Assembly (NCBI GenBank): GCA_030148605.1 | Contig: JASBTD010000035.1 | Span: forward strand, 1 to 64,000 | Length of the DNA: 64,000 nucleotides | Source: Erythrobacter sp. | GTDB taxonomy: Bacteria; Pseudomonadota; Alphaproteobacteria; Sphingomonadales; Sphingomonadaceae | Direction: 5' to 3' | In this document: positions 1-64,000 of the stretch, piece by piece | Layout of the letters: every line of letters begins with the position of its first letter | Numbering within the stretch: the stretch's first letter is position 1 | Notes under the pieces: generated by a model | Seen by the model: the letters and a program-made list of their open reading frames with translations, nothing else | Told to the model about the DNA's origin: nothing | Database searches by the model: none | Program-made: the position numbers and the translations under genes

Positions 1-363
1 GCTATTTCAGTCGCAGTTACTGCTTGTTCGAATAAAAAGTATAATAATTGGTCGGAATGCTTTTCTCAAGAGATAAAGTCAAATGGGGATTATAAGCTAA
101 GTTTGATTTATTGTAATTCAAATTATGAAAAGACTAGTGAAGAGAGTGTCGAACTTTCTGCTGTAGGTTTGAATGGTGTCGGCGAGACTGTGAATGTCAG
201 AATGCCAAACGGACAGATTATAAACAATGTGCCCAAGAACATTACTCAGAAAGAGCTTTTACAAGTTTTGTCATCCAGTGGATACAACACAGATTCTCTT
301 CTTGAGCAGAAGAACCCAGCCATAACGAGTAATCCAGATGGAAGTCTGGATTATAATAAATAA
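1..363 (+). CDS. Putative lipoprotein, 5' end outside the window
   Basis: The frame is open from base 1, so the start codon lies to the left; an internal TTG at 103 is not the likely start. The first visible residues (AISVAVTACSNKK) look like the end of a lipoprotein signal peptide with lipobox VTAC, which would place the mature protein on a membrane facing the periplasm. About 110 residues follow. The C-terminal half contains a short motif (MPNGQIINNVPKNITQKEL) of the type PxG..PxxxTxxEL seen in many small envelope and phage-related proteins. The DNA is clearly AT-rich with A/T-ending codons, unlike the GC-rich genes after 3.4 kb, which suggests recent transfer. Family not recognised. Confidence 0.6.
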   Translation, partial: AISVAVTACSNKKYNNWSECFSQEIKSNGDYKLSLIYCNSNYEKTSEESVELSAVGLNGVGETVNVRMPNGQIINNVPKNITQKELLQVLSSSGYNTDSLLEQKNPAITSNPDGSLDYNK

Positions 364-468
364 TTTCAATTTAACAGGGACTTTCCACTTTGAGTCAGTG
401 CATAGCGCAACGAAAAGATTCCGCAGGGAACTCCGCGTTGGCGGGGGAGGAAGCCGAAGGGCTAGGGG

Positions 469-894
469 GTGTACATGGAGAGTTGGCCTAATTGGCTTAG
501 GTGGCTGCTAGCCTTACCAGCTTCTCTGCTGGCGGCTGGGGCGATCCGGCTTTTTTTTCTTTTTCTTGAATGGTCCATATCTGACCGGACTGGCTTTTTC
601 GAAGGTGGGTTCGCTTATCTTCTAACGAGCAATGAAATAGGAAGGCACGCCCTGTCGTTCATTGTCGAGGGTTTTGCATGCTATGGCATGTTCGCGGCCT
701 TTATGCATGTCATTCCCTCTCACCATCAGACTGCTCGCATCGCCTTCCTAAGCGTAGTATTGACACTCCTCTTCTCTCTAATCGGTTTTTCACTGATTTT
801 AGGCACGGGAGAAAGTAAGGATATTGTTGGCATTGTTGGCGGAATGGTAGGCTATTTCTGTTACTATTTCGGCGATGATGACACCTTCAGGTAG
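469..894 (+). CDS. Small integral membrane protein, unknown function
   Basis: A 141-residue protein with about four hydrophobic segments (near residues 11-31, 62-80, 88-112 and 117-136), so an inner-membrane protein. The start is GTG at 469, with ATG at 475 as an alternative; a purine-rich AGGGGG immediately upstream fits the ATG better. It ends in the acidic tail GDDDTFR. It is followed at once by a decayed secreted-protein gene and then by a J-domain membrane protein, all on the same strand. I do not recognise the family; base composition is intermediate between the AT-rich first gene and the core chromosome. Confidence 0.6.
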   Translation: MYMESWPNWLRWLLALPASLLAAGAIRLFFLFLEWSISDRTGFFEGGFAYLLTSNEIGRHALSFIVEGFACYGMFAAFMHVIPSHHQTARIAFLSVVLTLLFSLIGFSLILGTGESKDIVGIVGGMVGYFCYYFGDDDTFR

Positions 895-899
895 CATCA

Positions 900-1320
900 A
901 TGCAACTAACCATTCTCCTAACACTATGCGCCTTGCTTACTTCTGGCATGGCTCAGGCTGCTAATCGTGAAGAATGGTGGGTCGAGTTCGCCCGGGACCA
1001 AGAGCTAGGTGTGGTGTCTTACTATGATGCCGCTCAGTGCGTGAGGTAGATGGCTATCGGCACGTCTGGGCCCGCGATATTTCCTGCGATCCAAAGAAGG
1101 TGTCACAGAAGTAAGGGCGCTCTATCAGGTCGACTGCGGCCCCCGGCTGTGAACGTCATTCAGGCTCCAACTTACCTGCGCAATGGCTGTGTACGGGAGA
1201 TGAACTAGTCGAACGGCTGGATGTGTATTATCGACTGGGCTAGGGATAACCCCGCCATGGATTTACACCGAGCTGTCTGCAGGGCTCTCATACGTTGAGC
1301 ACTGGGAGCAAGGTTAGCGG
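900..1320 (+). pseudogene. Decayed small secreted protein gene
   Basis: ATG at 900 opens a 49-codon frame with a clear signal peptide (MQLTILLTLCALLTSGMAQA) and mature start ANREEWWVEF, stopping at TAG 1047. Protein-like sequence continues in other frames: frame 1043-1111 reads EVDGYRHVWARDISCDPK, frame 1099-1143 reads GVTEVRALYQVDCGPRL, and the frame from about 1144 reads VNVIQAPTYLRNG. Together these give the order W...YYD...VW...DC...YL of small exported proteins of about 150 residues that resemble surface-adhesin-E-like families; that family link is a memory-based guess. At least three frameshifts mean no product can be made. Past about 1200 the coding trace becomes unclear. This accounts for the 458-bp gap between genes. 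Confidence 0.5.
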
Positions 1321-1352
1321 TGGCTAGTAGGCGGTAGCGGGAAGGTTCGGTC

Positions 1353-2429
1353 GTGAGAGATTACTACGAAATCCTAGGGGTATCACCCAACTCCGAAACG
1401 GAGGTCATCACGGCTGCCTACAAGGCCCTGATGAAGAAATACCACCCCGACACCAACAAGTCTGATGATGCCGCGGCGAAGGCTCAAGAGATCAACGAGG
1501 CCTACGAAACACTGAAGGACCCCGAACTTCGCCGCCAGTACGACGAACGGCGGAAGGGAGCAGACCAGAGGCAGGGTAGTTCGGCACCTCGTCCTCCGCC
1601 GAAATCCGACGCCGGGAACGATAGTGGACCGTCGGGAAACATATTCGTCACAAATGACGGCGCCCTGCGTGTCTGGCTTATCTTAGCCTTCTCCTTTGTT
1701 AGTGTGGCACTGTTCTTCGACTCCGTTCATATTTCCCGTTCTGACCCCCTGTGGGTTGCTGACGCACTTGGTGGTGCGCTCGCATCATTCGGGATTGCTT
1801 ACGCGGTTGCTCGATTGTGGAAGGCGCTCAGCGCTCAAGATGTAGATCAAAAGACGCACAGGCTGAGGTGGTTCGGGCTACAAGCACTAGTGCTGGCGCT
1901 GATGATTTATGGGCAGTCTATAGGCAGATCTGAAAAACCTGAAAATGCTGCGCCTATCGCAGCGCGGTCAACCTCTGCAGAAGCTCTTAGACCGCCGATA
2001 GCTACTTCTAACAACACTGGCCCCATAGGTGTGCCAGCGATGGAAGTGACAGAGCCAGAAAACGCCGTGTCTCCTCCGGCCCCAGAGGATTTTGTTGGAA
2101 GATATGCTCACGACGAGATTTTGGGATTCGGATATCTGGACCTACCTATAATAGGCTCGCAATTGGAGAGAATTGTAGGAAGAAATAGGGGAATTGCGGA
2201 AACAGTTTTCGCGGACGCCGTTTCCGGGCCAATAACTCAAAGATTTGGTCAGGTAATCTATCGTGCATGTGAGCCCCACAATTGCGCCGATCATAATTGG
2301 AGCGTCTCATATGATACCCAATCTGGGTCTGTCACACTTTGCTATTTCGTTGAGTGGGATGAAGGCATAATCGCCTATTCAGATTTAGAACAGTCGGTGC
2401 CATTGAGGCCGGGTGAAACCTGCTATTGA
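1353..2429 (+). CDS. Membrane-anchored J-domain protein
   Basis: GTG start, 358 residues. Residues 3-66 form a J-domain with the HPD motif at 31-33 and the usual helix IV (INEAYETLKDPELRRQYD), so it should recruit and stimulate an Hsp70 (DnaK). A Pro/Ser-rich linker follows, then three hydrophobic segments (about 105-125, 133-155 and 172-188), a second low-complexity linker, and a C-terminal domain of about 110 residues (245-358) with four Cys (CEPHNC, TLCYF and a CY end). It lacks the Gly/Phe and zinc regions of DnaJ, so it is a specialised type III J-protein. The C-terminal domain is not recognised. It sits in the accessory segment left of the tRNA. Confidence 0.75.
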   Translation: MRDYYEILGVSPNSETEVITAAYKALMKKYHPDTNKSDDAAAKAQEINEAYETLKDPELRRQYDERRKGADQRQGSSAPRPPPKSDAGNDSGPSGNIFVTNDGALRVWLILAFSFVSVALFFDSVHISRSDPLWVADALGGALASFGIAYAVARLWKALSAQDVDQKTHRLRWFGLQALVLALMIYGQSIGRSEKPENAAPIAARSTSAEALRPPIATSNNTGPIGVPAMEVTEPENAVSPPAPEDFVGRYAHDEILGFGYLDLPIIGSQLERIVGRNRGIAETVFADAVSGPITQRFGQVIYRACEPHNCADHNWSVSYDTQSGSVTLCYFVEWDEGIIAYSDLEQSVPLRPGETCY

Positions 2430-2545
2430 GCGATTGTAGCTCGAGGGGTGCTTTTAGGCCGAAATGCGTGCAACTTCAGCCTATCTCCGGGAACAGGGCT
2501 ATCGTAGGCTGCTTGCAGCTCAGTTTTTTGCTTCTTTAGCCCCCG

Positions 2546-2980
2546 ATGATGCTCTCGCTACTCTTAGCTGCTGCCACCGTAATCCCTGCGGGACAAGAGT
2601 TCACCTGCACACCCACTCGTGTTTGGGATGGAGACGGGCCCATCTGGTGCGAGGAAGGCCCAAGGATCAGGCTTTCAGGCATAGCTACACGCGAGATGGA
2701 CGGAACCTGCCGCAGCAACCAACCTTGCCCTGATGCAAGCGCTGAGGAAGCCCGAGACGCTCTTGTAAGGCTGGTCGGGAGACCCACGGGGCGGAGTCAG
2801 CAGGGGCATGTTCTTGTTACAGGCCCGGCAATGACCTGCATGTCCGTAGGCAGCGTCGTTGGAACCCGCATGGCGGCTTGGTGCACTTCACCTATCGGAG
2901 GCGACCTCTCCTGTGCCATGGTTGCCGAAGGCTGGGCTTTAAGGTGGGAGCGCTACTGGGGGAACCACCGGTGCGATTGA
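2546..2980 (+). CDS. Secreted SNase-like (thermonuclease family) protein
   Basis: 144 residues starting at ATG-ATG (2546/2549) with a short signal peptide (MMLSLLLAAATVIPAG). The mature part has the OB-fold signature of staphylococcal nuclease relatives: TRVWDGDG, RIRLSGIATREMD, then EEARDALVRLVG. Six or more Cys suggest disulphides outside the cytoplasm. It is shorter than true thermonucleases and the catalytic Arg/Glu set is not obvious beyond the E in TREMD, so hydrolysis of nucleic acid is uncertain. The C-terminal part (GDLSCAMVAEGWALRWERYW) matches the Y/W-rich end of the family. Last gene before the tRNA. Confidence 0.7.
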   Translation: MMLSLLLAAATVIPAGQEFTCTPTRVWDGDGPIWCEEGPRIRLSGIATREMDGTCRSNQPCPDASAEEARDALVRLVGRPTGRSQQGHVLVTGPAMTCMSVGSVVGTRMAAWCTSPIGGDLSCAMVAEGWALRWERYWGNHRCD

Positions 2981-3239
2981 TCAGGGCGCCGACTAGCCAC
3001 CGAACTGCTTGCTCCAATCTAAACCCACTCCATCGACCGCGCAGAATTGTATGTATTGAGAAGCGCGGGTCCCATCTGAGCCATATGGGGGGTGCCCCGG
3101 GGGTGGGGTGCAGCTGGTCAGGTTTTCAAAGGGGGTGGGGGGTGTCGAATCGAAGTGGAGTAGCAACCCCTTCTCACGCCCTCTTTTGTGGGAATTTTAC
3201 GGGCAACACGCCCAGATATTAGCTAAGTCATTGAAAACA

Positions 3240-3316
<77 letters not shown>

Positions 3317-3488
3317 GTGGCGCTGACAGCGTCAAGCGAGCGGCGCGCTTAGCAAAGCCTCCGCCCCCCTGCCAGCCGAAAATTGCCGCGCCGCGCGAAG
3401 CGGACCGCGGCGCATGCGCCTCAAGGTAAATGCCACGAGCCCGCGCGTTAGGGATTTGGCAAGCGGCGCGCGCTAGCCCGTTGAGGCA

Positions 3489-3872
3489 ATGGCAAGCCCA
3501 AACCAACCCGAGTCGCTACACAGCGCATCAATGCTCGATTTCGAAGCGCGCTGGCACGCGCTCCATGCTGCCGGGCAAGAAATCGGTGCAATGGCTGCGC
3601 TTGCAGCCGAGCCGCTGGCTGGGCCTATCGAAGAATTCCCACGCCGGATTGCCGAACGCGGCGGGGCGCGCCTCGCATTGGCGCGTGACGGATTGGAAGA
3701 CCTCGACGCCATCCTGCAGCCCGGCCTTGCTGCCTTGCGCATGATTGATGCGCGCGGGCAAGACACGACCGCCCCGGCCCTGGCGCTATGGCGTGAATTC
3801 CATGCCTTGCGCAGTGCCCTGCTCGATCTGGCGCAGCAGCCGCAGCCAAGCGAGACCGAAGCCGCAGTCTGA
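3489..3872 (+). CDS. Conserved-type hypothetical protein, 127 aa
   Basis: A 127-residue cytoplasmic protein, rich in Ala, Leu and Glu and predicted mainly helical, without signal peptide or membrane segment. The ATG at 3489 has no strong ribosome-binding site. Codon use is GC-rich like the core chromosome. It is followed 20 bp later by the mmcB-like gene, so the two may be co-transcribed. No motif allows a function to be proposed. Confidence 0.5.
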   Translation: MASPNQPESLHSASMLDFEARWHALHAAGQEIGAMAALAAEPLAGPIEEFPRRIAERGGARLALARDGLEDLDAILQPGLAALRMIDARGQDTTAPALALWREFHALRSALLDLAQQPQPSETEAAV

Positions 3873-3892
3873 CGCTTGACCGCGTTCGCGCT

Positions 3893-4423
3893 ATGTTCCA
3901 ATCTGGCGGCATGCCGGATTCGATCATTGCCTCACCTGATTCGCCTCTAACCCCCACCGACGGGGCGATAGACGCGCTTGCTGTCGCGCGCGGTGTCGGC
4001 CGCTTGTTCGCGCGCAATGATATCTGGTGCTTGCCAGAAATGCCGCTGCGCAATGGCAGACGCGCTGACTTGATGGGGGTCGACGCCAAGGGGCAGATTG
4101 TCATTGTCGAAATCAAGGTTGCGCGGGCAGATTTGCTGGGTGACAGCAAATGGCCGGATTATCTCGACTTCTGTGATCGCTTCTTCTGGGCCTTGCCACC
4201 CAATCTTGATCGCAGCCCGCTAGAGAACCTGGACTATCGCCCTGACAGCTGCGGGGTGATTGTAGCGGATGGCTATGATGCAGAGATCCTGCGCCCCGCC
4301 CCGTTGCAACCGCTTGCCGCGGCGCGGCGCAAGAAAGAGCTTGAGCGGCTGGCGCGTGCGGCGCTTCGCCGTCACGCCGGGCTGATCGATCCGCATTGCG
4401 CCAAGCTTGCCGGGGCACAATAG
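3893..4423 (+). CDS. mmcB: MmcB-family DNA repair protein
   Basis: 176 residues resembling the MmcB family of alphaproteobacteria, named from Caulobacter work on mitomycin C damage. The core looks like a PD-(D/E)xK nuclease fold: RADLMGVD supplies the Asp, IVIVEIKVARADL supplies the ExK pair, and SKWPDYLDFCDRFFWALP follows. These are the residues expected to bind metal, although nuclease activity is inferred from fold only. The start could be ATG 3893 or ATG 3911 (MPDSIIAS); neither has a good ribosome-binding site. Confidence 0.8.
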   Translation: MFQSGGMPDSIIASPDSPLTPTDGAIDALAVARGVGRLFARNDIWCLPEMPLRNGRRADLMGVDAKGQIVIVEIKVARADLLGDSKWPDYLDFCDRFFWALPPNLDRSPLENLDYRPDSCGVIVADGYDAEILRPAPLQPLAAARRKKELERLARAALRRHAGLIDPHCAKLAGAQ

Positions 4424-4469
4424 CGACATAGCAATCGCCAAGCAGGTCGCGAGGCGTTAACTCAGGGGC

Positions 4470-5189
4470 ATGATCCCCGGACTCGCCTTTGCTGCCATCT
4501 CGATGACGCTGATCGTTGCGCTGCGCTATCTTGCCAGCAGCGGCTTCTTCGCGTGGCTGACGGGCAAGGTGCGGCCGGGCCAGTATGACGGCCAGCGCGC
4601 GCAGATCCGCCGCGAGATCGCGTGGTCGCTGGCTTCAGCTGCGCTTTACGGCGTACCAGCGGGCCTGGCATTCTGGAGCTGGCGGCACCTGGGCTGGACC
4701 GAGATGTACCTCGATCCCTTTGCCTATCCGCTGTGGTATCTGCCGATATCCGCGCTGATCTACCTTATTGCGCATGACACATGGTTTTACTGGACGCACC
4801 GCTTGCTGCATCAGCGGCAATTGTTCCGCATTGCGCATGCAGTGCACCATGCCAGCAAGCCGCCCACAGCATGGACCGCGATGAGCTTTCACCCGTTCGA
4901 GGCGCTCACCGGCGCGGTGGTGATCCCGGCGCTTATATTCCTCGTACCGATCCATTTGGGGATACTGGGCGTGGTCTTGCTGGTGATGACGGTGATGGGC
5001 GTAACCAATCACATGGGGTGGGAAATGTTCCCGCGCTGGCTGGTTCATTCAAGGTTTGGCAATTGGGTGATAACCGCCAGCCATCATGAGCGGCACCACG
5101 AAGAATATCGCTGCAATTACGGGCTCTATTTCCGCTTCTGGGACCGTTTGTGCGGAACCGATCGCGGCTTGACGGAGAAATTCGGATGA
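4470..5189 (+). CDS. Sterol desaturase / fatty acid hydroxylase superfamily protein
   Basis: 239-residue membrane protein with hydrophobic segments near 3-28, 52-72, 86-102 and 145-178. It carries the histidine clusters that bind the diiron centre in this superfamily: H102...H110...H114, HAVHH at 123-127, H141, H181 and HHERHH at 205-210. It should therefore oxidise (hydroxylate or desaturate) a lipid using O2 at the inner membrane. Substrate cannot be told from sequence; sterol, carotenoid and fatty acid enzymes share these motifs. Its stop overlaps the ATG of the next gene (ATGA), indicating translational coupling. Confidence 0.82.
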   Translation: MIPGLAFAAISMTLIVALRYLASSGFFAWLTGKVRPGQYDGQRAQIRREIAWSLASAALYGVPAGLAFWSWRHLGWTEMYLDPFAYPLWYLPISALIYLIAHDTWFYWTHRLLHQRQLFRIAHAVHHASKPPTAWTAMSFHPFEALTGAVVIPALIFLVPIHLGILGVVLLVMTVMGVTNHMGWEMFPRWLVHSRFGNWVITASHHERHHEEYRCNYGLYFRFWDRLCGTDRGLTEKFG

Positions 5190-5629
5190 AACGCGCATCA
5201 GCTTTGGCAATCGCAGCGGGCGCAATCGCGCTGGTGAGCGCAACACCGCCCAAACCGGGCGAGATCGCGATCACGATCACAGAGCTGCGCAATGCGAAGG
5301 GCGTAGTCCGCGCCTGCATGACCACGAATTCGGAGATATTCCCCCGCTGCCGCAAGGATCCCGCCTCGCACCGGGTCGTGGTCCCGGCAGGCGAGAGAGT
5401 CGAACTGGTTTTCTCCGGCGTGAAGCCCGGGCGCTATGCAGTCGCGCTGCTGCATGACGAGAATGACAACGGCAAGGCGGACCGTGTGCTGGGCATGATG
5501 CCCAAGGAAGGCTTTGGATTCTCGCGCGACGCAAAGGTGCAAATGGCACCGCCCAAGTTCGAAGACGCAGCATTCGATTACACCGGTGAGCCCAAAGTGC
5601 TGGCGATCCGCATGCGCTACATGCTGTAA
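5186..5629 (+). CDS. DUF2141 exported protein
   Basis: 147 residues beginning at ATG 5186, which overlaps the TGA of the hydroxylase gene; GGAG sits upstream. A signal peptide (MKRASALAIAAGAIALVSA) is followed by a beta-sandwich-like domain with the DUF2141 pattern: ITELRNAKGVVRACMTTN, FSGVKPGRYAVALLHDENDNG and GFGFSRDA. Members are secreted or periplasmic and of unknown function. Coupling to the hydroxylase suggests a shared role, possibly in envelope lipid handling, but that is a guess. Confidence 0.8.
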   Translation: MKRASALAIAAGAIALVSATPPKPGEIAITITELRNAKGVVRACMTTNSEIFPRCRKDPASHRVVVPAGERVELVFSGVKPGRYAVALLHDENDNGKADRVLGMMPKEGFGFSRDAKVQMAPPKFEDAAFDYTGEPKVLAIRMRYML

Positions 5630-5717
5630 AGTCACGCTTAATTGCCGCTTTCACGAAATCGGTTCGGGGTGACGTCACGACGCTGCGCCGCCCCGCAATC
5701 ACGCTTTTGTTCTGAGC

Positions 5718-5732
5718 TTAACGGTAAGTTTA
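5718..5732. promoter_or_regulatory. CtrA-box-like sequence
   Basis: TTAA-N7-TTTA, one mismatch from the CtrA consensus TTAA-N7-TTAA, lies 55 bp before the start of the PAS-protein gene at 5787. It overlaps a small inverted repeat GGTAA-GT-TTACC (5723-5734). CtrA is a conserved cell-cycle and motility regulator in alphaproteobacteria. One 8-base half-site match is weak evidence. Confidence 0.25.
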
Positions 5733-5786
5733 CCATGGTGCGCCAAAACATCCGCTGAAATGACGTATCAGGGGATAGTTTAGGTC

Positions 5787-7475
5787 ATGGATAGCTTGCG
5801 TGGCAATTTCGATGCGCCGGACTTTACCGACGCTTCGAACGATTACGACCTCCACGATGAGGAAACGGCACGCGATCTGCCGCCAGCTGCCATCGGCCAG
5901 GATGAGCGGCGCATGCAAGTGCGCGCCTATAACCACTGGGCGAGCATGCTGGGCGAGCGCAATTTCCCCTCGATCGAAGAGCTTGATCCGGACAACCTGC
6001 CCGATTTCGGACCCTACAGCGTACTGCTGGACTTCTCGACCGGTATCGAAGATCCGGCGATCCAGTATCTGGGCGAAGAGCTGGCCGGCGAATGCGGCAC
6101 GGACGGTTCGATCACGCGCCTGTCCGACGTGCCCAGCCGCTCGCTGTTGAGCCGGATCACCGATCACTATCTGCAGATCCTTGCCAATCAGGCGCCGATC
6201 GGATTCGAAGCCGAATTCGTGAACCAGCGCGGAGCGACGATCCTTTATCGCGGCATTCTGCTGCCCTATTCGAGCGACAATGACACGATCGATTTCATCT
6301 ACGGCGTGATCAACTGGAAAGAGATGGCAGACGCTGCCGAAGCGGACGAACTGCTGCTGGAGATCGATCAGGCGCTGGATGCCGAGGAAGACGAGCCGGT
6401 CAAGCGTGCCAGCGGCCCGGTGACTGAATGGGCCGACAGCCCCAGCGCGGATAGCGGTGACAGCGATGCGGAATTCGCTGAGCAAGAAACCAAAATCAGC
6501 GACATCGAGCCTGCCACGTCATTTGACGCAATGGATGGCGACGATGCCTTCGACCTGCCAGAGCCCGAATTCGGCGACTATGGGCTGGACGACGACTATG
6601 ACGATGAAGGCGACGAAGAAGACGATGCCGGTTACGACTTCGCTTCGTTGACCGATCACATCGCACCGCCGACCAAGAAAGCAATATCGCTCGATCTGGA
6701 TGATGTGGCTGAAACTGCAGATGTGGATGAGGCAACACAAGCCGAGCCCGAAGAGATCGGCAATTTCGACTTCAACAGCATGTCGTTTGGCCGCAAGGGT
6801 GTGAACGAGCCCGCAGAAGAAGCGGTGCCCGCCGAAGGCGAGCCAGTCCTAGAGGCCGAGCTACCTGAAGATGCCGGGCTGTATGATTATCTCGCGATTG
6901 CGCGCGAAGCCGCACAAGCCGCGCAGGCAAGCGAAGACCGCAGCCGCAAGGCGCTTTACGAAGCCGTAGGCCTGGCGTTCGACTTTTCGATTGCTGCTGA
7001 ACAATCGCCGGAAGACTATTCCGAACTGCTTGCTGAAAGCGGGCTGGAAGTTCAGTCGCGCGCACCGATGACACCGATCGTCAAGCTGGTGTTCGGCGCG
7101 GATTACGACAAGACGCGCCTCACCGAATATGCTGCCGTGCTGAGCTACGCGCAGCGTGTGGGCATCAGCCAGGGCGGCTTGGCCGAATATCTTGGCGGCG
7201 CAGATGGCGGGCTTAAAGGTGTGGTCAATGCCGAGCGTCGCTGGCGCAAGGAACAGGCCGGCAAGGCAGTTGAGCCTGACAATGAAGTGCGCAGTGCGCT
7301 CGCCAGGAAGCTGCGGAAGATTGACCCGCAAGAATTCGCCGAAATCGAAGCGAAGGGCAGCGAGTTCGCGCTGGTGATGATTCGCCGCACGGAAGATGGC
7401 GATGTGGTCATGCTGGGCGAGATCGAGCAGGATATTCCGCTGATCGAACGCGCGGCCCGCAAGCTGGTCGGCTGA
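5787..7475 (+). CDS. PAS-domain protein with long acidic middle region
   Basis: 562 residues, soluble. Residues about 45-175 look like a PAS-type sensory domain: RAYNHWASMLGERNFPSIEEL, YSVLLDFSTGIEDPAIQYLG, then FVNQRGATILYRGILLPYS ending in FIYGVINW. Residues about 190-340 are very rich in Asp and Glu (for example DYGLDDDYDDEGDEEDDA) and probably disordered. The C-terminal 200 residues are helical (YDYLAIAREAAQAAQASEDRSRKALYEAV). No kinase, cyclase or DNA-binding domain is present, so it is probably a sensor or scaffold that acts through a partner. A CtrA-like site lies upstream. Confidence 0.65.
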   Translation: MDSLRGNFDAPDFTDASNDYDLHDEETARDLPPAAIGQDERRMQVRAYNHWASMLGERNFPSIEELDPDNLPDFGPYSVLLDFSTGIEDPAIQYLGEELAGECGTDGSITRLSDVPSRSLLSRITDHYLQILANQAPIGFEAEFVNQRGATILYRGILLPYSSDNDTIDFIYGVINWKEMADAAEADELLLEIDQALDAEEDEPVKRASGPVTEWADSPSADSGDSDAEFAEQETKISDIEPATSFDAMDGDDAFDLPEPEFGDYGLDDDYDDEGDEEDDAGYDFASLTDHIAPPTKKAISLDLDDVAETADVDEATQAEPEEIGNFDFNSMSFGRKGVNEPAEEAVPAEGEPVLEAELPEDAGLYDYLAIAREAAQAAQASEDRSRKALYEAVGLAFDFSIAAEQSPEDYSELLAESGLEVQSRAPMTPIVKLVFGADYDKTRLTEYAAVLSYAQRVGISQGGLAEYLGGADGGLKGVVNAERRWRKEQAGKAVEPDNEVRSALARKLRKIDPQEFAEIEAKGSEFALVMIRRTEDGDVVMLGEIEQDIPLIERAARKLVG

Positions 7476-7550
7476 TCGCGGCTTCCACCGCGCACACCGC
7501 TCAACCTTTTCACGCTAGCCAGTAGCCCTGGCGCGCATTAGGGCGCGCCA

Positions 7551-8495
7551 ATGGCTATTCGGAGACGGCGCGCAGTGATCTGGGCAATCGGAATTATTGT
7601 TGCGACAGCGGCGCTGGCCGGACTGGCGCTGCAGATCGCGATCTGGCGCAATGGCCCGGCTGTGCTTGATGTCGTTGACCGATTCGCTGGCGGGGCTCGT
7701 GATACGCAGATTCTCGCCAAAGTACCGCTGGGCGAATCAGAAGCGCGCAAAGTGCTGGTATTCGGACCCCAACAAAGCAACCCCGCAGAAGCGAAGCGAC
7801 CAGTTCTGCTGTTTGTCCATGGCGGCAGCTGGAACAAGGGCGATCCCGATGACTATGGCTTTGTCGCACGCGCATTCGTGCCGGAAGGCTTTGTTGTCGT
7901 GCTCGCCGGGTATCGCTTGCACCCTGACGCAATCTACCCTGCGATGATGGAAGACACCGCAGCAGCGGTTGCCTGGACGCATGAGAATATCGCCAAATTC
8001 GGCGGCGATCCTGATCATATCGTGCTGGCAGGGCATTCCGCCGGTGCCTACAATGTCGTGATGACCGCGCTTGAGCGGCGCTGGCTTGAAGCGGCCGGTG
8101 CAGGTGATGCGCGCATTGCCGGCGTGGTCGGGCTTGCAGGGCCCTATGATTTCTATCCCTTCGACAGCGAATCAACCGTGGCCTCGTTTGGTCAGGCAGA
8201 CGATCCCGAAGCGACGCAGCCGGTCAATCATGTCAGCGCCGATGCCCCGCCCAAGCTGCTAATCCATGGCGAAAAAGACACGCTGGTGCGACCGCGCAAT
8301 TCGCGCGAGCTGGCGCGCCGATTGCTGGACGCAGGAGCCGAAGTCCAGACCCGCTTCTTCCCGGAGATGGAGCATAATGACCCGTTGCTGGCGCTTGCCA
8401 GCCCGTGGCGGCGGGATCGCACAGTGGTCGATACCATCGCGAAATTTGCACGGGAGCCGCACGCTTCAGTTCCGGTTCAGGACAATATCGGCTAG
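7551..8495 (+). CDS. Alpha/beta hydrolase (HSL-type esterase)
   Basis: 314 residues with an N-terminal membrane anchor or signal (residues 8-31). Oxyanion motif HGGSW starts at H90, the nucleophile elbow GHSAG gives Ser163, and Asp243 (HGEKDTLV) and His275 (EMEHND) complete a triad typical of hormone-sensitive-lipase-like esterases. It should hydrolyse carboxylic esters at or outside the inner membrane; the substrate is unknown. It is followed 9 bp later by an exported M48 protease. Confidence 0.82.
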   Translation: MAIRRRRAVIWAIGIIVATAALAGLALQIAIWRNGPAVLDVVDRFAGGARDTQILAKVPLGESEARKVLVFGPQQSNPAEAKRPVLLFVHGGSWNKGDPDDYGFVARAFVPEGFVVVLAGYRLHPDAIYPAMMEDTAAAVAWTHENIAKFGGDPDHIVLAGHSAGAYNVVMTALERRWLEAAGAGDARIAGVVGLAGPYDFYPFDSESTVASFGQADDPEATQPVNHVSADAPPKLLIHGEKDTLVRPRNSRELARRLLDAGAEVQTRFFPEMEHNDPLLALASPWRRDRTVVDTIAKFAREPHASVPVQDNIG

Positions 8496-8504
8496 CACAG
8501 CGGC

Positions 8505-9863
8505 ATGGTGCGCTTTCTCTGCCAATTCGCTGCATTCCTTGCGGCTACTGCGCTCGCAGTCCAGCCTGTCGCCGCACAATCGATCCTGCGCGATGCCGAA
8601 ACCGAGGCCTTGCTGCAGGACATGGCAGCACCGCTGGTCGAAGCGGCCGGGCTTGCGCCCGGCAATGTCGATATCGTGCTGATCAATGACCCTTCGATCA
8701 ACGCCTTCGTGGCAGGCGGGCAAGCCGTTTACATCCACAGCGGGTTGATCAGCGCGGCGGATACCGCGAATGAAGTGCAAGGCGTGATCGCGCACGAGCT
8801 GGGCCACATCACCGGCGGCCATATCGTCCGCTATAGCGAAGGCGCGAGCGCAGCGACCAATATTTCAATCCTCAGCCTGCTGCTGGGCGTGGGCGCCGCA
8901 CTGGCAGGCGCAGGTGAAGCGGCGATCGGCGTGATGCAGGCGGGCCAACGCGCCGCGCTGGGCAAGTTTCTCGCCTTCAGCCGCGTGCAGGAAGCTTCGG
9001 CCGACGCAGCTGGCGCTGAATATCTTTCGCTGGCAGGTATCTCTGGCCGCGGCTCGCTGAGCTTCTTTGGCAAGCTGCAAAGCCTCGAGTTCCGCTATGG
9101 CATCAGCCAGGATGATGATGCCGCCTTCACCCGCACACACCCGCTCTCCGGTGATCGCATCGCGCGCTTGCGTGAGACATATATTGTCGATCCGGCCTGG
9201 AACGCGCCTGACGACCCCAAGCTGCAGGCCCGCTTCATCCGCGCCAAGGCCAAGCTGTTCGGATATCTCTCGAAGCCGGAGCGCACTTTGGCGGCCTATC
9301 CCGAATATGACACCAGCGTGCCTGCCCGCTATGCCAGAGCCTATGCCTACCACAAGAATGCACTGATCGACAAAGCGCTGGTCGAAGCCGACTCGCTGCT
9401 GGAAACCGATCCTGATGACCCCTATTTCCTCGAGCTGAAAGGCCAGGTCCTGCTTGAATCGGGCGATCCCGAAGCCGCGTTGCCTTATCTGCGCAAGGCG
9501 ACGCAAGTTTCGCGCAACCAGCCGCTGATCGCATCCATGTTCGGCCACGCGCTCATCGCGACGGAGGACCAGAGCCGCCATGAAGAGGCGGAGCGTGTGC
9601 TGCGCGCAGCGGTGGCGCGAGACCGCTTCAACCCCTTTGCCTGGTACCAGCTCGGCGTGGTTTACGCGGCGCGGGGAGACATGGCGCGCGCAAGGCTCGC
9701 CAGCGCCGAACAGCAAGTAATGCGCCGCAACTATCCCGAAGCGCTGCGCAGTGCCGTTGCAGCCGAGGCGGGGCTTGAGCCCGGCACGCCGGACTGGATC
9801 CGCGCGCAAGACATCGCGCTCCAGGCCCGCGCCGAGCTTGAGCGCATTCGCGACCGCGACTGA
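8505..9863 (+). CDS. Periplasmic M48 metalloprotease with TPR repeats (BepA-like)
   Basis: 452 residues with a Sec signal peptide ending at VAAQS. The zinc-binding motif HELGH is at 97-101 and the third ligand region is VQEASADAAGAEYL. The C-terminal half (about 290-445) contains TPR-like helices such as ARAYAYHKNALIDKALVEAD and FAWYQLGVVYAARGDMARAR. This is the layout of BepA/YfgC, which assembles or degrades outer-membrane proteins such as LptD. It is followed 18 bp later by a DsbA-like gene, which fits joint work on disulphide-bonded envelope proteins. Confidence 0.85.
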   Translation: MVRFLCQFAAFLAATALAVQPVAAQSILRDAETEALLQDMAAPLVEAAGLAPGNVDIVLINDPSINAFVAGGQAVYIHSGLISAADTANEVQGVIAHELGHITGGHIVRYSEGASAATNISILSLLLGVGAALAGAGEAAIGVMQAGQRAALGKFLAFSRVQEASADAAGAEYLSLAGISGRGSLSFFGKLQSLEFRYGISQDDDAAFTRTHPLSGDRIARLRETYIVDPAWNAPDDPKLQARFIRAKAKLFGYLSKPERTLAAYPEYDTSVPARYARAYAYHKNALIDKALVEADSLLETDPDDPYFLELKGQVLLESGDPEAALPYLRKATQVSRNQPLIASMFGHALIATEDQSRHEEAERVLRAAVARDRFNPFAWYQLGVVYAARGDMARARLASAEQQVMRRNYPEALRSAVAAEAGLEPGTPDWIRAQDIALQARAELERIRDRD

Positions 9864-9881
9864 TCTTCTACTGAGGGGCCT

Positions 9882-10583
9882 ATGACCGACACTTTCAAGA
9901 ATTCGCTTTTCAATGTGGTTCTGGCGCTGGTGGCTGGCTTTGTCGGCGCGGCGATCTGGTCATTTTCCGGTCTCGCTGACTCGCGCACACAAAGTTATCT
10001 GCTCTCCAACCCGCAGATCCTGCCGCAGATGGCGGATGCTTATCAGGCCCAGCAGGCCGAGGCGCGGCTGGCAGGCATCTCCGGCCAGGTAACGGAGCCT
10101 TTCCCCGGCGCGGTGCTCGGCAATCCGGAAGGCTCGAAAGTGCTGGTCGAGTTTACAGACTACAATTGCCCCTATTGCGCGATGAGCCAGGCCGATGTGC
10201 AGCGACTGGTCGAAAGCGATCCCGAAGTGAAAGTGGTGATCCGCGAATGGTCGATCTTCCAGGGCAGCGAAATCGCATCGCGCATGGCATTGGCAGCGGC
10301 CAAGCAAGGCAAGTTCGCTGAATTCCATGAAGCCATGTTCCGTCTTGGCCCGGTTTCGCCGGAAAGCGTGGCGGCTGCTGCACAGGAAGCGGGCGTGGAC
10401 ATGGCCCAAGCCCAGATCGACGGCGCGTCAGAAGAAGTGTCACAGGAACTTGCGCGCAACAATGCGCTGGCAGGCCAGCTCGGATTTACCGGCACGCCCA
10501 GCTGGGTGACCGCCAACAGCGCTTTCGAAGGCGCGGTCGGTTTCGGTGCGCTGCGTGACGCATTGGAAAGAGCCGCTGAGTGA
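9882..10583 (+). CDS. DsbA-family thiol:disulphide oxidoreductase
   Basis: 233 residues with an N-terminal hydrophobic anchor (8-28). The thioredoxin fold carries CPYC at 96-99 (TDYNCPYCAMSQADV) and the cis-proline region GFTGTPSWV. The CPYC active site and an N-terminal extension are like Com1/ScsC-type DsbA proteins that oxidise or isomerise disulphides in the periplasm. It overlaps the next gene by 4 bases and follows the BepA-like protease, forming a protease-Dsb-protease unit. Confidence 0.85.
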   Translation: MTDTFKNSLFNVVLALVAGFVGAAIWSFSGLADSRTQSYLLSNPQILPQMADAYQAQQAEARLAGISGQVTEPFPGAVLGNPEGSKVLVEFTDYNCPYCAMSQADVQRLVESDPEVKVVIREWSIFQGSEIASRMALAAAKQGKFAEFHEAMFRLGPVSPESVAAAAQEAGVDMAQAQIDGASEEVSQELARNNALAGQLGFTGTPSWVTANSAFEGAVGFGALRDALERAAE

Positions 10584-11575
10584 ACCAAACGCGCAGCGCT
10601 CCGGTGTTTGCGCTGGCGGGACTGCTGCTTGCCGCGAGCCCGCTTGCCGCTGAGGCTGAACATGACTTGGCAAGCGAGGCTTCGAGCCCCGGTTTGACGG
10701 CTTTCCATGCACGGCTAGCAAAAGAGCAGCTGCTTCAGGACATCGGCTGGAAACTGGTAACCGGCAATGCGCGCTATTGCGTCGATGCCGCACCCGCTAT
10801 CGGGTTGCAGCTGCATGACATGGCGAGTTACAGAGAACCGCAGGCGGTTCGCAAACTGCTTGGCCTGAAGGGCGATGTTGCCGTGCTCACCGCTGCAGAC
10901 GGCTCGCCCGCGCAGCTGGCCGGAATGGCTACCAATCAGTCTATTGCGGCAATTGCCGGCGAAGACCCGAATAGCTGGCCTGCCCAGCCCAATCGCGACT
11001 GGCAGCGCATCAAGCGCGCGCATGACCGGATCGATGCGCAGCTGGCCGAGACCGGCACTGTGGCGATCACGCTATCGGATGGCGGGAGCATCTCTGCCAT
11101 TGGTGTTGCGGCCTGCGCCAGCCGTTTCGAGCTGGGCGGCGACACCAAGCGCGCGGTGGCTGAAGGCAGCCGGGTCATCATCGGGCTCGACTTTCCGGGC
11201 TTTGACTATGTCGAAGAGGAATTCGCCGCAGCCATCGCGCATGAGCTGGCGCATAACCTGCTGCGTCACCGCGAATGGCTGGAGAGCGAAGGGCGCAAAC
11301 GCCGCAATATCCGCCTGACGGAGCGAGAGGCCGATCGCTTGATGCCCTGGTTGCTTGCCAATGCCGGTTATGACCCTGCGGCTTCAGTGCGCTTCATGGA
11401 GCAATGGGGGCCGCGCCACGGCGGCGGTATATTCCGCAAGCGCACGCATGATGGGTGGGACGAACGCGTCCAGTTCATCGAAGCCGAACTGCCGCAAATC
11501 AACGCCTTGCTGCAACGCGAAGGCGCGGCTGACTGGCAGCGGCACTTCAGGCGCGAGATCAACGCCCGCGATTAG
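10580..11575 (+). CDS. Exported M48-type metallopeptidase with PDZ-like segment
   Basis: 331 residues starting at GTG 10580, overlapping the previous stop. The signal peptide ends near PLAAEA. A PDZ-like stretch (VLTAADGSPAQLAGMATNQSI, about 101-122) precedes the zinc motif HELAHN at 221-226; EREADRL supplies the third ligand. It is a second, divergent M48 protease next to the BepA-like one, probably periplasmic. It converges with the HD-protein gene with only 3 bp between the stops and no visible terminator. Confidence 0.78.
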   Translation: MNQTRSAPVFALAGLLLAASPLAAEAEHDLASEASSPGLTAFHARLAKEQLLQDIGWKLVTGNARYCVDAAPAIGLQLHDMASYREPQAVRKLLGLKGDVAVLTAADGSPAQLAGMATNQSIAAIAGEDPNSWPAQPNRDWQRIKRAHDRIDAQLAETGTVAITLSDGGSISAIGVAACASRFELGGDTKRAVAEGSRVIIGLDFPGFDYVEEEFAAAIAHELAHNLLRHREWLESEGRKRRNIRLTEREADRLMPWLLANAGYDPAASVRFMEQWGPRHGGGIFRKRTHDGWDERVQFIEAELPQINALLQREGAADWQRHFRREINARD

Positions 11576-11578
11576 AGC

Positions 11579-12175
11579 TCAATCATCGATGACCTTGGCG
11601 TACATCGAATTGATCGGCTTCTCCATTACCCGGCGCACCATAGGCTCGAAAAAGCTCAGGGGCGCGCTGTCATAGCCCGGATCAAACGCGGCCTGGTCAT
11701 ATTTCTCGCAGAAATGCGCGCAGGCCTCGAAATAGGGATGCCCACGATATTGATCGCGGATATTGCGATCCATTCCAACGTGATGGAAGTAGAAATAGCC
11801 CTGGAACGCACCGTGCTTCTCGCAAATCCAGTGGTACTCTTCAGGCACGAATGGTTTCACGATCGCAGCCGCGACGTCAGGGTGGTTATAGCTGCCCAGC
11901 GTATCGCCGATGTCATGCAACAGCGCCATCACGACATAACGTTCATCGCGCCCGTCGCGGTGCGCGCGGGTCGCGGTTTGCAGCGAATGTTCGAGCCGGC
12001 AGACAGGAAAACCGCCAAAATCACCTTCAAGCAGCTTCAAATGGTCGATCACACGGTCAGCCACCCCCTTGGCGTGAGCGCGGTATTCCCTGCCGATGAT
12101 TGCCCAGTCTTCTGCAGTGCCTTCTGTCATCGCAGTGAACTTGGCGTGCTCTTGCGGATGCTCGATCGTGGCCAT
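11579..12175 (-). CDS. HD-domain protein, PhnZ/MIOX-like
   Basis: 198 residues, cytoplasmic. Metal-ligand candidates are H63 (LEHS), H87-D88 (LLHDIGD), H98 (YNHPD), H121 (EKHGAFQGY) and D160 (EKYDQAAFDP). The spacing H-24-HD and the last Asp resemble PhnZ-type HD oxygenases and myo-inositol oxygenase, which use a diiron centre for O2 chemistry, rather than only HD phosphohydrolases. The true reaction cannot be decided from sequence. It is divergent from the LytS-like kinase gene. Confidence 0.7.
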   Translation of the reverse strand: MATIEHPQEHAKFTAMTEGTAEDWAIIGREYRAHAKGVADRVIDHLKLLEGDFGGFPVCRLEHSLQTATRAHRDGRDERYVVMALLHDIGDTLGSYNHPDVAAAIVKPFVPEEYHWICEKHGAFQGYFYFHHVGMDRNIRDQYRGHPYFEACAHFCEKYDQAAFDPGYDSAPLSFFEPMVRRVMEKPINSMYAKVIDD

Positions 12176-12273
12176 GATTTATCTCTCCTTGCAGGCGAAC
12201 AGTGTAGCGCACGCGACAGCAAGCGGCAAAACAAACTGCACGCTTCCTATCAAATCGGCTAAGGGGGAAGGCT

Positions 12274-13500
12274 ATGGCTATGTTGCCTTTCCGCCCTACG
12301 CCCTTCTTCGCGAACAAGAATCGGGCATTCTGGAACCTCCAGCTGGCAGGCTGGGGCGGGGCATTTCTGCTGCGCGCGAGCGCGGCGATCGCCAATAGCC
12401 AGCCGTGGGATTTGCTGGCTGTAATACTTGTTACAACGATCACCGGTTTCTCGATCAGCCTGGTCTTGTCCGTGATCTACCGCCAGCTGATCAACAAGCA
12501 GGCGCTGATCGCTTGGGGCACCACCGCGGTCACGCTGGTGCTGGCAGTGGTGATCTACGCGTCGATCGACGCCTGGGTGCAAGGCATATATTATGCCGGC
12601 ACGCGCGAGACGACCTTTGCCCAGCGCTTTATCGGCCTCTCCTATATCCCGCTGACACTGCTGGGCGGGTGGAGCGCGCTCTATTACGCGATCAATTACT
12701 TCCTGACCGTGGAAGAGCAGGCTGACCGGCTCGAGCGGCTCGAAGCGCAGGCCACCAGCGCGCAGCTGGCCATGCTGCGCTACCAGCTCAACCCGCATTT
12801 CCTGTTCAACACGCTCAATTCGATCAGCACGCTGGTGCTGCTGAAGCAGACCGAACCCGCCAATGCCATGCTGTCGCGCCTGTCTGCATTCCTGCGGCAC
12901 ACGCTGATCATGGAGCCGTGCAGCCAGGTGACATTGGCGCAGGAAGTCGAAACGCTGCAGCTCTATCTCGATATCGAGCGCATGCGGTTTGAAGAGCGCT
13001 TGCGCACCGAGTTCGACATTGATGAAGCTGCAAAAGAGGCACTGTTGCCTTCCATGCTGCTTCAGCCTTTGATTGAAAATGCCGTCAAATACGCTGTCTC
13101 GCCGCAAGAGGAAGGCGCGCATATCGCGCTAAGAGCCGAAGTGCAGGGCACAAGATTGCGCATCACTGTAGAAGACACAGGCCCGGGCCTGGCTGGCCCG
13201 CGACAAGGCGATTTGCTGCGTTTGGCCAATGCACCCGATGGCAAACCAGCCTCTACCGGCGTTGGATTAGCCAATATTCGCAATCGCTTGATGCAGGCCT
13301 ATGGCGATGATCACAGGTTCGAAACCCGCTCCGGTGCCGGAGGAGGTTTTACTGTGGCAATAGAGATCCCATATATAACAGCAGAATCAGAAGAGGCTGC
13401 CAGCACTCCCGCTCAGCCCAGCCCCCTTTCGGCAGAGCCCGGAAAATCCGCCCCGGCGATTGCATTTGCACCGCGGCGCAGCATGGAACCAAACGCATGA
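12274..13500 (+). CDS. LytS/YehU-type sensor histidine kinase
   Basis: 408 residues with three or four membrane segments (about 27-40, 48-70, 79-99 and 122-144). The His_kinase domain has RYQLNPHFLFNTLNS with the phosphoacceptor His175. The HATPase region follows with N (LIENAVKYA), DTGPGLAG and GVGLANIRNRL. The last 40 residues are a Pro/Ala-rich tail. It overlaps the downstream response regulator by 4 bases (ATGA), so the two form a translationally coupled two-component pair. No extracellular ligand domain is present; the signal is likely sensed in the membrane. Confidence 0.88.
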   Translation: MAMLPFRPTPFFANKNRAFWNLQLAGWGGAFLLRASAAIANSQPWDLLAVILVTTITGFSISLVLSVIYRQLINKQALIAWGTTAVTLVLAVVIYASIDAWVQGIYYAGTRETTFAQRFIGLSYIPLTLLGGWSALYYAINYFLTVEEQADRLERLEAQATSAQLAMLRYQLNPHFLFNTLNSISTLVLLKQTEPANAMLSRLSAFLRHTLIMEPCSQVTLAQEVETLQLYLDIERMRFEERLRTEFDIDEAAKEALLPSMLLQPLIENAVKYAVSPQEEGAHIALRAEVQGTRLRITVEDTGPGLAGPRQGDLLRLANAPDGKPASTGVGLANIRNRLMQAYGDDHRFETRSGAGGGFTVAIEIPYITAESEEAASTPAQPSPLSAEPGKSAPAIAFAPRRSMEPNA

Positions 13501-14294
13501 CTATTCGCACTATCCTGGTCGATGATGAAAAACTGGCCATCCAGGGGCTGCAATTGCGACTTGAACCTTTCGAAGACGTGGAAGTGATCGCCACCTGTTC
13601 AAACGGGCGCGAAGCGATCCGCGCGATCAAGACAGAAAAGCCCGATCTGGTGTTCCTCGACATCCAGATGCCGGGGTTTGACGGCTTCGGCGTGGTCAAG
13701 GGCGTCATGGAGATCGAACCGCCGCTGTTCGTGTTTGTGACCGCTTATGAAGAGCACGCGATCCGCGCCTTTGAAGCCAATGCCGTCAATTACCTGATGA
13801 AGCCGGTCGATCCGGACAGATTGGCTGACACGATCGAGCGTGTTCGCCAACGCCTGACGGAGAAGAAATCGGCTGAGGAAGCTGACAAGCTCAAGAATGT
13901 GCTCGCCGAAGTCGCGCCCGACCAGGTCGAAGCGATGGGGGGTAATGAGAGCGAAGCCAGCGACCGGTTTGAAAAGCTCATCAACGTCAAGGATCGCGGC
14001 CAGATCTTCCGCGTTGAAGTCGACACGATCGAACGGATCGAAGCGGCGGGCGATTACATGTGCATCTACACCGCCGAGAACTCGCTGATCCTTCGTGAAA
14101 CGATGAAGGACCTGGAACGCCGGCTCGATCCGCGCACTTTCCAGCGCGTCCATCGCAGCTGGATCGTCAATCTGGATCAGGTGCGCCAAGTGCGTCCGCA
14201 CACCAATGGCGAATGCTTCCTGGTGCTGGAATCGGGCGCGGAAGTGAAAGTCTCGCGTTCCTATCGCGACGTCGTGGCGCGTTTCGTTCACTGA
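13497..14294 (+). CDS. LytTR-family response regulator
   Basis: 265 residues. The receiver domain has the acidic pair DD at 9-10, phospho-Asp55 (LVFLDIQMPG) and the conserved Lys in YLMKPVD. The C-terminal LytTR DNA-binding domain covers about 165-262 (FRVEVDTIERIEAAGDY ... FQRVHRSWIVNLDQV). It should bind direct-repeat promoters when phosphorylated by the upstream kinase. Its TGA overlaps the ATG of nadC (TGATG), so nadC is translationally coupled to it. Confidence 0.9.
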   Translation: MTIRTILVDDEKLAIQGLQLRLEPFEDVEVIATCSNGREAIRAIKTEKPDLVFLDIQMPGFDGFGVVKGVMEIEPPLFVFVTAYEEHAIRAFEANAVNYLMKPVDPDRLADTIERVRQRLTEKKSAEEADKLKNVLAEVAPDQVEAMGGNESEASDRFEKLINVKDRGQIFRVEVDTIERIEAAGDYMCIYTAENSLILRETMKDLERRLDPRTFQRVHRSWIVNLDQVRQVRPHTNGECFLVLESGAEVKVSRSYRDVVARFVH

Positions 14295-15154
14295 TGGCGT
14301 TTGAACTCGAGGGATTCGATCTCGACGCTTTCGTGCGCGAGACGCTGGCAGAAGACCTTGGCATTGGGCTTCCCGCCGGTGGGCGTGACGTTACCTCGGA
14401 AAGCGTGATCCCTGCCGATGCGCGCTTTTCAGGCGTAATGGACAGCCGCGATGCGATCATTGTGGCAGGACTGCCGATTGCCGAGGCTTTCTTCCGCGCG
14501 CTCGACCCCGAAATGGAGATCGAGCATCTGGTGGCCGATGGTGATGCGGTGGCGCCGGGAACGGACCTGATGCGCTTGACCGGCAATGCGCGCGCCATGC
14601 TGACCGCAGAACGCAGCGCATTGAACACCGTGCAACACCTCAGCGGCATTGCCACCATGGTGCGCAGCTATGTCGATGCAATGGACAATCCGGATTGCAC
14701 GCTGCTTGATACCCGCAAGACCATTCCTGGCCTTAGGCATCTTGAGAAATACGCGGTGCGCATGGGGGGTGGCAGCAACCATCGCATGGGATTGTGGGAT
14801 GCCGCGATGATCAAGGACAATCATGTGCTGGTTGCTGGCAATGTCGGCGAGGCGGTGCGGCGGGCAGTCCAAGCTGAGGTGAAAGAGATCATCTGTGAAG
14901 TGGACCGGCTCGACCAGGTCGAACCCGCGCTGCAAGCAGGTGCCACTCGCCTGCTGCTCGACAATATGGAGCCTGACAGCTTGCGCGAAGCGGTGGCCAT
15001 CGTGGCGGGCCGCGTCCCGACAGAGGCATCGGGCGGGATCAATCTCGACACGATCAAGGCCAAGGCAGCGACCGGCGTGAACTATGTTTCGGTTGGCCGC
15101 CTCACGCAAAGCGCGCCCGCCGCGGACATCGGGCTGGATTTCACGCCGTTGTGA
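14294..15154 (+). CDS. nadC: Nicotinate-nucleotide pyrophosphorylase (carboxylating)
   Basis: 286 residues starting at ATG 14294. Converts quinolinate and PRPP to nicotinate mononucleotide, CO2 and PPi in de novo NAD synthesis. Family signatures are present: LTAERSALNTVQHLSGIAT, DTRKTIPGLRHLEKYAVRMGG, GGSNHRMGLWDAAMIKDNH and the C-terminal EASGGINLDTIKAKAATGVN. Length matches the family. The ATG is coupled to the response regulator stop; the stop overlaps the GTG of the RNase T2 gene. nadA and nadB are not in this window. Confidence 0.95.
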   Translation: MAFELEGFDLDAFVRETLAEDLGIGLPAGGRDVTSESVIPADARFSGVMDSRDAIIVAGLPIAEAFFRALDPEMEIEHLVADGDAVAPGTDLMRLTGNARAMLTAERSALNTVQHLSGIATMVRSYVDAMDNPDCTLLDTRKTIPGLRHLEKYAVRMGGGSNHRMGLWDAAMIKDNHVLVAGNVGEAVRRAVQAEVKEIICEVDRLDQVEPALQAGATRLLLDNMEPDSLREAVAIVAGRVPTEASGGINLDTIKAKAATGVNYVSVGRLTQSAPAADIGLDFTPL

Positions 15155-15855
15155 GAAAGGCGACACTGCTTCTTGCGGGGCTCCTCACTTTCCCGTCGCA
15201 GGCGCTCGCTCAAGCCTATCAATGCCGTATGCCACAGGTGGTCAGCGTGCCGGAAGTCCGCGCCGATGGCCCGACGCGCACAGTTCCTGTTACCGGATAC
15301 ACGCTTGCACTCAGCTGGAGCCCGGAGTTCTGCAAGGGGCGCGAGATGGACGCGCGCCAACGTGCGCAATGCTCGGGCCGCAACGGGCGGTTTGGGCTGG
15401 TGGTCCATGGGCTGTGGCCTGACGGACGCAGCACCTGGCCGCAATGGTGCGCTACCAACCGTCAGGTGAGCCCTGCCGAAGCGCGCAAGAATATGTGCAT
15501 GACCCCGTCTGCACGGCTTCTCGCTCGCCAATGGGCCAAACATGGCAGCTGCATGGCACCGCGCCCTGAAGCCTACTTCAAAGCCACCCGTATCTTGTGG
15601 GAGAGCTTGCGCATCCCCGACTATGACTATCTGTCGCGACAAGAGGTCCTGACGGCTGGCGAAATCCGCCGCGCTTTTTCCGATGCCAATGGCAAGCATT
15701 GGGAGCCGCAGATGGTGGGCGTGAAGCTCAATGTGCGCGGCTGGCTGGAAGAGCTAAGGCTTTGCTACGGCAAGGATTTCATGCCGGTGCGGTGTGCCGG
15801 CAACCGCTTCGGAGCGAAAGACAGCGCGCCTGCAAAGATCTGGCGGGGCCTTTGA
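15151..15855 (+). CDS. Secreted ribonuclease T2 family protein
   Basis: 234 residues from GTG 15151 with a signal peptide (LLLAGLLTFPSQALAQA). Both conserved active-site segments of the family are visible: LVVHGLWPDG (CAS I His) and QWAKHGSCM (CAS II His and Lys). Multiple Cys fit a disulphide-bonded periplasmic or secreted RNase that cleaves single-stranded RNA through a 2',3'-cyclic phosphate. Start overlaps the nadC stop (GTGA), so it is expressed with nadC and the LytTR regulator. Confidence 0.88.
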   Translation: MRKATLLLAGLLTFPSQALAQAYQCRMPQVVSVPEVRADGPTRTVPVTGYTLALSWSPEFCKGREMDARQRAQCSGRNGRFGLVVHGLWPDGRSTWPQWCATNRQVSPAEARKNMCMTPSARLLARQWAKHGSCMAPRPEAYFKATRILWESLRIPDYDYLSRQEVLTAGEIRRAFSDANGKHWEPQMVGVKLNVRGWLEELRLCYGKDFMPVRCAGNRFGAKDSAPAKIWRGL

Positions 15856-15909
15856 GCGCATTTGATCGCGATCAATGCGTTGATGCAGCGACTCTTGTAT
15901 CAAATTCCT

Positions 15910-16659
15910 ATGATTGAATTTGAGAGACTTTCCGATCGCGCGCACCGTTTGGTAGTGATCGCTGAATTCCGTCAGGCAGATGCCGAGCGCCTCGTCGATT
16001 TTGCCAAGGAGCGCATTGCGGCAGGGGGCGGGGGAAACCTGCTGATCGATGTGACAGCGGTCACCGATTTCACCTTCTCTGCCGTCGCTGTCGAGTTGGC
16101 GCACATGCCCAGCCTGATCAAATGGATCTATGGGCTGGACCGGATTGCGATAATCTCTGATGATGACTGGGTGCGCACCGGAGCGCGGCTGGAAAGCGCG
16201 CTGCTGCCCGGGGTGGACTACGCCGTCTATGATGAAGACGAAGCAGCCGCAGCCAAAGCCTGGGTGCTCGAAGAAGCCGACGCGCCGCACACCGGTGCTG
16301 TGCAAGAGCTCGAGATCGGCAGGCCGGGCATTGCCGCTTTCGAGCTGACCGGTCGCCTTGACCGCAAGGAATCCGAGCGTGGCATCGCAATGGTGCGCAA
16401 GCGTCTGGAAGAATCCGATTGCACGCGATTGATGCTGGTGATCCGGAACTGGCACGGGTTTGACCTTGACCGGTTACTGAGCCGCGAAGTTTTATCCGGC
16501 AAGCTCGAGGTTGCGCGCAAGCTTGAGCGCTATGCCATCGTTGGCGGGCCCGCCTGGGTGCGGCGCTACGCCGAATTCACCAGCGTGTTTGTGAAGGCAC
16601 AGATCAAATCGTTCGAACTGGGCGAGCAGGATCGGGCGATTGCGTGGCTTGAAGCCTGA
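15910..16659 (+). CDS. Protein with two STAS/SpoIIAA-like domains
   Basis: 249 residues from ATG 15910; upstream TTG 15862 is a less likely start. The sequence splits into two similar halves, each with the SpoIIAA-like (STAS/SEC14-like) pattern: first RLVVIAEFRQADAERLVDFA ... LLIDVTAVTDF ... LDRIAIISDDDWV; second IAAFELTGRLDRKESERGI ... LMLVIRNWHGFD ... LERYAIVGGPAWVRRY. Soluble, no signal. Possible roles are protein binding or lipid binding; nothing in the context decides. Its stop is 3 bp from the convergent tadA stop. Confidence 0.65.
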   Translation: MIEFERLSDRAHRLVVIAEFRQADAERLVDFAKERIAAGGGGNLLIDVTAVTDFTFSAVAVELAHMPSLIKWIYGLDRIAIISDDDWVRTGARLESALLPGVDYAVYDEDEAAAAKAWVLEEADAPHTGAVQELEIGRPGIAAFELTGRLDRKESERGIAMVRKRLEESDCTRLMLVIRNWHGFDLDRLLSREVLSGKLEVARKLERYAIVGGPAWVRRYAEFTSVFVKAQIKSFELGEQDRAIAWLEA

Positions 16660-16662
16660 CAA

Positions 16663-17118
16663 TCACCGCCGCGCCTTGAAGAAGTCGCGCAGCAGCTCTG
16701 CCGCTTCGGCCTCGCCCATCCCGGCGTAGACTTCGGGGCGATGCAGGCATTGCGGATGCTCGAACACCCGCGCGCCATGCTCCACTGCCCCGCCCTTCGG
16801 GTCAGGCGCAGCGTAGTAAAGCCGCGCAATCCGGGCGTGGCTGATCGCGCCGGCGCACATCGCGCAAGGCTCCAAAGTGACATAGAGATCGCAACCGACG
16901 AGGCGTTCACTGCCCAGCTTGGCCGCCGCTTCGCGCAGCGCGACAATCTCTGCATGGCCGCTGGGATCAGGCGGATTGCGCGTGCGGTTGGCAGCGACGG
17001 CAAGCACCTCCTCGCCCTTCACCACCGCAGCACCGATCGGCACTTCGCCTTCGCCCGCCGCCGCGCGCGCGGCATCAAGCGCCAGTTGCATCGGTTGCGG
17101 GATCGGCCAACGGGTCAT
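16663..17118 (-). CDS. tadA: tRNA adenosine(34) deaminase
   Basis: 151 residues. Cytidine-deaminase fold with zinc ligands H55 (GHAE, catalytic E57), C85 and C88 (PCAMC). The C-terminal region (DPKGGAVEHG, HRPEVYAGMGEAEA) matches TadA, which converts A34 to inosine in tRNA-Arg(ACG). It is essential in most bacteria. Guanine deaminase relatives are the main alternative, but length and the PCAMCAGAI segment favour TadA. Confidence 0.93.
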   Translation of the reverse strand: MTRWPIPQPMQLALDAARAAAGEGEVPIGAAVVKGEEVLAVAANRTRNPPDPSGHAEIVALREAAAKLGSERLVGCDLYVTLEPCAMCAGAISHARIARLYYAAPDPKGGAVEHGARVFEHPQCLHRPEVYAGMGEAEAAELLRDFFKARR

Positions 17119-17281
17119 AAAGCCCCGCTAGACGGCTCGCCCGGCAGGCGCAACTTTGCTTGACGATTCGCAGACGCCCCGCTATGCGCGCGCCTTCCCG
17201 GGAAACCTGATGGTTTCGGACCGAAATTTCCGGTCGCTGATTCGTGTCAGTGATCCGCCAAGACAACGAACGAGAGATATC

Positions 17282-17572
17282 ATGTCGCGCATTTGCGAAC
17301 TGACCGGCAAGGGCCGCCAGGTAGGTAACAACGTTAGCCACGCCAACAACAAGACCAAGCGGGTATTCCTGCCGAACCTGCAGAACGTCACGCTGCTGAG
17401 CGAAAAGCTGGGCCGCAGCTTCAAGTTCCGCGTTTCGACCGCGGGCCTGCGTTCGGTCGAGCACAATGGCGGACTCGACAACTGGCTCTTGAAGACCAAG
17501 GACGAGAAGCTGTCCGCGCGCGCGCAGAAGGTGAAGCGCGAGCTGAAGAAGGCTGCCAAGGAAGCAGCATGA
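17282..17572 (+). CDS. rpmB: 50S ribosomal protein L28
   Basis: 96 residues from ATG 17282, with GAGAG upstream. Typical L28 start [20 protein letters not shown], then [15 protein letters not shown] and [21 protein letters not shown]. Alphaproteobacterial L28 is longer than the E. coli form and has a Lys/Ala-rich tail, as seen here. It is followed by a strong terminator. Confidence 0.97.
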
Positions 17573-17603
17573 GCCAATCCCGCAAGGGAATTTGAGCTGA
17601 TCA

Positions 17604-17640
17604 AAAGGGCGTGCGAGGTAACTCGCGCGCCCTTTGCTTT
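17604..17640 (+). terminator. Intrinsic terminator after rpmB, possibly bidirectional
   Basis: Stem AAAGGGCGTGCGAG / CTCGCGCGCCCTTT with a 4-base loop and the tail TTTGCTTTT. It lies between convergent rpmB and the M23 peptidase gene; the complementary strand also gives a stem followed by T residues, so it may serve both. Confidence 0.85.
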
Positions 17641-17649
17641 TATGGCTGG

Positions 17650-18561
17650 TTAGGCATCAGGGTCTACGAACAGCAAGGGATCAAGCCGCGCATCATGCCA
17701 TTTCAGGCTCCAATGCAGATGCGGGCCGGTGGCGCGGCCGGACGCACCAACATTGCCGATATGCTGGCCCTGGCGCACGGCATCCCCTTCTTTCACCATC
17801 AGCCGCTCTGCGTGCAGGAAGGCACTGTTGAGCCCTTGCCCGTGGTCGATGATCAGCAGATTGCCTTCGAGCGAGAAATTGTCTGCCGCCAACACGACAA
17901 CCCCATCAGCGGGTGCAACAAAGGGCGTTCCCGCGCCGGGTGCAATATCGAGCCCTGAGTGATAGCTGCCCGGTTCGCCGCGATAGATGCGCTGCGAGCC
18001 AAAGCGGCCTGAGATGCGCCCTTGGACCGGCCAGATGAAGTCCTGTTGCCAGCCAGTCGCGCCCGTGGCCTTTTCGCGCGCGGCCTTGATCGCCAGCCAT
18101 TCAGGCTCGCGCTTTTTCCACCACGCTTCGCTGCTGCCACCGCTGCGCTTGGCTACATTGACATGTTCGATGTTCCACGCACGCGGCGCAATCTCAAGCT
18201 CATGTTCGACCACTTCACCGCCCGCGAATTCCGCCACCAAGGCCATCGAGCCGCCGGCGTCGCGATCAAACGCCGCGAAGAAATTGCCTGCCTCGTCCAC
18301 AGCCAGCTCGGTTTCTCCAAGCCTGATCGAATTGGCACCTTGAGGCGCGCGGCCCTTGATCCAGCCGCCCTGCGTCAGTTCGCCAGCAAAGGTGATTTCA
18401 TCGCGCGGCTGCGCACGAAACGGAGCGGCATTGTCATCAGCCAGGCTCGCCAGTGCAAGCACGGGTACAAGCGCGGGTGGCGGCGGGTCTTGTGCAGCCC
18501 GGTCGCATGCCGCGAGAAGCGGTAGCGGCAAGAGCGCCAGAACTGCGCTGCCGCGGATCAT
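17650..18561 (-). CDS. M23-family metallopeptidase (LytM-type), lipoprotein-like
   Basis: 303 residues. The N-terminus (LALLPLPLLAACDRAAQD) has a lipobox LAAC. The C-terminal LytM domain has SYHSGLDIAPGAGTPFVAPA, the core LIIDHGQGLNSAFLHA and the ligand motif GPHLHW. The first His/Asp pair (HSGLD) is intact, so it is probably an active peptidoglycan DD-endopeptidase. Overlaps the downstream end of the DUF2093 gene by 4 bases. Confidence 0.88.
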   Translation of the reverse strand: MIRGSAVLALLPLPLLAACDRAAQDPPPPALVPVLALASLADDNAAPFRAQPRDEITFAGELTQGGWIKGRAPQGANSIRLGETELAVDEAGNFFAAFDRDAGGSMALVAEFAGGEVVEHELEIAPRAWNIEHVNVAKRSGGSSEAWWKKREPEWLAIKAAREKATGATGWQQDFIWPVQGRISGRFGSQRIYRGEPGSYHSGLDIAPGAGTPFVAPADGVVVLAADNFSLEGNLLIIDHGQGLNSAFLHAERLMVKEGDAVRQGQHIGNVGASGRATGPHLHWSLKWHDARLDPLLFVDPDA

Positions 18562-18761
18562 ATTTCCCCGGTCAGCCGCTTGGTCGCGATTTCGCAGCTG
18601 GCATAGGCCTCTTGATGTTCAGCACTCCAATACCGCAGCTCTTCCAGCGCGATCGGTTCGCCGCTGATAGCGCAGCGCACGAATTTGCCGCCGCGCAACA
18701 CTTTAAATGCGCTCGGGCCGTAATAGAGCTTGGCCTCGCTATCACCGGATGACATCAACAT
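18558..18761 (-). CDS. DUF2093 protein
   Basis: 67 residues taking ATG 18761 (18755 is also possible). DUF2093 pattern KLYYGPSAFKVLRGGKFVRC ... GEPIALEELRYWSAEHQEAY. A small soluble alphaproteobacterial protein of unknown function. It lies 36 bp downstream of xseA and overlaps the peptidase gene, so the three probably form one transcript. Confidence 0.8.
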   Translation of the reverse strand: MLMSSGDSEAKLYYGPSAFKVLRGGKFVRCAISGEPIALEELRYWSAEHQEAYASCEIATKRLTGEI

Positions 18762-18797
18762 GGGGGACTCTTTAGCAAGCGAATGCCGAACCGACAA

Positions 18798-20267
18798 TTA
18801 ACCGAACAGGTCATCCTGTTTGGGCGATGCGGGCGGGGATCTGCGGGGTTTCTTCGGCTTTGGCGGAGGTGGCGCGGCGCCATCCCCCTGAATGACATCC
18901 AGCCGCCCGTCAGCAAATTGCAGCACCAGCGCAGTTTCCTTTGCGGCAAGCTCGCGACTGGTGAGGGCCTTGTCCTGCGCATCCCGCACGATTGCATAGC
19001 CGCGTTTCAACGGCTCTTCGGGGTGGAATTGCTGCGCCAACCGCGCCAGCGCAGTCAGGGCTTCCTGCTTCTGCGCCAGCGGGCGGCGCACGAGATCTGG
19101 TGTTAATCGAGCCCGGTCTAGCTGGCGCTGCGCGTCATTAGCGCTTCGCTTGAGCAAGGATGGCGAAAGCCGCGCGGAAACGCCGGTTAGCTTCTCTCGA
19201 CCCTGCCCCGCGCGATCCATCAAACCCCGCTTCAAGCGCTCGGACAGATCGTCTAGCCGCAGGGCATGCGGCTGGAACAGCGCATCCAGCCTGGGTATTC
19301 GCCGCACGCGCGCCTCAAGCCGCTCACGCCCCAGCTCGACCGGGCGCAGCACCGCCCGTTTCTGCCGGTTAGTGAGATCAGCCACTGTCGCCACCAGGTC
19401 TGCCCGCACCGGCACCGCCATTTCCGCCGCAGCGGTAGGTGTCGGCGCGCGCCGGTCTGCCGCATAGTCAGCCAGCGTGGTGTCGGTTTCATGCCCCACC
19501 GCGGAGATGACCGGAATCGGGCAGTCGGCAATGGCGCGAACGACCACTTCCTCATTGAAGCTCCACAGATCCTCGATCGAACCGCCCCCGCGCGCAACGA
19601 TCACCACATCGGGTCGCGGCACCGGGCCAGAGCCATCGAGTGCGGCGAATCCGCGCACCGCCTGCGCGACTTGCTCGGCTGCGCCCTGCCCTTGCACCAG
19701 CACCGGCCACACCAGCACATGGCTGGGGAAACGGTCCGCCAGCCGGTGCAGGATATCGCGGATGACTGAGCCGGTGGGTGACGTCACGACACCGATCACG
19801 CGCGGGAGATAGGGCAGCGCCTGCTTACGCTCGCGCGCGAACAACCCTTCCGCCTCGAGCTTGCGGCGCGTCTTCTCCAGCAGCGCAAGCAGCGCGCCTT
19901 CGCCAGCAATCTCCAGGCTGTCGATCACGATCTGGTATTTCGAGCGTCCGGGATAGGTGGTCAGCTTGCCAGACGCGATCACTTCGATCCCGTCTTCCGG
20001 CACAAAGGGCAGCCGCTGGGCATTGCCGCGCCACATCACTCCGTCGAGCACCGCTTTCTCGTCCTTCAGTGCAAGGTAGAGATGCCCCGAAGCGGCACGC
20101 TTCACGCCTGACAATTCACCGCGCAGCCGCACGAAGCCGAACCGATCCTCCACAGTGCGCTTGAGCAGCGCGGAAATCTCGGTGATCGAGAGCGGCTCGG
20201 CGTTGTCGCCTTGCCGCTCGCGCGCTACGAGATTTTGCGGGTCATCATCGGAGGAAGACGCGGCCAT
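18798..20267 (-). CDS. xseA: Exodeoxyribonuclease VII large subunit
   Basis: 489 residues from ATG 20267. XseA with XseB degrades single-stranded DNA in mismatch repair and damage tolerance. An N-terminal OB-fold ([21 protein letters not shown]) is followed by the catalytic region with [40 protein letters not shown] and [23 protein letters not shown] in sequence, and a C-terminal coiled coil ending in a Pro/Lys-rich tail. AAGGA 6 bp upstream of ATG 20267 supports this start over the one at 20336. The start codon overlaps that of purD on the other strand. Confidence 0.95.
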
Positions 20268-21540
20268 GAATATCCTTTTGCTCGGCTCGGGCGGGCGCGA
20301 ACATGCGTTAGCCTGGAAGCTGGCGCAATCCCCCACATGCTCGAAACTCTACGCGGCCCCCGGCAGTCCGGGAATCGGTGAAGAGGCAGAATTGGTGAGC
20401 CTTGATGCGACCGACCACGGCGCGGTTTCGGACTTCTGCAGAGCGCAGGGCATCGGCCTGGTCGTGATCGGGCCGGAAGCCCCGCTTGTTGACGGGCTGG
20501 CCGACAGCCTGCGCGGCCATGGCATTCCCGTGTTCGGTCCGTCAAAGCTGGCCGCACAGCTCGAAGGCAGCAAGGGTTTCACCAAGGATCTGTGCGAGCG
20601 CGCCGGAATTCCGACGGCGGGCTATGTCCGCACGGCTACGCTTGATGACGCCAAGGCTGCGCTTGATCGCTTTGCCCCGCCCTATGTGCTGAAGGCTGAC
20701 GGGCTGGCGGCGGGCAAGGGCGTAGTGATTGCCGAGGGCCGCGCCGAGGCAGAAACTGCACTAGCCGACATGTTCGGCGGGCAGTTCGGCGAAGCGGGCG
20801 CGGAAGTGGTGATCGAGGAATTCATGGTGGGCGAGGAAGCGAGCTTCTTCGCGCTGACCGATGGCACTTCCATCATCCCCTTCGGCACGGCTCAGGATCA
20901 CAAGCGCGTGGGCGACGGCGACACTGGGCCCAACACCGGCGGCATGGGTGCCTATTCACCTGCGCCGGTGCTGACCGATGAACTGCAGGCGCAAGTCATG
21001 CGCGAAATCATCGAGCCGACCGTCCGCACCATGGCGGCTGAAGGCACGCCCTATTCAGGTGTGCTCTATGCCGGATTGATGCTGACCGAAGCCGGGCCGA
21101 AGCTGATCGAATATAATTGCCGGTTTGGCGATCCCGAATGCCAGGTGCTGATGATGCGACTGCAAAGCGATCTGGCCGCGATCATGCTGGCCTGCGCCAA
21201 TGGATCGCTCGAAGACGTTTCAGACGAGTTTTCGGCTGACACCGCGCTGACCGTGGTGATGGCCGCCAAGGGTTATCCCGGTACGCCGGAAAAAGGCGGC
21301 GCGATTTCCTTGCAGGATGCCGAAGCGCAAGGTGCCAAGGTCTTCCATGCAGGCACGGCCATGAAGGACGGCCAGCTGGTCGCCAACGGCGGGCGCGTGC
21401 TCAATGTCACCGCTACCGGCAGCAATGTAACCGAAGCGCAGAAGGCCGCTTATGCCGCAGTCGATGCGATCGATTTTCCAAGCGGATTTTGCCGCCGCGA
21501 TATCGGATATCGCGAAGTAGCGCGCGAGGCCGGAAATTGA
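20266..21540 (+). CDS. purD: Phosphoribosylamine-glycine ligase (GARS)
   Basis: 424 residues from ATG 20266 ([19 protein letters not shown]), with GGAGGA 9 bases upstream. Step two of purine synthesis: joins 5-phosphoribosylamine to glycine using ATP. The ATP-grasp domain is complete ([43 protein letters not shown]). The first A of ATG lies inside the xseA initiation codon on the opposite strand. Confidence 0.97.
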
Positions 21541-21607
21541 TCGAAATCATGGATCGCTGCGGCGCATTGCGGTTTGATCGACAAGCATTCGCTGGGAGGG
21601 AAATGCC

Positions 21608-21991
21608 ATGAAGACTGTCTTGTTCGCTGCCTTGGCTGCGGTTTCCTTGAGTGGTTGCGCATACTCGGCATCGGAAGGCGGCGCGCCCAGTCAATCGGCA
21701 CCTGCGGCAATGAGTGAAGGCGAACACCATAGGCTCGCCTTCGTACAAGCCGCTTGCGGCGGGTGCCACGCGGTCGAGGCGCCGGGCCTGTCGCCCAATC
21801 CGGCCTCCCCGCCCTTTGCCGACATTGCCAATCGCGATGGGCTGACCAAGGCGACGCTTCTCAACTGGCTGACCGATGCGCACAACTATCCCGAAGTGAT
21901 GGATTTCGATCTCGATCCTCCGCAAGTGGAGGAAATCGCCGATTATATCCTGACCCTGCGCAGCGAGGATTATCGCCAACTGCCTGATTAA
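21608..21991 (+). CDS. Cytochrome c lipoprotein
   Basis: 127 residues. A lipoprotein signal with lipobox LSGC (C17) and one haem attachment site CGGCH at 50-54. A Met in PEVMDFDL (near 95) is a plausible sixth haem ligand. A class I c-type cytochrome anchored to a membrane on the periplasmic side; it could carry electrons to a terminal oxidase. GGGAGG upstream is a good ribosome-binding site. Confidence 0.85.
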   Translation: MKTVLFAALAAVSLSGCAYSASEGGAPSQSAPAAMSEGEHHRLAFVQAACGGCHAVEAPGLSPNPASPPFADIANRDGLTKATLLNWLTDAHNYPEVMDFDLDPPQVEEIADYILTLRSEDYRQLPD

Positions 21992-22066
21992 CCCCTTCGC
22001 AATTGCATGCTGCTTATCCGTCATGATATAGCGGCACGCGGGTCGCATCGAGAAAAGGGGGTCTCG

Positions 22067-22888
22067 GTGCCTTACAAACACGCTCACTATTTCGTCGGCG
22101 CGGTCCTGCTCGTCATATTTGGCGGCTTCTGGGCGAGCTATTTCTCCGTGGTTGGCGGCCCGATGCCGCTCGCATTCCATGTCCACGCGGTCACATCAAT
22201 GGTTTGGCTGATGCTGCTGATCGTGCAGCACATGTCGATCCATCGCCGCGCCAATGCGCTGCACAAGCAGATGGGGCTTGCCAGCTTTGTGCTTTTCCCG
22301 CTGCTGATGCTCGGCTTCGTGATGATCATCAACGTGACAGCTGATCGCTATGTCGCGCAGGAAAGCGAATTCGTAATGTATCTCGGCCCGGCATTCGGCG
22401 GAGCGCTGACGATCGCTCTGGTCGCCTATTGCACGCTGTTCTACCTCGCGCTCAAGCATCGCCGGAATGTGAAGCTGCATGCGGGCTATATGCTGGCGAC
22501 ACCCATGATCCTGTTTGAATCGCCGTTCGGCCGGCTGATGGACCAGTATATCCCGTGGCTGAACGTGATCCGGACTGAAGGGCCGCATGAAGTACTAAGC
22601 TCGATCGCGTTCAGCGATGTACTGATGATTGCCTTTGCGATGGCGCTCTATTTCATGGACCGTAAACACGGTGCGCCGTGGCTCGTCGCCACCGGTTTCA
22701 TGGCCTTTCAAGCGGTCTTCGTATGGTTCGCTCCGCAGATACCCGGGCTCGGGTCTGCATTCGGTGCCTATGCGACAATCCCGCACAGCGTGACCATCCT
22801 TCTGGGAGTGATAGCGGGTGCGGCAGCGGGATGGCTTGGATGGCGCGCAGGTGGTGCGCCGGCACGACCCACCGCAGCGCCCGCCTAA
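22067..22888 (+). CDS. Multi-pass membrane protein, unknown function
   Basis: 273 residues from GTG 22067, chosen because AAAAGGGGG lies just upstream and the extension to 22007 lacks a signal. About seven membrane segments. His-rich positions (HAHYF near the start, FHVHAVTSMVW, QHMSIHRR, KLHAGYM) could bind haem or metal. It follows the cytochrome c gene and may work with it, but I cannot name the family. Confidence 0.65.
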   Translation: MPYKHAHYFVGAVLLVIFGGFWASYFSVVGGPMPLAFHVHAVTSMVWLMLLIVQHMSIHRRANALHKQMGLASFVLFPLLMLGFVMIINVTADRYVAQESEFVMYLGPAFGGALTIALVAYCTLFYLALKHRRNVKLHAGYMLATPMILFESPFGRLMDQYIPWLNVIRTEGPHEVLSSIAFSDVLMIAFAMALYFMDRKHGAPWLVATGFMAFQAVFVWFAPQIPGLGSAFGAYATIPHSVTILLGVIAGAAAGWLGWRAGGAPARPTAAPA

Positions 22889-22894
22889 CGCTGC

Positions 22895-23890
22895 CTAGCC
22901 GAGCTTGTCTGCGACCAGCGCCTTCAAGTCAGCCTCTGGGCGCGGGCCGTAATGGCTGATTACTTCGGCTGCCGTAATCGCACCGCGTTTCAGGCAATTC
23001 GCCAGTGGCTCGCCCTTGGCATAGCCTGAAAGGAAGCCTGCGGCGAACTGGTCACCGGCGCCCGTCGTGTCGACCACCTTGCTGACCGGCTCGGCTTGCA
23101 CTTCAGCCCTTTCGCCATGCGCGATGGCGATCGCGCCTTTCTCGCTGCGGGTCGCAACCAGAACCGGCACTTTCGGCGCTACCGCGGCCACGCCCGCTTC
23201 GAAATCGTCAAGCCCGGTCAGCGTAGCCAGCTCGTGCTCGTTAACGAACAGGATATCGATCACGCCATCATCGAGCATCTGGCGGAAATCGCCTCCATGA
23301 CGCTCGATCACAAAGCTTTCGCTGGCAGTGAAGGCAATCTTGCGTCCGGCACTGCGGGCGACCTCGATTGCGCGGCGCATGGCACGGCGCGGCTCTTCGG
23401 GATCCCACAGATAGCCTTCGAGATAGAGGATTGCGCCCGATGCGATCAGTTCTTCATCCAGCGCGTCAGCAGGCAGGAACTGCCCCGCACCAAGGAAGGT
23501 GTTCATCGTGCGCTCGCCATCAGGCGTAACAAAGATCAGCACGCGCCCCGTCGCCGGTTCGCCATCGCGCGCGGGCGTATCGAAATCGATCCCCGTCGCG
23601 CGCATGTCATGCCGGAAAACCTTGCCCAGCTGATCATCAGCAACCTGGCCGATAAAGGCGCATTGCAAGCCCAAGGTAGAAAGACCCGCCAGCGTGTTTG
23701 CCGCTGATCCGCCGGAGATCTCGCGCGCCGGGGGCATGGCAGAATAAAGCTCGTCAGCCCGCGTTTCGTCAATCAAGGTCATACCGCCGCGATTGAGCTG
23801 CAGTTCCTCGATCAGTTCCTCTTCGCAGGAAGCAATCACATCCACCACGGCATTGCCAATGGCGATCACGTCATAACGGGGTTCAGTCAC
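22895..23890 (-). CDS. Adenosine kinase-like PfkB-family sugar/nucleoside kinase
   Basis: 331 residues. PfkB signatures: GGSAANTLAGLSTLG near the start and DTTGAGDQFAAGFLSGYA near the end, with the catalytic Asp in GAGD. MTLIDETRA and the length fit the bacterial adenosine kinase group, which makes AMP from adenosine. Ribokinase-type substrates remain possible. Confidence 0.85.
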   Translation of the reverse strand: MTEPRYDVIAIGNAVVDVIASCEEELIEELQLNRGGMTLIDETRADELYSAMPPAREISGGSAANTLAGLSTLGLQCAFIGQVADDQLGKVFRHDMRATGIDFDTPARDGEPATGRVLIFVTPDGERTMNTFLGAGQFLPADALDEELIASGAILYLEGYLWDPEEPRRAMRRAIEVARSAGRKIAFTASESFVIERHGGDFRQMLDDGVIDILFVNEHELATLTGLDDFEAGVAAVAPKVPVLVATRSEKGAIAIAHGERAEVQAEPVSKVVDTTGAGDQFAAGFLSGYAKGEPLANCLKRGAITAAEVISHYGPRPEADLKALVADKLG

Positions 23891-24030
23891 ACAAAATCCT
23901 GAAAGCAGTGAGAAGATAAGGTCTGGGGCCGCCTAGCGTGCTGCAGCGCGCAGGCCAAGAACGGAATGTCGCAAAGAGTTCGTGCGGCGCGTTGACTTGT
24001 CGGCTGATCGCAGGGAAATGCTTGCGTCTG

Positions 24031-24732
24031 ATGAGCGCTGTTCTGAAATCGCTGGGCCTGGCAATCGGGCAATTGCATGACCGCGCGGTCATGCGGGTGT
24101 TGCTAAAGACTGTCGCAATCACGATCGGGATCTTTATTCTTGCCGCCGGAATGCTGTGGTGGGCGCTCGATGCCTTTATCGAAGGCTGGATCATCGCGAC
24201 TTTGCCGCAGGACTACAGCAATTCGATTGCCGGATTGATTGCGGTTATCGCGGCGCTTGTCGGCGGCTGGCTGCTGTTTCGCGTCGTCGCGCTTGCGGTG
24301 CTGCAGTTTTTCGCGGACGAAATCGTGACTGCGGTCGAACAATGCCACTACCCCGAATGCGCCGCGACCGCGCGGCAGCTGCCTTTTCGCGAAGACCTGG
24401 CCAACAGTGTGCGCGGCGCGGGCCGGGCGCTGCTGTGGAATGCGCTCGCGCTGCCGGTTGCACTGGTGCTATTCTTCACCGCGATCGGGCCAGCGGTGGT
24501 GTTTCTGGCTGTGAATGCTGTCCTGTTGGGGCGCGAACTCACGGATATGGGATGGTTCCGGCATCGCCCGACACCGGAAGCACAATCGCCTGTTGGCAAG
24601 TTTGACCGCCTGTTACTGGGTGGTGCCATTGCCGGATTGATGGCAGTCCCCTTGCTCAACCTGCTGGCCCCGATCATCGGCGCGGCCGCAGGAACCCATC
24701 TGGTGCAAATTGCACGAAATAAGTCGCCATAA
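24031..24732 (+). CDS. EI24/CysZ-like membrane protein
   Basis: 233 residues starting at ATG 24031 (MSAVLKSLGLAIGQLHD); the open frame extends to 23938 but that part is not membrane-like. Four to six hydrophobic segments and the family signature FFADEIVTAVEQCHYP, VFLAVNAVLLGRELTDMGWFRHR match the EI24 (etoposide-induced 2.4/CysZ) family. CysZ members transport sulphate; most alphaproteobacterial members are uncharacterised. Confidence 0.82.
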   Translation: MSAVLKSLGLAIGQLHDRAVMRVLLKTVAITIGIFILAAGMLWWALDAFIEGWIIATLPQDYSNSIAGLIAVIAALVGGWLLFRVVALAVLQFFADEIVTAVEQCHYPECAATARQLPFREDLANSVRGAGRALLWNALALPVALVLFFTAIGPAVVFLAVNAVLLGRELTDMGWFRHRPTPEAQSPVGKFDRLLLGGAIAGLMAVPLLNLLAPIIGAAAGTHLVQIARNKSP

Positions 24733-24742
24733 AGGTCAAGAC

Positions 24743-25195
24743 ATGCGTTCCTTGAGACAATTTGCCGCCGCAATTGCCCCTTTGCCCATGCTGGCCGCCT
24801 GCGTTTCTGCGGGCAGCCCGCCGCCGATTATCCAGGATCGCCCGGCACCGCGTAGCGCGCCGCCACAAGCGACGCCGGTTCCGCCCAGCATTCCCGCCCC
24901 GGTGCATTCATCGGGCTTTGTCGCGCCGCAGATCATGCGCGCACCCGGGCTGGAGAACGTGATTGGCGCCGCTGCAACACAGCTTCAGCGCCGCTTCGGA
25001 ACACCGGCCCTCGATGTGCAGGAAGGCGACGCGCGCAAGCTGCAGTTCACCGGCGAACCCTGCGTGCTCGACATATTCCTCTACCCGCTGCGCCCGGGGG
25101 CAGAGCCAGTGGCCACTCACGTCGAGGCACGGCGCGCCAGCGACGGGCGCGATGTCGACCGCGCGGCCTGTGTCAGGGCGCTTGGCGGCCCCTGA
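24743..25195 (+). CDS. Putative lipoprotein, 150 aa
   Basis: Starts at ATG 24743. Signal peptide with lipobox MLAAC, then a Pro/Ala-rich linker (about 22-60) and a small globular domain (GLENVIGAAATQLQRRFGTP ... GEPCVLDIFLYPLRPGAEPVATHVEARR). Two Cys in the domain may form a disulphide. It is 10 bp downstream of the EI24-like gene, so the two are likely co-transcribed. Family not recognised. Confidence 0.65.
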   Translation: MRSLRQFAAAIAPLPMLAACVSAGSPPPIIQDRPAPRSAPPQATPVPPSIPAPVHSSGFVAPQIMRAPGLENVIGAAATQLQRRFGTPALDVQEGDARKLQFTGEPCVLDIFLYPLRPGAEPVATHVEARRASDGRDVDRAACVRALGGP

Positions 25196-25278
25196 TCACC
25201 TATTCGGCGCGGTAGTAACTCCGTCTTAAGCCTGTTGTGCGATAGGAATCCTCAAGGAAATCAGAGGATCCCAGCATT

Positions 25279-26220
25279 ATGAGCATCCAGTTCGCCGATC
25301 TGTCGCGCCGCGTGGCCGAAGACGGGATAGTTACAGCCGAGGAAATCCTGTCACTGCGCCAGCTGGGCTGGGGAGATGGCAAGATCTATCGCGACGAAGC
25401 CGAAGCCATCTTCGAGATCAACAACACGCTCAAGGAAGCAACACCCGAATGGGTCGATTTCTTTGTCGAAGCGATCAGCGAATTCGTGCTGAATGGCACC
25501 GAACCGCGCAATATGTGCGACGATGAGGAAGCGCGTTGGCTGATCAGCTGCCTTGATCATGACGGCAAGCTGGAAAGCATGGCTGAACTCGAACTGCTCG
25601 TGCGAGTGATCGAGAAAGCGCTCAATGTGCCTGAGTTCCTCAAATCATATGTCCTGCGCCAGATCGAGCAGGAAGTGATGACCGGCGTGGGCCCGACGCG
25701 CTGCGGCGGCGAGCTGTCCGCAACGCATATCAGCGCCGCTGAATGCCGCCTGCTGCGCCGCGTGATCTTTGCCAGCGGCGGCTATGGCCCGGCTGCGGTC
25801 AGCCGGTTTGACGCTGAACTGCTGTTCCGCTTGAAGGATGCGACGCTGCAGGACGAAAATTCGCCGCTGTGGGACGATCTCTTCGTCGATGGTGTCGCGA
25901 ATTACCTCAAGGGCTTCCAGCTCAAGAACGCGCAGCTCGATCACAGCCGCGTGAAGGAGCTTGAGTCATTCATCGCTGACAATGAAGTGCGCGTGGGCCG
26001 CTTCATGGGCGCGATGGCGCGCGAACTGCCGCAGGTGCGCAACCACTTCGGCAAGATTTTCGGCAGGAACACCAAGGGCCAAAGCTATACTGAAGCCGCC
26101 GCAGCCGGAAACCTGGTCGATGATTTCGAGCAGGAATGGCTGGAGAAGATGATTGACGCCGATGGCGACGTCGATGATCTGGAGCGCGCGCTGCTGTCAC
26201 GGATCATCGAAGAGGGCTGA
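25279..26220 (+). CDS. TerB-like / EF-hand-like helical repeat protein
   Basis: 313 residues, soluble and acidic. Several repeated helical units each contain a Gly- or Asp-rich turn: DGIVTAEEILSLRQL, RDEAEAIFEINNTL, LDHDGKLESMAELELLVRVI, SRFDAELLFRLKDAT and DADGDVDDLERALLSRI. DHDGK and DADGD look like EF-hand calcium loops, and the overall layout recalls TerB (tellurite-resistance) helical domains. Binding partner and metal are not known. Convergent with sufA. Confidence 0.6.
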   Translation: MSIQFADLSRRVAEDGIVTAEEILSLRQLGWGDGKIYRDEAEAIFEINNTLKEATPEWVDFFVEAISEFVLNGTEPRNMCDDEEARWLISCLDHDGKLESMAELELLVRVIEKALNVPEFLKSYVLRQIEQEVMTGVGPTRCGGELSATHISAAECRLLRRVIFASGGYGPAAVSRFDAELLFRLKDATLQDENSPLWDDLFVDGVANYLKGFQLKNAQLDHSRVKELESFIADNEVRVGRFMGAMARELPQVRNHFGKIFGRNTKGQSYTEAAAAGNLVDDFEQEWLEKMIDADGDVDDLERALLSRIIEEG

Positions 26221-26249
26221 GGGAGCTATCCAGCCGAAAATGGCGCAAA

Positions 26250-26606
26250 TCAGACCATAAAGCTTTCGCCACAGCCACATGCCCCCTTGGCATTCGGGTT
26301 TTCGAACACGAAACCGGCAGTGAAATCGTCTTCGCGCCAGTCCATGGTCGATCCGACCAGATAGAGCACGCTGGCGCCGTCAATGTAGAAAACTCCGCCA
26401 GGGGTTTCGATCTTTTCGTCGAATGCCACCTCTTCAGTGACATAATCGACCGAGTAGGCAAGGCCCGAGCACCCGCGCCGCGGGGTCGACAGTTTGACTC
26501 CGATTGCGCCATCGGGTGCCTTGCTCATCAGCTCGGCCACGCGCGCTTCAGCGGCGGGCGTGAGTGTAACAGCGGCAGGGATTTGGCGGGTTTTGGTATC
26601 AGTCAT
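26250..26606 (-). CDS. sufA: A-type iron-sulfur carrier (SufA/HesB)
   Basis: 118 residues with the three conserved cluster-binding cysteines C46 (GCSGLAYSVDY), C110 and C112 (ACGCGESF). Carries [2Fe-2S] or [4Fe-4S] clusters from the SufBCD scaffold to apoproteins. Last gene of the suf operon, adjoining sufT without a gap. A second A-type protein is encoded at 53721. Confidence 0.92.
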   Translation of the reverse strand: MTDTKTRQIPAAVTLTPAAEARVAELMSKAPDGAIGVKLSTPRRGCSGLAYSVDYVTEEVAFDEKIETPGGVFYIDGASVLYLVGSTMDWREDDFTAGFVFENPNAKGACGCGESFMV

Positions 26607-27115
26607 CAGAGCATCCCCAATTCGAGACGGGCTTCATCGCTCATCTTGTCCGGGCCCCAGGGCGGGTCCCACACCAACGCGACTTCCGCATCGCGAATGC
26701 CGGGCACACTGGCCGCGCGCAGCTCGACTTCGCCCGGCATGCTTTCCGCCACCGGGCAATGCGGCGTGGTGAGCGTCATGGTGACAAGCGCATCGGCATC
26801 GGCTGTGATCTCCACCCCGTAAATCAGGCCAAGGTCATAGATATTGACCGGGATTTCCGGGTCATAAATCTCTTTCAGAGCTGCGATCACGGCATCGTGC
26901 AGCTCGCCGCCAGGCTCGCCCGGTACGACATTCTCCGGCTTCCTGGCAAGGAAGCCTTCGAGATAGTCACGCTTGCGTTCGAGCGTCTCACGCGGAGTCT
27001 CAGCGTCGGGATCGACTGCGTCCTCAACCCGCGCACGCGGTGGTTTCACCACGTCTTCAGCGGGTGAAGGCGCTGCAACAAATTCCTTATCCTCGGATGG
27101 TTTGTTCATATCCAT
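26606..27115 (-). CDS. sufT: SUF assembly protein SufT (DUF59/MIP18 family)
   Basis: 169 residues. The C-terminal 100 residues are a DUF59 domain: VIAALKEIYDPEIPVNIYDLGLI, VTMTLTTPHCPVAESMPGEV and VALVWDPPWGPDKMSDEARLELGML. The Cys in PHCP is the conserved functional residue. The first 60 residues are a charged extension. SufT helps mature iron-sulfur proteins, mainly under high demand. Starts 3 bp after the sufS stop. Confidence 0.92.
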   Translation of the reverse strand: MDMNKPSEDKEFVAAPSPAEDVVKPPRARVEDAVDPDAETPRETLERKRDYLEGFLARKPENVVPGEPGGELHDAVIAALKEIYDPEIPVNIYDLGLIYGVEITADADALVTMTLTTPHCPVAESMPGEVELRAASVPGIRDAEVALVWDPPWGPDKMSDEARLELGML

Positions 27116-27118
27116 TTC

Positions 27119-28345
27119 CTAGGCGAATATCCTTCTCGTTCGTGCAATCCCGGCGAGCAAAGCCTCGATGTCGCTTTCATCCGAATAGAGCCCGAAACTG
27201 GCGCGTGCGGTGGCTGGCACGCCCAGATGGTCCATCAGCGGCTGCGCACAGTGATGCCCTGCGCGGATCGCAACATTCGCTTCATCCAATATGGTGCCCA
27301 GATCGTGCGGGTGAACCCCATCCATTGCAAAGCTGACGATGCCCGCACTGCCCGCCGGGCCAAAGATCGTGACATCGTTCATCGCGCCAAGTTCATCGCG
27401 CAATTGCGTGACCAGCTCGCTCTCGCGCGCATGAATCGCATCAAGGCCAAGGCCGTCCACGAAATCAATCGCCGCGTGCAAAGCAATCGCTTCCGTGATT
27501 GCCGGCGTGCCGGCTTCGAACCGCTGCGGCGCCGGGGCGTATGTCGTCTTTTCGAAAGTCACGCGATCGATCATCGCGCCGCCGCCCTGGTAAGGTGGCA
27601 TCCCGTCGAGAATTTCGCTGCGCGCCCACAGCGCCCCGATGCCGGTCGGGCCATAGAGCTTGTGCGCGCTGAACACGTAAAAATCGCAATCCAGCGCCGC
27701 GATATCCAGCGTAAGGCGGGGCGCCGCCTGGCATCCATCAAGCAACAGCTTCGCGCCAACCGCGTGGGCCAGCGCGGCAGCACGCTGCGCATCGAGCACG
27801 GAGCCGAGCACATTCGAGACATGCCCGAAAGCGACCAGCTTGTGCCGCTCGGTCAGCATGGCTTCCGCCGCATCCAGATCGATCCGGTGATCATCGGTCA
27901 GCGGGCAGACATCGATATGCGCGCCCACCCTTTCCGCCAGCATCTGCCACGGCACGATGTTCGAATGATGCTCAAGCGTTGAAAGCAGGATCCGGTCGCC
28001 CGCACCGATATTCGCTGCGCCCCATGTGGCCGCGACAAGATTGATCGCTTCGGTCGCGCCGCGGGTAAAGACGATCTCGTCTTCCTTCCCGCCTAGGAAT
28101 TCAGCTACGCGTCGTCGCGCCGCTTCATAAGCGAGCGTCATTTCAGCCGAACGCGCGTAAACCCCGCGATGCACAGTGGCATAATCTTCACCCAGTGCGC
28201 GCGCCATCGCGTCGATCACAGCGCGCGGCTTTTGCGCCGTCGCTGCGGTATCGAGATAGTGCCACGGCTGGCCCTCGCCGGTCACAAGACCGGGAAAGGC
28301 ACCGCGCGCTTCAGAGAGCCGGGAAAGGATCGCTGCTTCAGTCAA
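27119..28345 (-). CDS. sufS: Cysteine desulfurase SufS
   Basis: 408 residues, PLP-dependent. The PLP Lys is in FSAHKLYGPTGIGAL, and the persulphide Cys in RAGHHCAQPLMDHLG. Provides sulphur from L-cysteine for cluster assembly on SufBCD. LDTAATAQKPRAVIDAM and FTRGATEAINLVA match the group II desulfurases (SufS). Overlaps sufD by 4 bases. No sufE is seen in this operon, so sulphur transfer must use a gene elsewhere or SufU-like help. Confidence 0.96.
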   Translation of the reverse strand: MTEAAILSRLSEARGAFPGLVTGEGQPWHYLDTAATAQKPRAVIDAMARALGEDYATVHRGVYARSAEMTLAYEAARRRVAEFLGGKEDEIVFTRGATEAINLVAATWGAANIGAGDRILLSTLEHHSNIVPWQMLAERVGAHIDVCPLTDDHRIDLDAAEAMLTERHKLVAFGHVSNVLGSVLDAQRAAALAHAVGAKLLLDGCQAAPRLTLDIAALDCDFYVFSAHKLYGPTGIGALWARSEILDGMPPYQGGGAMIDRVTFEKTTYAPAPQRFEAGTPAITEAIALHAAIDFVDGLGLDAIHARESELVTQLRDELGAMNDVTIFGPAGSAGIVSFAMDGVHPHDLGTILDEANVAIRAGHHCAQPLMDHLGVPATARASFGLYSDESDIEALLAGIARTRRIFA

Positions 28346-29097
28346 ATCGCATCCTCGTCAAGATGCGCCAGCGCAGCTTCAAGCATTCTTTCCGCTTCAT
28401 CCGGATCGCTCATCTCGACAAAGGCATCGCCGATGAAAGCCTGCACCAGCAGCTTGCGCGCTACCTCTGGCGGGATGCCGCGTGCCGCCATGTAATATCG
28501 CGCCATCTCATCCATCTGGCCGATCGCCGCACCATGCGCGCATTGCACATCGTCCGCGAAAATCTCCAGCTCCGGCTTGGTATTGGCTGAAGCGCCTTTT
28601 TCCAGCAGCAGCGCGCGAAAATTCTGCGCCGCATCGGTTTTCTGCGCGTGCTTCACCACTTCGATCCGGCCCAGGAAGTTCCCGGTGGCCTTGCCCCAGT
28701 GCACGCTGCGCACGGTCTGGTTTGACGTCGCATTTGGCTCGGCATGGATGGTGCGCGTCACGAATTCCTGCGTCGCGTCACCGCCGCCGACCGTCACACC
28801 GCCAAATTCGAAATGTGCGCCATTTTCCAGTGTCACTTCGACTTCCAGCCGCGCATAGGGGCCGGCAGCATTGAGCGCAAACATGGCATAGCGCGCGCCC
28901 TTGCCAACATGCACGCGCATACGCTCGACACCTGCCGCGACGATGCGCGTATCTTCGCGACTTTCGCCTGCTGCGATGCGGAGCTCGTGCCAATCGGTCA
29001 ACGCCGCAAGTTCTGCCTCCGCCAGAAAGCCCGCATCGGCATAGCGCCAGGCCTCATCACGGTTGCTGGGCCGTTCGAGAGTGGCTGCCTCAGGCAT
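28342..29097 (-). CDS. sufD: SufD, scaffold subunit of SufBCD
   Basis: 251 residues, about 150 fewer than E. coli SufD, as usual for the short alphaproteobacterial form. The conserved beta-helix end is present: HGAAIGQMDEMARYYMAARGI and ARKLLVQAFIGDAFVEM. Forms a heterodimer with SufB on which clusters are built. Overlaps sufC (8 bases) and sufS (4 bases). Confidence 0.92.
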   Translation of the reverse strand: MPEAATLERPSNRDEAWRYADAGFLAEAELAALTDWHELRIAAGESREDTRIVAAGVERMRVHVGKGARYAMFALNAAGPYARLEVEVTLENGAHFEFGGVTVGGGDATQEFVTRTIHAEPNATSNQTVRSVHWGKATGNFLGRIEVVKHAQKTDAAQNFRALLLEKGASANTKPELEIFADDVQCAHGAAIGQMDEMARYYMAARGIPPEVARKLLVQAFIGDAFVEMSDPDEAERMLEAALAHLDEDAI

Positions 29098-29839
29098 CGG
29101 CCATCACCGCGTCATAGCCTTCTTCTTCCAGCCGCAGCGCCAGTTCCGGCCCGCCGGTCTGCACGATCCGGCCAGCGGCAAGCACGCTGACCTTGTCCGG
29201 CTTCACCACGTCAAGCAGGCGCTGGTAATGCGTGATCAGCAGCACGCCCTTGTCGGGCGCGCGCATGATCGCATTGATCCCTTCGCCCACCACGCGGAGC
29301 GCATCGATATCGAGCCCGCTGTCGGTTTCGTCGAGCACAGCGAATTTGGGGGCAAGGATGCCCATCTGGACCATCTCGGCGCGCTTCTTCTCGCCGCCGG
29401 AAAAGCCGACATTCACATTGCGCTTGAGCATTTCCATGTCCATCCGCAACAGGCCCGCCTGTTCCTTCGCCAGCTTGAGGAATTCGCCGCCTGACAGTGG
29501 CTCTTCGCCGCGCGCCTTGCGCTGCGAGTTCAAGGCTTCGCGCAGAAACTGGACGTTCGACACGCCCGGGATCTCGACCGGATACTGGAAGCCCAGGAAC
29601 AGGCCCGCCGCAGCGCGCTCATGCGGTTCGAGTTCGAACAGGTCCTCACCCATGAAGCTGACAGAGCCTTCAGTCACTTCATAGCCCGGCCTGCCGCCCA
29701 GCACATAGGCAAGTGTCGACTTGCCTGCACCATTGGGCCCCATGATGGCGTGGATCTCGCCCGCGGCGACTTCGAGCGTCAACCCGTTGAGGATTTTCTT
29801 GCCGTCGATCTCGGCGTGGAGGTTTTCAATCTTGAGCAT
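29090..29839 (-). CDS. sufC: SufC ATPase of the SufBCD complex
   Basis: 249 residues from ATG 29839 (MLKIENLHAEIDGKKILNGL). ABC ATPase with Walker A GPNGAGKST, signature FSGGEKKRAEM, Walker B FAVLDETDSGLD and H-loop LITHYQR. ATP hydrolysis opens the SufB-SufD interface during cluster assembly. An upstream ATG (29854) would add five residues. Confidence 0.96.
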   Translation of the reverse strand: MLKIENLHAEIDGKKILNGLTLEVAAGEIHAIMGPNGAGKSTLAYVLGGRPGYEVTEGSVSFMGEDLFELEPHERAAAGLFLGFQYPVEIPGVSNVQFLREALNSQRKARGEEPLSGGEFLKLAKEQAGLLRMDMEMLKRNVNVGFSGGEKKRAEMVQMGILAPKFAVLDETDSGLDIDALRVVGEGINAIMRAPDKGVLLITHYQRLLDVVKPDKVSVLAAGRIVQTGGPELALRLEEEGYDAVMADA

Positions 29840-29872
29840 TTCTGGCTTTCGCAATGTGTGTTCGGGTGCCGG

Positions 29873-30067
29873 TCAAAACACCTTGAGGAATTCGGGGAGG
29901 AAATAGAGCGCGATCAGCGTAACCAGCACCAGGCTCACGATGCCGACAGTCGAAAAACCGCGGCTCAGGTTCATCGTCAGCACGCCCAGCGCGACAAAGG
30001 CAGGGATCACAAAGGCCAGGATACGCTGCATGTCAGGCGCCATGAAATCATTCAGTCCAGGTATCAT
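29873..30067 (-). CDS. Small membrane protein inside the suf operon
   Basis: 64 residues with two membrane segments (about 14-32 and 41-58) and short ends. The ATG overlaps the stop of the DUF559 gene (ATGA), and sufC starts 33 bp downstream, so it is part of the suf transcript. No family recognised; its position suggests a role in cluster assembly or simply co-expression. Confidence 0.65.
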   Translation of the reverse strand: MIPGLNDFMAPDMQRILAFVIPAFVALGVLTMNLSRGFSTVGIVSLVLVTLIALYFLPEFLKVF

Positions 30068-30612
30068 CAGTCATCTCCTTCACTCGTGTCAGAGCGGCCC
30101 GATGATTGTCTGTTTTGTGTTTGATTCCTGCGGGGCGTCGAACGTTCGCGGTGCGCGCGCATGCCTTCGCGCTTGTCGCCGATGCGCATGCGCATGCCAA
30201 GCGTGATCCGCTCAAGCACAGCATCCATATTCTCGAGGATGTCCTTCGCCTTGATCCGCATTACGCGGATACCGACGCTTTCCAGGCTCTTGTCGCGGCG
30301 TTTGGCGAGCGCTTCGTCTGCGCCTTCTTCGTCGATCATGATCGCCATGCCCAGATTGTGGCAATTGAAGTCGACAATCGCGCTGCCAACCACAGCAAAG
30401 CGCTTGAAGGTGTAACGGCCAAGGTCCGCCTTGGCGAAACGCGCGGCGAGCGCCTTATGCGCAGGCGAAGCGAAGCGGCGCATTTCGCGTGCCTGCTCGT
30501 GCAGCGCATCGAGCCGCTTCTCGCTGATTTCCCAGCCACGCCCTTTCTTCTTGAGATTGGGCGCTTCGGTGGCGGGTGTATCCGAGAGTTTGAGGGTCTT
30601 GCGGTCGGTCAT
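30067..30612 (-). CDS. DUF559 endonuclease-like protein in the suf operon
   Basis: 181 residues. The middle part matches DUF559 (restriction-endonuclease-like fold related to very-short-patch repair): ALAARFAKADLGRYTFKRFA, VDFNCHNLGMAIMIDEE and KRRDKSLESVGIRVMRIKAKDIL. The Asp of VDFNCHN and the Glu-rich next strand are the likely metal ligands. A basic tail (about 145-181) follows. Its ATG overlaps a relic sufB stop (30609-30611), which shows that it was once directly coupled to sufB. Link to Fe-S assembly is positional only. Confidence 0.75.
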   Translation of the reverse strand: MTDRKTLKLSDTPATEAPNLKKKGRGWEISEKRLDALHEQAREMRRFASPAHKALAARFAKADLGRYTFKRFAVVGSAIVDFNCHNLGMAIMIDEEGADEALAKRRDKSLESVGIRVMRIKAKDILENMDAVLERITLGMRMRIGDKREGMRAHRERSTPRRNQTQNRQSSGRSDTSEGDD

Positions 30613-30639
30613 CCCACGCTCCCTTCAAGCGAGATCGCC
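30609..30639 (-). repeat. Relic second copy of the sufB 3' end
   Basis: 31 bp that match 30746-30776 (the true sufB end) at 26 positions. Read on the minus strand both copies encode AISLEGSVG-stop. All five differences are synonymous (GAA/GAG, AGC/TCA, GTG/GTC). The relic stop overlaps the DUF559 start as ATGA. Confidence 0.9.
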
Positions 30640-30640
30640 G

Positions 30641-30730
30641 CCTCGTCATTGCGAGCGTAGCGAAGCAATCCAGAGCGGCGCGCGCTCATGCTGGATTGCC
30701 GCGGCGACTGCGTCGCCTCGCAATGACGGT
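30641..30730. repeat. Palindromic intergenic repeat element
   Basis: Outer arms CGTCATTGCGAG (30644-30655) and CTCGCAATGACGG (30717-30729) are inverted copies; inner arms GCAATCCAG and CTGGATTGC (30665-30673, 30691-30699) are too. The motif CGTCATTGCGAGC...GAAGCAATCCAG is one I know as a widespread intergenic repeat in many bacteria, including sphingomonads. Only one copy was seen in this window. It could form a long hairpin in the suf mRNA between sufB and the distal genes. Confidence 0.8.
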
Positions 30731-30745
30731 TAAGATAGAAGGCGC

Positions 30746-32242
30746 TCATCCGACTGACCCCTCAAGCGAGATCGCCAGCAGCTTTTGCGCCTCGACGGCG
30801 AATTCCATCGGCAGTTCCTTGAGCACGTCCTTGGCAAAGCCGTTGACGATCAGCGCCACCGCCTCTTCTTCATCCATCCCACGCTGCATCGCGTAGAACA
30901 GCTGGTCATCGCTGATCTTGGACGTCGTCGCTTCATGCTCGATCTGCGCGGTGGGGTTCTTCACCTCGATATAAGGCACGGTGTGCGCGCCGCATTCTGA
31001 GCCGAGCAGCAGGCTGTCGCATTGAGTGAAATTGCGCACCCTATCGGCATTGGCGCCAACGCGCACCAGCCCGCGATAGGTGTTGTTGCTCTTGCCGGCT
31101 GAAATCCCTTTCGAGATGATTGTACTGCGCGAACCCGCGCCATTGTGGATCATCTTCGTGCCAGTATCGGCCTGCTGGAAATTGTTGGTGACCGCGACCG
31201 AGTAGAATTCGCCCACGCTGTCTTTCCCGTTCAATACACAGGAAGGATATTTCCATGTGACGGCGCTACCGGTCTCTACCTGAGTCCAGCTGATTTTACT
31301 GCGGTCGCCCTGGCACAGCCCGCGCTTGGTCACGAAATTGTAGATCCCGCCCTTGCCTTCGGCATTGCCGGGATACCAGTTCTGCACCGTCGAATATTTG
31401 ATCTCTGCATCTTCCAATGCGACCAGCTCGACCACGGCAGCGTGGAGCTGGTTTTCATCGCGCATTGGCGCGGTGCAGCCTTCCAGATAGCTGACATAGC
31501 TGCCTTTTTCCGCCACGATCAGCGTGCGCTCGAACTGGCCCGTATTCTCCGCATTGATGCGGAAATAGGTCGAAAGCTCCATCGGGCAGCGCACCCCCTC
31601 TGGCACGTAGACAAAGGTGCCATCCGAGAAGACCGCGCAATTGAGCGTGGCGAAGAAATTGTCATGCTGCGGCACAACCTTGCCGAGCCACTTCTTCACC
31701 AGCTCTGGGTGTTCCTTGATCGCCTCCGAAATCGAGAGGAAGATAACGCCAGCCTTCTTCAGCTCCTCGCGGAAGGTAGTGGCAACGCTGACGCTGTCGA
31801 ACACGGCATCGACGGCGACCTTGCGCGCGCCTTCGACACCGGCCAGAACCTCTTGTTCTGCAACGGGAATACCAAGCTTGTCATAAACCGCCTTGATCTC
31901 CGGATCGAGCTCGTCAAGCGACTTGAGCTTCTCCTTCTTCTTCGGCGCGGCGTAATAATAGGCGTCCTGATAATCGATCGCCGGATAGCCAACCCTGGCC
32001 CAATCGGGCTCTTCCATTTCCTGCCACAGGCGAAACGCCTTCAAGCGCCATTCGAGCATCCATTCCGGCTCGCCCTTCTTGGCCGAGATGAAACGCACTG
32101 TGTCTTCGCTGAGGCCTTTCTCCGCGAATTCAGTCTCGATATCGGCAGACCAGCCGTGCTCGTATTCGGCCGCTTTCGCCGCAGCTTCCTTCGCTTCGGC
32201 GTCCATCTCGGGTTTGGCCTTGATGTCTACTTCGTTGCTCAT
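30746..32242 (-). CDS. sufB: SufB, scaffold subunit of SufBCD
   Basis: 498 residues. Assembles Fe-S clusters with SufC and SufD. Highly conserved blocks: [61 protein letters not shown]-like [20 protein letters not shown] and [21 protein letters not shown]. The Cys in GSECGAHT is the conserved acceptor region. Start ATG overlaps the stop of the Rrf2 gene. Its 3' end has a diverged duplicate downstream. Confidence 0.97.
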
Positions 32243-32649
32243 GCCATCTCTTCAATTCGCGCAAGGCTGGTGAGCGAAATTTCCGCCAGCGCCATGCGCA
32301 ATGCTTCGTTGATTACCGGCCAATGCGGTTTGACGGTGCAATTGTGATCGACCACGCAATCCTGCCCGTCGACGCAGGCGGTAAGCGCGATCGGCCCTTC
32401 GACCGCTTCGACAATATCTGCCACGCTGATCGCCGCTGCGGGGCGCGCCAGCTGCAAGCCGCCGCCCGCACCGCGCACCGAACGCAGGAGCCCTGCAGCC
32501 GTTAGCTTGCTGACCACTTTCTGCACGGTCGGTGCCGGAAGTCCGGTCTCATTCGCCAGCTCGCCAGCTGACACACGCCCGCCACCACAGTGGCGCGCGG
32601 CGGCGCTCATGATGACGACCGCATAGTCAGCAAGATTGGAAAGGCGCAT
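32239..32649 (-). CDS. IscR-like Rrf2-family regulator of the suf operon
   Basis: 136 residues from ATG 32649 ([18 protein letters not shown]). Winged helix with recognition helix in [23 protein letters not shown]. Three cysteines at 92, 98 and 104 have the same numbering and spacing as the [2Fe-2S] ligands of E. coli IscR. It should sense cluster status and control this operon. Upstream ATGs (32700, 32679) are unlikely because a candidate operator lies in that stretch and the family starts at MRLSN. Confidence 0.9.
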
Positions 32650-32663
32650 ATCGCTCCAGCTTA

Positions 32664-32686
32664 AATTGGACTGATTCATTCCGATT
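32664..32686 (-). promoter_or_regulatory. Candidate IscR-type operator of the suf operon
   Basis: On the plus strand the core GACTGATTCATTC (32669-32681) fits the central part of the IscR type 1 consensus GACTRWWWYAGTC at 12 of 13 positions. It lies within a dyad AATTGGA / TCCGATT (32664-32686). It is 15-37 bp upstream of the regulator start, where autorepression would act. A possible minus-strand -35 (TTGAAA) lies about 40 bp further upstream with a weak -10 17 bp later. Confidence 0.5.
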
Positions 32687-32772
32687 TCCGAGCTAGGCAT
32701 GAACGAGAGCTATTTCAACGCGAAAGCGCTTGTTGCGAGTCGTTAGCAAGAAGTGGCGGGACCCGCCCCGCG

Positions 32773-33720
32773 CTAGAGCGAGCGGTTCTTCGCGCCGATA
32801 GGATCAATCTCGCGGAAATTTCGCAGGTCCAGCATCTCTGTAAGGTAAGGCGATTCTGCTCCTGTCAGGCGGGCTGGGGTGCGCCCGGCGAACAGGCTGA
32901 TTTCGCGGATCATGTGCGATTGATCGTAAAATGCTTCTGCGATCGCTGCTTCCAGTTCGGGCCGCAGCGCCGGAAGCGACATGAATCCCGCCGCGCGCAG
33001 CGCACGATATTTGCGCGCCAGAGCTTGCGGCGGAAGGCCGAAATAGCGCTCCACCAGGCGCTGGACCTGTCGGCTTGAATAGGCAGCCTGCGCATAGAGG
33101 TCGGAAACATCCGGGTTCAGCTCGATGCTGAGCCAGCGGGTTGTCTGCTTGATCAGTTCGGCATGGCGGCTGTTCACCGGCTTGAGATTGGCACCGATAT
33201 ATTCGCACAAACCCTCGGCACATTGCGGGCCGGGCATGCTGCCTGTGCGATACTGCTGGCAGAGCGCATGGCCCATCCGCTCCACTTCATCGCCCAGCCA
33301 TTCGGCTGCCCGGTAGAGGCGATTGCCATGCTCCCCCGCGTTGAGCCCGGTCAGCGCGGCCCAGCCCAGCGGTGACATGACTGCGCCGATCGCATGGAAT
33401 GGCCCGTCGACAATGAAAGGCGCAGCAACCGAGAATGGAGTGAGCAAATTGACTTCATGGCTGGGATCGGTCCGGCCGTCGCGAAACTGCATTTCGCCAA
33501 CGCCATAGGGAAACAGCGCGAGATGGCCGATCGCAGCTGGCTGGATATCGCGGATCACCGCTTCATCGCAGCGGAAATGATAAAGCGTGGTGATATAGTC
33601 GCTAAGCGAGACTGGCGGGGCGATATAATCGAGTTGGAATTTGTTTCGCGGGGTAAGCGCAATAGCGCTTATGGCTTGGTTTTGCGCAGGCGCAGTGGTT
33701 CGTTCAACCGGCTTGTCCAT
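32773..33720 (-). CDS. AraC-family transcriptional regulator
   Basis: 315 residues from ATG 33720, chosen because GGGGAG lies 5 bases upstream; ATG 33741 is the alternative. The N-terminal about 200 residues are a sensing domain (DUF6597-like pattern VSLSDYITTLYHFRCDE), and the C-terminus has a double helix-turn-helix (VSDLYAQAAYSSRQVQRLVERYFGL; IAEAFYDQSHMIREISLFAG). Ligand and targets are unknown. Positioned 123 bp upstream of the suf operon on the same strand, but the gap and the candidate operator argue for separate transcription. Confidence 0.88.
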   Translation of the reverse strand: MDKPVERTTAPAQNQAISAIALTPRNKFQLDYIAPPVSLSDYITTLYHFRCDEAVIRDIQPAAIGHLALFPYGVGEMQFRDGRTDPSHEVNLLTPFSVAAPFIVDGPFHAIGAVMSPLGWAALTGLNAGEHGNRLYRAAEWLGDEVERMGHALCQQYRTGSMPGPQCAEGLCEYIGANLKPVNSRHAELIKQTTRWLSIELNPDVSDLYAQAAYSSRQVQRLVERYFGLPPQALARKYRALRAAGFMSLPALRPELEAAIAEAFYDQSHMIREISLFAGRTPARLTGAESPYLTEMLDLRNFREIDPIGAKNRSL

Positions 33721-33754
33721 CGCGCTCCCCATCAACTTCAAGGCCGCACCCTAA

Positions 33755-33795
33755 CACGAAAATAAAAAAGGGCGGCCCCATAAAGGAACCGCCCT
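33755..33795 (-). terminator. Strong intrinsic terminator (minus strand)
   Basis: On the minus strand, stem AGGGCGG / CCGCCCT (33795-33789 and 33776-33770) encloses a 12-base loop and is followed by TTTTTTATTTT. It points left and would end a minus-strand transcript starting before pyrD; no annotated gene other than the 43-codon frame at 33794-33925 uses it. Confidence 0.85.
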
Positions 33796-33925
33796 AGAAG
33801 TTGAGGAACTTTTCGCATTGCTGCTCCGAGCCCTTCGGGTCGCAGTTCCTGATTAGCCGATTCACCTCAGCTCGAATTGTATGCAAACGACAAGAGTTGG
33901 TCTGAATCGCAGTTTTTCTTGTCAT
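33794..33925 (-). CDS. Possible 43-aa small protein (or small RNA)
   Basis: ATG 33925 opens a 43-codon frame (MTRKTAIQTNSCRLHTIRAE, then VNRLIRNCDPKGSEQQCEKFLNF) whose TAG stop forms the base of a strong terminator. The product would be basic with three Cys and an amphipathic helix. A TTGACG hexamer sits about 25 bp upstream, too close to serve as an ordinary -35 for this ATG with a leader, and no ribosome-binding site is seen. So this is either a small gene with an unusual start or a short non-coding transcript. Confidence 0.4.
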   Translation of the reverse strand: MTRKTAIQTNSCRLHTIRAEVNRLIRNCDPKGSEQQCEKFLNF

Positions 33926-34007
33926 CAGATTGAAATAATTAACTATTCGCGTCAAGCACTTCTCAGTGCTCGACAGCGGACTGCCGCCTTGCCATAGGCT
34001 GCAGCCC

Positions 34008-35048
34008 ATGATCTTCCGCCTACTGCGCCCCGCACTGTTTACCATCGACTCCGAATCGGCCCATCGCATGGCGGTGGAAGGGCTCAAGCTCCTGCCGCAA
34101 CGCAAGCCCGCGATCGCAGACGCGATCGCCACCCGCGTTGCCGGTATAGACTTCCCCAACCCGGTCGGTGTGGCGGCGGGCTTCGACAAGGATGCCGAAG
34201 TGCCTGACGCGCTGCTCGGCCTTGGTTTCGGTTTTACCGAAGTCGGATCGATCACCCCTTTGCCGCAGTCCGGCAACCCAAAGCCGCGATTGTTTCGATT
34301 GGTCGAAGACAGGGCCGTGATCAACCGGATGGGGTTCAACAATGGCGGTGCCGAAGCCGCGCTCGCCCGGCTCGAGAAGCGCAAGGGCCGCTCAGGCGTG
34401 CTCGGCATCAATATCGGCGCGAACAAGGATTCTGAAGATCGGATCGCGGACTACGCAACGATGACGCGGCTGATGGCGCCTCACGCCAGTTACCTCGCGG
34501 TCAATATCTCCAGCCCCAACACGCCCGGCCTGCGCGCCTTGCAGGATGAAGGTGCGCTGACCGAACTGCTTGATGCCGTGATCGAAGCACGCGCTGAGGC
34601 AACACCGGATACTCCGCCGCCGATCTTTCTCAAGGTCGCTCCTGACCTTGAGCCCGCTGACATTAATGCCATCGCGCGAATCGCGATCGACAAGGAGCTG
34701 GGCGCTTTGATTGTTTCCAACACCACGATTTCCCGGCCCGAGCTGCGCTCGCACCATGCGCATGAGACCGGCGGGCTTTCAGGCGCGCCGTTGAAACCGC
34801 TCGCGCTCCAGCGAATCCGCGATTTCCGCGCGGCGACAGGCGGCGCGCTGCCGCTGGTTGGCGTAGGCGGGATCGGAAGCGCTGAAGATGCCTGGGAACG
34901 GATCAAGGCCGGGGCGAGCCTGGTTCAGATCTACAGCGCGATGGTCTATGAAGGGCCGGGCCTTGGCGCGAAAATCGTGCGCGGGATCGAGCGGCTGATG
35001 AAGCGCGAAGGGCATTCAACCATTGCCGAAGCTGTCGGAAGCGAATAG
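34008..35048 (+). CDS. pyrD: Dihydroorotate dehydrogenase (quinone), class 2
   Basis: 346 residues from ATG 34008 (MIFRLLRPALFTIDSESAHR). The N-terminal helical extension marks the membrane-associated class 2 enzyme, which oxidises dihydroorotate to orotate with FMN and passes electrons to quinone. Conserved blocks: NPVGVAAGFDKDAEVP, GFTEVGSITPLPQSGNPKPR, NRMGFNNGG, LAVNISSPNTPGLR and VGVGGIGSAEDAWERIKAGA. Confidence 0.97.
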   Translation: MIFRLLRPALFTIDSESAHRMAVEGLKLLPQRKPAIADAIATRVAGIDFPNPVGVAAGFDKDAEVPDALLGLGFGFTEVGSITPLPQSGNPKPRLFRLVEDRAVINRMGFNNGGAEAALARLEKRKGRSGVLGINIGANKDSEDRIADYATMTRLMAPHASYLAVNISSPNTPGLRALQDEGALTELLDAVIEARAEATPDTPPPIFLKVAPDLEPADINAIARIAIDKELGALIVSNTTISRPELRSHHAHETGGLSGAPLKPLALQRIRDFRAATGGALPLVGVGGIGSAEDAWERIKAGASLVQIYSAMVYEGPGLGAKIVRGIERLMKREGHSTIAEAVGSE

Positions 35049-35059
35049 CGCTTAGCGCC

Positions 35060-36787
35060 ATGTTGAGGAAATTTGCTCCGCTCGTCGCTGTCGCTTCGCT
35101 GGTTGCGGGGTGCAGCACATACTCCCCGCCGATTGAGACTGCTTCCGCGCCTGTCGCGCCTGCACAAACCGCCGCAGGTGCGGTAAGCGCAGCAGACCCG
35201 CGCGCGCAAGCCGCTGGTGAAGCAATGCTGGCAGCAGGCGGCAATGCCACTGACGCGGCGCTGGCAGTGATGATCGCGCTGACAGTTGTAGAGCCGCAAA
35301 GCAGCGGGATCGGCGGCGGCGGGTTCCTCGTCCGCGGAACAGCCGACGGGGCTGTGACTTCCTATGACGGGCGCGAAACCGCTCCTTCCGGCGCAGACCC
35401 GGACTGGTTCCTTGCGGCGGACGGCTCGCTTCCCGATTTCCGCGATTCTGTGCAAAGCGGCTTGAGTGTGGGCGTACCCGGAAACATCCGCATGGCCGCA
35501 ATGGCGCACCGCGATCACGGATCATTGCCATGGGCCAAGCTGTTCGAGCCTGCGATCAAGCTCGCGCGCGACGGGTTCAGGATCAACCAGCGCTTCCACA
35601 ATTCGTTGAGCGCGCGCGCCGACCATGCTGGCTTTAGCGAGACCGCCCGCAAGCTCTATTTCGATGCCGATGGCAATGCCTTGCCCGCCGGGACGCTGGT
35701 GCAGAACGAGCAACTCGCCCGGACATTCGAACGGATTGCACGCGAAGGGCCTGAGGTGTTCTATACATCCGAGCTCAGCGAAGCGATCGTTGCGACCGTG
35801 GCTGAAGCGACACCGCGCGATGGCGCAATGACGCTTGGCGATGTCGCAGGATACCAGCCGAAACAGCGCGATGCGGTTTGCGGCACATATCGCGGCTATC
35901 GCGTCTGCGGGATGGGCCCGCCCAGCTCTGGCGGTATCGCTGTGCTGCAGATCCTCGGCCAGCTTGAACGGTTTGACCTTGGCAACTTGGGCGCAGAGAA
36001 TCCCGTGACCTGGCATCTGTTCGTGGAAGCGCAGCGGCTGGCCTATGCTGACCGCGAGCTCTACGTGGCCGATTCAGATTTCGTGCCTGTGCCGGTCGAC
36101 GGGTTGATCGACACGACCTATCTTGCATCGCGCAGCCAGCTGATCGATCCCGCCAAACGCGCGGAATCGGTTGCGCCCGGCACCCCGCCAGGGGCCAGCA
36201 TTGCGTTGGCGGATGGCGATGAGCCGGAAGAGCATGGCACTTCGCATTTTGCGGCAGTCGATAGCGCAGGCACCATGGTCAGCTATACGTCGACCATCGA
36301 AGGTGCCTTCGGCTCCGGCCTGATGGCGAACGGGTTCTACCTAAACAACGAGCTGACCGATTTCAGCCGCTCACCAGAGGTTGATGGCAAACCTGTCGCC
36401 AACCGGGTCGAAGGCGGCAAGCGCCCGCGCAGTTCGATGTCACCAACGGTGGTGTGGGACCCTGAAGGTCGACCCTTCATGGCGGTGGGGGCCGCCGGTG
36501 GGCCAACCATTCCTGTCACAACGACACGGGCCATCATCGGTGCAATCGACTTCGGTCTGGGCGCAGAGGAAGCGCTTGCACTGCCTTTCCTGATGGCATT
36601 CGGTGACCGCGTGTTGATCGAAGCAGGAACCTGGCTTGAAACCGAAGCCGACGCTTTCAAGGCGCTGGGGCACAAGCAGCTGATTCCGCGCGAAGCACCG
36701 ATCAAGGCCAATGCTGTGATGCGGGAAGATGCCGGCTGGGTCAGCGCGCGCGATCCGCGAATCGAGACCTTGCTCGAAGTGCCATGA
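35060..36787 (+). CDS. ggt: Gamma-glutamyltransferase (lipoprotein form)
   Basis: 575 residues, 11 bp after pyrD. N-terminal signal with lipobox VAGC suggests a lipid-anchored periplasmic or outer-membrane enzyme, whereas E. coli Ggt is soluble. Self-cleavage and catalysis would use Thr394 (EEHGTSHFAAVD). Other family blocks: GIGGGGFLVRG, YDGRETAP and the C-terminal KRPRSSMSPTVV and GAAGGPTI. Hydrolyses or transfers the gamma-glutamyl group of glutathione. Confidence 0.93.
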   Translation: MLRKFAPLVAVASLVAGCSTYSPPIETASAPVAPAQTAAGAVSAADPRAQAAGEAMLAAGGNATDAALAVMIALTVVEPQSSGIGGGGFLVRGTADGAVTSYDGRETAPSGADPDWFLAADGSLPDFRDSVQSGLSVGVPGNIRMAAMAHRDHGSLPWAKLFEPAIKLARDGFRINQRFHNSLSARADHAGFSETARKLYFDADGNALPAGTLVQNEQLARTFERIAREGPEVFYTSELSEAIVATVAEATPRDGAMTLGDVAGYQPKQRDAVCGTYRGYRVCGMGPPSSGGIAVLQILGQLERFDLGNLGAENPVTWHLFVEAQRLAYADRELYVADSDFVPVPVDGLIDTTYLASRSQLIDPAKRAESVAPGTPPGASIALADGDEPEEHGTSHFAAVDSAGTMVSYTSTIEGAFGSGLMANGFYLNNELTDFSRSPEVDGKPVANRVEGGKRPRSSMSPTVVWDPEGRPFMAVGAAGGPTIPVTTTRAIIGAIDFGLGAEEALALPFLMAFGDRVLIEAGTWLETEADAFKALGHKQLIPREAPIKANAVMREDAGWVSARDPRIETLLEVP

Positions 36788-36873
36788 GGCGCGAGCCACT
36801 TGCCGCCGAGTTTGCAGGACCTTAGACCGGATTCAAGAATCGTAGGGGGGAGGTCATCCCCGGGAGCAGGACC

Positions 36874-38673
36874 ATGTCAGTGCAGCTGACCGATATTGAT
36901 AACGCGAATAACCTCGTCGAACTTTTTCTGATGCGGGCCGATGCGAAGGGTGACGCACCTTTTCTGGGCCGCAAGCAAGATGGCCAATGGGTCACGCAAA
37001 GCTGGCGCGAAGTCGCGGAACAGGTTTGCCTTGTCGCGGAGAACTTGCGCGCATTGGGCCTCAAGGATGGTGACCGTGTGTGTCTGGTGAGCGAGAACCG
37101 GCCTGAATGGTGCATCGCAGACCTCGCGATCATGGCCGCGGGCTGCATTACAGTGCCCACCTACATTACAAACACCACACGCGATCACTTGCATATCCTC
37201 GACAATTCGGGCGCGCGTGTTGTGTTCGTCTCGGATGAGAAGCTGCTCGCTCCGCTTCACCCGGCGATCCAGTCAACCGGGATGATCGAACATGTGATCG
37301 GCATCGAGGACCTGCATCGCCACCAGTCAGGCAGTTTCGACTATCACGGCTGGGACACAATGATCGCTGGCGATGCAACGGCGGCGCGCAAGGCAGTGGA
37401 CGAACGCATCGCAGGCATCGGTCGCGACCAGACCGCGTGCATTATCTACACCAGCGGCACCGGCGGTGCACCACGCGGCGTGCTGCAGCATCATGGCGCG
37501 ATCCTGTGCAATGTCGCAGGCGCAGGCGAAGTGCTGATCGAGGATTTCGGGATCAAGGACGAACGCTTTCTCAGCTTCCTGCCGCTCAGCCATGCCTATG
37601 AACACACCGGCGGGCAATTCCTGCCGATCGGCGTGGGGGCCGAAATCTTCTATTCACAGGGGCTCGACAAGCTCGCCAGCAATATCGAGGAAACCCGCCC
37701 CACGATCATGGTCGTGGTCCCACGCCTGTTCGAAGTGCTGCGCACGCGCATCATGAAACAGGTCGAGAAGCAAGGCAAAGTCGCCAATTACCTGATGGAC
37801 AAGGCGCTGATGATCAGCGAGGCGGATCGCAAGCGCAAGCGCGACAAGCCGATGAATTTCATTCTCGAGAAAACATTGCGCCCGAAAATACGCGCGCGAT
37901 TCGGCGGGCGGATGAAGGCGATGGTATCTGGCGGCGCGCCGCTCAACCCCGATGTCGGCAATTTCTTCGAAGCGATGGGGCTGACCATGCTGCAAGGTTA
38001 CGGCCAGACCGAAGCGGGGCCGGTGATCAGCTGCAACCGCCCGGCTGCCGGGCTCAAGATGGACACCGTCGGCCCGCCGCTACGCGGAGTTGAAGTGAAG
38101 ATCGCAGAGGATGGTGAAATCCTGGTGCGCGGCGAGCTGGTGATGCACGGCTATTGGCGTAACGAGGCAGAGACGGCCCGCACGATCAAGGATGGCTGGC
38201 TCCACACAGGCGACATCGGCCATCTCGATGACGCGGGACGGATCGTTATCACTGACCGCAAGAAAGACATGATCGTCAATGACAAGGGTGATAATGTCGC
38301 GCCTCAAAAAATCGAAGGCATGCTGACGCTGCAGCCAGAAATTGCACAGGCGATGGTAAGCGGTGACAAGCGGCCATATGTCGTTGGCCTGATCGTGCCC
38401 GATGCCGAATGGGCGCTGGAATGGGCAAAAGCCAATGACGAGAAGTTCGACATGAAGGCCTTGCAGGACCTGCCGGCATTCAAAGCCGCCGTGCGGGCTG
38501 CGGTTGACCGGGTGAACAAGGACCTGTCCGTAATCGAGAAGGTGCGTCAGTTTGCATTCGCAGACGAAGGCTTCACGATCGAGAACGAGGAAATGACGCC
38601 GAGCATGAAGATCCGGCGGCACAAGATCCGCGATCGCTACCAGGAACGGATTGACGGGCTATATCGCGCATGA
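36874..38673 (+). CDS. Long-chain acyl-CoA synthetase (AMP-forming)
   Basis: 599 residues. ANL-superfamily enzyme activating fatty acids via acyl-AMP. P-loop IIYTSGTGGAPRGV, the motif QGYGQTEAGPVISCNRP, the Asp of WLHTGDIGHLDDAGRIVITDR and the hinge region KKDMIVNDKGDNVAPQKIE are all present. Length and the FLSFLPLSHAYEHTGGQ block resemble FadD15/FAA-type ligases. GGGAGG precedes the ATG region. Confidence 0.9.
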   Translation: MSVQLTDIDNANNLVELFLMRADAKGDAPFLGRKQDGQWVTQSWREVAEQVCLVAENLRALGLKDGDRVCLVSENRPEWCIADLAIMAAGCITVPTYITNTTRDHLHILDNSGARVVFVSDEKLLAPLHPAIQSTGMIEHVIGIEDLHRHQSGSFDYHGWDTMIAGDATAARKAVDERIAGIGRDQTACIIYTSGTGGAPRGVLQHHGAILCNVAGAGEVLIEDFGIKDERFLSFLPLSHAYEHTGGQFLPIGVGAEIFYSQGLDKLASNIEETRPTIMVVVPRLFEVLRTRIMKQVEKQGKVANYLMDKALMISEADRKRKRDKPMNFILEKTLRPKIRARFGGRMKAMVSGGAPLNPDVGNFFEAMGLTMLQGYGQTEAGPVISCNRPAAGLKMDTVGPPLRGVEVKIAEDGEILVRGELVMHGYWRNEAETARTIKDGWLHTGDIGHLDDAGRIVITDRKKDMIVNDKGDNVAPQKIEGMLTLQPEIAQAMVSGDKRPYVVGLIVPDAEWALEWAKANDEKFDMKALQDLPAFKAAVRAAVDRVNKDLSVIEKVRQFAFADEGFTIENEEMTPSMKIRRHKIRDRYQERIDGLYRA

Positions 38674-39065
38674 TGCGCGCAAACTGGCTGCGCCTCGCAC
38701 TGGTCATTCCGGCACTCGCAGGGCTTGGCGCCTGTGCGCATGGTGCCGATCGGGCTGGTGCGCTGCCGTCAGCGCTTGAGGCAGGGTGGAACGGTAAACC
38801 CGTTTGCGAACTGCTCCACCAAAGCGCCTCGCATCGCACGCTGCGATGCACTTTCCCGCCGGGCGTTGGCCACGAGAGGCACTATCACCCGCCACATTTT
38901 GGCTATGCGCTTTCCGGCGGCGCCATGCAGCTAACCGATGCAAGCGGCGTGCGGGTGGCAGAAATCGACGCGGGCTCACACTTCACCAGCCAGGGCACCG
39001 ATTGGCACGAAGTGATCAATGTGGGTGACACAACTGTCACCTATCTGATTGTGGAAGAGCGTTAG
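38670..39065 (+). CDS. Cupin-domain lipoprotein
   Basis: 131 residues, coupled to the acyl-CoA synthetase (ATGATGA overlap). Signal with lipobox LGAC. The cupin core keeps metal-binding His residues: HERHYHPPHFGYALSGGAM, and a second motif with GTDWHEVINVGDTTVTYL. A periplasmic small-molecule binding or oxygenase-like barrel of unknown substrate. Confidence 0.82.
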   Translation: MMRANWLRLALVIPALAGLGACAHGADRAGALPSALEAGWNGKPVCELLHQSASHRTLRCTFPPGVGHERHYHPPHFGYALSGGAMQLTDASGVRVAEIDAGSHFTSQGTDWHEVINVGDTTVTYLIVEER

Positions 39066-39592
39066 GCCGCTTCGGCGGCTTCGATATATTCCGGATAGAA
39101 GCTCGGCTCGCGGTCTGACCAACCTGGTGCGGTCGCAGCTGCTTCAGAGAGGCTCTGCAGCAGTTCCTTGCGACATTCAGGGCGGATCTGCGGCAGTGCG
39201 GCAGCCGCGCAGAATGCGCTTGGCAGCCAGGGGCGAACTTCCGCGCCGAGCAAGCGTTCGTAGAGAAAGCGGAAGGCCGAGAAGCTGGCGATGCGTTCCT
39301 GCGACAGATCGAAGGCGGCAACACGCACCAGCTTGCCGATAAACGCTTCGATATGAGCAATCGTGGCATCATGCGGCATGGTTTCGCGCAATGTCTTCAA
39401 TTCCTGATAGGCGACATACTGGCTGCGGATCGCAGCATTCTCGCCTTCATTGCGCGCCCACAGCTTGAAGGCATCCTGGCGGCTGAGGCCGATATCCAGG
39501 CTGCGCTTGATATAGCGCTGCTCCGCTGCGGAGAAGCTCGCGAATTCGCGCATCTCGTTGATCGTCATCGATGCCGTGCCAGCTAATGCCAT
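39062..39592 (-). CDS. Hypothetical protein, 176 aa
   Basis: Start taken at ATG 39592 (MALAGTASMTINEMREFASF). The protein is soluble and helical. The first third (FSAAEQRYIKRSLDIGLSRQDAFKLWARNEG) is rich in charged helices; the C-terminal part is Ala-rich with LPSAFCAAAALPQIRPECRKELLQSL. It overlaps the convergent cupin gene by 4 bases at the 3' end. Family not recognised. Confidence 0.6.
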   Translation of the reverse strand: MALAGTASMTINEMREFASFSAAEQRYIKRSLDIGLSRQDAFKLWARNEGENAAIRSQYVAYQELKTLRETMPHDATIAHIEAFIGKLVRVAAFDLSQERIASFSAFRFLYERLLGAEVRPWLPSAFCAAAALPQIRPECRKELLQSLSEAAATAPGWSDREPSFYPEYIEAAEAA

Positions 39593-39687
39593 GGCGTTTG
39601 CTCCCTGTTGCAAGCGGGAGTTTCGCCGAAGCTGGTTAATTATCGGTAACTATACTTGTATTGCTTGCGCGGGGGCGCGCGATAACC

Positions 39688-40677
39688 TCAGATCAGCCCG
39701 GCAAGCGGCGAGCTGGGATCGGCATACATCCGGCGACCCATGCGGCCTGCCAGATAGGCTTCGCGCCCGGCCTCTACCGCAAGCTTCATCGCACGTGCCA
39801 TGCGGATCGGATCCTTAGCCTCGGCAATCGCGGTGTTCATCAGGATCCCGTCACATCCCAGCTCCATGCCCACGGCAGCATCGCTGGCAGTCCCGACGCC
39901 CGCATCAACCAGCACAGGCACATTCGCGCCTTCAACGATCAAGCGGATGGTTACCCGATTCTGGATGCCCAGGCCTGAGCCAATCGGCGCGCCCAGCGGC
40001 ATGACAGCAACAGCGCCTGCGTCTTCCAGCTGCTTCGCGGCAATCGGATCGTCGACGCAATAGACCATTGGCAGGAAGCCTTCCTTGGCGAGCACTTCAG
40101 TCGCGTGGAGCGTTTCCTTCATATTGGGATAGAGCGTGCGCGCCTCGCCGAGCACTTCGAGCTTCACCAGGTCCCAACCGCCCGCTTCGCGTGCTAGCCT
40201 GAGCGTGCGGATCGCATCGTCTGCCGTGAAGCAGCCTGCGGTGTTGGGCAGATATGTGATCTTCTTGGGATCGATATAATCCGTGAGCATCGGAGCCTTC
40301 GGATCGCTGACATTCACCCGGCGCACGGCGACTGTCACGATTTCCGCGCCTGCCGCTTCAACCGCGGCTGCATTCTGCTCGAAATCCTTATACTTGCCGG
40401 TGCCGACAATCAGGCGGGAGCGGAACGTCCTGCCCGCAACGGTCCAGCTGTCAGCCATTGCCGCCTGCGAGCCTCCGCCAACGAAATGGACAATTTCAAG
40501 GACATCGCCATCAGCCAGCGGAGCCTGCTCCAAAGTCGAGCGTGGCGCGATTTCTCGATTACGTTCGACAGCAACCTTGGCCGGGTCAAACTCCAGCTCG
40601 CGCACCAGCGCGGCAATGGTGTCAGCTGTTGTCTGGCGGGTTTCGCCATTTAGTGTGATGGTTTTGGTAGCGCTCAT
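39688..40677 (-). CDS. thiG: ThiS-ThiG fusion, thiazole synthase
   Basis: 329 residues. Residues 1-69 are ThiS, a sulphur-carrier with ubiquitin-like fold ending in VHFVGGG (Gly 67-69). After a short linker (SQAAMADS), residues 78-329 are Thi[52 protein letters not shown] with the Schiff-base Lys, and [20 protein letters not shown]. The thiazole phosphate moiety of thiamine is made from DXP, dehydroglycine and ThiS thiocarboxylate. Internal rather than C-terminal GG means the fusion must be cleaved or act differently. Confidence 0.93.
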
Positions 40678-40695
40678 AGGAGCGCGACATAAGCC

Positions 40696-41079
40696 TCAAC
40701 GCGCCTGAGGCAAGTGCGATCGCAAGTTGAGCACGTGCCCGGTCGCAACCAATGTGACGCCGATCATGGTGAAGAGCACTTCGTAGAAGCCATGCGGCAT
40801 CGCCAGGGCACCGCCCATGAAGGTGAGCCCGGTCATGGCAGTAACAAAGGGGATCGGTCGGCGATGACGCAGCGCGCCCCATCCGATCGCGACAGCAGCA
40901 ATGACCAAAGCCAGCGCCAGACCATAGCGGTGGATATCAGGCGAGAGCAGGAAGTTGCTGCCTGCGCCCAGCAGGGACACGAGCACGATCGTGGCGATGC
41001 AATGCAGCAGGCACAGGCTCGATAGCCAGATGCCAGCGCGATCGAGCCGCTGCCGAATCGAGAGGGTTTGTGTTTCCAT
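40696..41079 (-). CDS. MerC-domain membrane protein
   Basis: 127 residues from ATG 41079. Four membrane helices and the paired Cys motif SSLCLLHCIATI in the first helix, characteristic of MerC-type mercuric or metal-ion transport proteins. No mer operon is nearby; in many alphaproteobacteria single MerC proteins are linked to zinc or other metal homeostasis. 18 bp upstream of thiSG on the same strand. Confidence 0.82.
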   Translation of the reverse strand: METQTLSIRQRLDRAGIWLSSLCLLHCIATIVLVSLLGAGSNFLLSPDIHRYGLALALVIAAVAIGWGALRHRRPIPFVTAMTGLTFMGGALAMPHGFYEVLFTMIGVTLVATGHVLNLRSHLPQAR

Positions 41080-41208
41080 GCTTCCTTTCGCCATGTATGT
41101 GATGGTGTATCATCTTGCAAGTGGCAGGTGGCAGAATTGCCGGATGCGCAAGATGTGTTGCATCAAGAAGGCTTGCACTTTCGCGCCATGCTGCGCAGGT
41201 AACGCCGC

Positions 41209-42282
41209 ATGGCATCCAGCGCAAAACCCATGCCGCAATCGCTCCGGCACATTCCCGCATCGGCACGGCCGCTGGCGCTCGCGCACTGGCTTTATGCTGT
41301 AGCAGCAATGGTGGTGGTGATTGTGATGGTGGGCGGGATTACCCGGCTTACCGAGAGCGGGCTTTCCATCACCCATTGGAGCCTGGTCACCGGAATCCTG
41401 CCGCCTTTGACTGAACAGGCGTGGCAAGCGGAGTTCGATCTCTATCGGCAAACGGGCGAGTTCCGCTTCGAAAGCGGACCGGCGGGAATGGACCTTCCCG
41501 CGTTCAAGTTCATCTACTTCTGGGAATGGTTTCACCGCATCCTGGGGCGGTTGATCGGCCTGGCGTTCCTGCTGCCGATGGTGTGGTTCTGGATCAGAGG
41601 CGCGATTCCGCAAGGCTACAAGCCCCGCCTGCTTGCGTTGTTCGCCTTGATCTGCGGGCAAGGCGCGCTGGGCTGGTATATGGTCGCATCAGGCGTTGGC
41701 ACGGATCTTACCGATGTCAGCCATTTCCGCTTGTCGGCGCATTTGCTGACTGCATTGTTCTTGCTTGGCGGGCTAGTCTGGACCGCGCGCGACCTTCAGA
41801 TCTTGGCGCGCGATCCTGCTGTGCGGCCTGCAATTCTGACCATGCAATCACTGGCGATTGGATCTATTGTATTCGTCCAGCTGCTGCTTGGTGCATGGGT
41901 AGCGGGATTGAACGCCGGACATGCGGCCTATGACTGGCCGTTGATGAACGGGCAGTTCTTGCCTCAGCCGGACCTCTCGAAGGGTTGGCCTTGGGCTTTG
42001 ACGCACGATCCCTTCCTGCTGCATTTCCTGCACCGCTGGTGGGCATGGATCGCAGTGGCTGCGCTGGTTTGGCTCGCCCGGCGGGTGCGCAAGAGCGACC
42101 GCATGGCTTCCATCGCAATCCACAGCGCGTTCGGCACCATGTTCCTGTTGGGAGTAGCGACCGTGCTATCCGAAGTCTCATTGTGGGTAGCGGTGTCGCA
42201 TCAGCTGGTCGGCGCCCTGCTGGTCGCCAGCATAGCCTGGGGCATGCATTCCGACGGCGCGCAGCAGGCGCGTGGCAAATGA
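41209..42282 (+). CDS. ctaA: Heme A synthase (COX15/CtaA, type 2)
   Basis: 357 residues, eight membrane helices. Oxidises the C8 methyl of haem O to make haem A for aa3-type oxidases. Conserved His in TRLTESGLSITHWSLVTG, FIYFWEWFHRILGRLIGL, VSHFRLSAHL, and HFLHRWWAWIAVA are present, the usual four haem ligands. Length fits the alphaproteobacterial class without the Cys pair. Confidence 0.94.
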   Translation: MASSAKPMPQSLRHIPASARPLALAHWLYAVAAMVVVIVMVGGITRLTESGLSITHWSLVTGILPPLTEQAWQAEFDLYRQTGEFRFESGPAGMDLPAFKFIYFWEWFHRILGRLIGLAFLLPMVWFWIRGAIPQGYKPRLLALFALICGQGALGWYMVASGVGTDLTDVSHFRLSAHLLTALFLLGGLVWTARDLQILARDPAVRPAILTMQSLAIGSIVFVQLLLGAWVAGLNAGHAAYDWPLMNGQFLPQPDLSKGWPWALTHDPFLLHFLHRWWAWIAVAALVWLARRVRKSDRMASIAIHSAFGTMFLLGVATVLSEVSLWVAVSHQLVGALLVASIAWGMHSDGAQQARGK

Positions 42283-42599
42283 GTGCGCTGATCTGGTGCC
42301 CCTTTCCCGACCGGGAATCCGCCCGGGCGGCAGCACACACACTTCTTGACGAGAAACTTGTCGCGTGCGCGAATATTCTGGGCGATGTCGAAGCAATCTT
42401 TGAATGGGAAGGAGAGCGAAGCACCGGTCAGGAAATCGGCGTTTTGTTCAAGACAAATTCGGCTCTTCTTGAACAAGCTATACAATGTTTGGCCGACATA
42501 CATCCCTATGATACACCGGCAATATTGGGCTGGCACTGCGATTCCGCACATGCGGCAACGGCAGACTGGCTTGCTCGACTGGTTCGGGGGAAACAGTAA
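42279..42599 (+). CDS. cutA: Divalent cation tolerance protein CutA
   Basis: 106 residues; ATG overlaps the ctaA stop (ATGA). CutA pattern: CPFPDRESARAAAHTLLDEKLVACANIL, FEWEGERSTGQEIGVLFKT and HPYDTPAILGW. Forms trimers implicated in copper tolerance and protein complex assembly. Co-transcribed with ctaA and the next gene. Confidence 0.93.
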   Translation: MSALIWCPFPDRESARAAAHTLLDEKLVACANILGDVEAIFEWEGERSTGQEIGVLFKTNSALLEQAIQCLADIHPYDTPAILGWHCDSAHAATADWLARLVRGKQ

Positions 42600-43312
42600 T
42601 GATGAAGTGGTCGCGCCGCTCTCTCATTGGAATGTCATTTGCGGGGCTTAGCGCCATGGCGTTGCCAGCGATGGCGCAAGAGCGCGTCAGGCTGCCCGCC
42701 GGAGCTCAGGTTCTGACCCGCAGAATCGTGCGCGGGTTGAGCGATGGCGAGAAGATCACTGTCGAACGGGATTGGCAAATCAGCTTCGAACAGCAAGGGC
42801 GCGACATCGCAATTCTGGGTCGCCAGACCCGCGTTGAAGTTGACGCGCCTAGCCGGATCGCGCCAATCGCTGATGTCGAGCGGCGGCGTTCAACCGATGG
42901 ACAGTTTCCGATCCTATTGAACTCACGCGGCATGATTATTGCGGCGGGTAATGTTGAGAAAGAAGAGGATGTTGCCTCAGCCGTGGAGGCAGCGGAGCGC
43001 CTTATCGCTCAGTCAACCCTCACCCTCAGCCAGCAGCAACGGACCGGCAGCTATCTTGCCCAACTTCAGAATGCGGGCGGACAAGTCCTTGATCGCCTGC
43101 CGCGAGACCTTTTTTATCCGCGCGAGCCAGCAGTTCATGATTTGCGCAAAGTCGCCCTACCTGACGGGACCACAGGAGAGTTCGAAGTTCAATTCTCGGC
43201 CTCTGCCCGACCTGACAGCGGCCTGCTTGACCGTGCTGATCGCCATATCATCACGCGTCTTCAAGGCAGCGAGCGCATGTCTTCGGAACATTGGAAAATG
43301 CGGGCGATTTAG
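42599..43312 (+). CDS. Exported hypothetical protein with Tat-like signal
   Basis: 237 residues, TAATG overlap with cutA. The N-terminus MMKWSRRSLIGMSFAGLS has a twin-arginine-type RRSLIG motif and cleavage after AMA. Body is beta-rich (VLTRRIVRGLSDGEKITVERDWQISFE) with the pattern VLDRLPRDLFYPREP near the middle. No catalytic motif is seen. Last gene of the ctaA-cutA unit. Confidence 0.65.
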   Translation: MMKWSRRSLIGMSFAGLSAMALPAMAQERVRLPAGAQVLTRRIVRGLSDGEKITVERDWQISFEQQGRDIAILGRQTRVEVDAPSRIAPIADVERRRSTDGQFPILLNSRGMIIAAGNVEKEEDVASAVEAAERLIAQSTLTLSQQQRTGSYLAQLQNAGGQVLDRLPRDLFYPREPAVHDLRKVALPDGTTGEFEVQFSASARPDSGLLDRADRHIITRLQGSERMSSEHWKMRAI

Positions 43313-43498
43313 CGCTTCCGGCAATACCTAGACTGTGGAGGTATCATTTTACCTCCTTTCAAAGGCGCGGTTTTGCTTGACTTGCGCGCCCTAAAGCGAC
43401 ATTTGCGCCCCGTTCTCACGGGCTGTGGCGTTGGTCGCAGGCGTGATTCGAAGCCGCGGCATATGGCTGCGGCTTGTTTAATTTAGGAATGTGAACCC

Positions 43499-43978
43499 AT
43501 GAAGGCGCTTAGCAAGCAGACCCAGTCGGTAAAGCCGGCAGAGGTCGAAAAGAAGTGGCACCTGATTGATGCAGACGGCCTGGTTGTTGGTCGTGTTGCT
43601 TCGATCATCGCCAATATCCTGCGCGGCAAGCACAAGCCGAGCTACACCCCGCATGTCGATTGCGGCGACCATGTGATTGTCATCAATGCCGACAAGGTGA
43701 AATTCACCGGCAAGAAGATGGGCGACAAGGTCTATTACAAGCACACCGGCCATCCGGGCGGCATCAAGGAAACAACTCCGGCGAAAGTGCTGGGAGGCCA
43801 GTTTCCAGAGCGCGTCCTTGAAAAGGCTGTCGAACGCATGATCCCGCGCGGCCCGCTGGGCCGCCAGCAGATGCGGGCGCTGCACCTCTTTGCCGGCACC
43901 GAGCACCCTTATGACGGGCAAAAGCCCGAAGTGCTCGACGTTGCTTCCATGAATCGCAAGAACAAGGTCACCGCATAA
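43499..43978 (+). CDS. rplM: 50S ribosomal protein L13
   Basis: 159 residues from ATG 43499. Typical L13: [70 protein letters not shown] and [24 protein letters not shown]. Stop overlaps the rpsI ATG. A 186-bp leader without genes precedes it; no riboswitch or tRNA was recognised there. Confidence 0.98.
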
Positions 43979-44502
43979 TGGCTGACGAGACAAACAACGA
44001 AACCGTTTCGGATCTGGCTGATCTGAAGGATATCGCAGGCGACGCACCTCAAGGCGATGCGGCTGAGATTGCCGCTGTAGCTGACGTTCCACTGCGCGAG
44101 CAGGAACTTGACGCGCAAGGCCGTGCCTATGCGACCGGTCGCCGCAAGGATGCGGTTGCCCGCGTTTGGATCAAGCCGGGCAAAGGCACGATCACCGTCA
44201 ACGGCAAGGACCAGGAAGTCTACTTCGCCCGTCCGACGCTGCGCCTGATCATCAACCAGCCGTTCGGTATCACCGAGCGTGAAGGCCAGTATGATGTGAT
44301 CGCAACCGTGCGCGGCGGCGGCCTTTCAGGCCAGGCCGGCGCGGTCAAGCACGGTATCAGCCAGGCATTGACCAAGTATGAGCCTGCATTGCGCTCTACA
44401 GTCAAGGCTGCTGGCTTCCTTACCCGCGACAGCCGCGTGGTCGAGCGCAAGAAGTATGGCCGCGCGAAAGCACGTCGCAGCTTCCAGTTCTCGAAGCGCT
44501 GA
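43978..44502 (+). CDS. rpsI: 30S ribosomal protein S9 with acidic N-terminal extension
   Basis: 174 residues; the standard S9 (about 130 residues) begins near residue 46 ([20 protein letters not shown]). The first 45 residues are acidic ([19 protein letters not shown] ...) and have no counterpart in E. coli. The C-terminus RSFQFSKR, which reaches the P-site tRNA, is intact. ATG overlaps the rplM stop. Confidence 0.97.
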
Positions 44503-44527
44503 TCGTTCGGATCAATCAAACAATGCG

Positions 44528-44558
44528 AGGGCGGTCCTGCGGGGCCGCCCTTTTGCTT
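44528..44558 (+). terminator. Intrinsic terminator after rpsI
   Basis: Stem AGGGCGG / CCGCCCT with a 10-base loop, then TTTTGCTTT. Ends the rplM-rpsI operon 26 bp after the rpsI stop; the convergent phosphoesterase gene may share it. Confidence 0.88.
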
Positions 44559-44565
44559 TCACTGC

Positions 44566-45318
44566 TCAATCCATGAAATCGCGCCGCTCGACGTCGATTG
44601 CCCCATCGGAACTGATGCGCACCACATTGTAGGACGGTGGAGCGCCATTGCGCAGCCGCGTCGACAATGTGCCTGCACCAATCATGCGCATGGCATTGTT
44701 CCCGCGTGAGCGGACCTGGTCAAACGGCATGTGGATGTGGCCGGTCAAAACAGCGCTTGCGCCTACTGCGGCGAGTTCTTCGAACGCCATGTCGCCGCGA
44801 ATGGTTGGATTCTTCTGCCCGTCATGCGCCGCAAGCAGCGGGTGATGGCACGCCACCAGCTTGATCCGTGGGTCATCCTGCAAGTCGCGCAGGCGAGCAA
44901 GCGCAGCATCGAGATTGCGGCGGGTTACAACACCGTCAGACCACGGCCAACGCAGCTGTGCACGCACATTGGTCTCGAAAGGCACGATAACCGCGTGCGC
45001 GAGCTCGATCGGCGTATTCACTGCAGCTGCCAGTTCGCCTGACCTCTTGTAAGGCTGCGTGAACCGCTCCCACGGATTGTAATAGGGCATGTCATGATTG
45101 CCCGGTTGCACCATCAGCGGCACACCGAGATCAAGAAACCATGCGCGCGCTGCGGCATACTGGCGATGCGTTGCGCGTTGTGTGAGATCGCCTGTGCAGA
45201 TAACCGCGTCAGGCTCTTCCGTCCGCACCGCATCGACAAACCATGCCATTGCCGCGTGATGTTCCACTCCGAAATGGGTGTCGCTGACATGGAACAGGGT
45301 TGAGGAATCTTGCGGCAT
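44566..45318 (-). CDS. Metallophosphoesterase (cyclic-nucleotide-type, Icc-like)
   Basis: 250 residues. All five metal motifs of the calcineurin superfamily are present: HVSDTHFG, CTGDLTQ, QPGNHDMP, ACHHPLL and TGHIHMPF. Resembles the Icc/CpdA and class III phosphodiesterases, so the substrate could be a cyclic nucleotide or another phosphodiester. Cytoplasmic. Confidence 0.88.
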   Translation of the reverse strand: MPQDSSTLFHVSDTHFGVEHHAAMAWFVDAVRTEEPDAVICTGDLTQRATHRQYAAARAWFLDLGVPLMVQPGNHDMPYYNPWERFTQPYKRSGELAAAVNTPIELAHAVIVPFETNVRAQLRWPWSDGVVTRRNLDAALARLRDLQDDPRIKLVACHHPLLAAHDGQKNPTIRGDMAFEELAAVGASAVLTGHIHMPFDQVRSRGNNAMRMIGAGTLSTRLRNGAPPSYNVVRISSDGAIDVERRDFMD

Positions 45319-45361
45319 GGGTTTGCCGCCTAGCAGATTCGCAGCGCCAAGAAAGTGCCTA

Positions 45362-45628
45362 TCAGATACGATTGGTCAGGATCAGCCAGGCCGCGAACGC
45401 GTTGAGCGCGCTATAAGCAAGATAAGCCCAAGCCAAGCCCGCCCATCCGTTTGCGGCGAGCAACAACGCTGCCAGCAACACCAGGAACTCTGTGAGCATT
45501 GTCAAACGCCCACCGAGTACATTGATAAACCAACTGGCTTGGCCCAGCACAGGATGGCGGCTTTCAAGCACTGCCTTATGCAATGCAAAATTGCCGATCC
45601 CGAGCAAGAAGATCACGATCAAAGCCAT
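45362..45628 (-). CDS. Small membrane protein, 88 aa
   Basis: Three hydrophobic segments (1-13, 42-60 and 62-84) with WFINVLGGRLTMLTEFLVLL in the middle. It sits 43 bp upstream of the metallophosphoesterase gene on the same strand. Upstream is a 342-bp gene-free stretch. Not recognised. Confidence 0.65.
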   Translation of the reverse strand: MALIVIFLLGIGNFALHKAVLESRHPVLGQASWFINVLGGRLTMLTEFLVLLAALLLAANGWAGLAWAYLAYSALNAFAAWLILTNRI

Positions 45629-45719
45629 TGTTGCATTATTGCGTAAACACCCGTCGATTGGAAATAGCCATTCGTCGGCGCAATTCAGCCGTCAGTCCTG
45701 CCGGGTGATTGCTGGTCGA

Positions 45720-45938
45720 TAGGCCACCGACGATGGTCGAGCACGCCATGCCCGCGGCACTGCAATCCGGTAATTCTTCTCATGCGGATGCGGCCTTCCC
45801 CCCCCTTACCCGGTCCCCGCGAATAGGAGATGCAGGCAAGCTAATCAGCTATTGATAAGTGCACCTGGGCGTAAGTCCCATGGCACCTGGCGGCCCGGGC
45901 CCCAATCCAGTCCCTGAGGTTCGGGCCGCCCCCCTTTA
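45720..45938 (+). ncRNA. Possible structured small RNA in a 342-bp gap
   Basis: The gap 45629-45970 has no supported gene. Two plus-strand hairpins are visible: GTGCACCTGGG/CCCATGGCAC (45859-45886) and a 13-bp stem at 45889-45901 with 45918-45930 (GGCGGCCCGGGCC/GGTTCGGGCCGCC). The second needs two G-U pairs, which form only in plus-strand RNA, and is followed by CCCCTTTAT, so it may be a terminator. 5' end and promoter are not defined. A 40-codon frame (45733-45855) lacks a ribosome-binding site. Confidence 0.3.
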
Positions 45939-45970
45939 TGCAGCTGTGATATCTGGCAGAACCGGCCAGA

Positions 45971-46729
45971 TCAACGCCCGGCCATTGCCTTTACCTTGGG
46001 CAGGTAAGTGCGACCAATCCTGAGCGCTTCGCCGCAATCAAGCTCCGCTGACCAAACTCCCAATCCATCGTGCCGCAAGCCGCGAATACGGTCCTTGCGC
46101 AAAATGGTGGACCGATGGATCCGGATGAATTCTGCCGGGTCGAGCCTTTCCTCAAGCCCGGCGATCGTCTGCAGCAGCAGATAGCTGCGCCCGCCCTCTG
46201 CTCCATCGCCGACATGCAAGCGCACATAGTCACGCTCGGCATCGATCCGGCTGACTTCGCTCACCGCTATCCGTAGTAGCTCGGAACGATGCGGCACCCA
46301 CAGTTCTTCGAGCCATTGGCTGTCTTTGTTGCGAGATGTTCCGCGCCGCGCAATGGCCCGTTCGATTGCGCGAACCAGCCGGTCGCTAGCCACGGGTTTC
46401 AGCACGTAATCGATCGCATCAAGATCGAAAGCTTCAACGGCAAAGTCATCGTGGGCGGTGACAAAGATGACCGCCGGAGGGACGTCTTTCTTCGCCAGTT
46501 CACGCGCAACGGCGAGCCCGTCAAGTTCCGGCATGGTCATGTCGAGCAGTATCAAATCGGGCGAAAGTGCCTCGACCAGCCTCAGCGCCGCAGCGCCATC
46601 GCTCGCGGTTCCGGCTACAGAGATCATGTCCAGCCCCGCGCATATGACCTGTATCCGCTCGACTGCGAGCGGTTCGTCATCAACGATCAGAGTTCTGAGC
46701 GGGGTTTCCGCGTGATTGCTGTCAGCCAT
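45971..46729 (-). CDS. LytTR-family response regulator (second)
   Basis: 252 residues. Receiver domain with DDEPLAVERIQVIC, phospho-Asp in LILLDMTMPELDGLAV and Lys in YVLKPVA; the LytTR domain has RIDAERDYVRLHVGD, LQTIAGLEERLDPAEFIRIHRSTILRKDRI in successive segments. Overlaps its kinase by 8 bases. A paralogue of the regulator at 13497-14294. Confidence 0.9.
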   Translation of the reverse strand: MADSNHAETPLRTLIVDDEPLAVERIQVICAGLDMISVAGTASDGAAALRLVEALSPDLILLDMTMPELDGLAVARELAKKDVPPAVIFVTAHDDFAVEAFDLDAIDYVLKPVASDRLVRAIERAIARRGTSRNKDSQWLEELWVPHRSELLRIAVSEVSRIDAERDYVRLHVGDGAEGGRSYLLLQTIAGLEERLDPAEFIRIHRSTILRKDRIRGLRHDGLGVWSAELDCGEALRIGRTYLPKVKAMAGR

Positions 46730-47963
46730 TTCGAGTCAACGGTATGCGGATTTCGCTGCGATATCCACCCGGAACAGGCCCGGATTCGAGCATGACGTCC
46801 GGGCCAAAACGGGCTTCCAACCTGTCGCGCACATTCGCAAGACCGATGCCAAAGCCATGCTCCGACTCTTCGGGCACGCCCGGCCCGTCATCCGCCACTG
46901 TCAGCACCAGACGATCGAACTCTTCGCGTGCCGAGATCTTGATCGTGACCGGTCGATTGACGCGCGAGACGGCATATTTGACCGAGTTTTCAACCAGGGG
47001 CTGCAGGATCATCCCGGGTACGCGGGCATCGCGCAGATCCTCCGGCATGTCGAACTCTGTCCGCAGGCGTTCGGGGAAACGCACTGTCTCGATATCGAGA
47101 TAGAGCTTCTGCAGGTCAATCTCGTCTTCCAGCAGGACATCCGAGGTTGGATCATCGGCGAGACTATGGCGATAGAAGCGCGACATGGTCTGAATCATTT
47201 GTTCCGCGCGCTCGGTCTTGTTGGTCATCACCAGCGAAGACAGCGAGTTGAGCGTGTTGAACAGGAAGTGCGGATTGACCTGATACCTTAGCGAGCGCAG
47301 CTCTGCAGCCTTTGCAGCCTGACGGAACTCGCCAGCGCGGCGTTCCGCTGCACGCGCAGCAAAACCGGCCACCATCGCGAAATAGAGCGAAGCCCAGGCG
47401 AGCATGAGGAAATAGCGGCCAAGCGCAAGCTCGATAATCAGTGCCCAACGTTCAGTCTCCGTCGGCGCGGGCGCAATGATGATGCTTTCGGAAATCAGTT
47501 CGTCTTCAATTGCTTCTGCAGATTCGGTGCCATCGTCCCACGGCCTGATACGCTTGATCGGCACATCGACGAGCAAGTTGCCTGCTTCGTCGCGCCGAAC
47601 CTTGATGCCGCGTTCCTGGCCGTAGCGTTCTTCCTCCATCTGCGAAATGTCCGCGAAGATCATCTGGTTGGTTTGCGCGATCGGGATTGCCAGCGGGAAA
47701 GCGAGCACAATTGCAGCGGCAACGCGCAACCAGAATGGTCGATTGTCCAGCAGCCTGAGCAGGAACCACAGCACCATGGTCATCGCGACACCAACCATTG
47801 TCACGACGCCGCGGCGCCAAAGCATCTCGTCCTGGAACTCGAAGCCTACGACATAGGCGCGCAGCGTGGTCACGGCGAAATGCACCGCCCACAGCGCAAC
47901 GATCGACACAATCACTGTGCGGACCGGAACGCTGGTTGCGATGTTCTTTGTATTTGTGTCCAT
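46722..47963 (-). CDS. LytS-type sensor histidine kinase (second)
   Basis: 413 residues. Membrane helices near 13-33, 48-68, 75-95 and 180-205; between the last two lies an extracytoplasmic loop of about 85 residues with charged sequence (IKVRRDEAGNLLVDVPIKRI). Kinase core LRYQVNPHFLFNTLNSLSSLV has the phosphoacceptor His, with LVENSVKYAV and GIGLANVRDRLEARFG for ATP binding. Unlike the pair at 12.3 kb this one has a periplasmic sensor loop. Confidence 0.88.
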   Translation of the reverse strand: MDTNTKNIATSVPVRTVIVSIVALWAVHFAVTTLRAYVVGFEFQDEMLWRRGVVTMVGVAMTMVLWFLLRLLDNRPFWLRVAAAIVLAFPLAIPIAQTNQMIFADISQMEEERYGQERGIKVRRDEAGNLLVDVPIKRIRPWDDGTESAEAIEDELISESIIIAPAPTETERWALIIELALGRYFLMLAWASLYFAMVAGFAARAAERRAGEFRQAAKAAELRSLRYQVNPHFLFNTLNSLSSLVMTNKTERAEQMIQTMSRFYRHSLADDPTSDVLLEDEIDLQKLYLDIETVRFPERLRTEFDMPEDLRDARVPGMILQPLVENSVKYAVSRVNRPVTIKISAREEFDRLVLTVADDGPGVPEESEHGFGIGLANVRDRLEARFGPDVMLESGPVPGGYRSEIRIPLTRNG

Positions 47964-48063
47964 TACATCTGCCAGATAGCTGCGCGCCTTTTACAAGGCG
48001 AATCCGTCGTCGGCCACGATATACCGTTCATCGAAAGTTCATCGAACGACCGGCGTCGAGCGA

Positions 48064-49590
48064 TCAGCCGTTCTCGAGCAATTTCTCCTTTGCAATCCGC
48101 TCTTTCCATTGCGCTGGCGCCAGCTTGTGCACGTTGGTGCCTTCGCTATCGACTGCGACGGTTACCGGCATATCCTTCACTGTGAATTCGTAGATCGCTT
48201 CCATGCCAAGGTCTTCGAAAGCGACAATCTTGGCTTCCTTGATCGCACGCGCCACCAGATACGCTGCCCCGCCAACTGCCATCAGGTAGGAGACCTTGAA
48301 GCGGCTGATCACATCGACTGCATCATGCCCGCGCTCGGCCTTGCCGATCATTGCCAGCAGGCCAAGGTCGAGCATCATTTCAGTGAACTTGTCCATCCGC
48401 GTCGCTGTGGTCGGGCCGGCCGGGCCAACCACTTCGCCCATCACCGGATCAACCGGGCCGACGTAATAGATCGCGCGACCCTTGAAATCGACCGGCAGCT
48501 CCTCGCCTTTCGCCAGCATGTCCTGGATGCGCTTATGCGCGGCATCGCGGCCCGTCAGCATCGCGCCATTGAGCAGCAGGCGATCACCCGCTTTCCAGCT
48601 CGCGACTTCTTCCGGCGTGAGATTATCAAGATCGACCCGCTTCGCTTCAGCATCGGGCTGCCATTCCACCTTGGGCCAGGCATCGAGATCGGGCTGCGGG
48701 ATATAGGCCGGGCCTGAACCATCCATCGTCACATGCGCATGGCGCGTCGCCGCGCAATTGGGGATCATCGCCACCGGCTTGCCCGCCGCGTGGCAGGGCC
48801 AGTCGAGAATCTTGACGTCAAGAATGGTCGAGAGGCCACCCAAGCCCTGCGCGCCGACACCCGTGGCATTAACCGCATCGAATATATCGATCCGCAGCTG
48901 CTCGATATCGTTTTGCGCACCGCGTGCCTTGAGCTGGCTCATGTCGATCGGGTCCATCAGGCTTTGCTTGGCAAGCTTCATGCAGTGCTCTGCCGTGCCG
49001 CCAATCCCGATCCCCAGCATGCCCGGCGGGCACCAGCCAGCGCCCATCGATGGGATCTGCTCGAGCACCCAGTCAATGATATTGTCCGAGGGGTTCATCA
49101 TCTTGAACTTGGACTTGTTCTCGCTGCCGCCGCCCTTGGCCGCCACATCAATGCTGATCGTGTTGCCCGGCACCATTTCCACTGAAAGAACACACGGCGT
49201 GTTGTCGCGCGTGTTGCGGCGCGTGAAAGCAGGATCAGCCAGGATCGAGGCTCGCAGCTTGTTCTCAGGGTGATTGTAAGCGCGGCGCACCCCTTCATCG
49301 ACCACATCCTGCAGCGAACGCTTCGATTCCAGGCGGCAGTCCTGCCCCCATTTGATGTACACATTGACGATGCCTGTGTCCTGGCAGATCGGGCGATGCC
49401 CTTCGGCGCACATCCGGCTGTTGGTGAGGATTTGCGCAATCGCATCCTTGGCCGCCGGGCCTTGCTCGGCGTCATAGGCTTTGCCCAGCGCCTGGATGTA
49501 ATCCATCGGGTGGTAGTAAGAGATATATTGCAGGGCGTCCGCCACGGTCTCGATCAGATCGTCTTCGCGGATAAGGGTCATGTCGCTCAT
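48064..49590 (-). CDS. Fumarate hydratase class I ([4Fe-4S], FumA-like)
   Basis: 508 residues from ATG 49590 (MSDMTLIREDDLIETVADAL). Hydrates fumarate to malate in the TCA cycle. Cluster Cys in AEGHRPICQDTGIV, further Cys in APP-like VLEQ ... GAGWCPPGMLGIGIGG and IPNCAATRHAH; the C-terminal domain has VGPAGPTTATRMDKF. This oxygen-sensitive enzyme needs iron-sulfur assembly. The open frame upstream to 49830 is not homologous and overlaps the promoter region. Confidence 0.94.
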   Translation of the reverse strand: MSDMTLIREDDLIETVADALQYISYYHPMDYIQALGKAYDAEQGPAAKDAIAQILTNSRMCAEGHRPICQDTGIVNVYIKWGQDCRLESKRSLQDVVDEGVRRAYNHPENKLRASILADPAFTRRNTRDNTPCVLSVEMVPGNTISIDVAAKGGGSENKSKFKMMNPSDNIIDWVLEQIPSMGAGWCPPGMLGIGIGGTAEHCMKLAKQSLMDPIDMSQLKARGAQNDIEQLRIDIFDAVNATGVGAQGLGGLSTILDVKILDWPCHAAGKPVAMIPNCAATRHAHVTMDGSGPAYIPQPDLDAWPKVEWQPDAEAKRVDLDNLTPEEVASWKAGDRLLLNGAMLTGRDAAHKRIQDMLAKGEELPVDFKGRAIYYVGPVDPVMGEVVGPAGPTTATRMDKFTEMMLDLGLLAMIGKAERGHDAVDVISRFKVSYLMAVGGAAYLVARAIKEAKIVAFEDLGMEAIYEFTVKDMPVTVAVDSEGTNVHKLAPAQWKERIAKEKLLENG

Positions 49591-49774
49591 CGAAGCTGTG
49601 CTCCTGTCGGTCGATTCCCTCGCCCCATAGGCGTGCGCGCCTCCTACCGTCAAAACCCGAATGCAATTTCGACTGAATTTCCAAGGTTCAAAGCGCTTGG
49701 CGACAAGCACTCCAAAGGCTAGAGGTGATTGACCTAGTGTGTTGTGCGTGTAATACAGCCAGTGGAAAGCCTCA

Positions 49775-50359
49775 ATGACGACAGATATGACAGCCGCCCG
49801 CAAAGCCATGATCGACAGCCAGCTGCGCACCAGTGGGGTGAATGAGCCCTTCGTGCTTGCGCGAATGGGTGCTGTTGCGCGTGAAGATTTTGTGCCGGAA
49901 GGCGCGCGCTCGATTGCCTATATGGACAGGGCGATCCCGCTTGGCGACGGCCGTCATCTCGCTGCACCACTGGTGCATGGAAAGATGCTGGCTGAAGCAC
50001 GGCCTACACAAAATGACAATGTGCTCGTGGTCGAAAGTGGTTCTGGCTACCTCGCTGAACTGCTTCGCGCCTTGGTTGGCAAGCTCGACATAAAGTCTGT
50101 CGAAGAGGTCGCAAGCGGCAAGAAAGGCCGCAAGGCCTATTCGCTGATCATGGTGGACGGCGCGATCGAACAAATGCCCGAATCGCTTGCCAAACAGCTC
50201 GAAGAAGGTGGCCGGATTGTGACCGGGCTGGTGCTGCGCGGTGTAACGCGACTGGCGACCGGCAGGAAAGTGGCGGGGCAAGTGACACTGCGACCGCTGG
50301 CTGAGATCGGCATCCCTGTGCTTGCTGAATTTGACCGTCCGAAGGAATGGAGTTTCTGA
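49775..50359 (+). CDS. Pcm-like methyltransferase homologue with shortened SAM region
   Basis: 194 residues. N-terminus AARKAMIDSQLRTSGVNEPFVL, RAIPLGDGRHLAAPLVHGKML and C-terminus QLEEGGRIVTGLVLRGVTRLATGR match the Pcm-like (protein-L-isoaspartate O-methyltransferase) proteins found upstream of tolC in sphingomonads. After motif I (VLVVESGSGYLAELL) about 25 residues, including the acidic ribose-binding residue, appear to be missing compared with what I recall of the family (about 218 residues). Activity is doubtful. Overlaps tolC by 13 bases. Confidence 0.75.
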   Translation: MTTDMTAARKAMIDSQLRTSGVNEPFVLARMGAVAREDFVPEGARSIAYMDRAIPLGDGRHLAAPLVHGKMLAEARPTQNDNVLVVESGSGYLAELLRALVGKLDIKSVEEVASGKKGRKAYSLIMVDGAIEQMPESLAKQLEEGGRIVTGLVLRGVTRLATGRKVAGQVTLRPLAEIGIPVLAEFDRPKEWSF

Positions 50360-51849
50360 ACTTGACCGCACGTAGCCCTGCAATCCGGCCATTGGCGGCC
50401 GCCCTAATGCTGGGCTCGGCGCTGGTTCCTGCTTCAGCTCAGGCAGATGATCTGCGCGATGCGCTGGTCAGCGCTTATGAGACCAACCCCACATTGCTCG
50501 CCGCTCGCGCGCAGCAACGCGCAACCGATGAAGACGTGCCGATCCAGCGCGCACAAGGGCTGCACAATGTGTCGGTAACCGGCAACCACATCGAATTCGT
50601 ACGCGTCTCGCCCAACAGCTTCACTGCGCCGGAGCGCCGCTTCCAGGGCGGTGTCGACATGACTGTGCCGGTCTATTCAGGCGGCGCCGTTCGCAACGGC
50701 ATCAAGGCCGCGAAAGAGCGTGTCTCTGCAGGCCAGGCTGATCTGCGCGGCACAGAAAGCTCTGTCTTCAGCCAGGTTGTTGCCGCCTACATGGATGTGC
50801 TGCGCACGGAAGCGCTGGCAACTCTGGCGGGCAATCAGGTTGATGTGTTGAGCGTGAATCTGGAGGCGACGACGGATCGCTTCGAGATTGGCGAGCTTAC
50901 CCGCACCGATGTGGCACAATCGCAATCGCGCCTTGCCGTCGCGCAAGGCGATTTTCGCAACGCGCAAGCGAACCTGATCGCAGCACGCGAAAACTATATC
51001 CAGCTGGTGGGCCGGGCGCCAGCCGATCTTCAGCCGCCCCCGCCCTTGCCCGGCCTGCCGGAAACCGTTGGGGAAGCAGTGGTGACAGCGCTCGACAGCA
51101 ACCCCGATCTGATCGCTGCGCGCGAACGTGCGGATGCGGCGGGATATGATTCGGAGGTAGCCGGATCTGGCCGCCTGCCCACTGTCGGGCTGTTCGCCAA
51201 CATCGACTACACCGATTATTTCGGCACACTTGGCGGCCCGATCTCTTCCAATTTCACGCAGACGGAAACCACCGCCAACGCTGGCGTTCAGGTAACCATT
51301 CCGATCTTTCAAGGCGGATTGCCTGCCGCGCGCCAGCGGCAAGCCTATGCCCGCGAGACTGCTGCGCTCGAACAGGTCATCGCGACAGAACGCAATGTGA
51401 TCTCGCAAGTCCGCGCCGCATATTCGAGCTGGCAGGCCTCGCAGGCGGTGATCGAAAGTTCCGAAGCTGCGGTTGCTGCCGCCGAACTCAGCCTCGAAGG
51501 CGTGCGGGCAGAAAATTCGATTGGCAACCGCACGATTCTTGATGTGCTCAATGCCGAACAGGAATTGCTTTCAGCGCGGGCGCAATTGGTCACCGCGCGG
51601 CGCAATGCTTATGTGGCGGGCTTCACCGTGCTGGCCGCGATGGGCAAGGCAGAGGCGCGCGATCTCAATCTCGACACGGGCGGCCTGCTTTATGACCCGG
51701 AAATCAACGCCAAGCGTGCGCGGCGCGCGCTGTTTGATTGGCAGCGCGACCCCGAACCCGCCGCAAAATCAACGAGAACCGTTGACATCCCCGCGCCCGA
51801 CGCGATGATTGGTCCGCCTGATGAGTCGGGTGACGTCACGAACCAGTGA
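50347..51849 (+). CDS. tolC: TolC-family outer membrane efflux protein
   Basis: 500 residues. Signal peptide (AAALMLGSALVPASAQA) then two OEP repeats: LRDALVSAYETNPTLLAARAQ with VDMTVPVYSGGAVRNGI, and VTALDSNPDLIAARERAD with VQVTIPIFQGGLPAARQRQ. Late motif SIGNRTILDVLNAEQELLSAR is typical. Forms the trimeric outer-membrane channel used by efflux pumps and type I secretion. No pump gene is nearby. Confidence 0.94.
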   Translation: MEFLNLTARSPAIRPLAAALMLGSALVPASAQADDLRDALVSAYETNPTLLAARAQQRATDEDVPIQRAQGLHNVSVTGNHIEFVRVSPNSFTAPERRFQGGVDMTVPVYSGGAVRNGIKAAKERVSAGQADLRGTESSVFSQVVAAYMDVLRTEALATLAGNQVDVLSVNLEATTDRFEIGELTRTDVAQSQSRLAVAQGDFRNAQANLIAARENYIQLVGRAPADLQPPPPLPGLPETVGEAVVTALDSNPDLIAARERADAAGYDSEVAGSGRLPTVGLFANIDYTDYFGTLGGPISSNFTQTETTANAGVQVTIPIFQGGLPAARQRQAYARETAALEQVIATERNVISQVRAAYSSWQASQAVIESSEAAVAAAELSLEGVRAENSIGNRTILDVLNAEQELLSARAQLVTARRNAYVAGFTVLAAMGKAEARDLNLDTGGLLYDPEINAKRARRALFDWQRDPEPAAKSTRTVDIPAPDAMIGPPDESGDVTNQ

Positions 51850-51903
51850 CGTCAATAGCCGCAACCGGTCATGTCGAAACGCGCAACAGGGGATAGGGAG
51901 CGC

Positions 51904-52380
51904 ATGGCGCAGCACAATGAAGCTTCGGTCGAGGAAATCCTCGAATCGATCAAGAATGTGATTGCGCGCGACAATCGCCTACCCTCAGCCCAGGCAGCCA
52001 ACGGGCAAACGCGCAGCAAAAGCGGTGACGAAGCGGAAGAGGATGTTCTCGACCTTGCTACAATGGAGTTTGCGCAAGACCTTGTCCGGCAGGCCGATCA
52101 TGGCGGCGAATATGAGGCCGCGCGCCAGACAGAACAGGAATCCCCGCTGACTACGGAAGCGGTGCGCAATTCGATGCGCGAGAACTTCGAAGCGCTGGCG
52201 ATGCTCGCTGAACCGGGCGCACGCCCGCAGATCGTGCGGTCAGGCGAAACCTCGCTTGAAGGGCTGGTGCGGGACATGCTGCGCCCCATGCTGGCAGAAT
52301 GGCTCGACAAGAATCTGCCTGGCATGGTCGAGAAGATGGTTCAGGCAGAGATCGCGCGGATTGCCGGAAAACGCGGCTAG
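51904..52380 (+). CDS. popZ: PopZ-like polar organising protein (DUF2497)
   Basis: 158 residues from ATG 51904. N-terminal helix SVEEILESIKNVIARDNR, an acidic middle, and C-terminal helices LEGLVRDMLRPMLAEWLDKN and MVEKMVQAEIARIAGKRG are the PopZ/DUF2497 layout. In Caulobacter PopZ self-assembles at the pole and anchors ParB-bound origins. valS, often the neighbour, is absent here. Confidence 0.85.
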   Translation: MAQHNEASVEEILESIKNVIARDNRLPSAQAANGQTRSKSGDEAEEDVLDLATMEFAQDLVRQADHGGEYEAARQTEQESPLTTEAVRNSMRENFEALAMLAEPGARPQIVRSGETSLEGLVRDMLRPMLAEWLDKNLPGMVEKMVQAEIARIAGKRG

Positions 52381-52415
52381 CCTCTTCCGGCGGCCGCCGT
52401 TAAACCCCGCGCAGC

Positions 52416-52826
52416 ATGAGCACCGAATCCCCCAACCCGCCCGATCTTGCAGAAGCGCAACTGGCGCTCGCCAAGCTGGGTGGGGAAAGCATTGGCAGGC
52501 ATATCTTCCTGTGCGCGATGAGCGAAAAGCAGAAATGCTGTTCGCGCGAGCAAGGCGAAGCCTCGTGGAAATATCTCAAGCGGCGGTTGAACGAGTTGAA
52601 GCTTTCAGGGCCGAAACGGATCAATCCCGAAGGCAAGTCCTGCGGCGGTGTGCAGCGCACCAAGGCGGATTGCTTGCAAGTATGTGCGGCGGGGCCGATC
52701 GCGGTCGTATGGCCAGACCGGGTATGGTACCACTCAGCCAGTCCGGACGTGCTTGAACGGATCATCCAGGAACATCTGATCGGGAACGAACCGGTGGAAG
52801 AGTACCGGTTGACCTATCCCGGCTGA
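52416..52826 (+). CDS. Thioredoxin-like [2Fe-2S] ferredoxin
   Basis: 136 residues. Cysteines C33 ([14 protein letters not shown]), C41/C42, C86 and C90 ([16 protein letters not shown]) fit the thioredoxin-like ferredoxin ([2Fe-2S]) family. [20 protein letters not shown] is the typical C-terminal helix. An electron-transfer protein with unknown partner. Start 35 bp after popZ. Confidence 0.87.
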
Positions 52827-52849
52827 ACGAGCGCGCCAGCCGTCAACTT

Positions 52850-53155
52850 TCAGTCTTCGTCATGCTTCGGCAGATTGTTGTCGACCGAAGCATCGTGTCC
52901 TGTGCCATTGGACAGGAACACCAGCCCCATCAGCGCACTGGTCAGCAGCATCATGAAGCCCATTCCCAATGCAACCGCGATGTAGAAATGTACGGAAACC
53001 GCCCCATTGAATTTGTAGAGCAACGCCAAGGCGATTCCGACCATGCCCACGGTGAACAGGAACATGAACCGCATCAGCCTGCGATAGCGCGCCCAGGCGT
53101 GAGCGGCGGTCTGCGGATCGTCGAGGGGGGATTTTCCAACCATCGGGCGCCACAT
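52850..53155 (-). CDS. Small two-helix membrane protein
   Basis: 101 residues from ATG 53155 (97 from 53143). Membrane helices near 34-53 and 61-84; short soluble ends, the last rich in Asp and His (VDNNLPKHDED). The open frame extends upstream but that part overlaps the CBS gene start and is not membrane-like. Family not recognised. Confidence 0.7.
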   Translation of the reverse strand: MWRPMVGKSPLDDPQTAAHAWARYRRLMRFMFLFTVGMVGIALALLYKFNGAVSVHFYIAVALGMGFMMLLTSALMGLVFLSNGTGHDASVDNNLPKHDED

Positions 53156-53257
53156 GGGCCTTCGCGCACTGTGATGCAATGCTTCAGTTCGATCGCTTTG
53201 ATTCGCCTTTTTGCAGGGAAAGTGGCATTCTTCGCATGAATCGGAGGAGGACAAGCC

Positions 53258-53689
53258 ATGACCATCGCCAAGATCATTCAGGGCCGCAGCAGCCAGGACG
53301 TGATTAGCTGCAATGCTTCGACACCCATGCGCGAAGCGGTTGCCATATTGGCGGAGAAACGGATCGGCGCCCTGCCGGTGACGCAAGGTGGATCAGTCGT
53401 AGGGATCTTTTCCGAGCGCGACGTGATCTACCGCTTGGCAGAAGAAGGCGAAGTCTGCCTCAACCGCCCGCTCGCCGATGTGATGACTGCACCGCCGATT
53501 ACAGTCGAGCCGTCAACCGTGATCGATGATGCCTTTGCCCTGATGACCAGGCGCCGCATTCGCCATCTTCCCGTGCTGGAAGGCAATGCGATGGTGGCCT
53601 TCATTTCCATCGGAGATCTGGTCAAACATCATACCGATGAGGTGGAGCATGAGGCGGAGGCTTTACGCACCTATATCCAGACCGCTTGA
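53258..53689 (+). CDS. CBS-domain pair protein
   Basis: 143 residues made of two CBS domains: first MREAVAILAEKRIGALPVTQGGSVVGIFSERD in pieces, second DDAFALMTRRRIRHLPVLEG. CBS pairs bind adenosine nucleotides (ATP, AMP, SAM). GGAGGA precedes ATG 53258. No effector domain is attached, so it is a stand-alone sensor. Confidence 0.88.
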   Translation: MTIAKIIQGRSSQDVISCNASTPMREAVAILAEKRIGALPVTQGGSVVGIFSERDVIYRLAEEGEVCLNRPLADVMTAPPITVEPSTVIDDAFALMTRRRIRHLPVLEGNAMVAFISIGDLVKHHTDEVEHEAEALRTYIQTA

Positions 53690-53720
53690 GAATTGGCGCA
53701 AGCGACCTTAAATTCAGCGG

Positions 53721-54053
53721 ATGATGGCTGAAACACTCACTTTGACCCCCGCTGCGGCGAAGCGCGTTGCATGGATTGCCGAGAAGCAGTCAAAACCGGC
53801 AATCCTGCGCTTGTCGGTTGAAGGTGGGGGTTGCTCAGGCTTCCAGTACAAATTTGACTTGGCAGATGCTGCTGATGGCGATGACGCCGTGAGTGAGACG
53901 GATGGCGTACAGCTGGTGGTTGATCCGGTGAGTCTCGATCTCGTTTCCGGCAGTGTTGTCGATTTCGTTGAATCGCTGGGCGGCGCCGCTTTTCGCGTGG
54001 AAAATCCGCAAGCGGCGGCTGGTTGCGGCTGCGGATCGAGCTTCGGGATTTGA
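53721..54053 (+). CDS. erpA: ErpA-type iron-sulfur carrier (HesB/IscA family)
   Basis: 110 residues with Cys at 38 (GGGCSGFQYKFD), 102 and 104 (AGCGCGSSFGI). EGGGCSGFQY is the ErpA/IscA subtype signature, distinct from the SufA-like protein at 26250. Delivers clusters to essential apoproteins such as IspG/IspH. ATG 53721 or 53724. Confidence 0.9.
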   Translation: MMAETLTLTPAAAKRVAWIAEKQSKPAILRLSVEGGGCSGFQYKFDLADAADGDDAVSETDGVQLVVDPVSLDLVSGSVVDFVESLGGAAFRVENPQAAAGCGCGSSFGI

Positions 54054-54091
54054 ATTAGACGCGCCGCGTATCTTCAGGCACTAGTCCTTTC

Positions 54092-54889
54092 ATGAAGATC
54101 GCAACTTTCAATATCAACGGTATCAAGGCGCGTTTGCCGCGCTTGAAGGAATGGCTCCAGGAAACCCGGCCCACGGTCGCTTGCCTGCAAGAAATCAAGA
54201 GCATGGACGAGAATTTCCCGGGCGATGAGTTCGAAGCGCTCGGCTATAAGGCGATCTGGCACGGGCAAAAGAGCTTCAACGGGGTTGCTATCCTGGTTGA
54301 TCAGAACGCTGGTGTCGAAGGCCCGATCGAAGTCCAGCGTGGGCTCGGTATCGACGGGCCCAAAGAGGATGAAGGCGAACAGGCGCGCTATCTCGAAGCC
54401 GATGTCGGCGGTGTGCGGATAGTGTGCATCTACCTGCCCAATGGCAATCCGCAGCCGGGGCCCAAATTCGATTACAAGCTGGCCTGGATGGATGAGCTGC
54501 GCGCACGCATGGCGCAGATCTGGGCAGAGGAAGTTCCTGCCGCCGTGCTCGGCGATTTCAATGTCATCCCGGAAGACAATGATGTGTGGGCGACCAAGGC
54601 GATGGCAGACGATGCCCTGATGCAGCCTGAAAGCCGGGCGGCCTATGCACGGCTTCTGGCCGATGGCTGGACTGACGCTTTGCGCACGCACAACCCGCGC
54701 GGCGGCGTGTGGACCTATTGGGACTATCAGGCCGGGGCATGGCAACGCGACCATGGCTTTCGCATCGACCATATCCTGCTCAGCCCGGAACTGGCTGATC
54801 GCCTGGATTCGGTGGGTGTCGACAAGGCGCATCGGGGCCGCGAAAAGGCGAGCGATCACGCGCCGGTTTGGGCTCGGCTGCGATTCTAG
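54092..54889 (+). CDS. xthA: Exodeoxyribonuclease III
   Basis: 265 residues. AP endonuclease and 3'-5' exonuclease of base excision repair. All key motifs: MKIATFNINGIKAR, CLQEIKSMDENFP (metal Glu), YLPNGNP, VLGDFNVIPEDNDVW, YWDYQAGAWQRDHGFRIDHIL in sequence, and SDHAPVWARLRF (catalytic Asp-His). Ends at a terminator shared with the SleB-type gene. Confidence 0.96.
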   Translation: MKIATFNINGIKARLPRLKEWLQETRPTVACLQEIKSMDENFPGDEFEALGYKAIWHGQKSFNGVAILVDQNAGVEGPIEVQRGLGIDGPKEDEGEQARYLEADVGGVRIVCIYLPNGNPQPGPKFDYKLAWMDELRARMAQIWAEEVPAAVLGDFNVIPEDNDVWATKAMADDALMQPESRAAYARLLADGWTDALRTHNPRGGVWTYWDYQAGAWQRDHGFRIDHILLSPELADRLDSVGVDKAHRGREKASDHAPVWARLRF

Positions 54890-54901
54890 GTTGGCACAAC
54901 A

Positions 54902-54936
54902 GAAAAGGGGCTCAACCTTTCGGCGAGCCCCTTTCG
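54902..54936. terminator. Bidirectional intrinsic terminator
   Basis: Stem AAAGGGGCTC / GAGCCCCTTT (54904-54913, 54925-54934) with an 11-base loop lies between convergent xthA and the cell wall hydrolase. Runs of A and T flank both sides so either strand can end here. Confidence 0.8.
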
Positions 54937-54956
54937 AAATTCATCGAACCGCTATC

Positions 54957-55625
54957 CTAGCGATAGAAGATGTGGCTGTTGATCGTCGCGCGCGCGATCT
55001 TTTTGCGGTTCCAGCTGGGGTTCACATACTTCGCATGGAAGTAAAGCGAATCTGCAGCTTCGGATTCCCACATCCCTTCATGCGCGATGCGAGCGATTGC
55101 CTTGGCGCGGTTCCACGCTTTTGAGCTCGTATTGATGCGCGGCATCGACCCGCCGCGTACGAAAGAGAATTGCGCGCGCTGGTAGACAACGCCGCAATAG
55201 CTTTCCGGGAAGCGGTTGCTGTCAGCGCGGTTGATCACAACCTGCGCCACAGCCAGCTGGCCCGTCAGCGGTTCACCGCGCGATTCGAAATAGACCGCAC
55301 CGGCAAGGCAGCGCATCTGTTCGGACAGCGCGAAATCGGTGTTGGTGGCTTCAACCAGCTCGCGCAGTGACCTGGCAGTTGCCTTGGCCGCTTCGCTCTT
55401 GCCTTGGGCAACATCATTCGTTGCCGCGGCGGCAGTGGGTTGAACCACTTCCTGCGAGACGAATTGGATTGCGGAATCGTCTGAACCGCCGGTGGCGACT
55501 ACCACCTGATCTTGCCCGGCGTCATTGTCCTGGGCGCGTGCGCCAGACGTTTCCGCGCTGGCGAATGTAAGGCCTAGCGCAACCGCCGCAGCGGCAAGCG
55601 CGAGCCCATGGCTCCTGCGAGTCAT
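54957..55625 (-). CDS. Cell wall hydrolase (SleB family)
   Basis: 222 residues from ATG 55625 (MTRRSHGLALAAAAVALGL) with a signal peptide ending near ARAQ. The C-terminal Hydrolase_2 (SleB-like) domain has CLAGAVYFESRGEPLTGQLAVAQVV and AQFSFVRGGSMPRI, with Glu in YFESRGE as the expected catalytic residue. A periplasmic peptidoglycan hydrolase. The 200-bp region upstream has no gene. Confidence 0.87.
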   Translation of the reverse strand: MTRRSHGLALAAAAVALGLTFASAETSGARAQDNDAGQDQVVVATGGSDDSAIQFVSQEVVQPTAAAATNDVAQGKSEAAKATARSLRELVEATNTDFALSEQMRCLAGAVYFESRGEPLTGQLAVAQVVINRADSNRFPESYCGVVYQRAQFSFVRGGSMPRINTSSKAWNRAKAIARIAHEGMWESEAADSLYFHAKYVNPSWNRKKIARATINSHIFYR

Positions 55626-55825
55626 ATTTCCGTAGTTCTGGGCGGTGGACAAGCCCGACGCAGGCGAGGACCATTTGCGTTATCTGCTTTTAAAAGCGGT
55701 CCATTCGTTTGGCCTGCCGGCCGCCCCCCGTCTGCGTGCTAATGCTCCGACCTCATTGCCGGAAGGCACCGCCTGCGCACCTGGAAGCTGCGCGGCCAAA
55801 TAGAGTCGAACCGCAGAAGGTCAAG

Positions 55826-56164
55826 TTAACGCGCCAGGGATGCGACGAACCGTGCACCATCAGCGATATCTGCCTCCAAAATCCAGATATCGGGGTCCTG
55901 CTTCTTTCGCTTTTCGAGATACTCGAAAATTTCTTCAGATTTTTCAAGGTTTTGCTGCTTTGCAGCAATATATGGTCGCGATCCGTCCAGTTGCGGCAAT
56001 CTTTCGAAAAGAACAGCGTTCTCGCCGCGATAGATAGTTAAGATCAGGATCGTTCCAGCGTCTTTTTCGCCCTTGGCGATAACACTTGCGAAACCACCTT
56101 GCGATTCGATCGCACGAATGATTCCCGAAACTTCAAGATGCGCGGGAAGCCGGCCTTCCATCAA
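55826..56164 (-). CDS. DUF1491 protein
   Basis: 112 residues (ATG 56164 or 56161). DUF1491 pattern: RLPAHLEVSGIIRAIESQGGFASVI, KGEKDAGTILILTIYRGE and the C-terminal DPDIWILEADIADGARFV. Small cytoplasmic alphaproteobacterial protein of unknown function. 10 bp downstream of the thioesterase gene. Confidence 0.85.
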   Translation of the reverse strand: MMEGRLPAHLEVSGIIRAIESQGGFASVIAKGEKDAGTILILTIYRGENAVLFERLPQLDGSRPYIAAKQQNLEKSEEIFEYLEKRKKQDPDIWILEADIADGARFVASLAR

Positions 56165-56173
56165 GCCTGCGCC

Positions 56174-56647
56174 CTAATCGGCATTATAGCCTGGCAGGCT
56201 GGAAAGCGGGATGCGCGAACGCATGAATGTGCCGGTGCCGCGGCCAATCTCATCACCCTCTTCATCAACCAGCCGCGCTTCAGCCACGAAAACGCGGCGC
56301 TTGCCGCTTACCCACACACCTTCGGCGGTAACCTTGCCGCTGCGCACGGGCTTGGTGAAATGCAGGTTGAATGACGTCGTCAGGAGGAAGCGGTCTGTCG
56401 CACGCGTGTTGGCGGCGTAGAATGCGGCATCATCGAGCATCTTGAAATAGATCGTGCCATGCGCAGCGCCAGCCGCATGGAAGCTCGCTTCAGTGACTTC
56501 GAATGTAATGCGCGATTTGCCTTCGCCGAGGATTTCCAAGTGCGAATTGAACAGATCGTTTATTGGTGCAGACGCATAGAGCCGCTCCAAGGCGCGGTAA
56601 TGCATTTCCGCGCCCGACGCAGGGGAATCAGGCGGCATCGCGTTCAA
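56174..56647 (-). CDS. PaaI-family hotdog thioesterase
   Basis: 157 residues. Hotdog fold with YRALERLYASAPINDLFNSH, EASFHAAGAAHGTIYFKMLDDAAFYAANT and VRSGKVTAEGVWVSGKRRVFVAEARLVDE in successive strands. HAAGAAHGTIYFKMLDDA carries the catalytic-type Asn/Asp region. Hydrolyses acyl-CoA thioesters; substrate unknown. Its ATG overlaps ptsN by 20 bases. Confidence 0.83.
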   Translation of the reverse strand: MNAMPPDSPASGAEMHYRALERLYASAPINDLFNSHLEILGEGKSRITFEVTEASFHAAGAAHGTIYFKMLDDAAFYAANTRATDRFLLTTSFNLHFTKPVRSGKVTAEGVWVSGKRRVFVAEARLVDEEGDEIGRGTGTFMRSRIPLSSLPGYNAD

Positions 56648-57089
56648 GCTGGTTGCTCAGAAGAGCGAACATCGCTTCCGCATTGGGCGCTTCAAGCAAA
56701 GCTTCACAGGTGCCCTCTTCGCGCACAAGGCGCGAGATCGCCGCCAGTGCGTGCAAATGCGCGGCGCCTGCATTTTCCGGCGAGATAAGACCGAACACCA
56801 GATCCACAGGCATGCCATCAGCCGCATCGAAATCAACCGAGGATTCGAGCCTGAGCAGCACTGCGACCGGGCGATTCACTAATTTCGAGCGTGCGTGGGG
56901 AATCGCCACGCCATTGCCGAAACCGGTTGAACCGAGCTTCTCGCGTTCTTCGATACTGTCCAGAACTTCACTCTGATCAAGGCCATAGGCCGCAGCAAAC
57001 ATCGCTGCGACCTGTTCGATCACAGCCTGCTTGTTGTCCAGGTCCGCGGTGGCAACCGCATCAGGAAGCATTTGAAAATTAGCGTCCAT
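56628..57089 (-). CDS. ptsN: Nitrogen-regulatory PTS enzyme IIA (EIIA-Ntr)
   Basis: 153 residues from ATG 57089. Phosphorylation site His65 in GNGVAIPHARSKL; GSTGFGNG and PVDLVFGLISPENAGAAHL match the EIIA-Ntr family. Part of the nitrogen PTS that controls potassium and carbon/nitrogen balance. Preceded by hpf, a common neighbour through rpoN-type clusters, though rpoN is not in this window. Confidence 0.93.
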   Translation of the reverse strand: MDANFQMLPDAVATADLDNKQAVIEQVAAMFAAAYGLDQSEVLDSIEEREKLGSTGFGNGVAIPHARSKLVNRPVAVLLRLESSVDFDAADGMPVDLVFGLISPENAGAAHLHALAAISRLVREEGTCEALLEAPNAEAMFALLSNQLERDAA

Positions 57090-57221
57090 TTCGAAACTGC
57101 TTCGATTCAACCCTTATCTGTCTGGCATCCAAATCAATTTGAAGACCGCCTGTGAACAGCGGCCTCCAGAATGTGACGGTCCTGGAATTGCGCATGGCGC
57201 GATCCGGCGTGGATCCACCTC

Positions 57222-57806
57222 TCAGCGCGGCTCGACCCAGCCGATCGAGCCATCCGCGCGGCGGTAAACCATATTATGCCGCCCGGTTCCAGCATTTTTG
57301 AAGAACAGTGCATTGGTATGGCGCAAATCGAGCATCATCACGGCATCGGCAACGCTCGCTTCCGGAATGTCCACGCTGGTTTCCGCAATGATCGGAGGGG
57401 AATCGGCTTCCACATCGCCTTCGCGATCATCACTGGCGAAGATCGTATAGGCGGCTTCTTCGATTGCGAACGCCGCGTTCTCTTCGCGTTGGGCATGGGC
57501 TGCCTGTTCATGCCGGTCTTTCAACCGGCGCTTGTAACGGCGGAGCTGCTTGTCGATCTTTTCCGCCGCTGCATCGAGCGCGGTATGCGCATCTGACGCA
57601 TCGGCATGGGCTTTCAGGATCAGGCCCTGCATCACATGGGTCACGATATCGCAGGCGAACATGCCCGCAGGCGCTTTGCCGAAAGTCACGTGAGAAGAGA
57701 TCGCGCGATCAAAATACTTGTCAACGATCCCGCCCAACCGCTCGGTAACATGTTCCTGCAAGGCTGCGCCGGTTTCGATCTGATGGCCAGAAACCCGTAT
57801 ATCCAT
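57222..57806 (-). CDS. hpf: Ribosome hibernation promoting factor, long form
   Basis: 194 residues. N-terminal HPF domain (MDIRVSGHQIETGAALQEHV, KIDKQLRRYKRRLKDRHEQ) and C-terminal dimerisation domain (ASVADAVMMLDLRHTNALFFKNA). Long HPF alone causes 100S ribosome dimers in stationary phase. Next to ptsN. Confidence 0.95.
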   Translation of the reverse strand: MDIRVSGHQIETGAALQEHVTERLGGIVDKYFDRAISSHVTFGKAPAGMFACDIVTHVMQGLILKAHADASDAHTALDAAAEKIDKQLRRYKRRLKDRHEQAAHAQREENAAFAIEEAAYTIFASDDREGDVEADSPPIIAETSVDIPEASVADAVMMLDLRHTNALFFKNAGTGRHNMVYRRADGSIGWVEPR

Positions 57807-57861
57807 GACCCCGCGATCTCCTTTCTTCTCTTTTCTTGCAAAGCCGGGTGCGGCTTTGAAT

Positions 57862-58551
57862 TCAGTTTAGCCAGAGCGGCTTTTCGATCCTTTCCAGAAA
57901 TGCCTTGTGGCGCGCCAGCTCTTCAGCGCTGGCTGCGTGCGGCCTCGGTTCACGCCGCTCTCGCGCAGGCACCTGTGTTTCACTGCGTGTGATGGAAACT
58001 TCGACCGAGCCCGCTTCAGCAGCAAGCTCAAGCCCGATCTGCCTGCCGCCCAGCAATTCGACATAGACTTGCGCCAGCAGCTCGGCATCGAGCAGCGCGC
58101 CGTGCTTGACACGGTGGCTGCGATCAATCCCGTAGCGGGTGCACAATGCATCAAGCGAAACCTTCGCGCCCGGATGCCGCTTGCGCGCGATCGCCACTGT
58201 ATCAACCATCCGTTCGCGATCGACCGGTTCGCGCCCGATCAGCGCCAGTTCGTTGTTGAGGAAACCGAAGTCGAAGCCGGCATTGTGCGCAACCAGCGGC
58301 GCATCGCCGAGAAAATCCATCAGCGCGTCAACCTGCTCGGCAAAGAGCGGCTTGGTTTCCAGGAAAGAGATCGACAATCCATGCACCGCTTCAGCGGCGG
58401 CGGGCATGTCGCGTTCAGGATTGAAATAGGCGTGGTAGGTTTCGCCGGTTGGCACCCTATTGACCATCTCGACGCATCCGATTTCTACCATCCGGTCGCC
58501 TGAAGCTGGGTCGAGGCCGGTGGTTTCGGTGTCGAAAACGATTTCCCGCAT
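57862..58551 (-). CDS. dnaQ: DNA polymerase III epsilon subunit
   Basis: 229 residues from ATG 58551 (MREIVFDTETTGLDPASGDR). Proofreading 3'-5' exonuclease: Exo I DTETTG, Exo II HNAGFDFGFLNNEL, Exo III HGALLDAELLAQVYVELLG. Followed by a basic C-terminal tail for binding the alpha subunit. Downstream member of the ppsR-maf-aroE-coaE-dnaQ run. Confidence 0.95.
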   Translation of the reverse strand: MREIVFDTETTGLDPASGDRMVEIGCVEMVNRVPTGETYHAYFNPERDMPAAAEAVHGLSISFLETKPLFAEQVDALMDFLGDAPLVAHNAGFDFGFLNNELALIGREPVDRERMVDTVAIARKRHPGAKVSLDALCTRYGIDRSHRVKHGALLDAELLAQVYVELLGGRQIGLELAAEAGSVEVSITRSETQVPARERREPRPHAASAEELARHKAFLERIEKPLWLN

Positions 58552-58612
58552 TGGCAATACTATCGGACTCGCGATTGCGTTTGGCAAGCGTTTCCGGCTC
58601 GCATCCGGAGCT

Positions 58613-59209
58613 TTATTGCTCGCCCGCCAATTGCTGAATCAGCCTTGCAACCGCCGCTTCGGTTTCTGCCAGCGAGACGCCGGTATCGATCACATGGTCA
58701 GCGCGGGCGCGCTTTTCGGCATCGGGGGTCTGAAGCGACAGAATGTGCGCGAATTTCTCTGGCGTCATGCCATCACGCGCTAGAACCCTTGCCCGCTGAA
58801 CCTCGGCCGGGGCTGACACGACAATCACTGTGTCGACGCTTTCGTGCCCCCCCTTCTCGAACAGCAGGGGGATATCGAACACAACCATTGGCGCGCCGCC
58901 ATGCTCGATCATGAATTCGGCCCGCTTGGCAGCGACCGCGGGATGGACAATCGCTTCGAGCCGCGCGAGCGCTTCCTTGTCGCCAAACACCTGCGCGCCC
59001 AGCGCCTCGCGCTTTACCCCTTCCGGTCCGGTCGAACCGGGAAAGGCTGCTTCGATGGGTTTGATCAATTCTCCGCCAGCGCGTTGCATCCGGCGCACTT
59101 CTGCGTCAGCATCGAACACCGGCACTCCGTGACGCTCGAACATTTCGGCCACGGTAGACTTGCCCATACCGATGGAACCGGTGAGGCCGATTATGCGTGG
59201 GTGGGTCAT
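58613..59209 (-). CDS. coaE: Dephospho-CoA kinase
   Basis: 198 residues. P-loop [41 protein letters not shown] and [18 protein letters not shown] are typical. Last step of CoA synthesis. Overlaps aroE by 4 bases. Confidence 0.96.
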
Positions 59210-60084
59210 CTGGTCAGCAGCTCCCGCAATTCGGCATCGTGTTCGCGCGGAGCTGGCTCGCCAAAGAAGTGCTCGAACGCAATTGCAGCCTGCCCGATCA
59301 ACATGTTGAGCCCATCAAGCGCGCGGTGCCCGGCAGCGCGTGCATGTTTCAGGAATGCAGTCTCAAGCGGATCGGTGACGATATCATAGGCAATCGCGCC
59401 AGGTGGGGCGTGGCTCCAGTCAAACGCCAGTTCTGGTTGCCCGCGCATACCCAAGGGTGAAGCGTTGATCACAAGATCCAGGCATCCTTCGCGGTCATCG
59501 AACGCGAATTCGGTGGGATCAGCGAAATGAGCCAGATCTACTGCATGGTGCTCGCCTTCAGGTGCCAGCTCATCCAGCAATGCGCGCGCTTTCACAGGAT
59601 CGCGCCCGGCCAGCACGATAGTGAAGCCCTCACTTGCAAGCGCCGACACGATCGCGCGCGCCGCCCCGCCGGTGCCCAGCACCCGCGCCATGCGGAAGTA
59701 ATGCTGCTTTTCGAGTTCATCGTGCAAGGGCTCAAGAAACCCGGCGGCATCGGTATTGAAGCCGGTCAGGCCTTTGTCCCCACTCACCAGTGTGTTCACC
59801 GCACCAATCCGTTCGGCCAGCGGATCCAGCCTGTCGATCAGCGGAATGATGGCCTGCTTGTGCGGCATAGTGATGTTGCAACCACGCCATTGGGAATCGC
59901 CCTGGCGGCTGGCGATATAGGCAAGCAATCCGTCAGCCAAGACATGTTCCGCCCGATAGATTGAATCGCGCCCGAGCTTCTTAAGCCAGAAATTATGAAT
60001 CGCGGGGCTTTTCGACTGCGCGATCGGATCGCCGATCACTTCGGCGTATGCCTGCCCTGAGCCAGTCGAAGGGGGAGTGCTCAT
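59206..60084 (-). CDS. aroE: Shikimate dehydrogenase with repeat-derived N-terminus
   Basis: 292 residues. Reduces 3-dehydroshikimate with NADPH. Core features: [46 protein letters not shown] and NADP-binding [13 protein letters not shown]. Normal AroE starts at about YAEVIGDP; here residues 3-12 ([10 protein letters not shown]) come from a short repeat in the DNA. ATG overlaps the maf stop and the stop overlaps coaE. Confidence 0.95.
60051..60076 (-). repeat. Short palindromic repeat inside aroE start
   Basis: Minus-strand sequence CCCCCTTCGACTGGCTCAGG-GCAGGC matches the CCTTCGAC..GCTCAGGGC element that I know as a common dispersed repeat in sphingomonads and others. It is translated as PPSTGSGQA at the AroE N-terminus. 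Confidence 0.75.
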
Positions 60085-60665
60085 GAAGGTAACTCCCCCA
60101 GCTCGCGCAGCGCGCCCAACACGCCCAGCAGTGGCATGCCCAGAACGGTGAACTGGTCGCCTTCTATTCGTTCAAACAATTGCACGCCCATGGCTTCTAT
60201 CCGGAACACGCCGACGCAATGGGAGACTGCCGGCCACTCGGTATCGAGATATAGCCGGATGTATTCCTCCGAAAGCTCGCGCATATGCAATTGTGCAAGC
60301 GAGCAAGTGCTCCATTCGCAAACATCGCCGCGCACTATCGCCGCACCGCTGTGAAGTTCCATCACCTTGCCGGAAAAGAAGCGCAGATGCTCTGCCGCTT
60401 GCTCGCGATCCTGCGGCTTGTCGAACCGGCGGCCCTGGCACACCACCAGGCTGTCACTGCCCAGCACCAGCCGGCCGGGATGTTGCGCAGCGACAGCTTG
60501 CGCCTTGGCAACGCTTAGTGCCTCAGCCACTTCGCCCGGGGCGCAACCCGGCAAGCCCGCTTCAAGCACGCGCTCGTCAATCGCAGCCGGGATCGCTTCA
60601 TATCCAACGCCCGCTGCATCGAGCATTGCGCGGCGTGAAGCGCTTTTCGAAGCAAGCAAGATCAT
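60081..60665 (-). CDS. Maf-family nucleotide pyrophosphatase
   Basis: 194 residues. Start motif [19 protein letters not shown], then [21 protein letters not shown] and [19 protein letters not shown]. Hydrolyses non-canonical or methylated NTPs (YhdE/YceF type). Sits between ppsR and aroE with 4-base overlaps. Confidence 0.93.
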
Positions 60666-61510
60666 ATCGCGCCGTCACCTGTGTCATCGGCAGATTTGGC
60701 GCTATCCTTGCGCTCTTGCAGAAAGCGGATCACCGCCGCAGCGGTTTCTTCAATCGAGCGGCGCGTCACATCGATCACCGGCCAGCCATTATCAGCAAAC
60801 ATGCGCCGGGCAAACTGCACTTCCTCGCGCACTTTCTCTTCATCAACGTATGAGGTATCCGTGCCTTCATTGAGCGACAGCAGCCGGTTGCGGCGCACCT
60901 GCACCAGCCGTTCGGGCGCTGTGGTCAATCCCACCACCAGCGGATGGCGCAGCCCGAACAGCGCCTTGGGCGGCGGCGATTCCATCACCAGGGGGATATT
61001 CGCAACCTTATACCCGCGATTGGCGAGATAGATGCTGGTCGGAGTTTTTGAACTGCGCGATACGCCCGCCAGCACAATGTCCGCTTCTTCCCAATCTTCC
61101 CAGCCAACACCGTCATCATGCGCGATCGTGTAATGGATTGCGTCGACGCGTCCGAAATAGGCTTCATCCATCAAGTGCTGGCGTCCGGGCTTGCCATGCG
61201 CCTCTTCTCCCAGCTGCACTTCGAGCGCTGCCGTGACCGCATCCAGCACCGGCACAGCGGGCAAGCCGATCTGGCGGCAATGTTCTTCCAGCCGGGCGCG
61301 CGTTTCGGGATTGACCAGCGTGAACATCACCAGCCCGGGGCTGGCCGCGAGTGAAGGCACGATCCGGTCCAGATGCTGGCGCGAACGCACCATCGGCCAG
61401 AAATGGCGCACGACTTCGGGATTGTCGAACTGCGCAAGCGCAGCCTTGGCGATCATTTCCAGCGTTTCGCCGGTCGAATCCGAGACAAGATGAAGGTGCA
61501 TGCGTTGCAT
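60662..61510 (-). CDS. ppsR: Pyruvate, phosphate/water dikinase regulatory protein (DUF299)
   Basis: 282 residues (ATG 61510 or 61501). Bifunctional kinase/pyrophosphorylase of the DUF299 family that switches PPDK or PEP synthase by ADP-dependent phosphorylation. P-loop-like [18 protein letters not shown]; start [19 protein letters not shown] is typical. In Caulobacter the gene next to oriC encodes this family. First gene left of the candidate origin. Confidence 0.93.
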
Positions 61511-61829
61511 TTAAGGTATGTCTGCCCCTGTGGAAGAGACACGGCATAAACCACGGTAGAAACCTGCCGACAAGTTCGGGGACGAAATCACTCCCCACTA
61601 TCCGGGGTTTAGCCAAGATGGCTGTGAACAGTTTTGCCAGATTCCCACAGGCTGGGGAAAAGGCAGAAAAGTTTGACTCGACTCACAGCTTCTGGCGAGT
61701 CGCTGTCAATCACCGGCTTTGCAATGCGGGCAAAAAACAGGCAGGAATGGCTTGTACCCGAAATCCACAGGGCCAACAGACTCCAACAATCCTTTATAAA
61801 TATACTATTTATTGATTGGACTTAGCCGA
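61511..61829. other. Candidate chromosomal replication origin (oriC)
   Basis: A 319-bp gap between divergent ppsR and hemE, the same neighbours that flank oriC in Caulobacter. Contents: five GANTC sites at 61640, 61675, 61680, 61697 and 61779; DnaA-box-like 9-mers AAATCCACA (61761-61769) and TGTGGAAGA (61529-61537, complement TCTTCCACA), each 7 of 9 to TTATCCACA, plus two 6 of 9; and an AT-rich stretch 61784-61818 containing TTTATAAATATACTATTTATT that could unwind. Genes on both sides read away from it. Confidence 0.65.
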
Positions 61830-62849
61830 ATGCCTGGTTTGCTTCTTGATACGTTACGCGGTCAGAAATCTGATCAAGCGCCCATGTGGCTGATGCGCCA
61901 GGCTGGGCGATACCTGCCCGAATATCGCCAACTCAGAGCAGAGAAAGGCGGCTTTCTCGAACTTGTCTATGACAGCGAAGCGGCAGCTGAAATCACGATC
62001 CAGCCATTGCGCCGGTTCGGTTTTGACGGGGCGATCCTGTTTTCCGATATCCTGATTGTGCCGCATGCCATGGGGCAAGGGCTGGAGTTTCTGGCTGGCG
62101 AAGGGCCCAAACTATCCCCGCCGCTGCTGGAAGCGAGCCTGTCAGATTTTGCTCCCAAGCCTGAGCGGTTTGAAGCGGTCTATGAAACTGTGCGCCTGTG
62201 CCGCGCGCAGCTTGACGACAATGTCACCATGTTGGGCTTTGCCGGCAGCCCGTGGACCGTTGCGACCTATATGGTGGCAGGCGAAGGCAGCCGTGACCAG
62301 CATGTTACGCGCGAGCTCGCCTATACCGATCCGGCCCGGTTCCAGCGGATCATCGATGCGATTGTAAAGAATTCGATCACTTATTTGCGCGGCCAGATCG
62401 ATGCAGGCGCGGAAGCGGTGCAGCTGTTCGATAGCTGGGCAGGCAGCCTTGCACCTGATCAGTTCGAACGCTGGGTGATCGAACCCAATGCCGCGATCAC
62501 AGCCGCAATCAAGCAATCGCATCCTGATACGCCGGTGATCGGATTTCCCAAGGGTGCAGGCGCGAAACTGGTCGATTATGCGGAGCGCACAGGGGTTGAC
62601 GCCTTAGGGCTGGATGAAACGATCGATCCGGTCTGGGCCAATCGCGTGCTGCCGCAAGGTATGCCGGTGCAAGGCAATCTTGACCCGCTGATGCTGATGG
62701 CAGGGGGCGAGCCGTTGACCGATCGGGTCGCATTTATCCTCGCTGCCTTTGCTGACCGGCCGCACGTGTTCAATCTGGGGCACGGGATCGGGCAATTCAC
62801 GCCGATAGAACATGTCGAACAACTTGTAGAGGCGGTGCGCGGCAAATGA
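61830..62849 (+). CDS. hemE: Uroporphyrinogen decarboxylase
   Basis: 339 residues from ATG 61830. Makes coproporphyrinogen III. Signatures PMWLMRQAGRYLPEYR, LFSDILIVPHAMGQGLEF, GFAGSPWTVATYMVAGEGS and GHGIGQFTPIEHVEQLV. Promoter is probably in the AT-rich part of the gap (TATACT at 61801). hemE is the classical right neighbour of oriC in alphaproteobacteria. Confidence 0.97.
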   Translation: MPGLLLDTLRGQKSDQAPMWLMRQAGRYLPEYRQLRAEKGGFLELVYDSEAAAEITIQPLRRFGFDGAILFSDILIVPHAMGQGLEFLAGEGPKLSPPLLEASLSDFAPKPERFEAVYETVRLCRAQLDDNVTMLGFAGSPWTVATYMVAGEGSRDQHVTRELAYTDPARFQRIIDAIVKNSITYLRGQIDAGAEAVQLFDSWAGSLAPDQFERWVIEPNAAITAAIKQSHPDTPVIGFPKGAGAKLVDYAERTGVDALGLDETIDPVWANRVLPQGMPVQGNLDPLMLMAGGEPLTDRVAFILAAFADRPHVFNLGHGIGQFTPIEHVEQLVEAVRGK

Positions 62850-62919
62850 ATGCTGATGCAAGGGGTGACGCATTCGCCATGCGTGCCTACATAGTTCCCC
62901 GATGCAGGATGCCATTGCC

Positions 62920-63360
62920 ATGACCTACCTCTGGCTCAAGGCCGGGCACATCATTTTCGTGGTGTTCTGGATGGCGGGGCTGTTCATGCTTCCGCGCCAG
63001 CTGATCTATGTCCATCCCGCTGCGCCGGGATCAGAGGAAGAGGCGCTGTGGGCCAAACGGATGGGCCTGCTGCGCAAGATCATCCTCACACCAAGCCTGA
63101 TCGTTGTCTGGGTGCTGGGCTTGCTGATGGGAATCGAGCTGGGCCTGTTTGCAGGCGCGCCGGGGCTGGGCTGGCTCCATGCCAAATTGCTGCTGGTTCT
63201 GGTGCTGACCGGGTTTCATGGTTTCACGGTTTCGCAGTCAAAGAAATTCGCAGGCGGCGAGCGACCGCTGAGCGAGAAACAGCTGCGCATGCTCGGCGAA
63301 GTACCTGGCCTGTTGCTGGTGGTGATTGTGATCCTGGTAGTGGTGGTGCGCTACGCATAG
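62920..63360 (+). CDS. hemJ: Protoporphyrinogen oxidase HemJ
   Basis: 146 residues from ATG 62920, with AGGA 10 bases upstream; ATG 62902 is an alternative. Four membrane helices with TYLWLKAGHIIFVVFWMAGLFMLPR and WLHAKLLLVLVLTGFHGF; the His in KAGH and the Lys/His in LHAKL are conserved haem-binding residues. Oxidises protoporphyrinogen IX; works in the same pathway as hemE. Confidence 0.92.
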   Translation: MTYLWLKAGHIIFVVFWMAGLFMLPRQLIYVHPAAPGSEEEALWAKRMGLLRKIILTPSLIVVWVLGLLMGIELGLFAGAPGLGWLHAKLLLVLVLTGFHGFTVSQSKKFAGGERPLSEKQLRMLGEVPGLLLVVIVILVVVVRYA

Positions 63361-63385
63361 CGCGCTCGTCGCAGCAACAAGCTGA

Positions 63386-63412
63386 TTGACGCAGCATCAG
63401 CGGAAATATATT
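63386..63412 (+). promoter_or_regulatory. Possible promoter of rho
   Basis: TTGACG (63386-63391) and TATATT (63407-63412) with a 15-bp spacer, shorter than the ideal 17. It would give a leader of about 130 nt before rho, which fits the long autoregulatory leader known for rho in E. coli. Confidence 0.35.
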
Positions 63413-63549
63413 CAGAGCCAATCAAACCGGCACATCGGCCCCGCATTCAGGCGCGGCCAAGGTCTGCTTTCTCCAAGCCCATCGCCTCTGCGTCCATAGC
63501 AAGGCAACTGACCAGTCGGCCCTTCTCGAAGAAACGGAATAGAATACCC

Positions 63550-64000
63550 ATGCATCTTAAAGACTTGAAACAGAAGACACCGGCCGAACTCGTCGCCATG
63601 GCGGAAGAGCTGGGGGTTGAAGGTGCGTCGACCATGCGCCGCCAGGATCTGTTGTTCAGCATCCTGCGCGAGCTTGCCGAAGACGAAGAATATGAAGAGA
63701 AAATCATGGGCATCGGCACTATCGAAGTGCTGCAGGATGGCTTTGGCTTCCTGCGTTCGCCCGAAGCAAATTACCTCGCCGGGCCGGACGATATCTATGT
63801 TTCGCCTAACCAGATCCGCAAATGGGGCCTGCGTACCGGTGATACAGTGGAAGGCGAAATCCGCGCGCCCAAGGAAGGTGAGCGCTATTTCGCGCTGACG
63901 AGCCTTACCCAGGTCAATTACGACAATCCCGAGGCTGTGCGTCACCGGACCAATTTCGATAACCTCACCCCGCTTTACCCGGACCAGAAGCTCAATCTCG
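63550..64000 (+). CDS. rho: Transcription termination factor Rho (5' part)
   Basis: 150 codons from ATG 63550, running off the window. N-terminal Rho domain [20 protein letters not shown], then the cold-shock-like RNA-binding domain: [40 protein letters not shown] and [16 protein letters not shown]. The motor domain is beyond the edge. Rho next to hemE-hemJ is a conserved alphaproteobacterial order. Confidence 0.97.

Follow-up and report, generated by a model that had tools for sequence, protein, structure and literature searches.

Is the gap between the divergent genes ppsR and hemE the origin from which this chromosome replicates, and, if so, does anything in its sequence go beyond what such origins are expected to contain? 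The window – bases 1–64000 of contig C30 (87,901 bp), from an assembly of 66 contigs and 2.60 Mb – holds a 319-bp gap (61511–61829), proposed as oriC in a sequence-only reading. Its left border is ppsR, a DUF299 kinase-PPPase gene (60662–61510, minus strand; PF03618, 313 bits), and its right border hemE (61830–62849, plus strand, ATG at 61830; PF01208, 381 bits); ORF coordinates and domain matches thus bear out the divergent arrangement noted earlier. If an inner ATG is taken as the ppsR start, the gap becomes 328 bp (61502–61829), the version used in the later comparisons across relatives. To the left of ppsR, all on the minus strand, lie maf, aroE, coaE and an RNase_T-family exonuclease gene, which we read as dnaQ; to the right of hemE come a UPF0093 gene and a further ORF that looks, by eye, like rho.

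By ppsR, the nearest named relatives among the best 80 listed are Sphingomonadales/Erythrobacteraceae (MAG BRH_c3, Altererythrobacter, Erythrobacter), with Qipengyuania and Novosphingobium lower among those 80. The two genes adjoin at 29 of 30 loci examined in the family (f1, which we take as Sphingomonadaceae in the GTDB sense) and at 28 of 30 in the class, these being the best 30 of 75 family and of 69 class genomes having ppsR. Since ppsR was detected in 69 of 115 class genomes, the hemE–ppsR pair is no marker of every alphaproteobacterial origin.

Cumulative GC skew, which the sequence-only reading had named as a check for the whole chromosome, reaches its minimum on the 87.9-kb contig at 61250, beside the gap and 261 bp off it. 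In the congener G012 (one contig, 3.04 Mb; 79% identity over the 519 bp queried), for which skew was taken from 40 stretches amounting to 800 kb, the interpolated curve peaks near 0.16 Mb and has a flat trough at about 1.65–1.77 Mb; the hemE–ppsR gap, at 1.7697 Mb, lies inside the trough, and dnaA, at 1.36 Mb, on the slope. Since the trough is flat over 120 kb, it can locate the origin no more finely than about that distance; the interpolated minimum (1.645 Mb) is 125 kb away from the gap, and single stretches, for example at 1.50, 2.70 and 2.85 Mb, have the wrong sign.

The partition locus points the same way. No parS-like site falls within the 64-kb window; elsewhere on the contig there are four, at 68608, 70088, 71118 (exact) and 70753 (1 mismatch), where 0.04 would be expected, and parB stands at 72160, the whole group being 7–10 kb distant from the gap. 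In seven of ten one-contig relatives searched, parB is 9–12 kb off the gap, which was unlocated in the other three; in six one-contig congeners (G012, G003, G021, G022, G026 and G031) the parB–gap distance is 9–11 kb and the dnaA–gap distance 408–489 kb, with 408 kb in G012. Of the two rival places named earlier, parAB therefore agrees with the gap, parB being only about 10 kb from it, and dnaA is both remote and, in G012, off the skew trough.

Within the gap, the DnaA-box-like 9-mers reported earlier are weak, as had been claimed: three match the consensus TTATCCACA at 7 of 9 positions (61529–61537, minus; 61653–61661, minus; 61761–61769, plus), and none does better. In 1000 shuffles of the gap the mean was 0.86 sites at two mismatches or fewer; because 6% of shuffles reach three, the boxes are weak evidence in the window sequence alone. 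At three mismatches or fewer there are 12 sites vs 6.4 in shuffles, 1.9% of which reach 12.

Relatives add to this picture. Our footprint alignment comprises 102 distinct gaps – 78 of 80 named loci and 24 other congeneric ones, the window included – and leaves out L095 and L103 (hemE start not found), as well as 12 of 36 congeneric gaps that have their final 250 bp contained in a named gap. A first gap comparison was made without G008 and the other-family loci L045, L046, L047, L049 and L052, which were read separately; L205, L239 and L253, where no hemE turned up within range, were left out. Seven alignment columns hold a box within two mismatches of TTATCCACA, each in 19 to 102 of the 102 gaps, so that weak boxes are a clade-wide trait. 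The box at 61761, beside the AT-rich stretch and overlapping the conserved TCCACAGGGCCAAC (61764–61777), is kept at this level in all 102, that at 61529 in 100 and that at 61653 in 39. Two further columns, both on the plus strand, are clade-specific: one, at 61622–61630, has a box in 44 of 102 gaps (TTGTCGACA in 14), the window reading CTGTGAACA, with no box within two mismatches; the other, at 61641–61649, has one in 55 (TTGTCGACA in 24), the window reading ATTCCCACA, a 6/9 match.

The AT-rich stretch beside hemE is also there as described: its best 35-mer has 28 of 35 A+T, a value equalled at 37 start positions on the contig, the listed ones mostly at its beginning. Across the 102 gaps, 37 bp near hemE average 78% A+T (lowest 65%). 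On its A+T content, the stretch at 61792–61818 is probably the unwinding element; a by-eye look for a DnaA-trio motif beside the box gave nothing convincing. The box at 61761 would probably anchor a cooperative loading of DnaA onto these low-affinity boxes, after which DnaA would open the AT-rich stretch.

The best-kept blocks of the alignment are CTGTGGA near 61529, GGCATAAACCACGG (61543–61556), CGACAAG (61568–61574, plus strand), parts of GACAGGCTGGGGA, GAC at 61680–61682, GAKTCG at 61697–61702, TCCACAGGGCCAAC and the AT-rich stretch. The first of these blocks after CTGTGGA contains an origin-only element, GCATAAACCACGG (61544–61556, plus strand), present exactly in 75 and in relaxed form in 79 of the 102 gaps. 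Its exact form occurs once per genome, always in the hemE–ppsR gap, in 10 of 16 genomes and is absent from the other six. Positions 61547–61555 inside it share six of nine letters with the DnaA box, and the element may be a diverged box, a promoter element of ppsR or the site of another protein.

Could the conserved blocks be merely the divergent promoters of ppsR and hemE, with replication beginning elsewhere nearby? The minus-strand conserved sequence TTGTCG-N14-TGGTTTATG could, in our reading, be an extended −10 promoter for ppsR, so that CGACAAG together with GCATAAACCACGG possibly forms the ppsR promoter; in 68 of 102 gaps CATAAAC and GACAAG start 24 bp apart, and 26 gaps are missing one or the other. 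A scan for sigma-70 consensus promoters and for terminators, blind to other promoter types, found none in the gap, however, and this one place unites recurrent DnaA boxes, the AT-rich stretch and the skew minimum, with parS nearby, which makes a promoter-only account very improbable. Promoters may well lie inside oriC as well. Skew, parS/parB, synteny and footprint strongly support the original proposal, and we regard 61511–61829 as almost certainly the chromosomal oriC. With its hemE/ppsR flanks, skew minimum, nearby parS/parB, DnaA boxes and AT-rich element, it is best read as an ordinary hemE-type origin by place and parts. In Sphingomonadaceae the origin lies near hemE in most members (excerpt of PMC4741004), so neither its location nor its type is new.

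The gap had also been noted for its GANTC sites, the targets of CcrM. They start at 61640, 61675, 61680, 61697 and 61779, so the count of five in 144 bp is exact, and the chance figure of about 0.6 set against it was fair, the window rate being 0.29 per 144 bp. Over the 64-kb window GANTC is depleted (129 observed vs 274 expected from dinucleotide shuffles). In 2000 dinucleotide shuffles of the 319-bp gap the mean was 0.96, with 0.2% reaching five, and no other 144-bp stretch of the 87.9-kb contig holds five. Intergenic DNA is richer in the motif than coding DNA (2.78 vs 1.32 per kb in 888 kb, the contig plus 800 kb of G012), and the gap, with five in 319 bp, exceeds the intergenic rate by a factor of more than five. 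Among 159 crude intergenic segments of at least 150 bp, three hold at least five sites – the gap and segments of 589 and 993 bp – though G012's own gap, with five, is missing from the 159, evidently under a spurious ORF. The highest count, seven, was seen at L079:10726–11314 (G012, about 1.531 Mb), upstream of a 692-aa ORF that reads by eye as the large subunit of ribonucleotide reductase.

Across the 102 gaps GANTC reaches 11.7 per kb (2.0 in the flanking genes, taken for 78 of the gaps); no other of the 136 pentamer classes has as high an observed/expected ratio, and single gaps contain between 1 and 8 sites. A peculiarity of the genus can be ruled out: 29 family gaps, one of them from the same genus, have 14.0 per kb and 26 from elsewhere in the class 5.7 vs 1.7–1.9 in their flanks, so the richness is family-wide and, more weakly, class-wide. 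In eight origins belonging to other families of this order, the 450 bp next to ppsR contain just 0–3 sites. In the congener G008 the gap has four.

Single sites differ in how well they are kept. The GATTC at 61640–61644 lies outside the columns kept in at least 8 of 102 gaps; the GACTC sites at 61675–61679 and 61680–61684 are kept in 25 and 41, respectively, with GAC at 61680–61682 conserved beyond GANTC, and the GACTC between box and AT-rich stretch (61779–61783) in 71. The site at 61697–61701 is near-invariant: it occupies the same column in 101 of 102 gaps and lies within two columns in all 102. In 100 of the 102 gaps one strand of the site reads GAKTCG, a form taken by 110 of 368 GANTC sites in flanking genes, and GAKTCG is kept while neighbouring bases vary. 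This fixed position has a narrower distribution than GANTC richness. Such conservation suggests selection, for whatever purpose.

Which protein might read these sites? The host CcrM has N6_N4_Mtase (PF01555) and RAMA (PF18755) domains; RAMA and GcrA (PF07750) are present in 11 of 11 genomes (the host and ten one-contig relatives), and among 14 named control genomes RAMA finds a match in Caulobacter only. GcrA has an extended motif, YGAKTCG (excerpt of PMC7987155), found at the central site in 35 of 102 gaps, too few for it to be the cause of the near-invariant site, which weakens GcrA as the reader. In the explanation that we favour, the sites would be methylated by CcrM and left hemimethylated once the fork has passed; their main effect would come from a protein that senses methylation, GcrA for instance, acting on the origin or on transcription of hemE/ppsR, and not from service as a replication clock.

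The sequence-only reading had gone further, suggesting that GANTC methylation may time replication as in Caulobacter, and this part of it finds no support in Caulobacter itself. Direct timing of initiation, on the Dam/SeqA pattern of E. coli, would suit both the clustering of the sites and the near-invariance of 61697, and over-expression of CcrM gives C. crescentus extra chromosomes (cited in an excerpt of PMC3973325). Against it, a C. crescentus ccrM deletion in minimal medium has wild-type-like DNA content, its authors concluding that the control of initiation there has no need for CcrM (same excerpt), and when CcrM is depleted in A. tumefaciens, the RepC-dependent ori2 is delayed, with no obvious change at the DnaA-dependent ori1 (excerpt of PMC11514494). 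Site number, at 1 to 8 per gap, is moreover inconstant, and we consider direct timing unlikely here.

The initiator of this clade is more unusual than the place of its origin. The host DnaA (gene at G000:C15:51413–52777, L002) reads GGRDHSTV (HST) where DnaAs of other families read GGRDHTTV (HTT), a change at what we take, in E. coli numbering, to be T435. Serine occupies this position in 31 of 37 f1 DnaAs and in 0 of 29 outside f1 (66 read); five genomes (G047, G197, G202, G230, G247) went unread because the motif pattern missed their DnaA, and six of 36 (G203, G219, G038, G183, G149, G208) gave no DnaA locus. L422Y accompanies T435S, and the equivalents of R399, P423, D433, H434 and H439 are kept. 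T435 is listed among the base-specific contacts (excerpt of PMC7561715), and T435M is defective in box binding (excerpt of PMC5742627). The host protein is strongly divergent from other alphaproteobacterial DnaAs in its AAA+ domain too, where box VII reads GVEPRLLSRLSMGL vs GLEERIVSRLGWGL in G041.

In the DnaA tree the 31 Ser-type proteins fall on one side of a branch (support 100/99) reached via several long stem branches; 28 form a crown of short branches and three HST genomes sit on the stem, in a tree whose bootstrap had not fully settled; the placement of four long rows is uncertain, and two of these are HST proteins on the stem itself. Mean DnaA identity in 49 genomes having all three proteins (DnaA, PpsR and HemE) is 0.864 within the crown, 0.424 between crown and non-f1 and 0.668 among non-f1, against 0.721, 0.491 and 0.539 for PpsR and 0.715, 0.489 and 0.538 for HemE. 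DnaA is thus usually the better kept protein and the worse kept across the clade stem only, and at 34 positions at least 95% of the crown share one residue and at least 90% outside f1 another. On these alignments the clade's DnaA changed in a burst not seen in the PpsR and HemE controls, which reject globally fast evolution as its source.

The boxes changed too. TTGTCGACA occurs 45 times and CTGTCCACA 44 times in 121 clade gaps and neither occurs in 35 other gaps, whereas the consensus TTATCCACA is found 7 times in the former vs 12 in the latter, and perfect copies stand in four of eight same-order, other-family origins (450 bp beside ppsR). The core TCGACA was observed 169 times in 119 crown gaps, 90 of which have it, vs 14.9 expected; elsewhere it keeps to expectation (5 vs 5.0 in 29 non-f1 gaps; 1 vs 0.7 in six HTT f1 gaps), with 2 vs 0.6 in the three stem HST gaps. 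The window gap itself has no TCGACA box. These counts come from related sequences with shared columns and are not independent events, and the named gaps and that of G149, which was counted with the crown, were put in the clade by kinship, without reading their DnaA. As TCCACA is still the commonest crown core (249 observed vs 19.1 expected), the change is one of addition and weakening, not a clean swap. GCATAAACCACGG in relaxed form follows the same division, occurring in 26 of 30 HST genomes with a gap, in 0 of 6 HTT f1 genomes and in 0 of 23 non-f1 genomes with DnaA read. GANTC richness probably predates the DnaA change, since 12 sites lie in the 350-bp hemE–ppsR gap of L208, from a genome (G130) that belongs to the family and has an HTT-type DnaA.

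Did initiator and origin change together? We infer that in this clade they did, and we hold tentatively, at a little under an even chance, that DnaA was rebuilt in a burst and the origin rewritten with it, from TTATCCACA to TTGTCGACA- and CTGTCCACA-type boxes, with the 13-bp origin-only element added and a near-invariant CcrM site. The clade's boxes would have changed alongside the re-made DnaA (T435S, L422Y), and loading of this clade-specific protein would be cooperative and of low affinity. The joint change is a correlation within one clade, and hence one event, not many. A competing account, which we rate as plausible though somewhat short of even, takes the burst to be unrelated to the boxes – drift, or selection on another function of DnaA, with box specificity unchanged. 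Serine for threonine is a conservative replacement, the equivalents of the five residues named above are retained and TCCACA persists as the main crown core; the three stem HST genomes, moreover, together hold three consensus TTATCCACA and no TTGTCGACA, so Ser preceded the box change. Relaxed selection, however, would fit poorly with a post-burst DnaA that is 86% identical within the crown vs 72% for PpsR and HemE, and the new boxes and GCATAAACCACGG are concentrated in the very same clade.

DnaA and its box are usually regarded as near-universal. If the joint change is real, it offers a natural case of initiator and origin shifting specificity together, with HTT-type outgroups, three stem lineages and a uniform crown as material on how an essential initiator and its origin can change without cell death. 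No title or excerpt among the literature matches listed, which take in few subscription journals and not the Sphingopyxis additional file, describes it. This clade-wide change would matter more than the origin itself, which was expected and already predicted in print for the family. The near-invariant GANTC, for its part, presents one defined base change for probing the role of a CcrM site at an origin.

Among known systems, E. coli oriC likewise has methylation sites clustered in the origin (Dam/SeqA), although with another methylase and another motif. The Caulobacter crescentus origin, Cori, is linked to hemE; PMC4741004 cites a gene-cluster paper by Brassinga et al. The CtrA motif is TTAA-N7-TTAA; the window gap has none at up to one mismatch and the 102 clade gaps no exact copy, so the gap is not a Caulobacter-type CtrA-regulated origin by this motif. 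Cori, unlike the gap, has five CtrA sites (excerpt of PMC4468827). It resembles the gap in its hemE linkage, in its several GANTC (excerpt of PMC3973325) and, the boxes being compared by description, in its weak DnaA boxes (G- and W-boxes) and a parS within 8 kb (PMC4468827, same excerpt). Unlike the Dam/SeqA system, it is a setting in which loss of CcrM leaves initiation undisturbed (excerpt of PMC3973325). For Sphingopyxis, an additional file of PMC4741004 gives a box consensus of its own, so that the box shift may in part have been described before; the main text of that paper has no match for GANTC, and the excerpt makes no mention of a changed DnaA. The oriC of Sphingopyxis granuli TFA and of the Sphingomonadaceae in DoriC share with the gap the hemE locus, DnaA boxes and a putative unwinding element (excerpt of PMC4741004).
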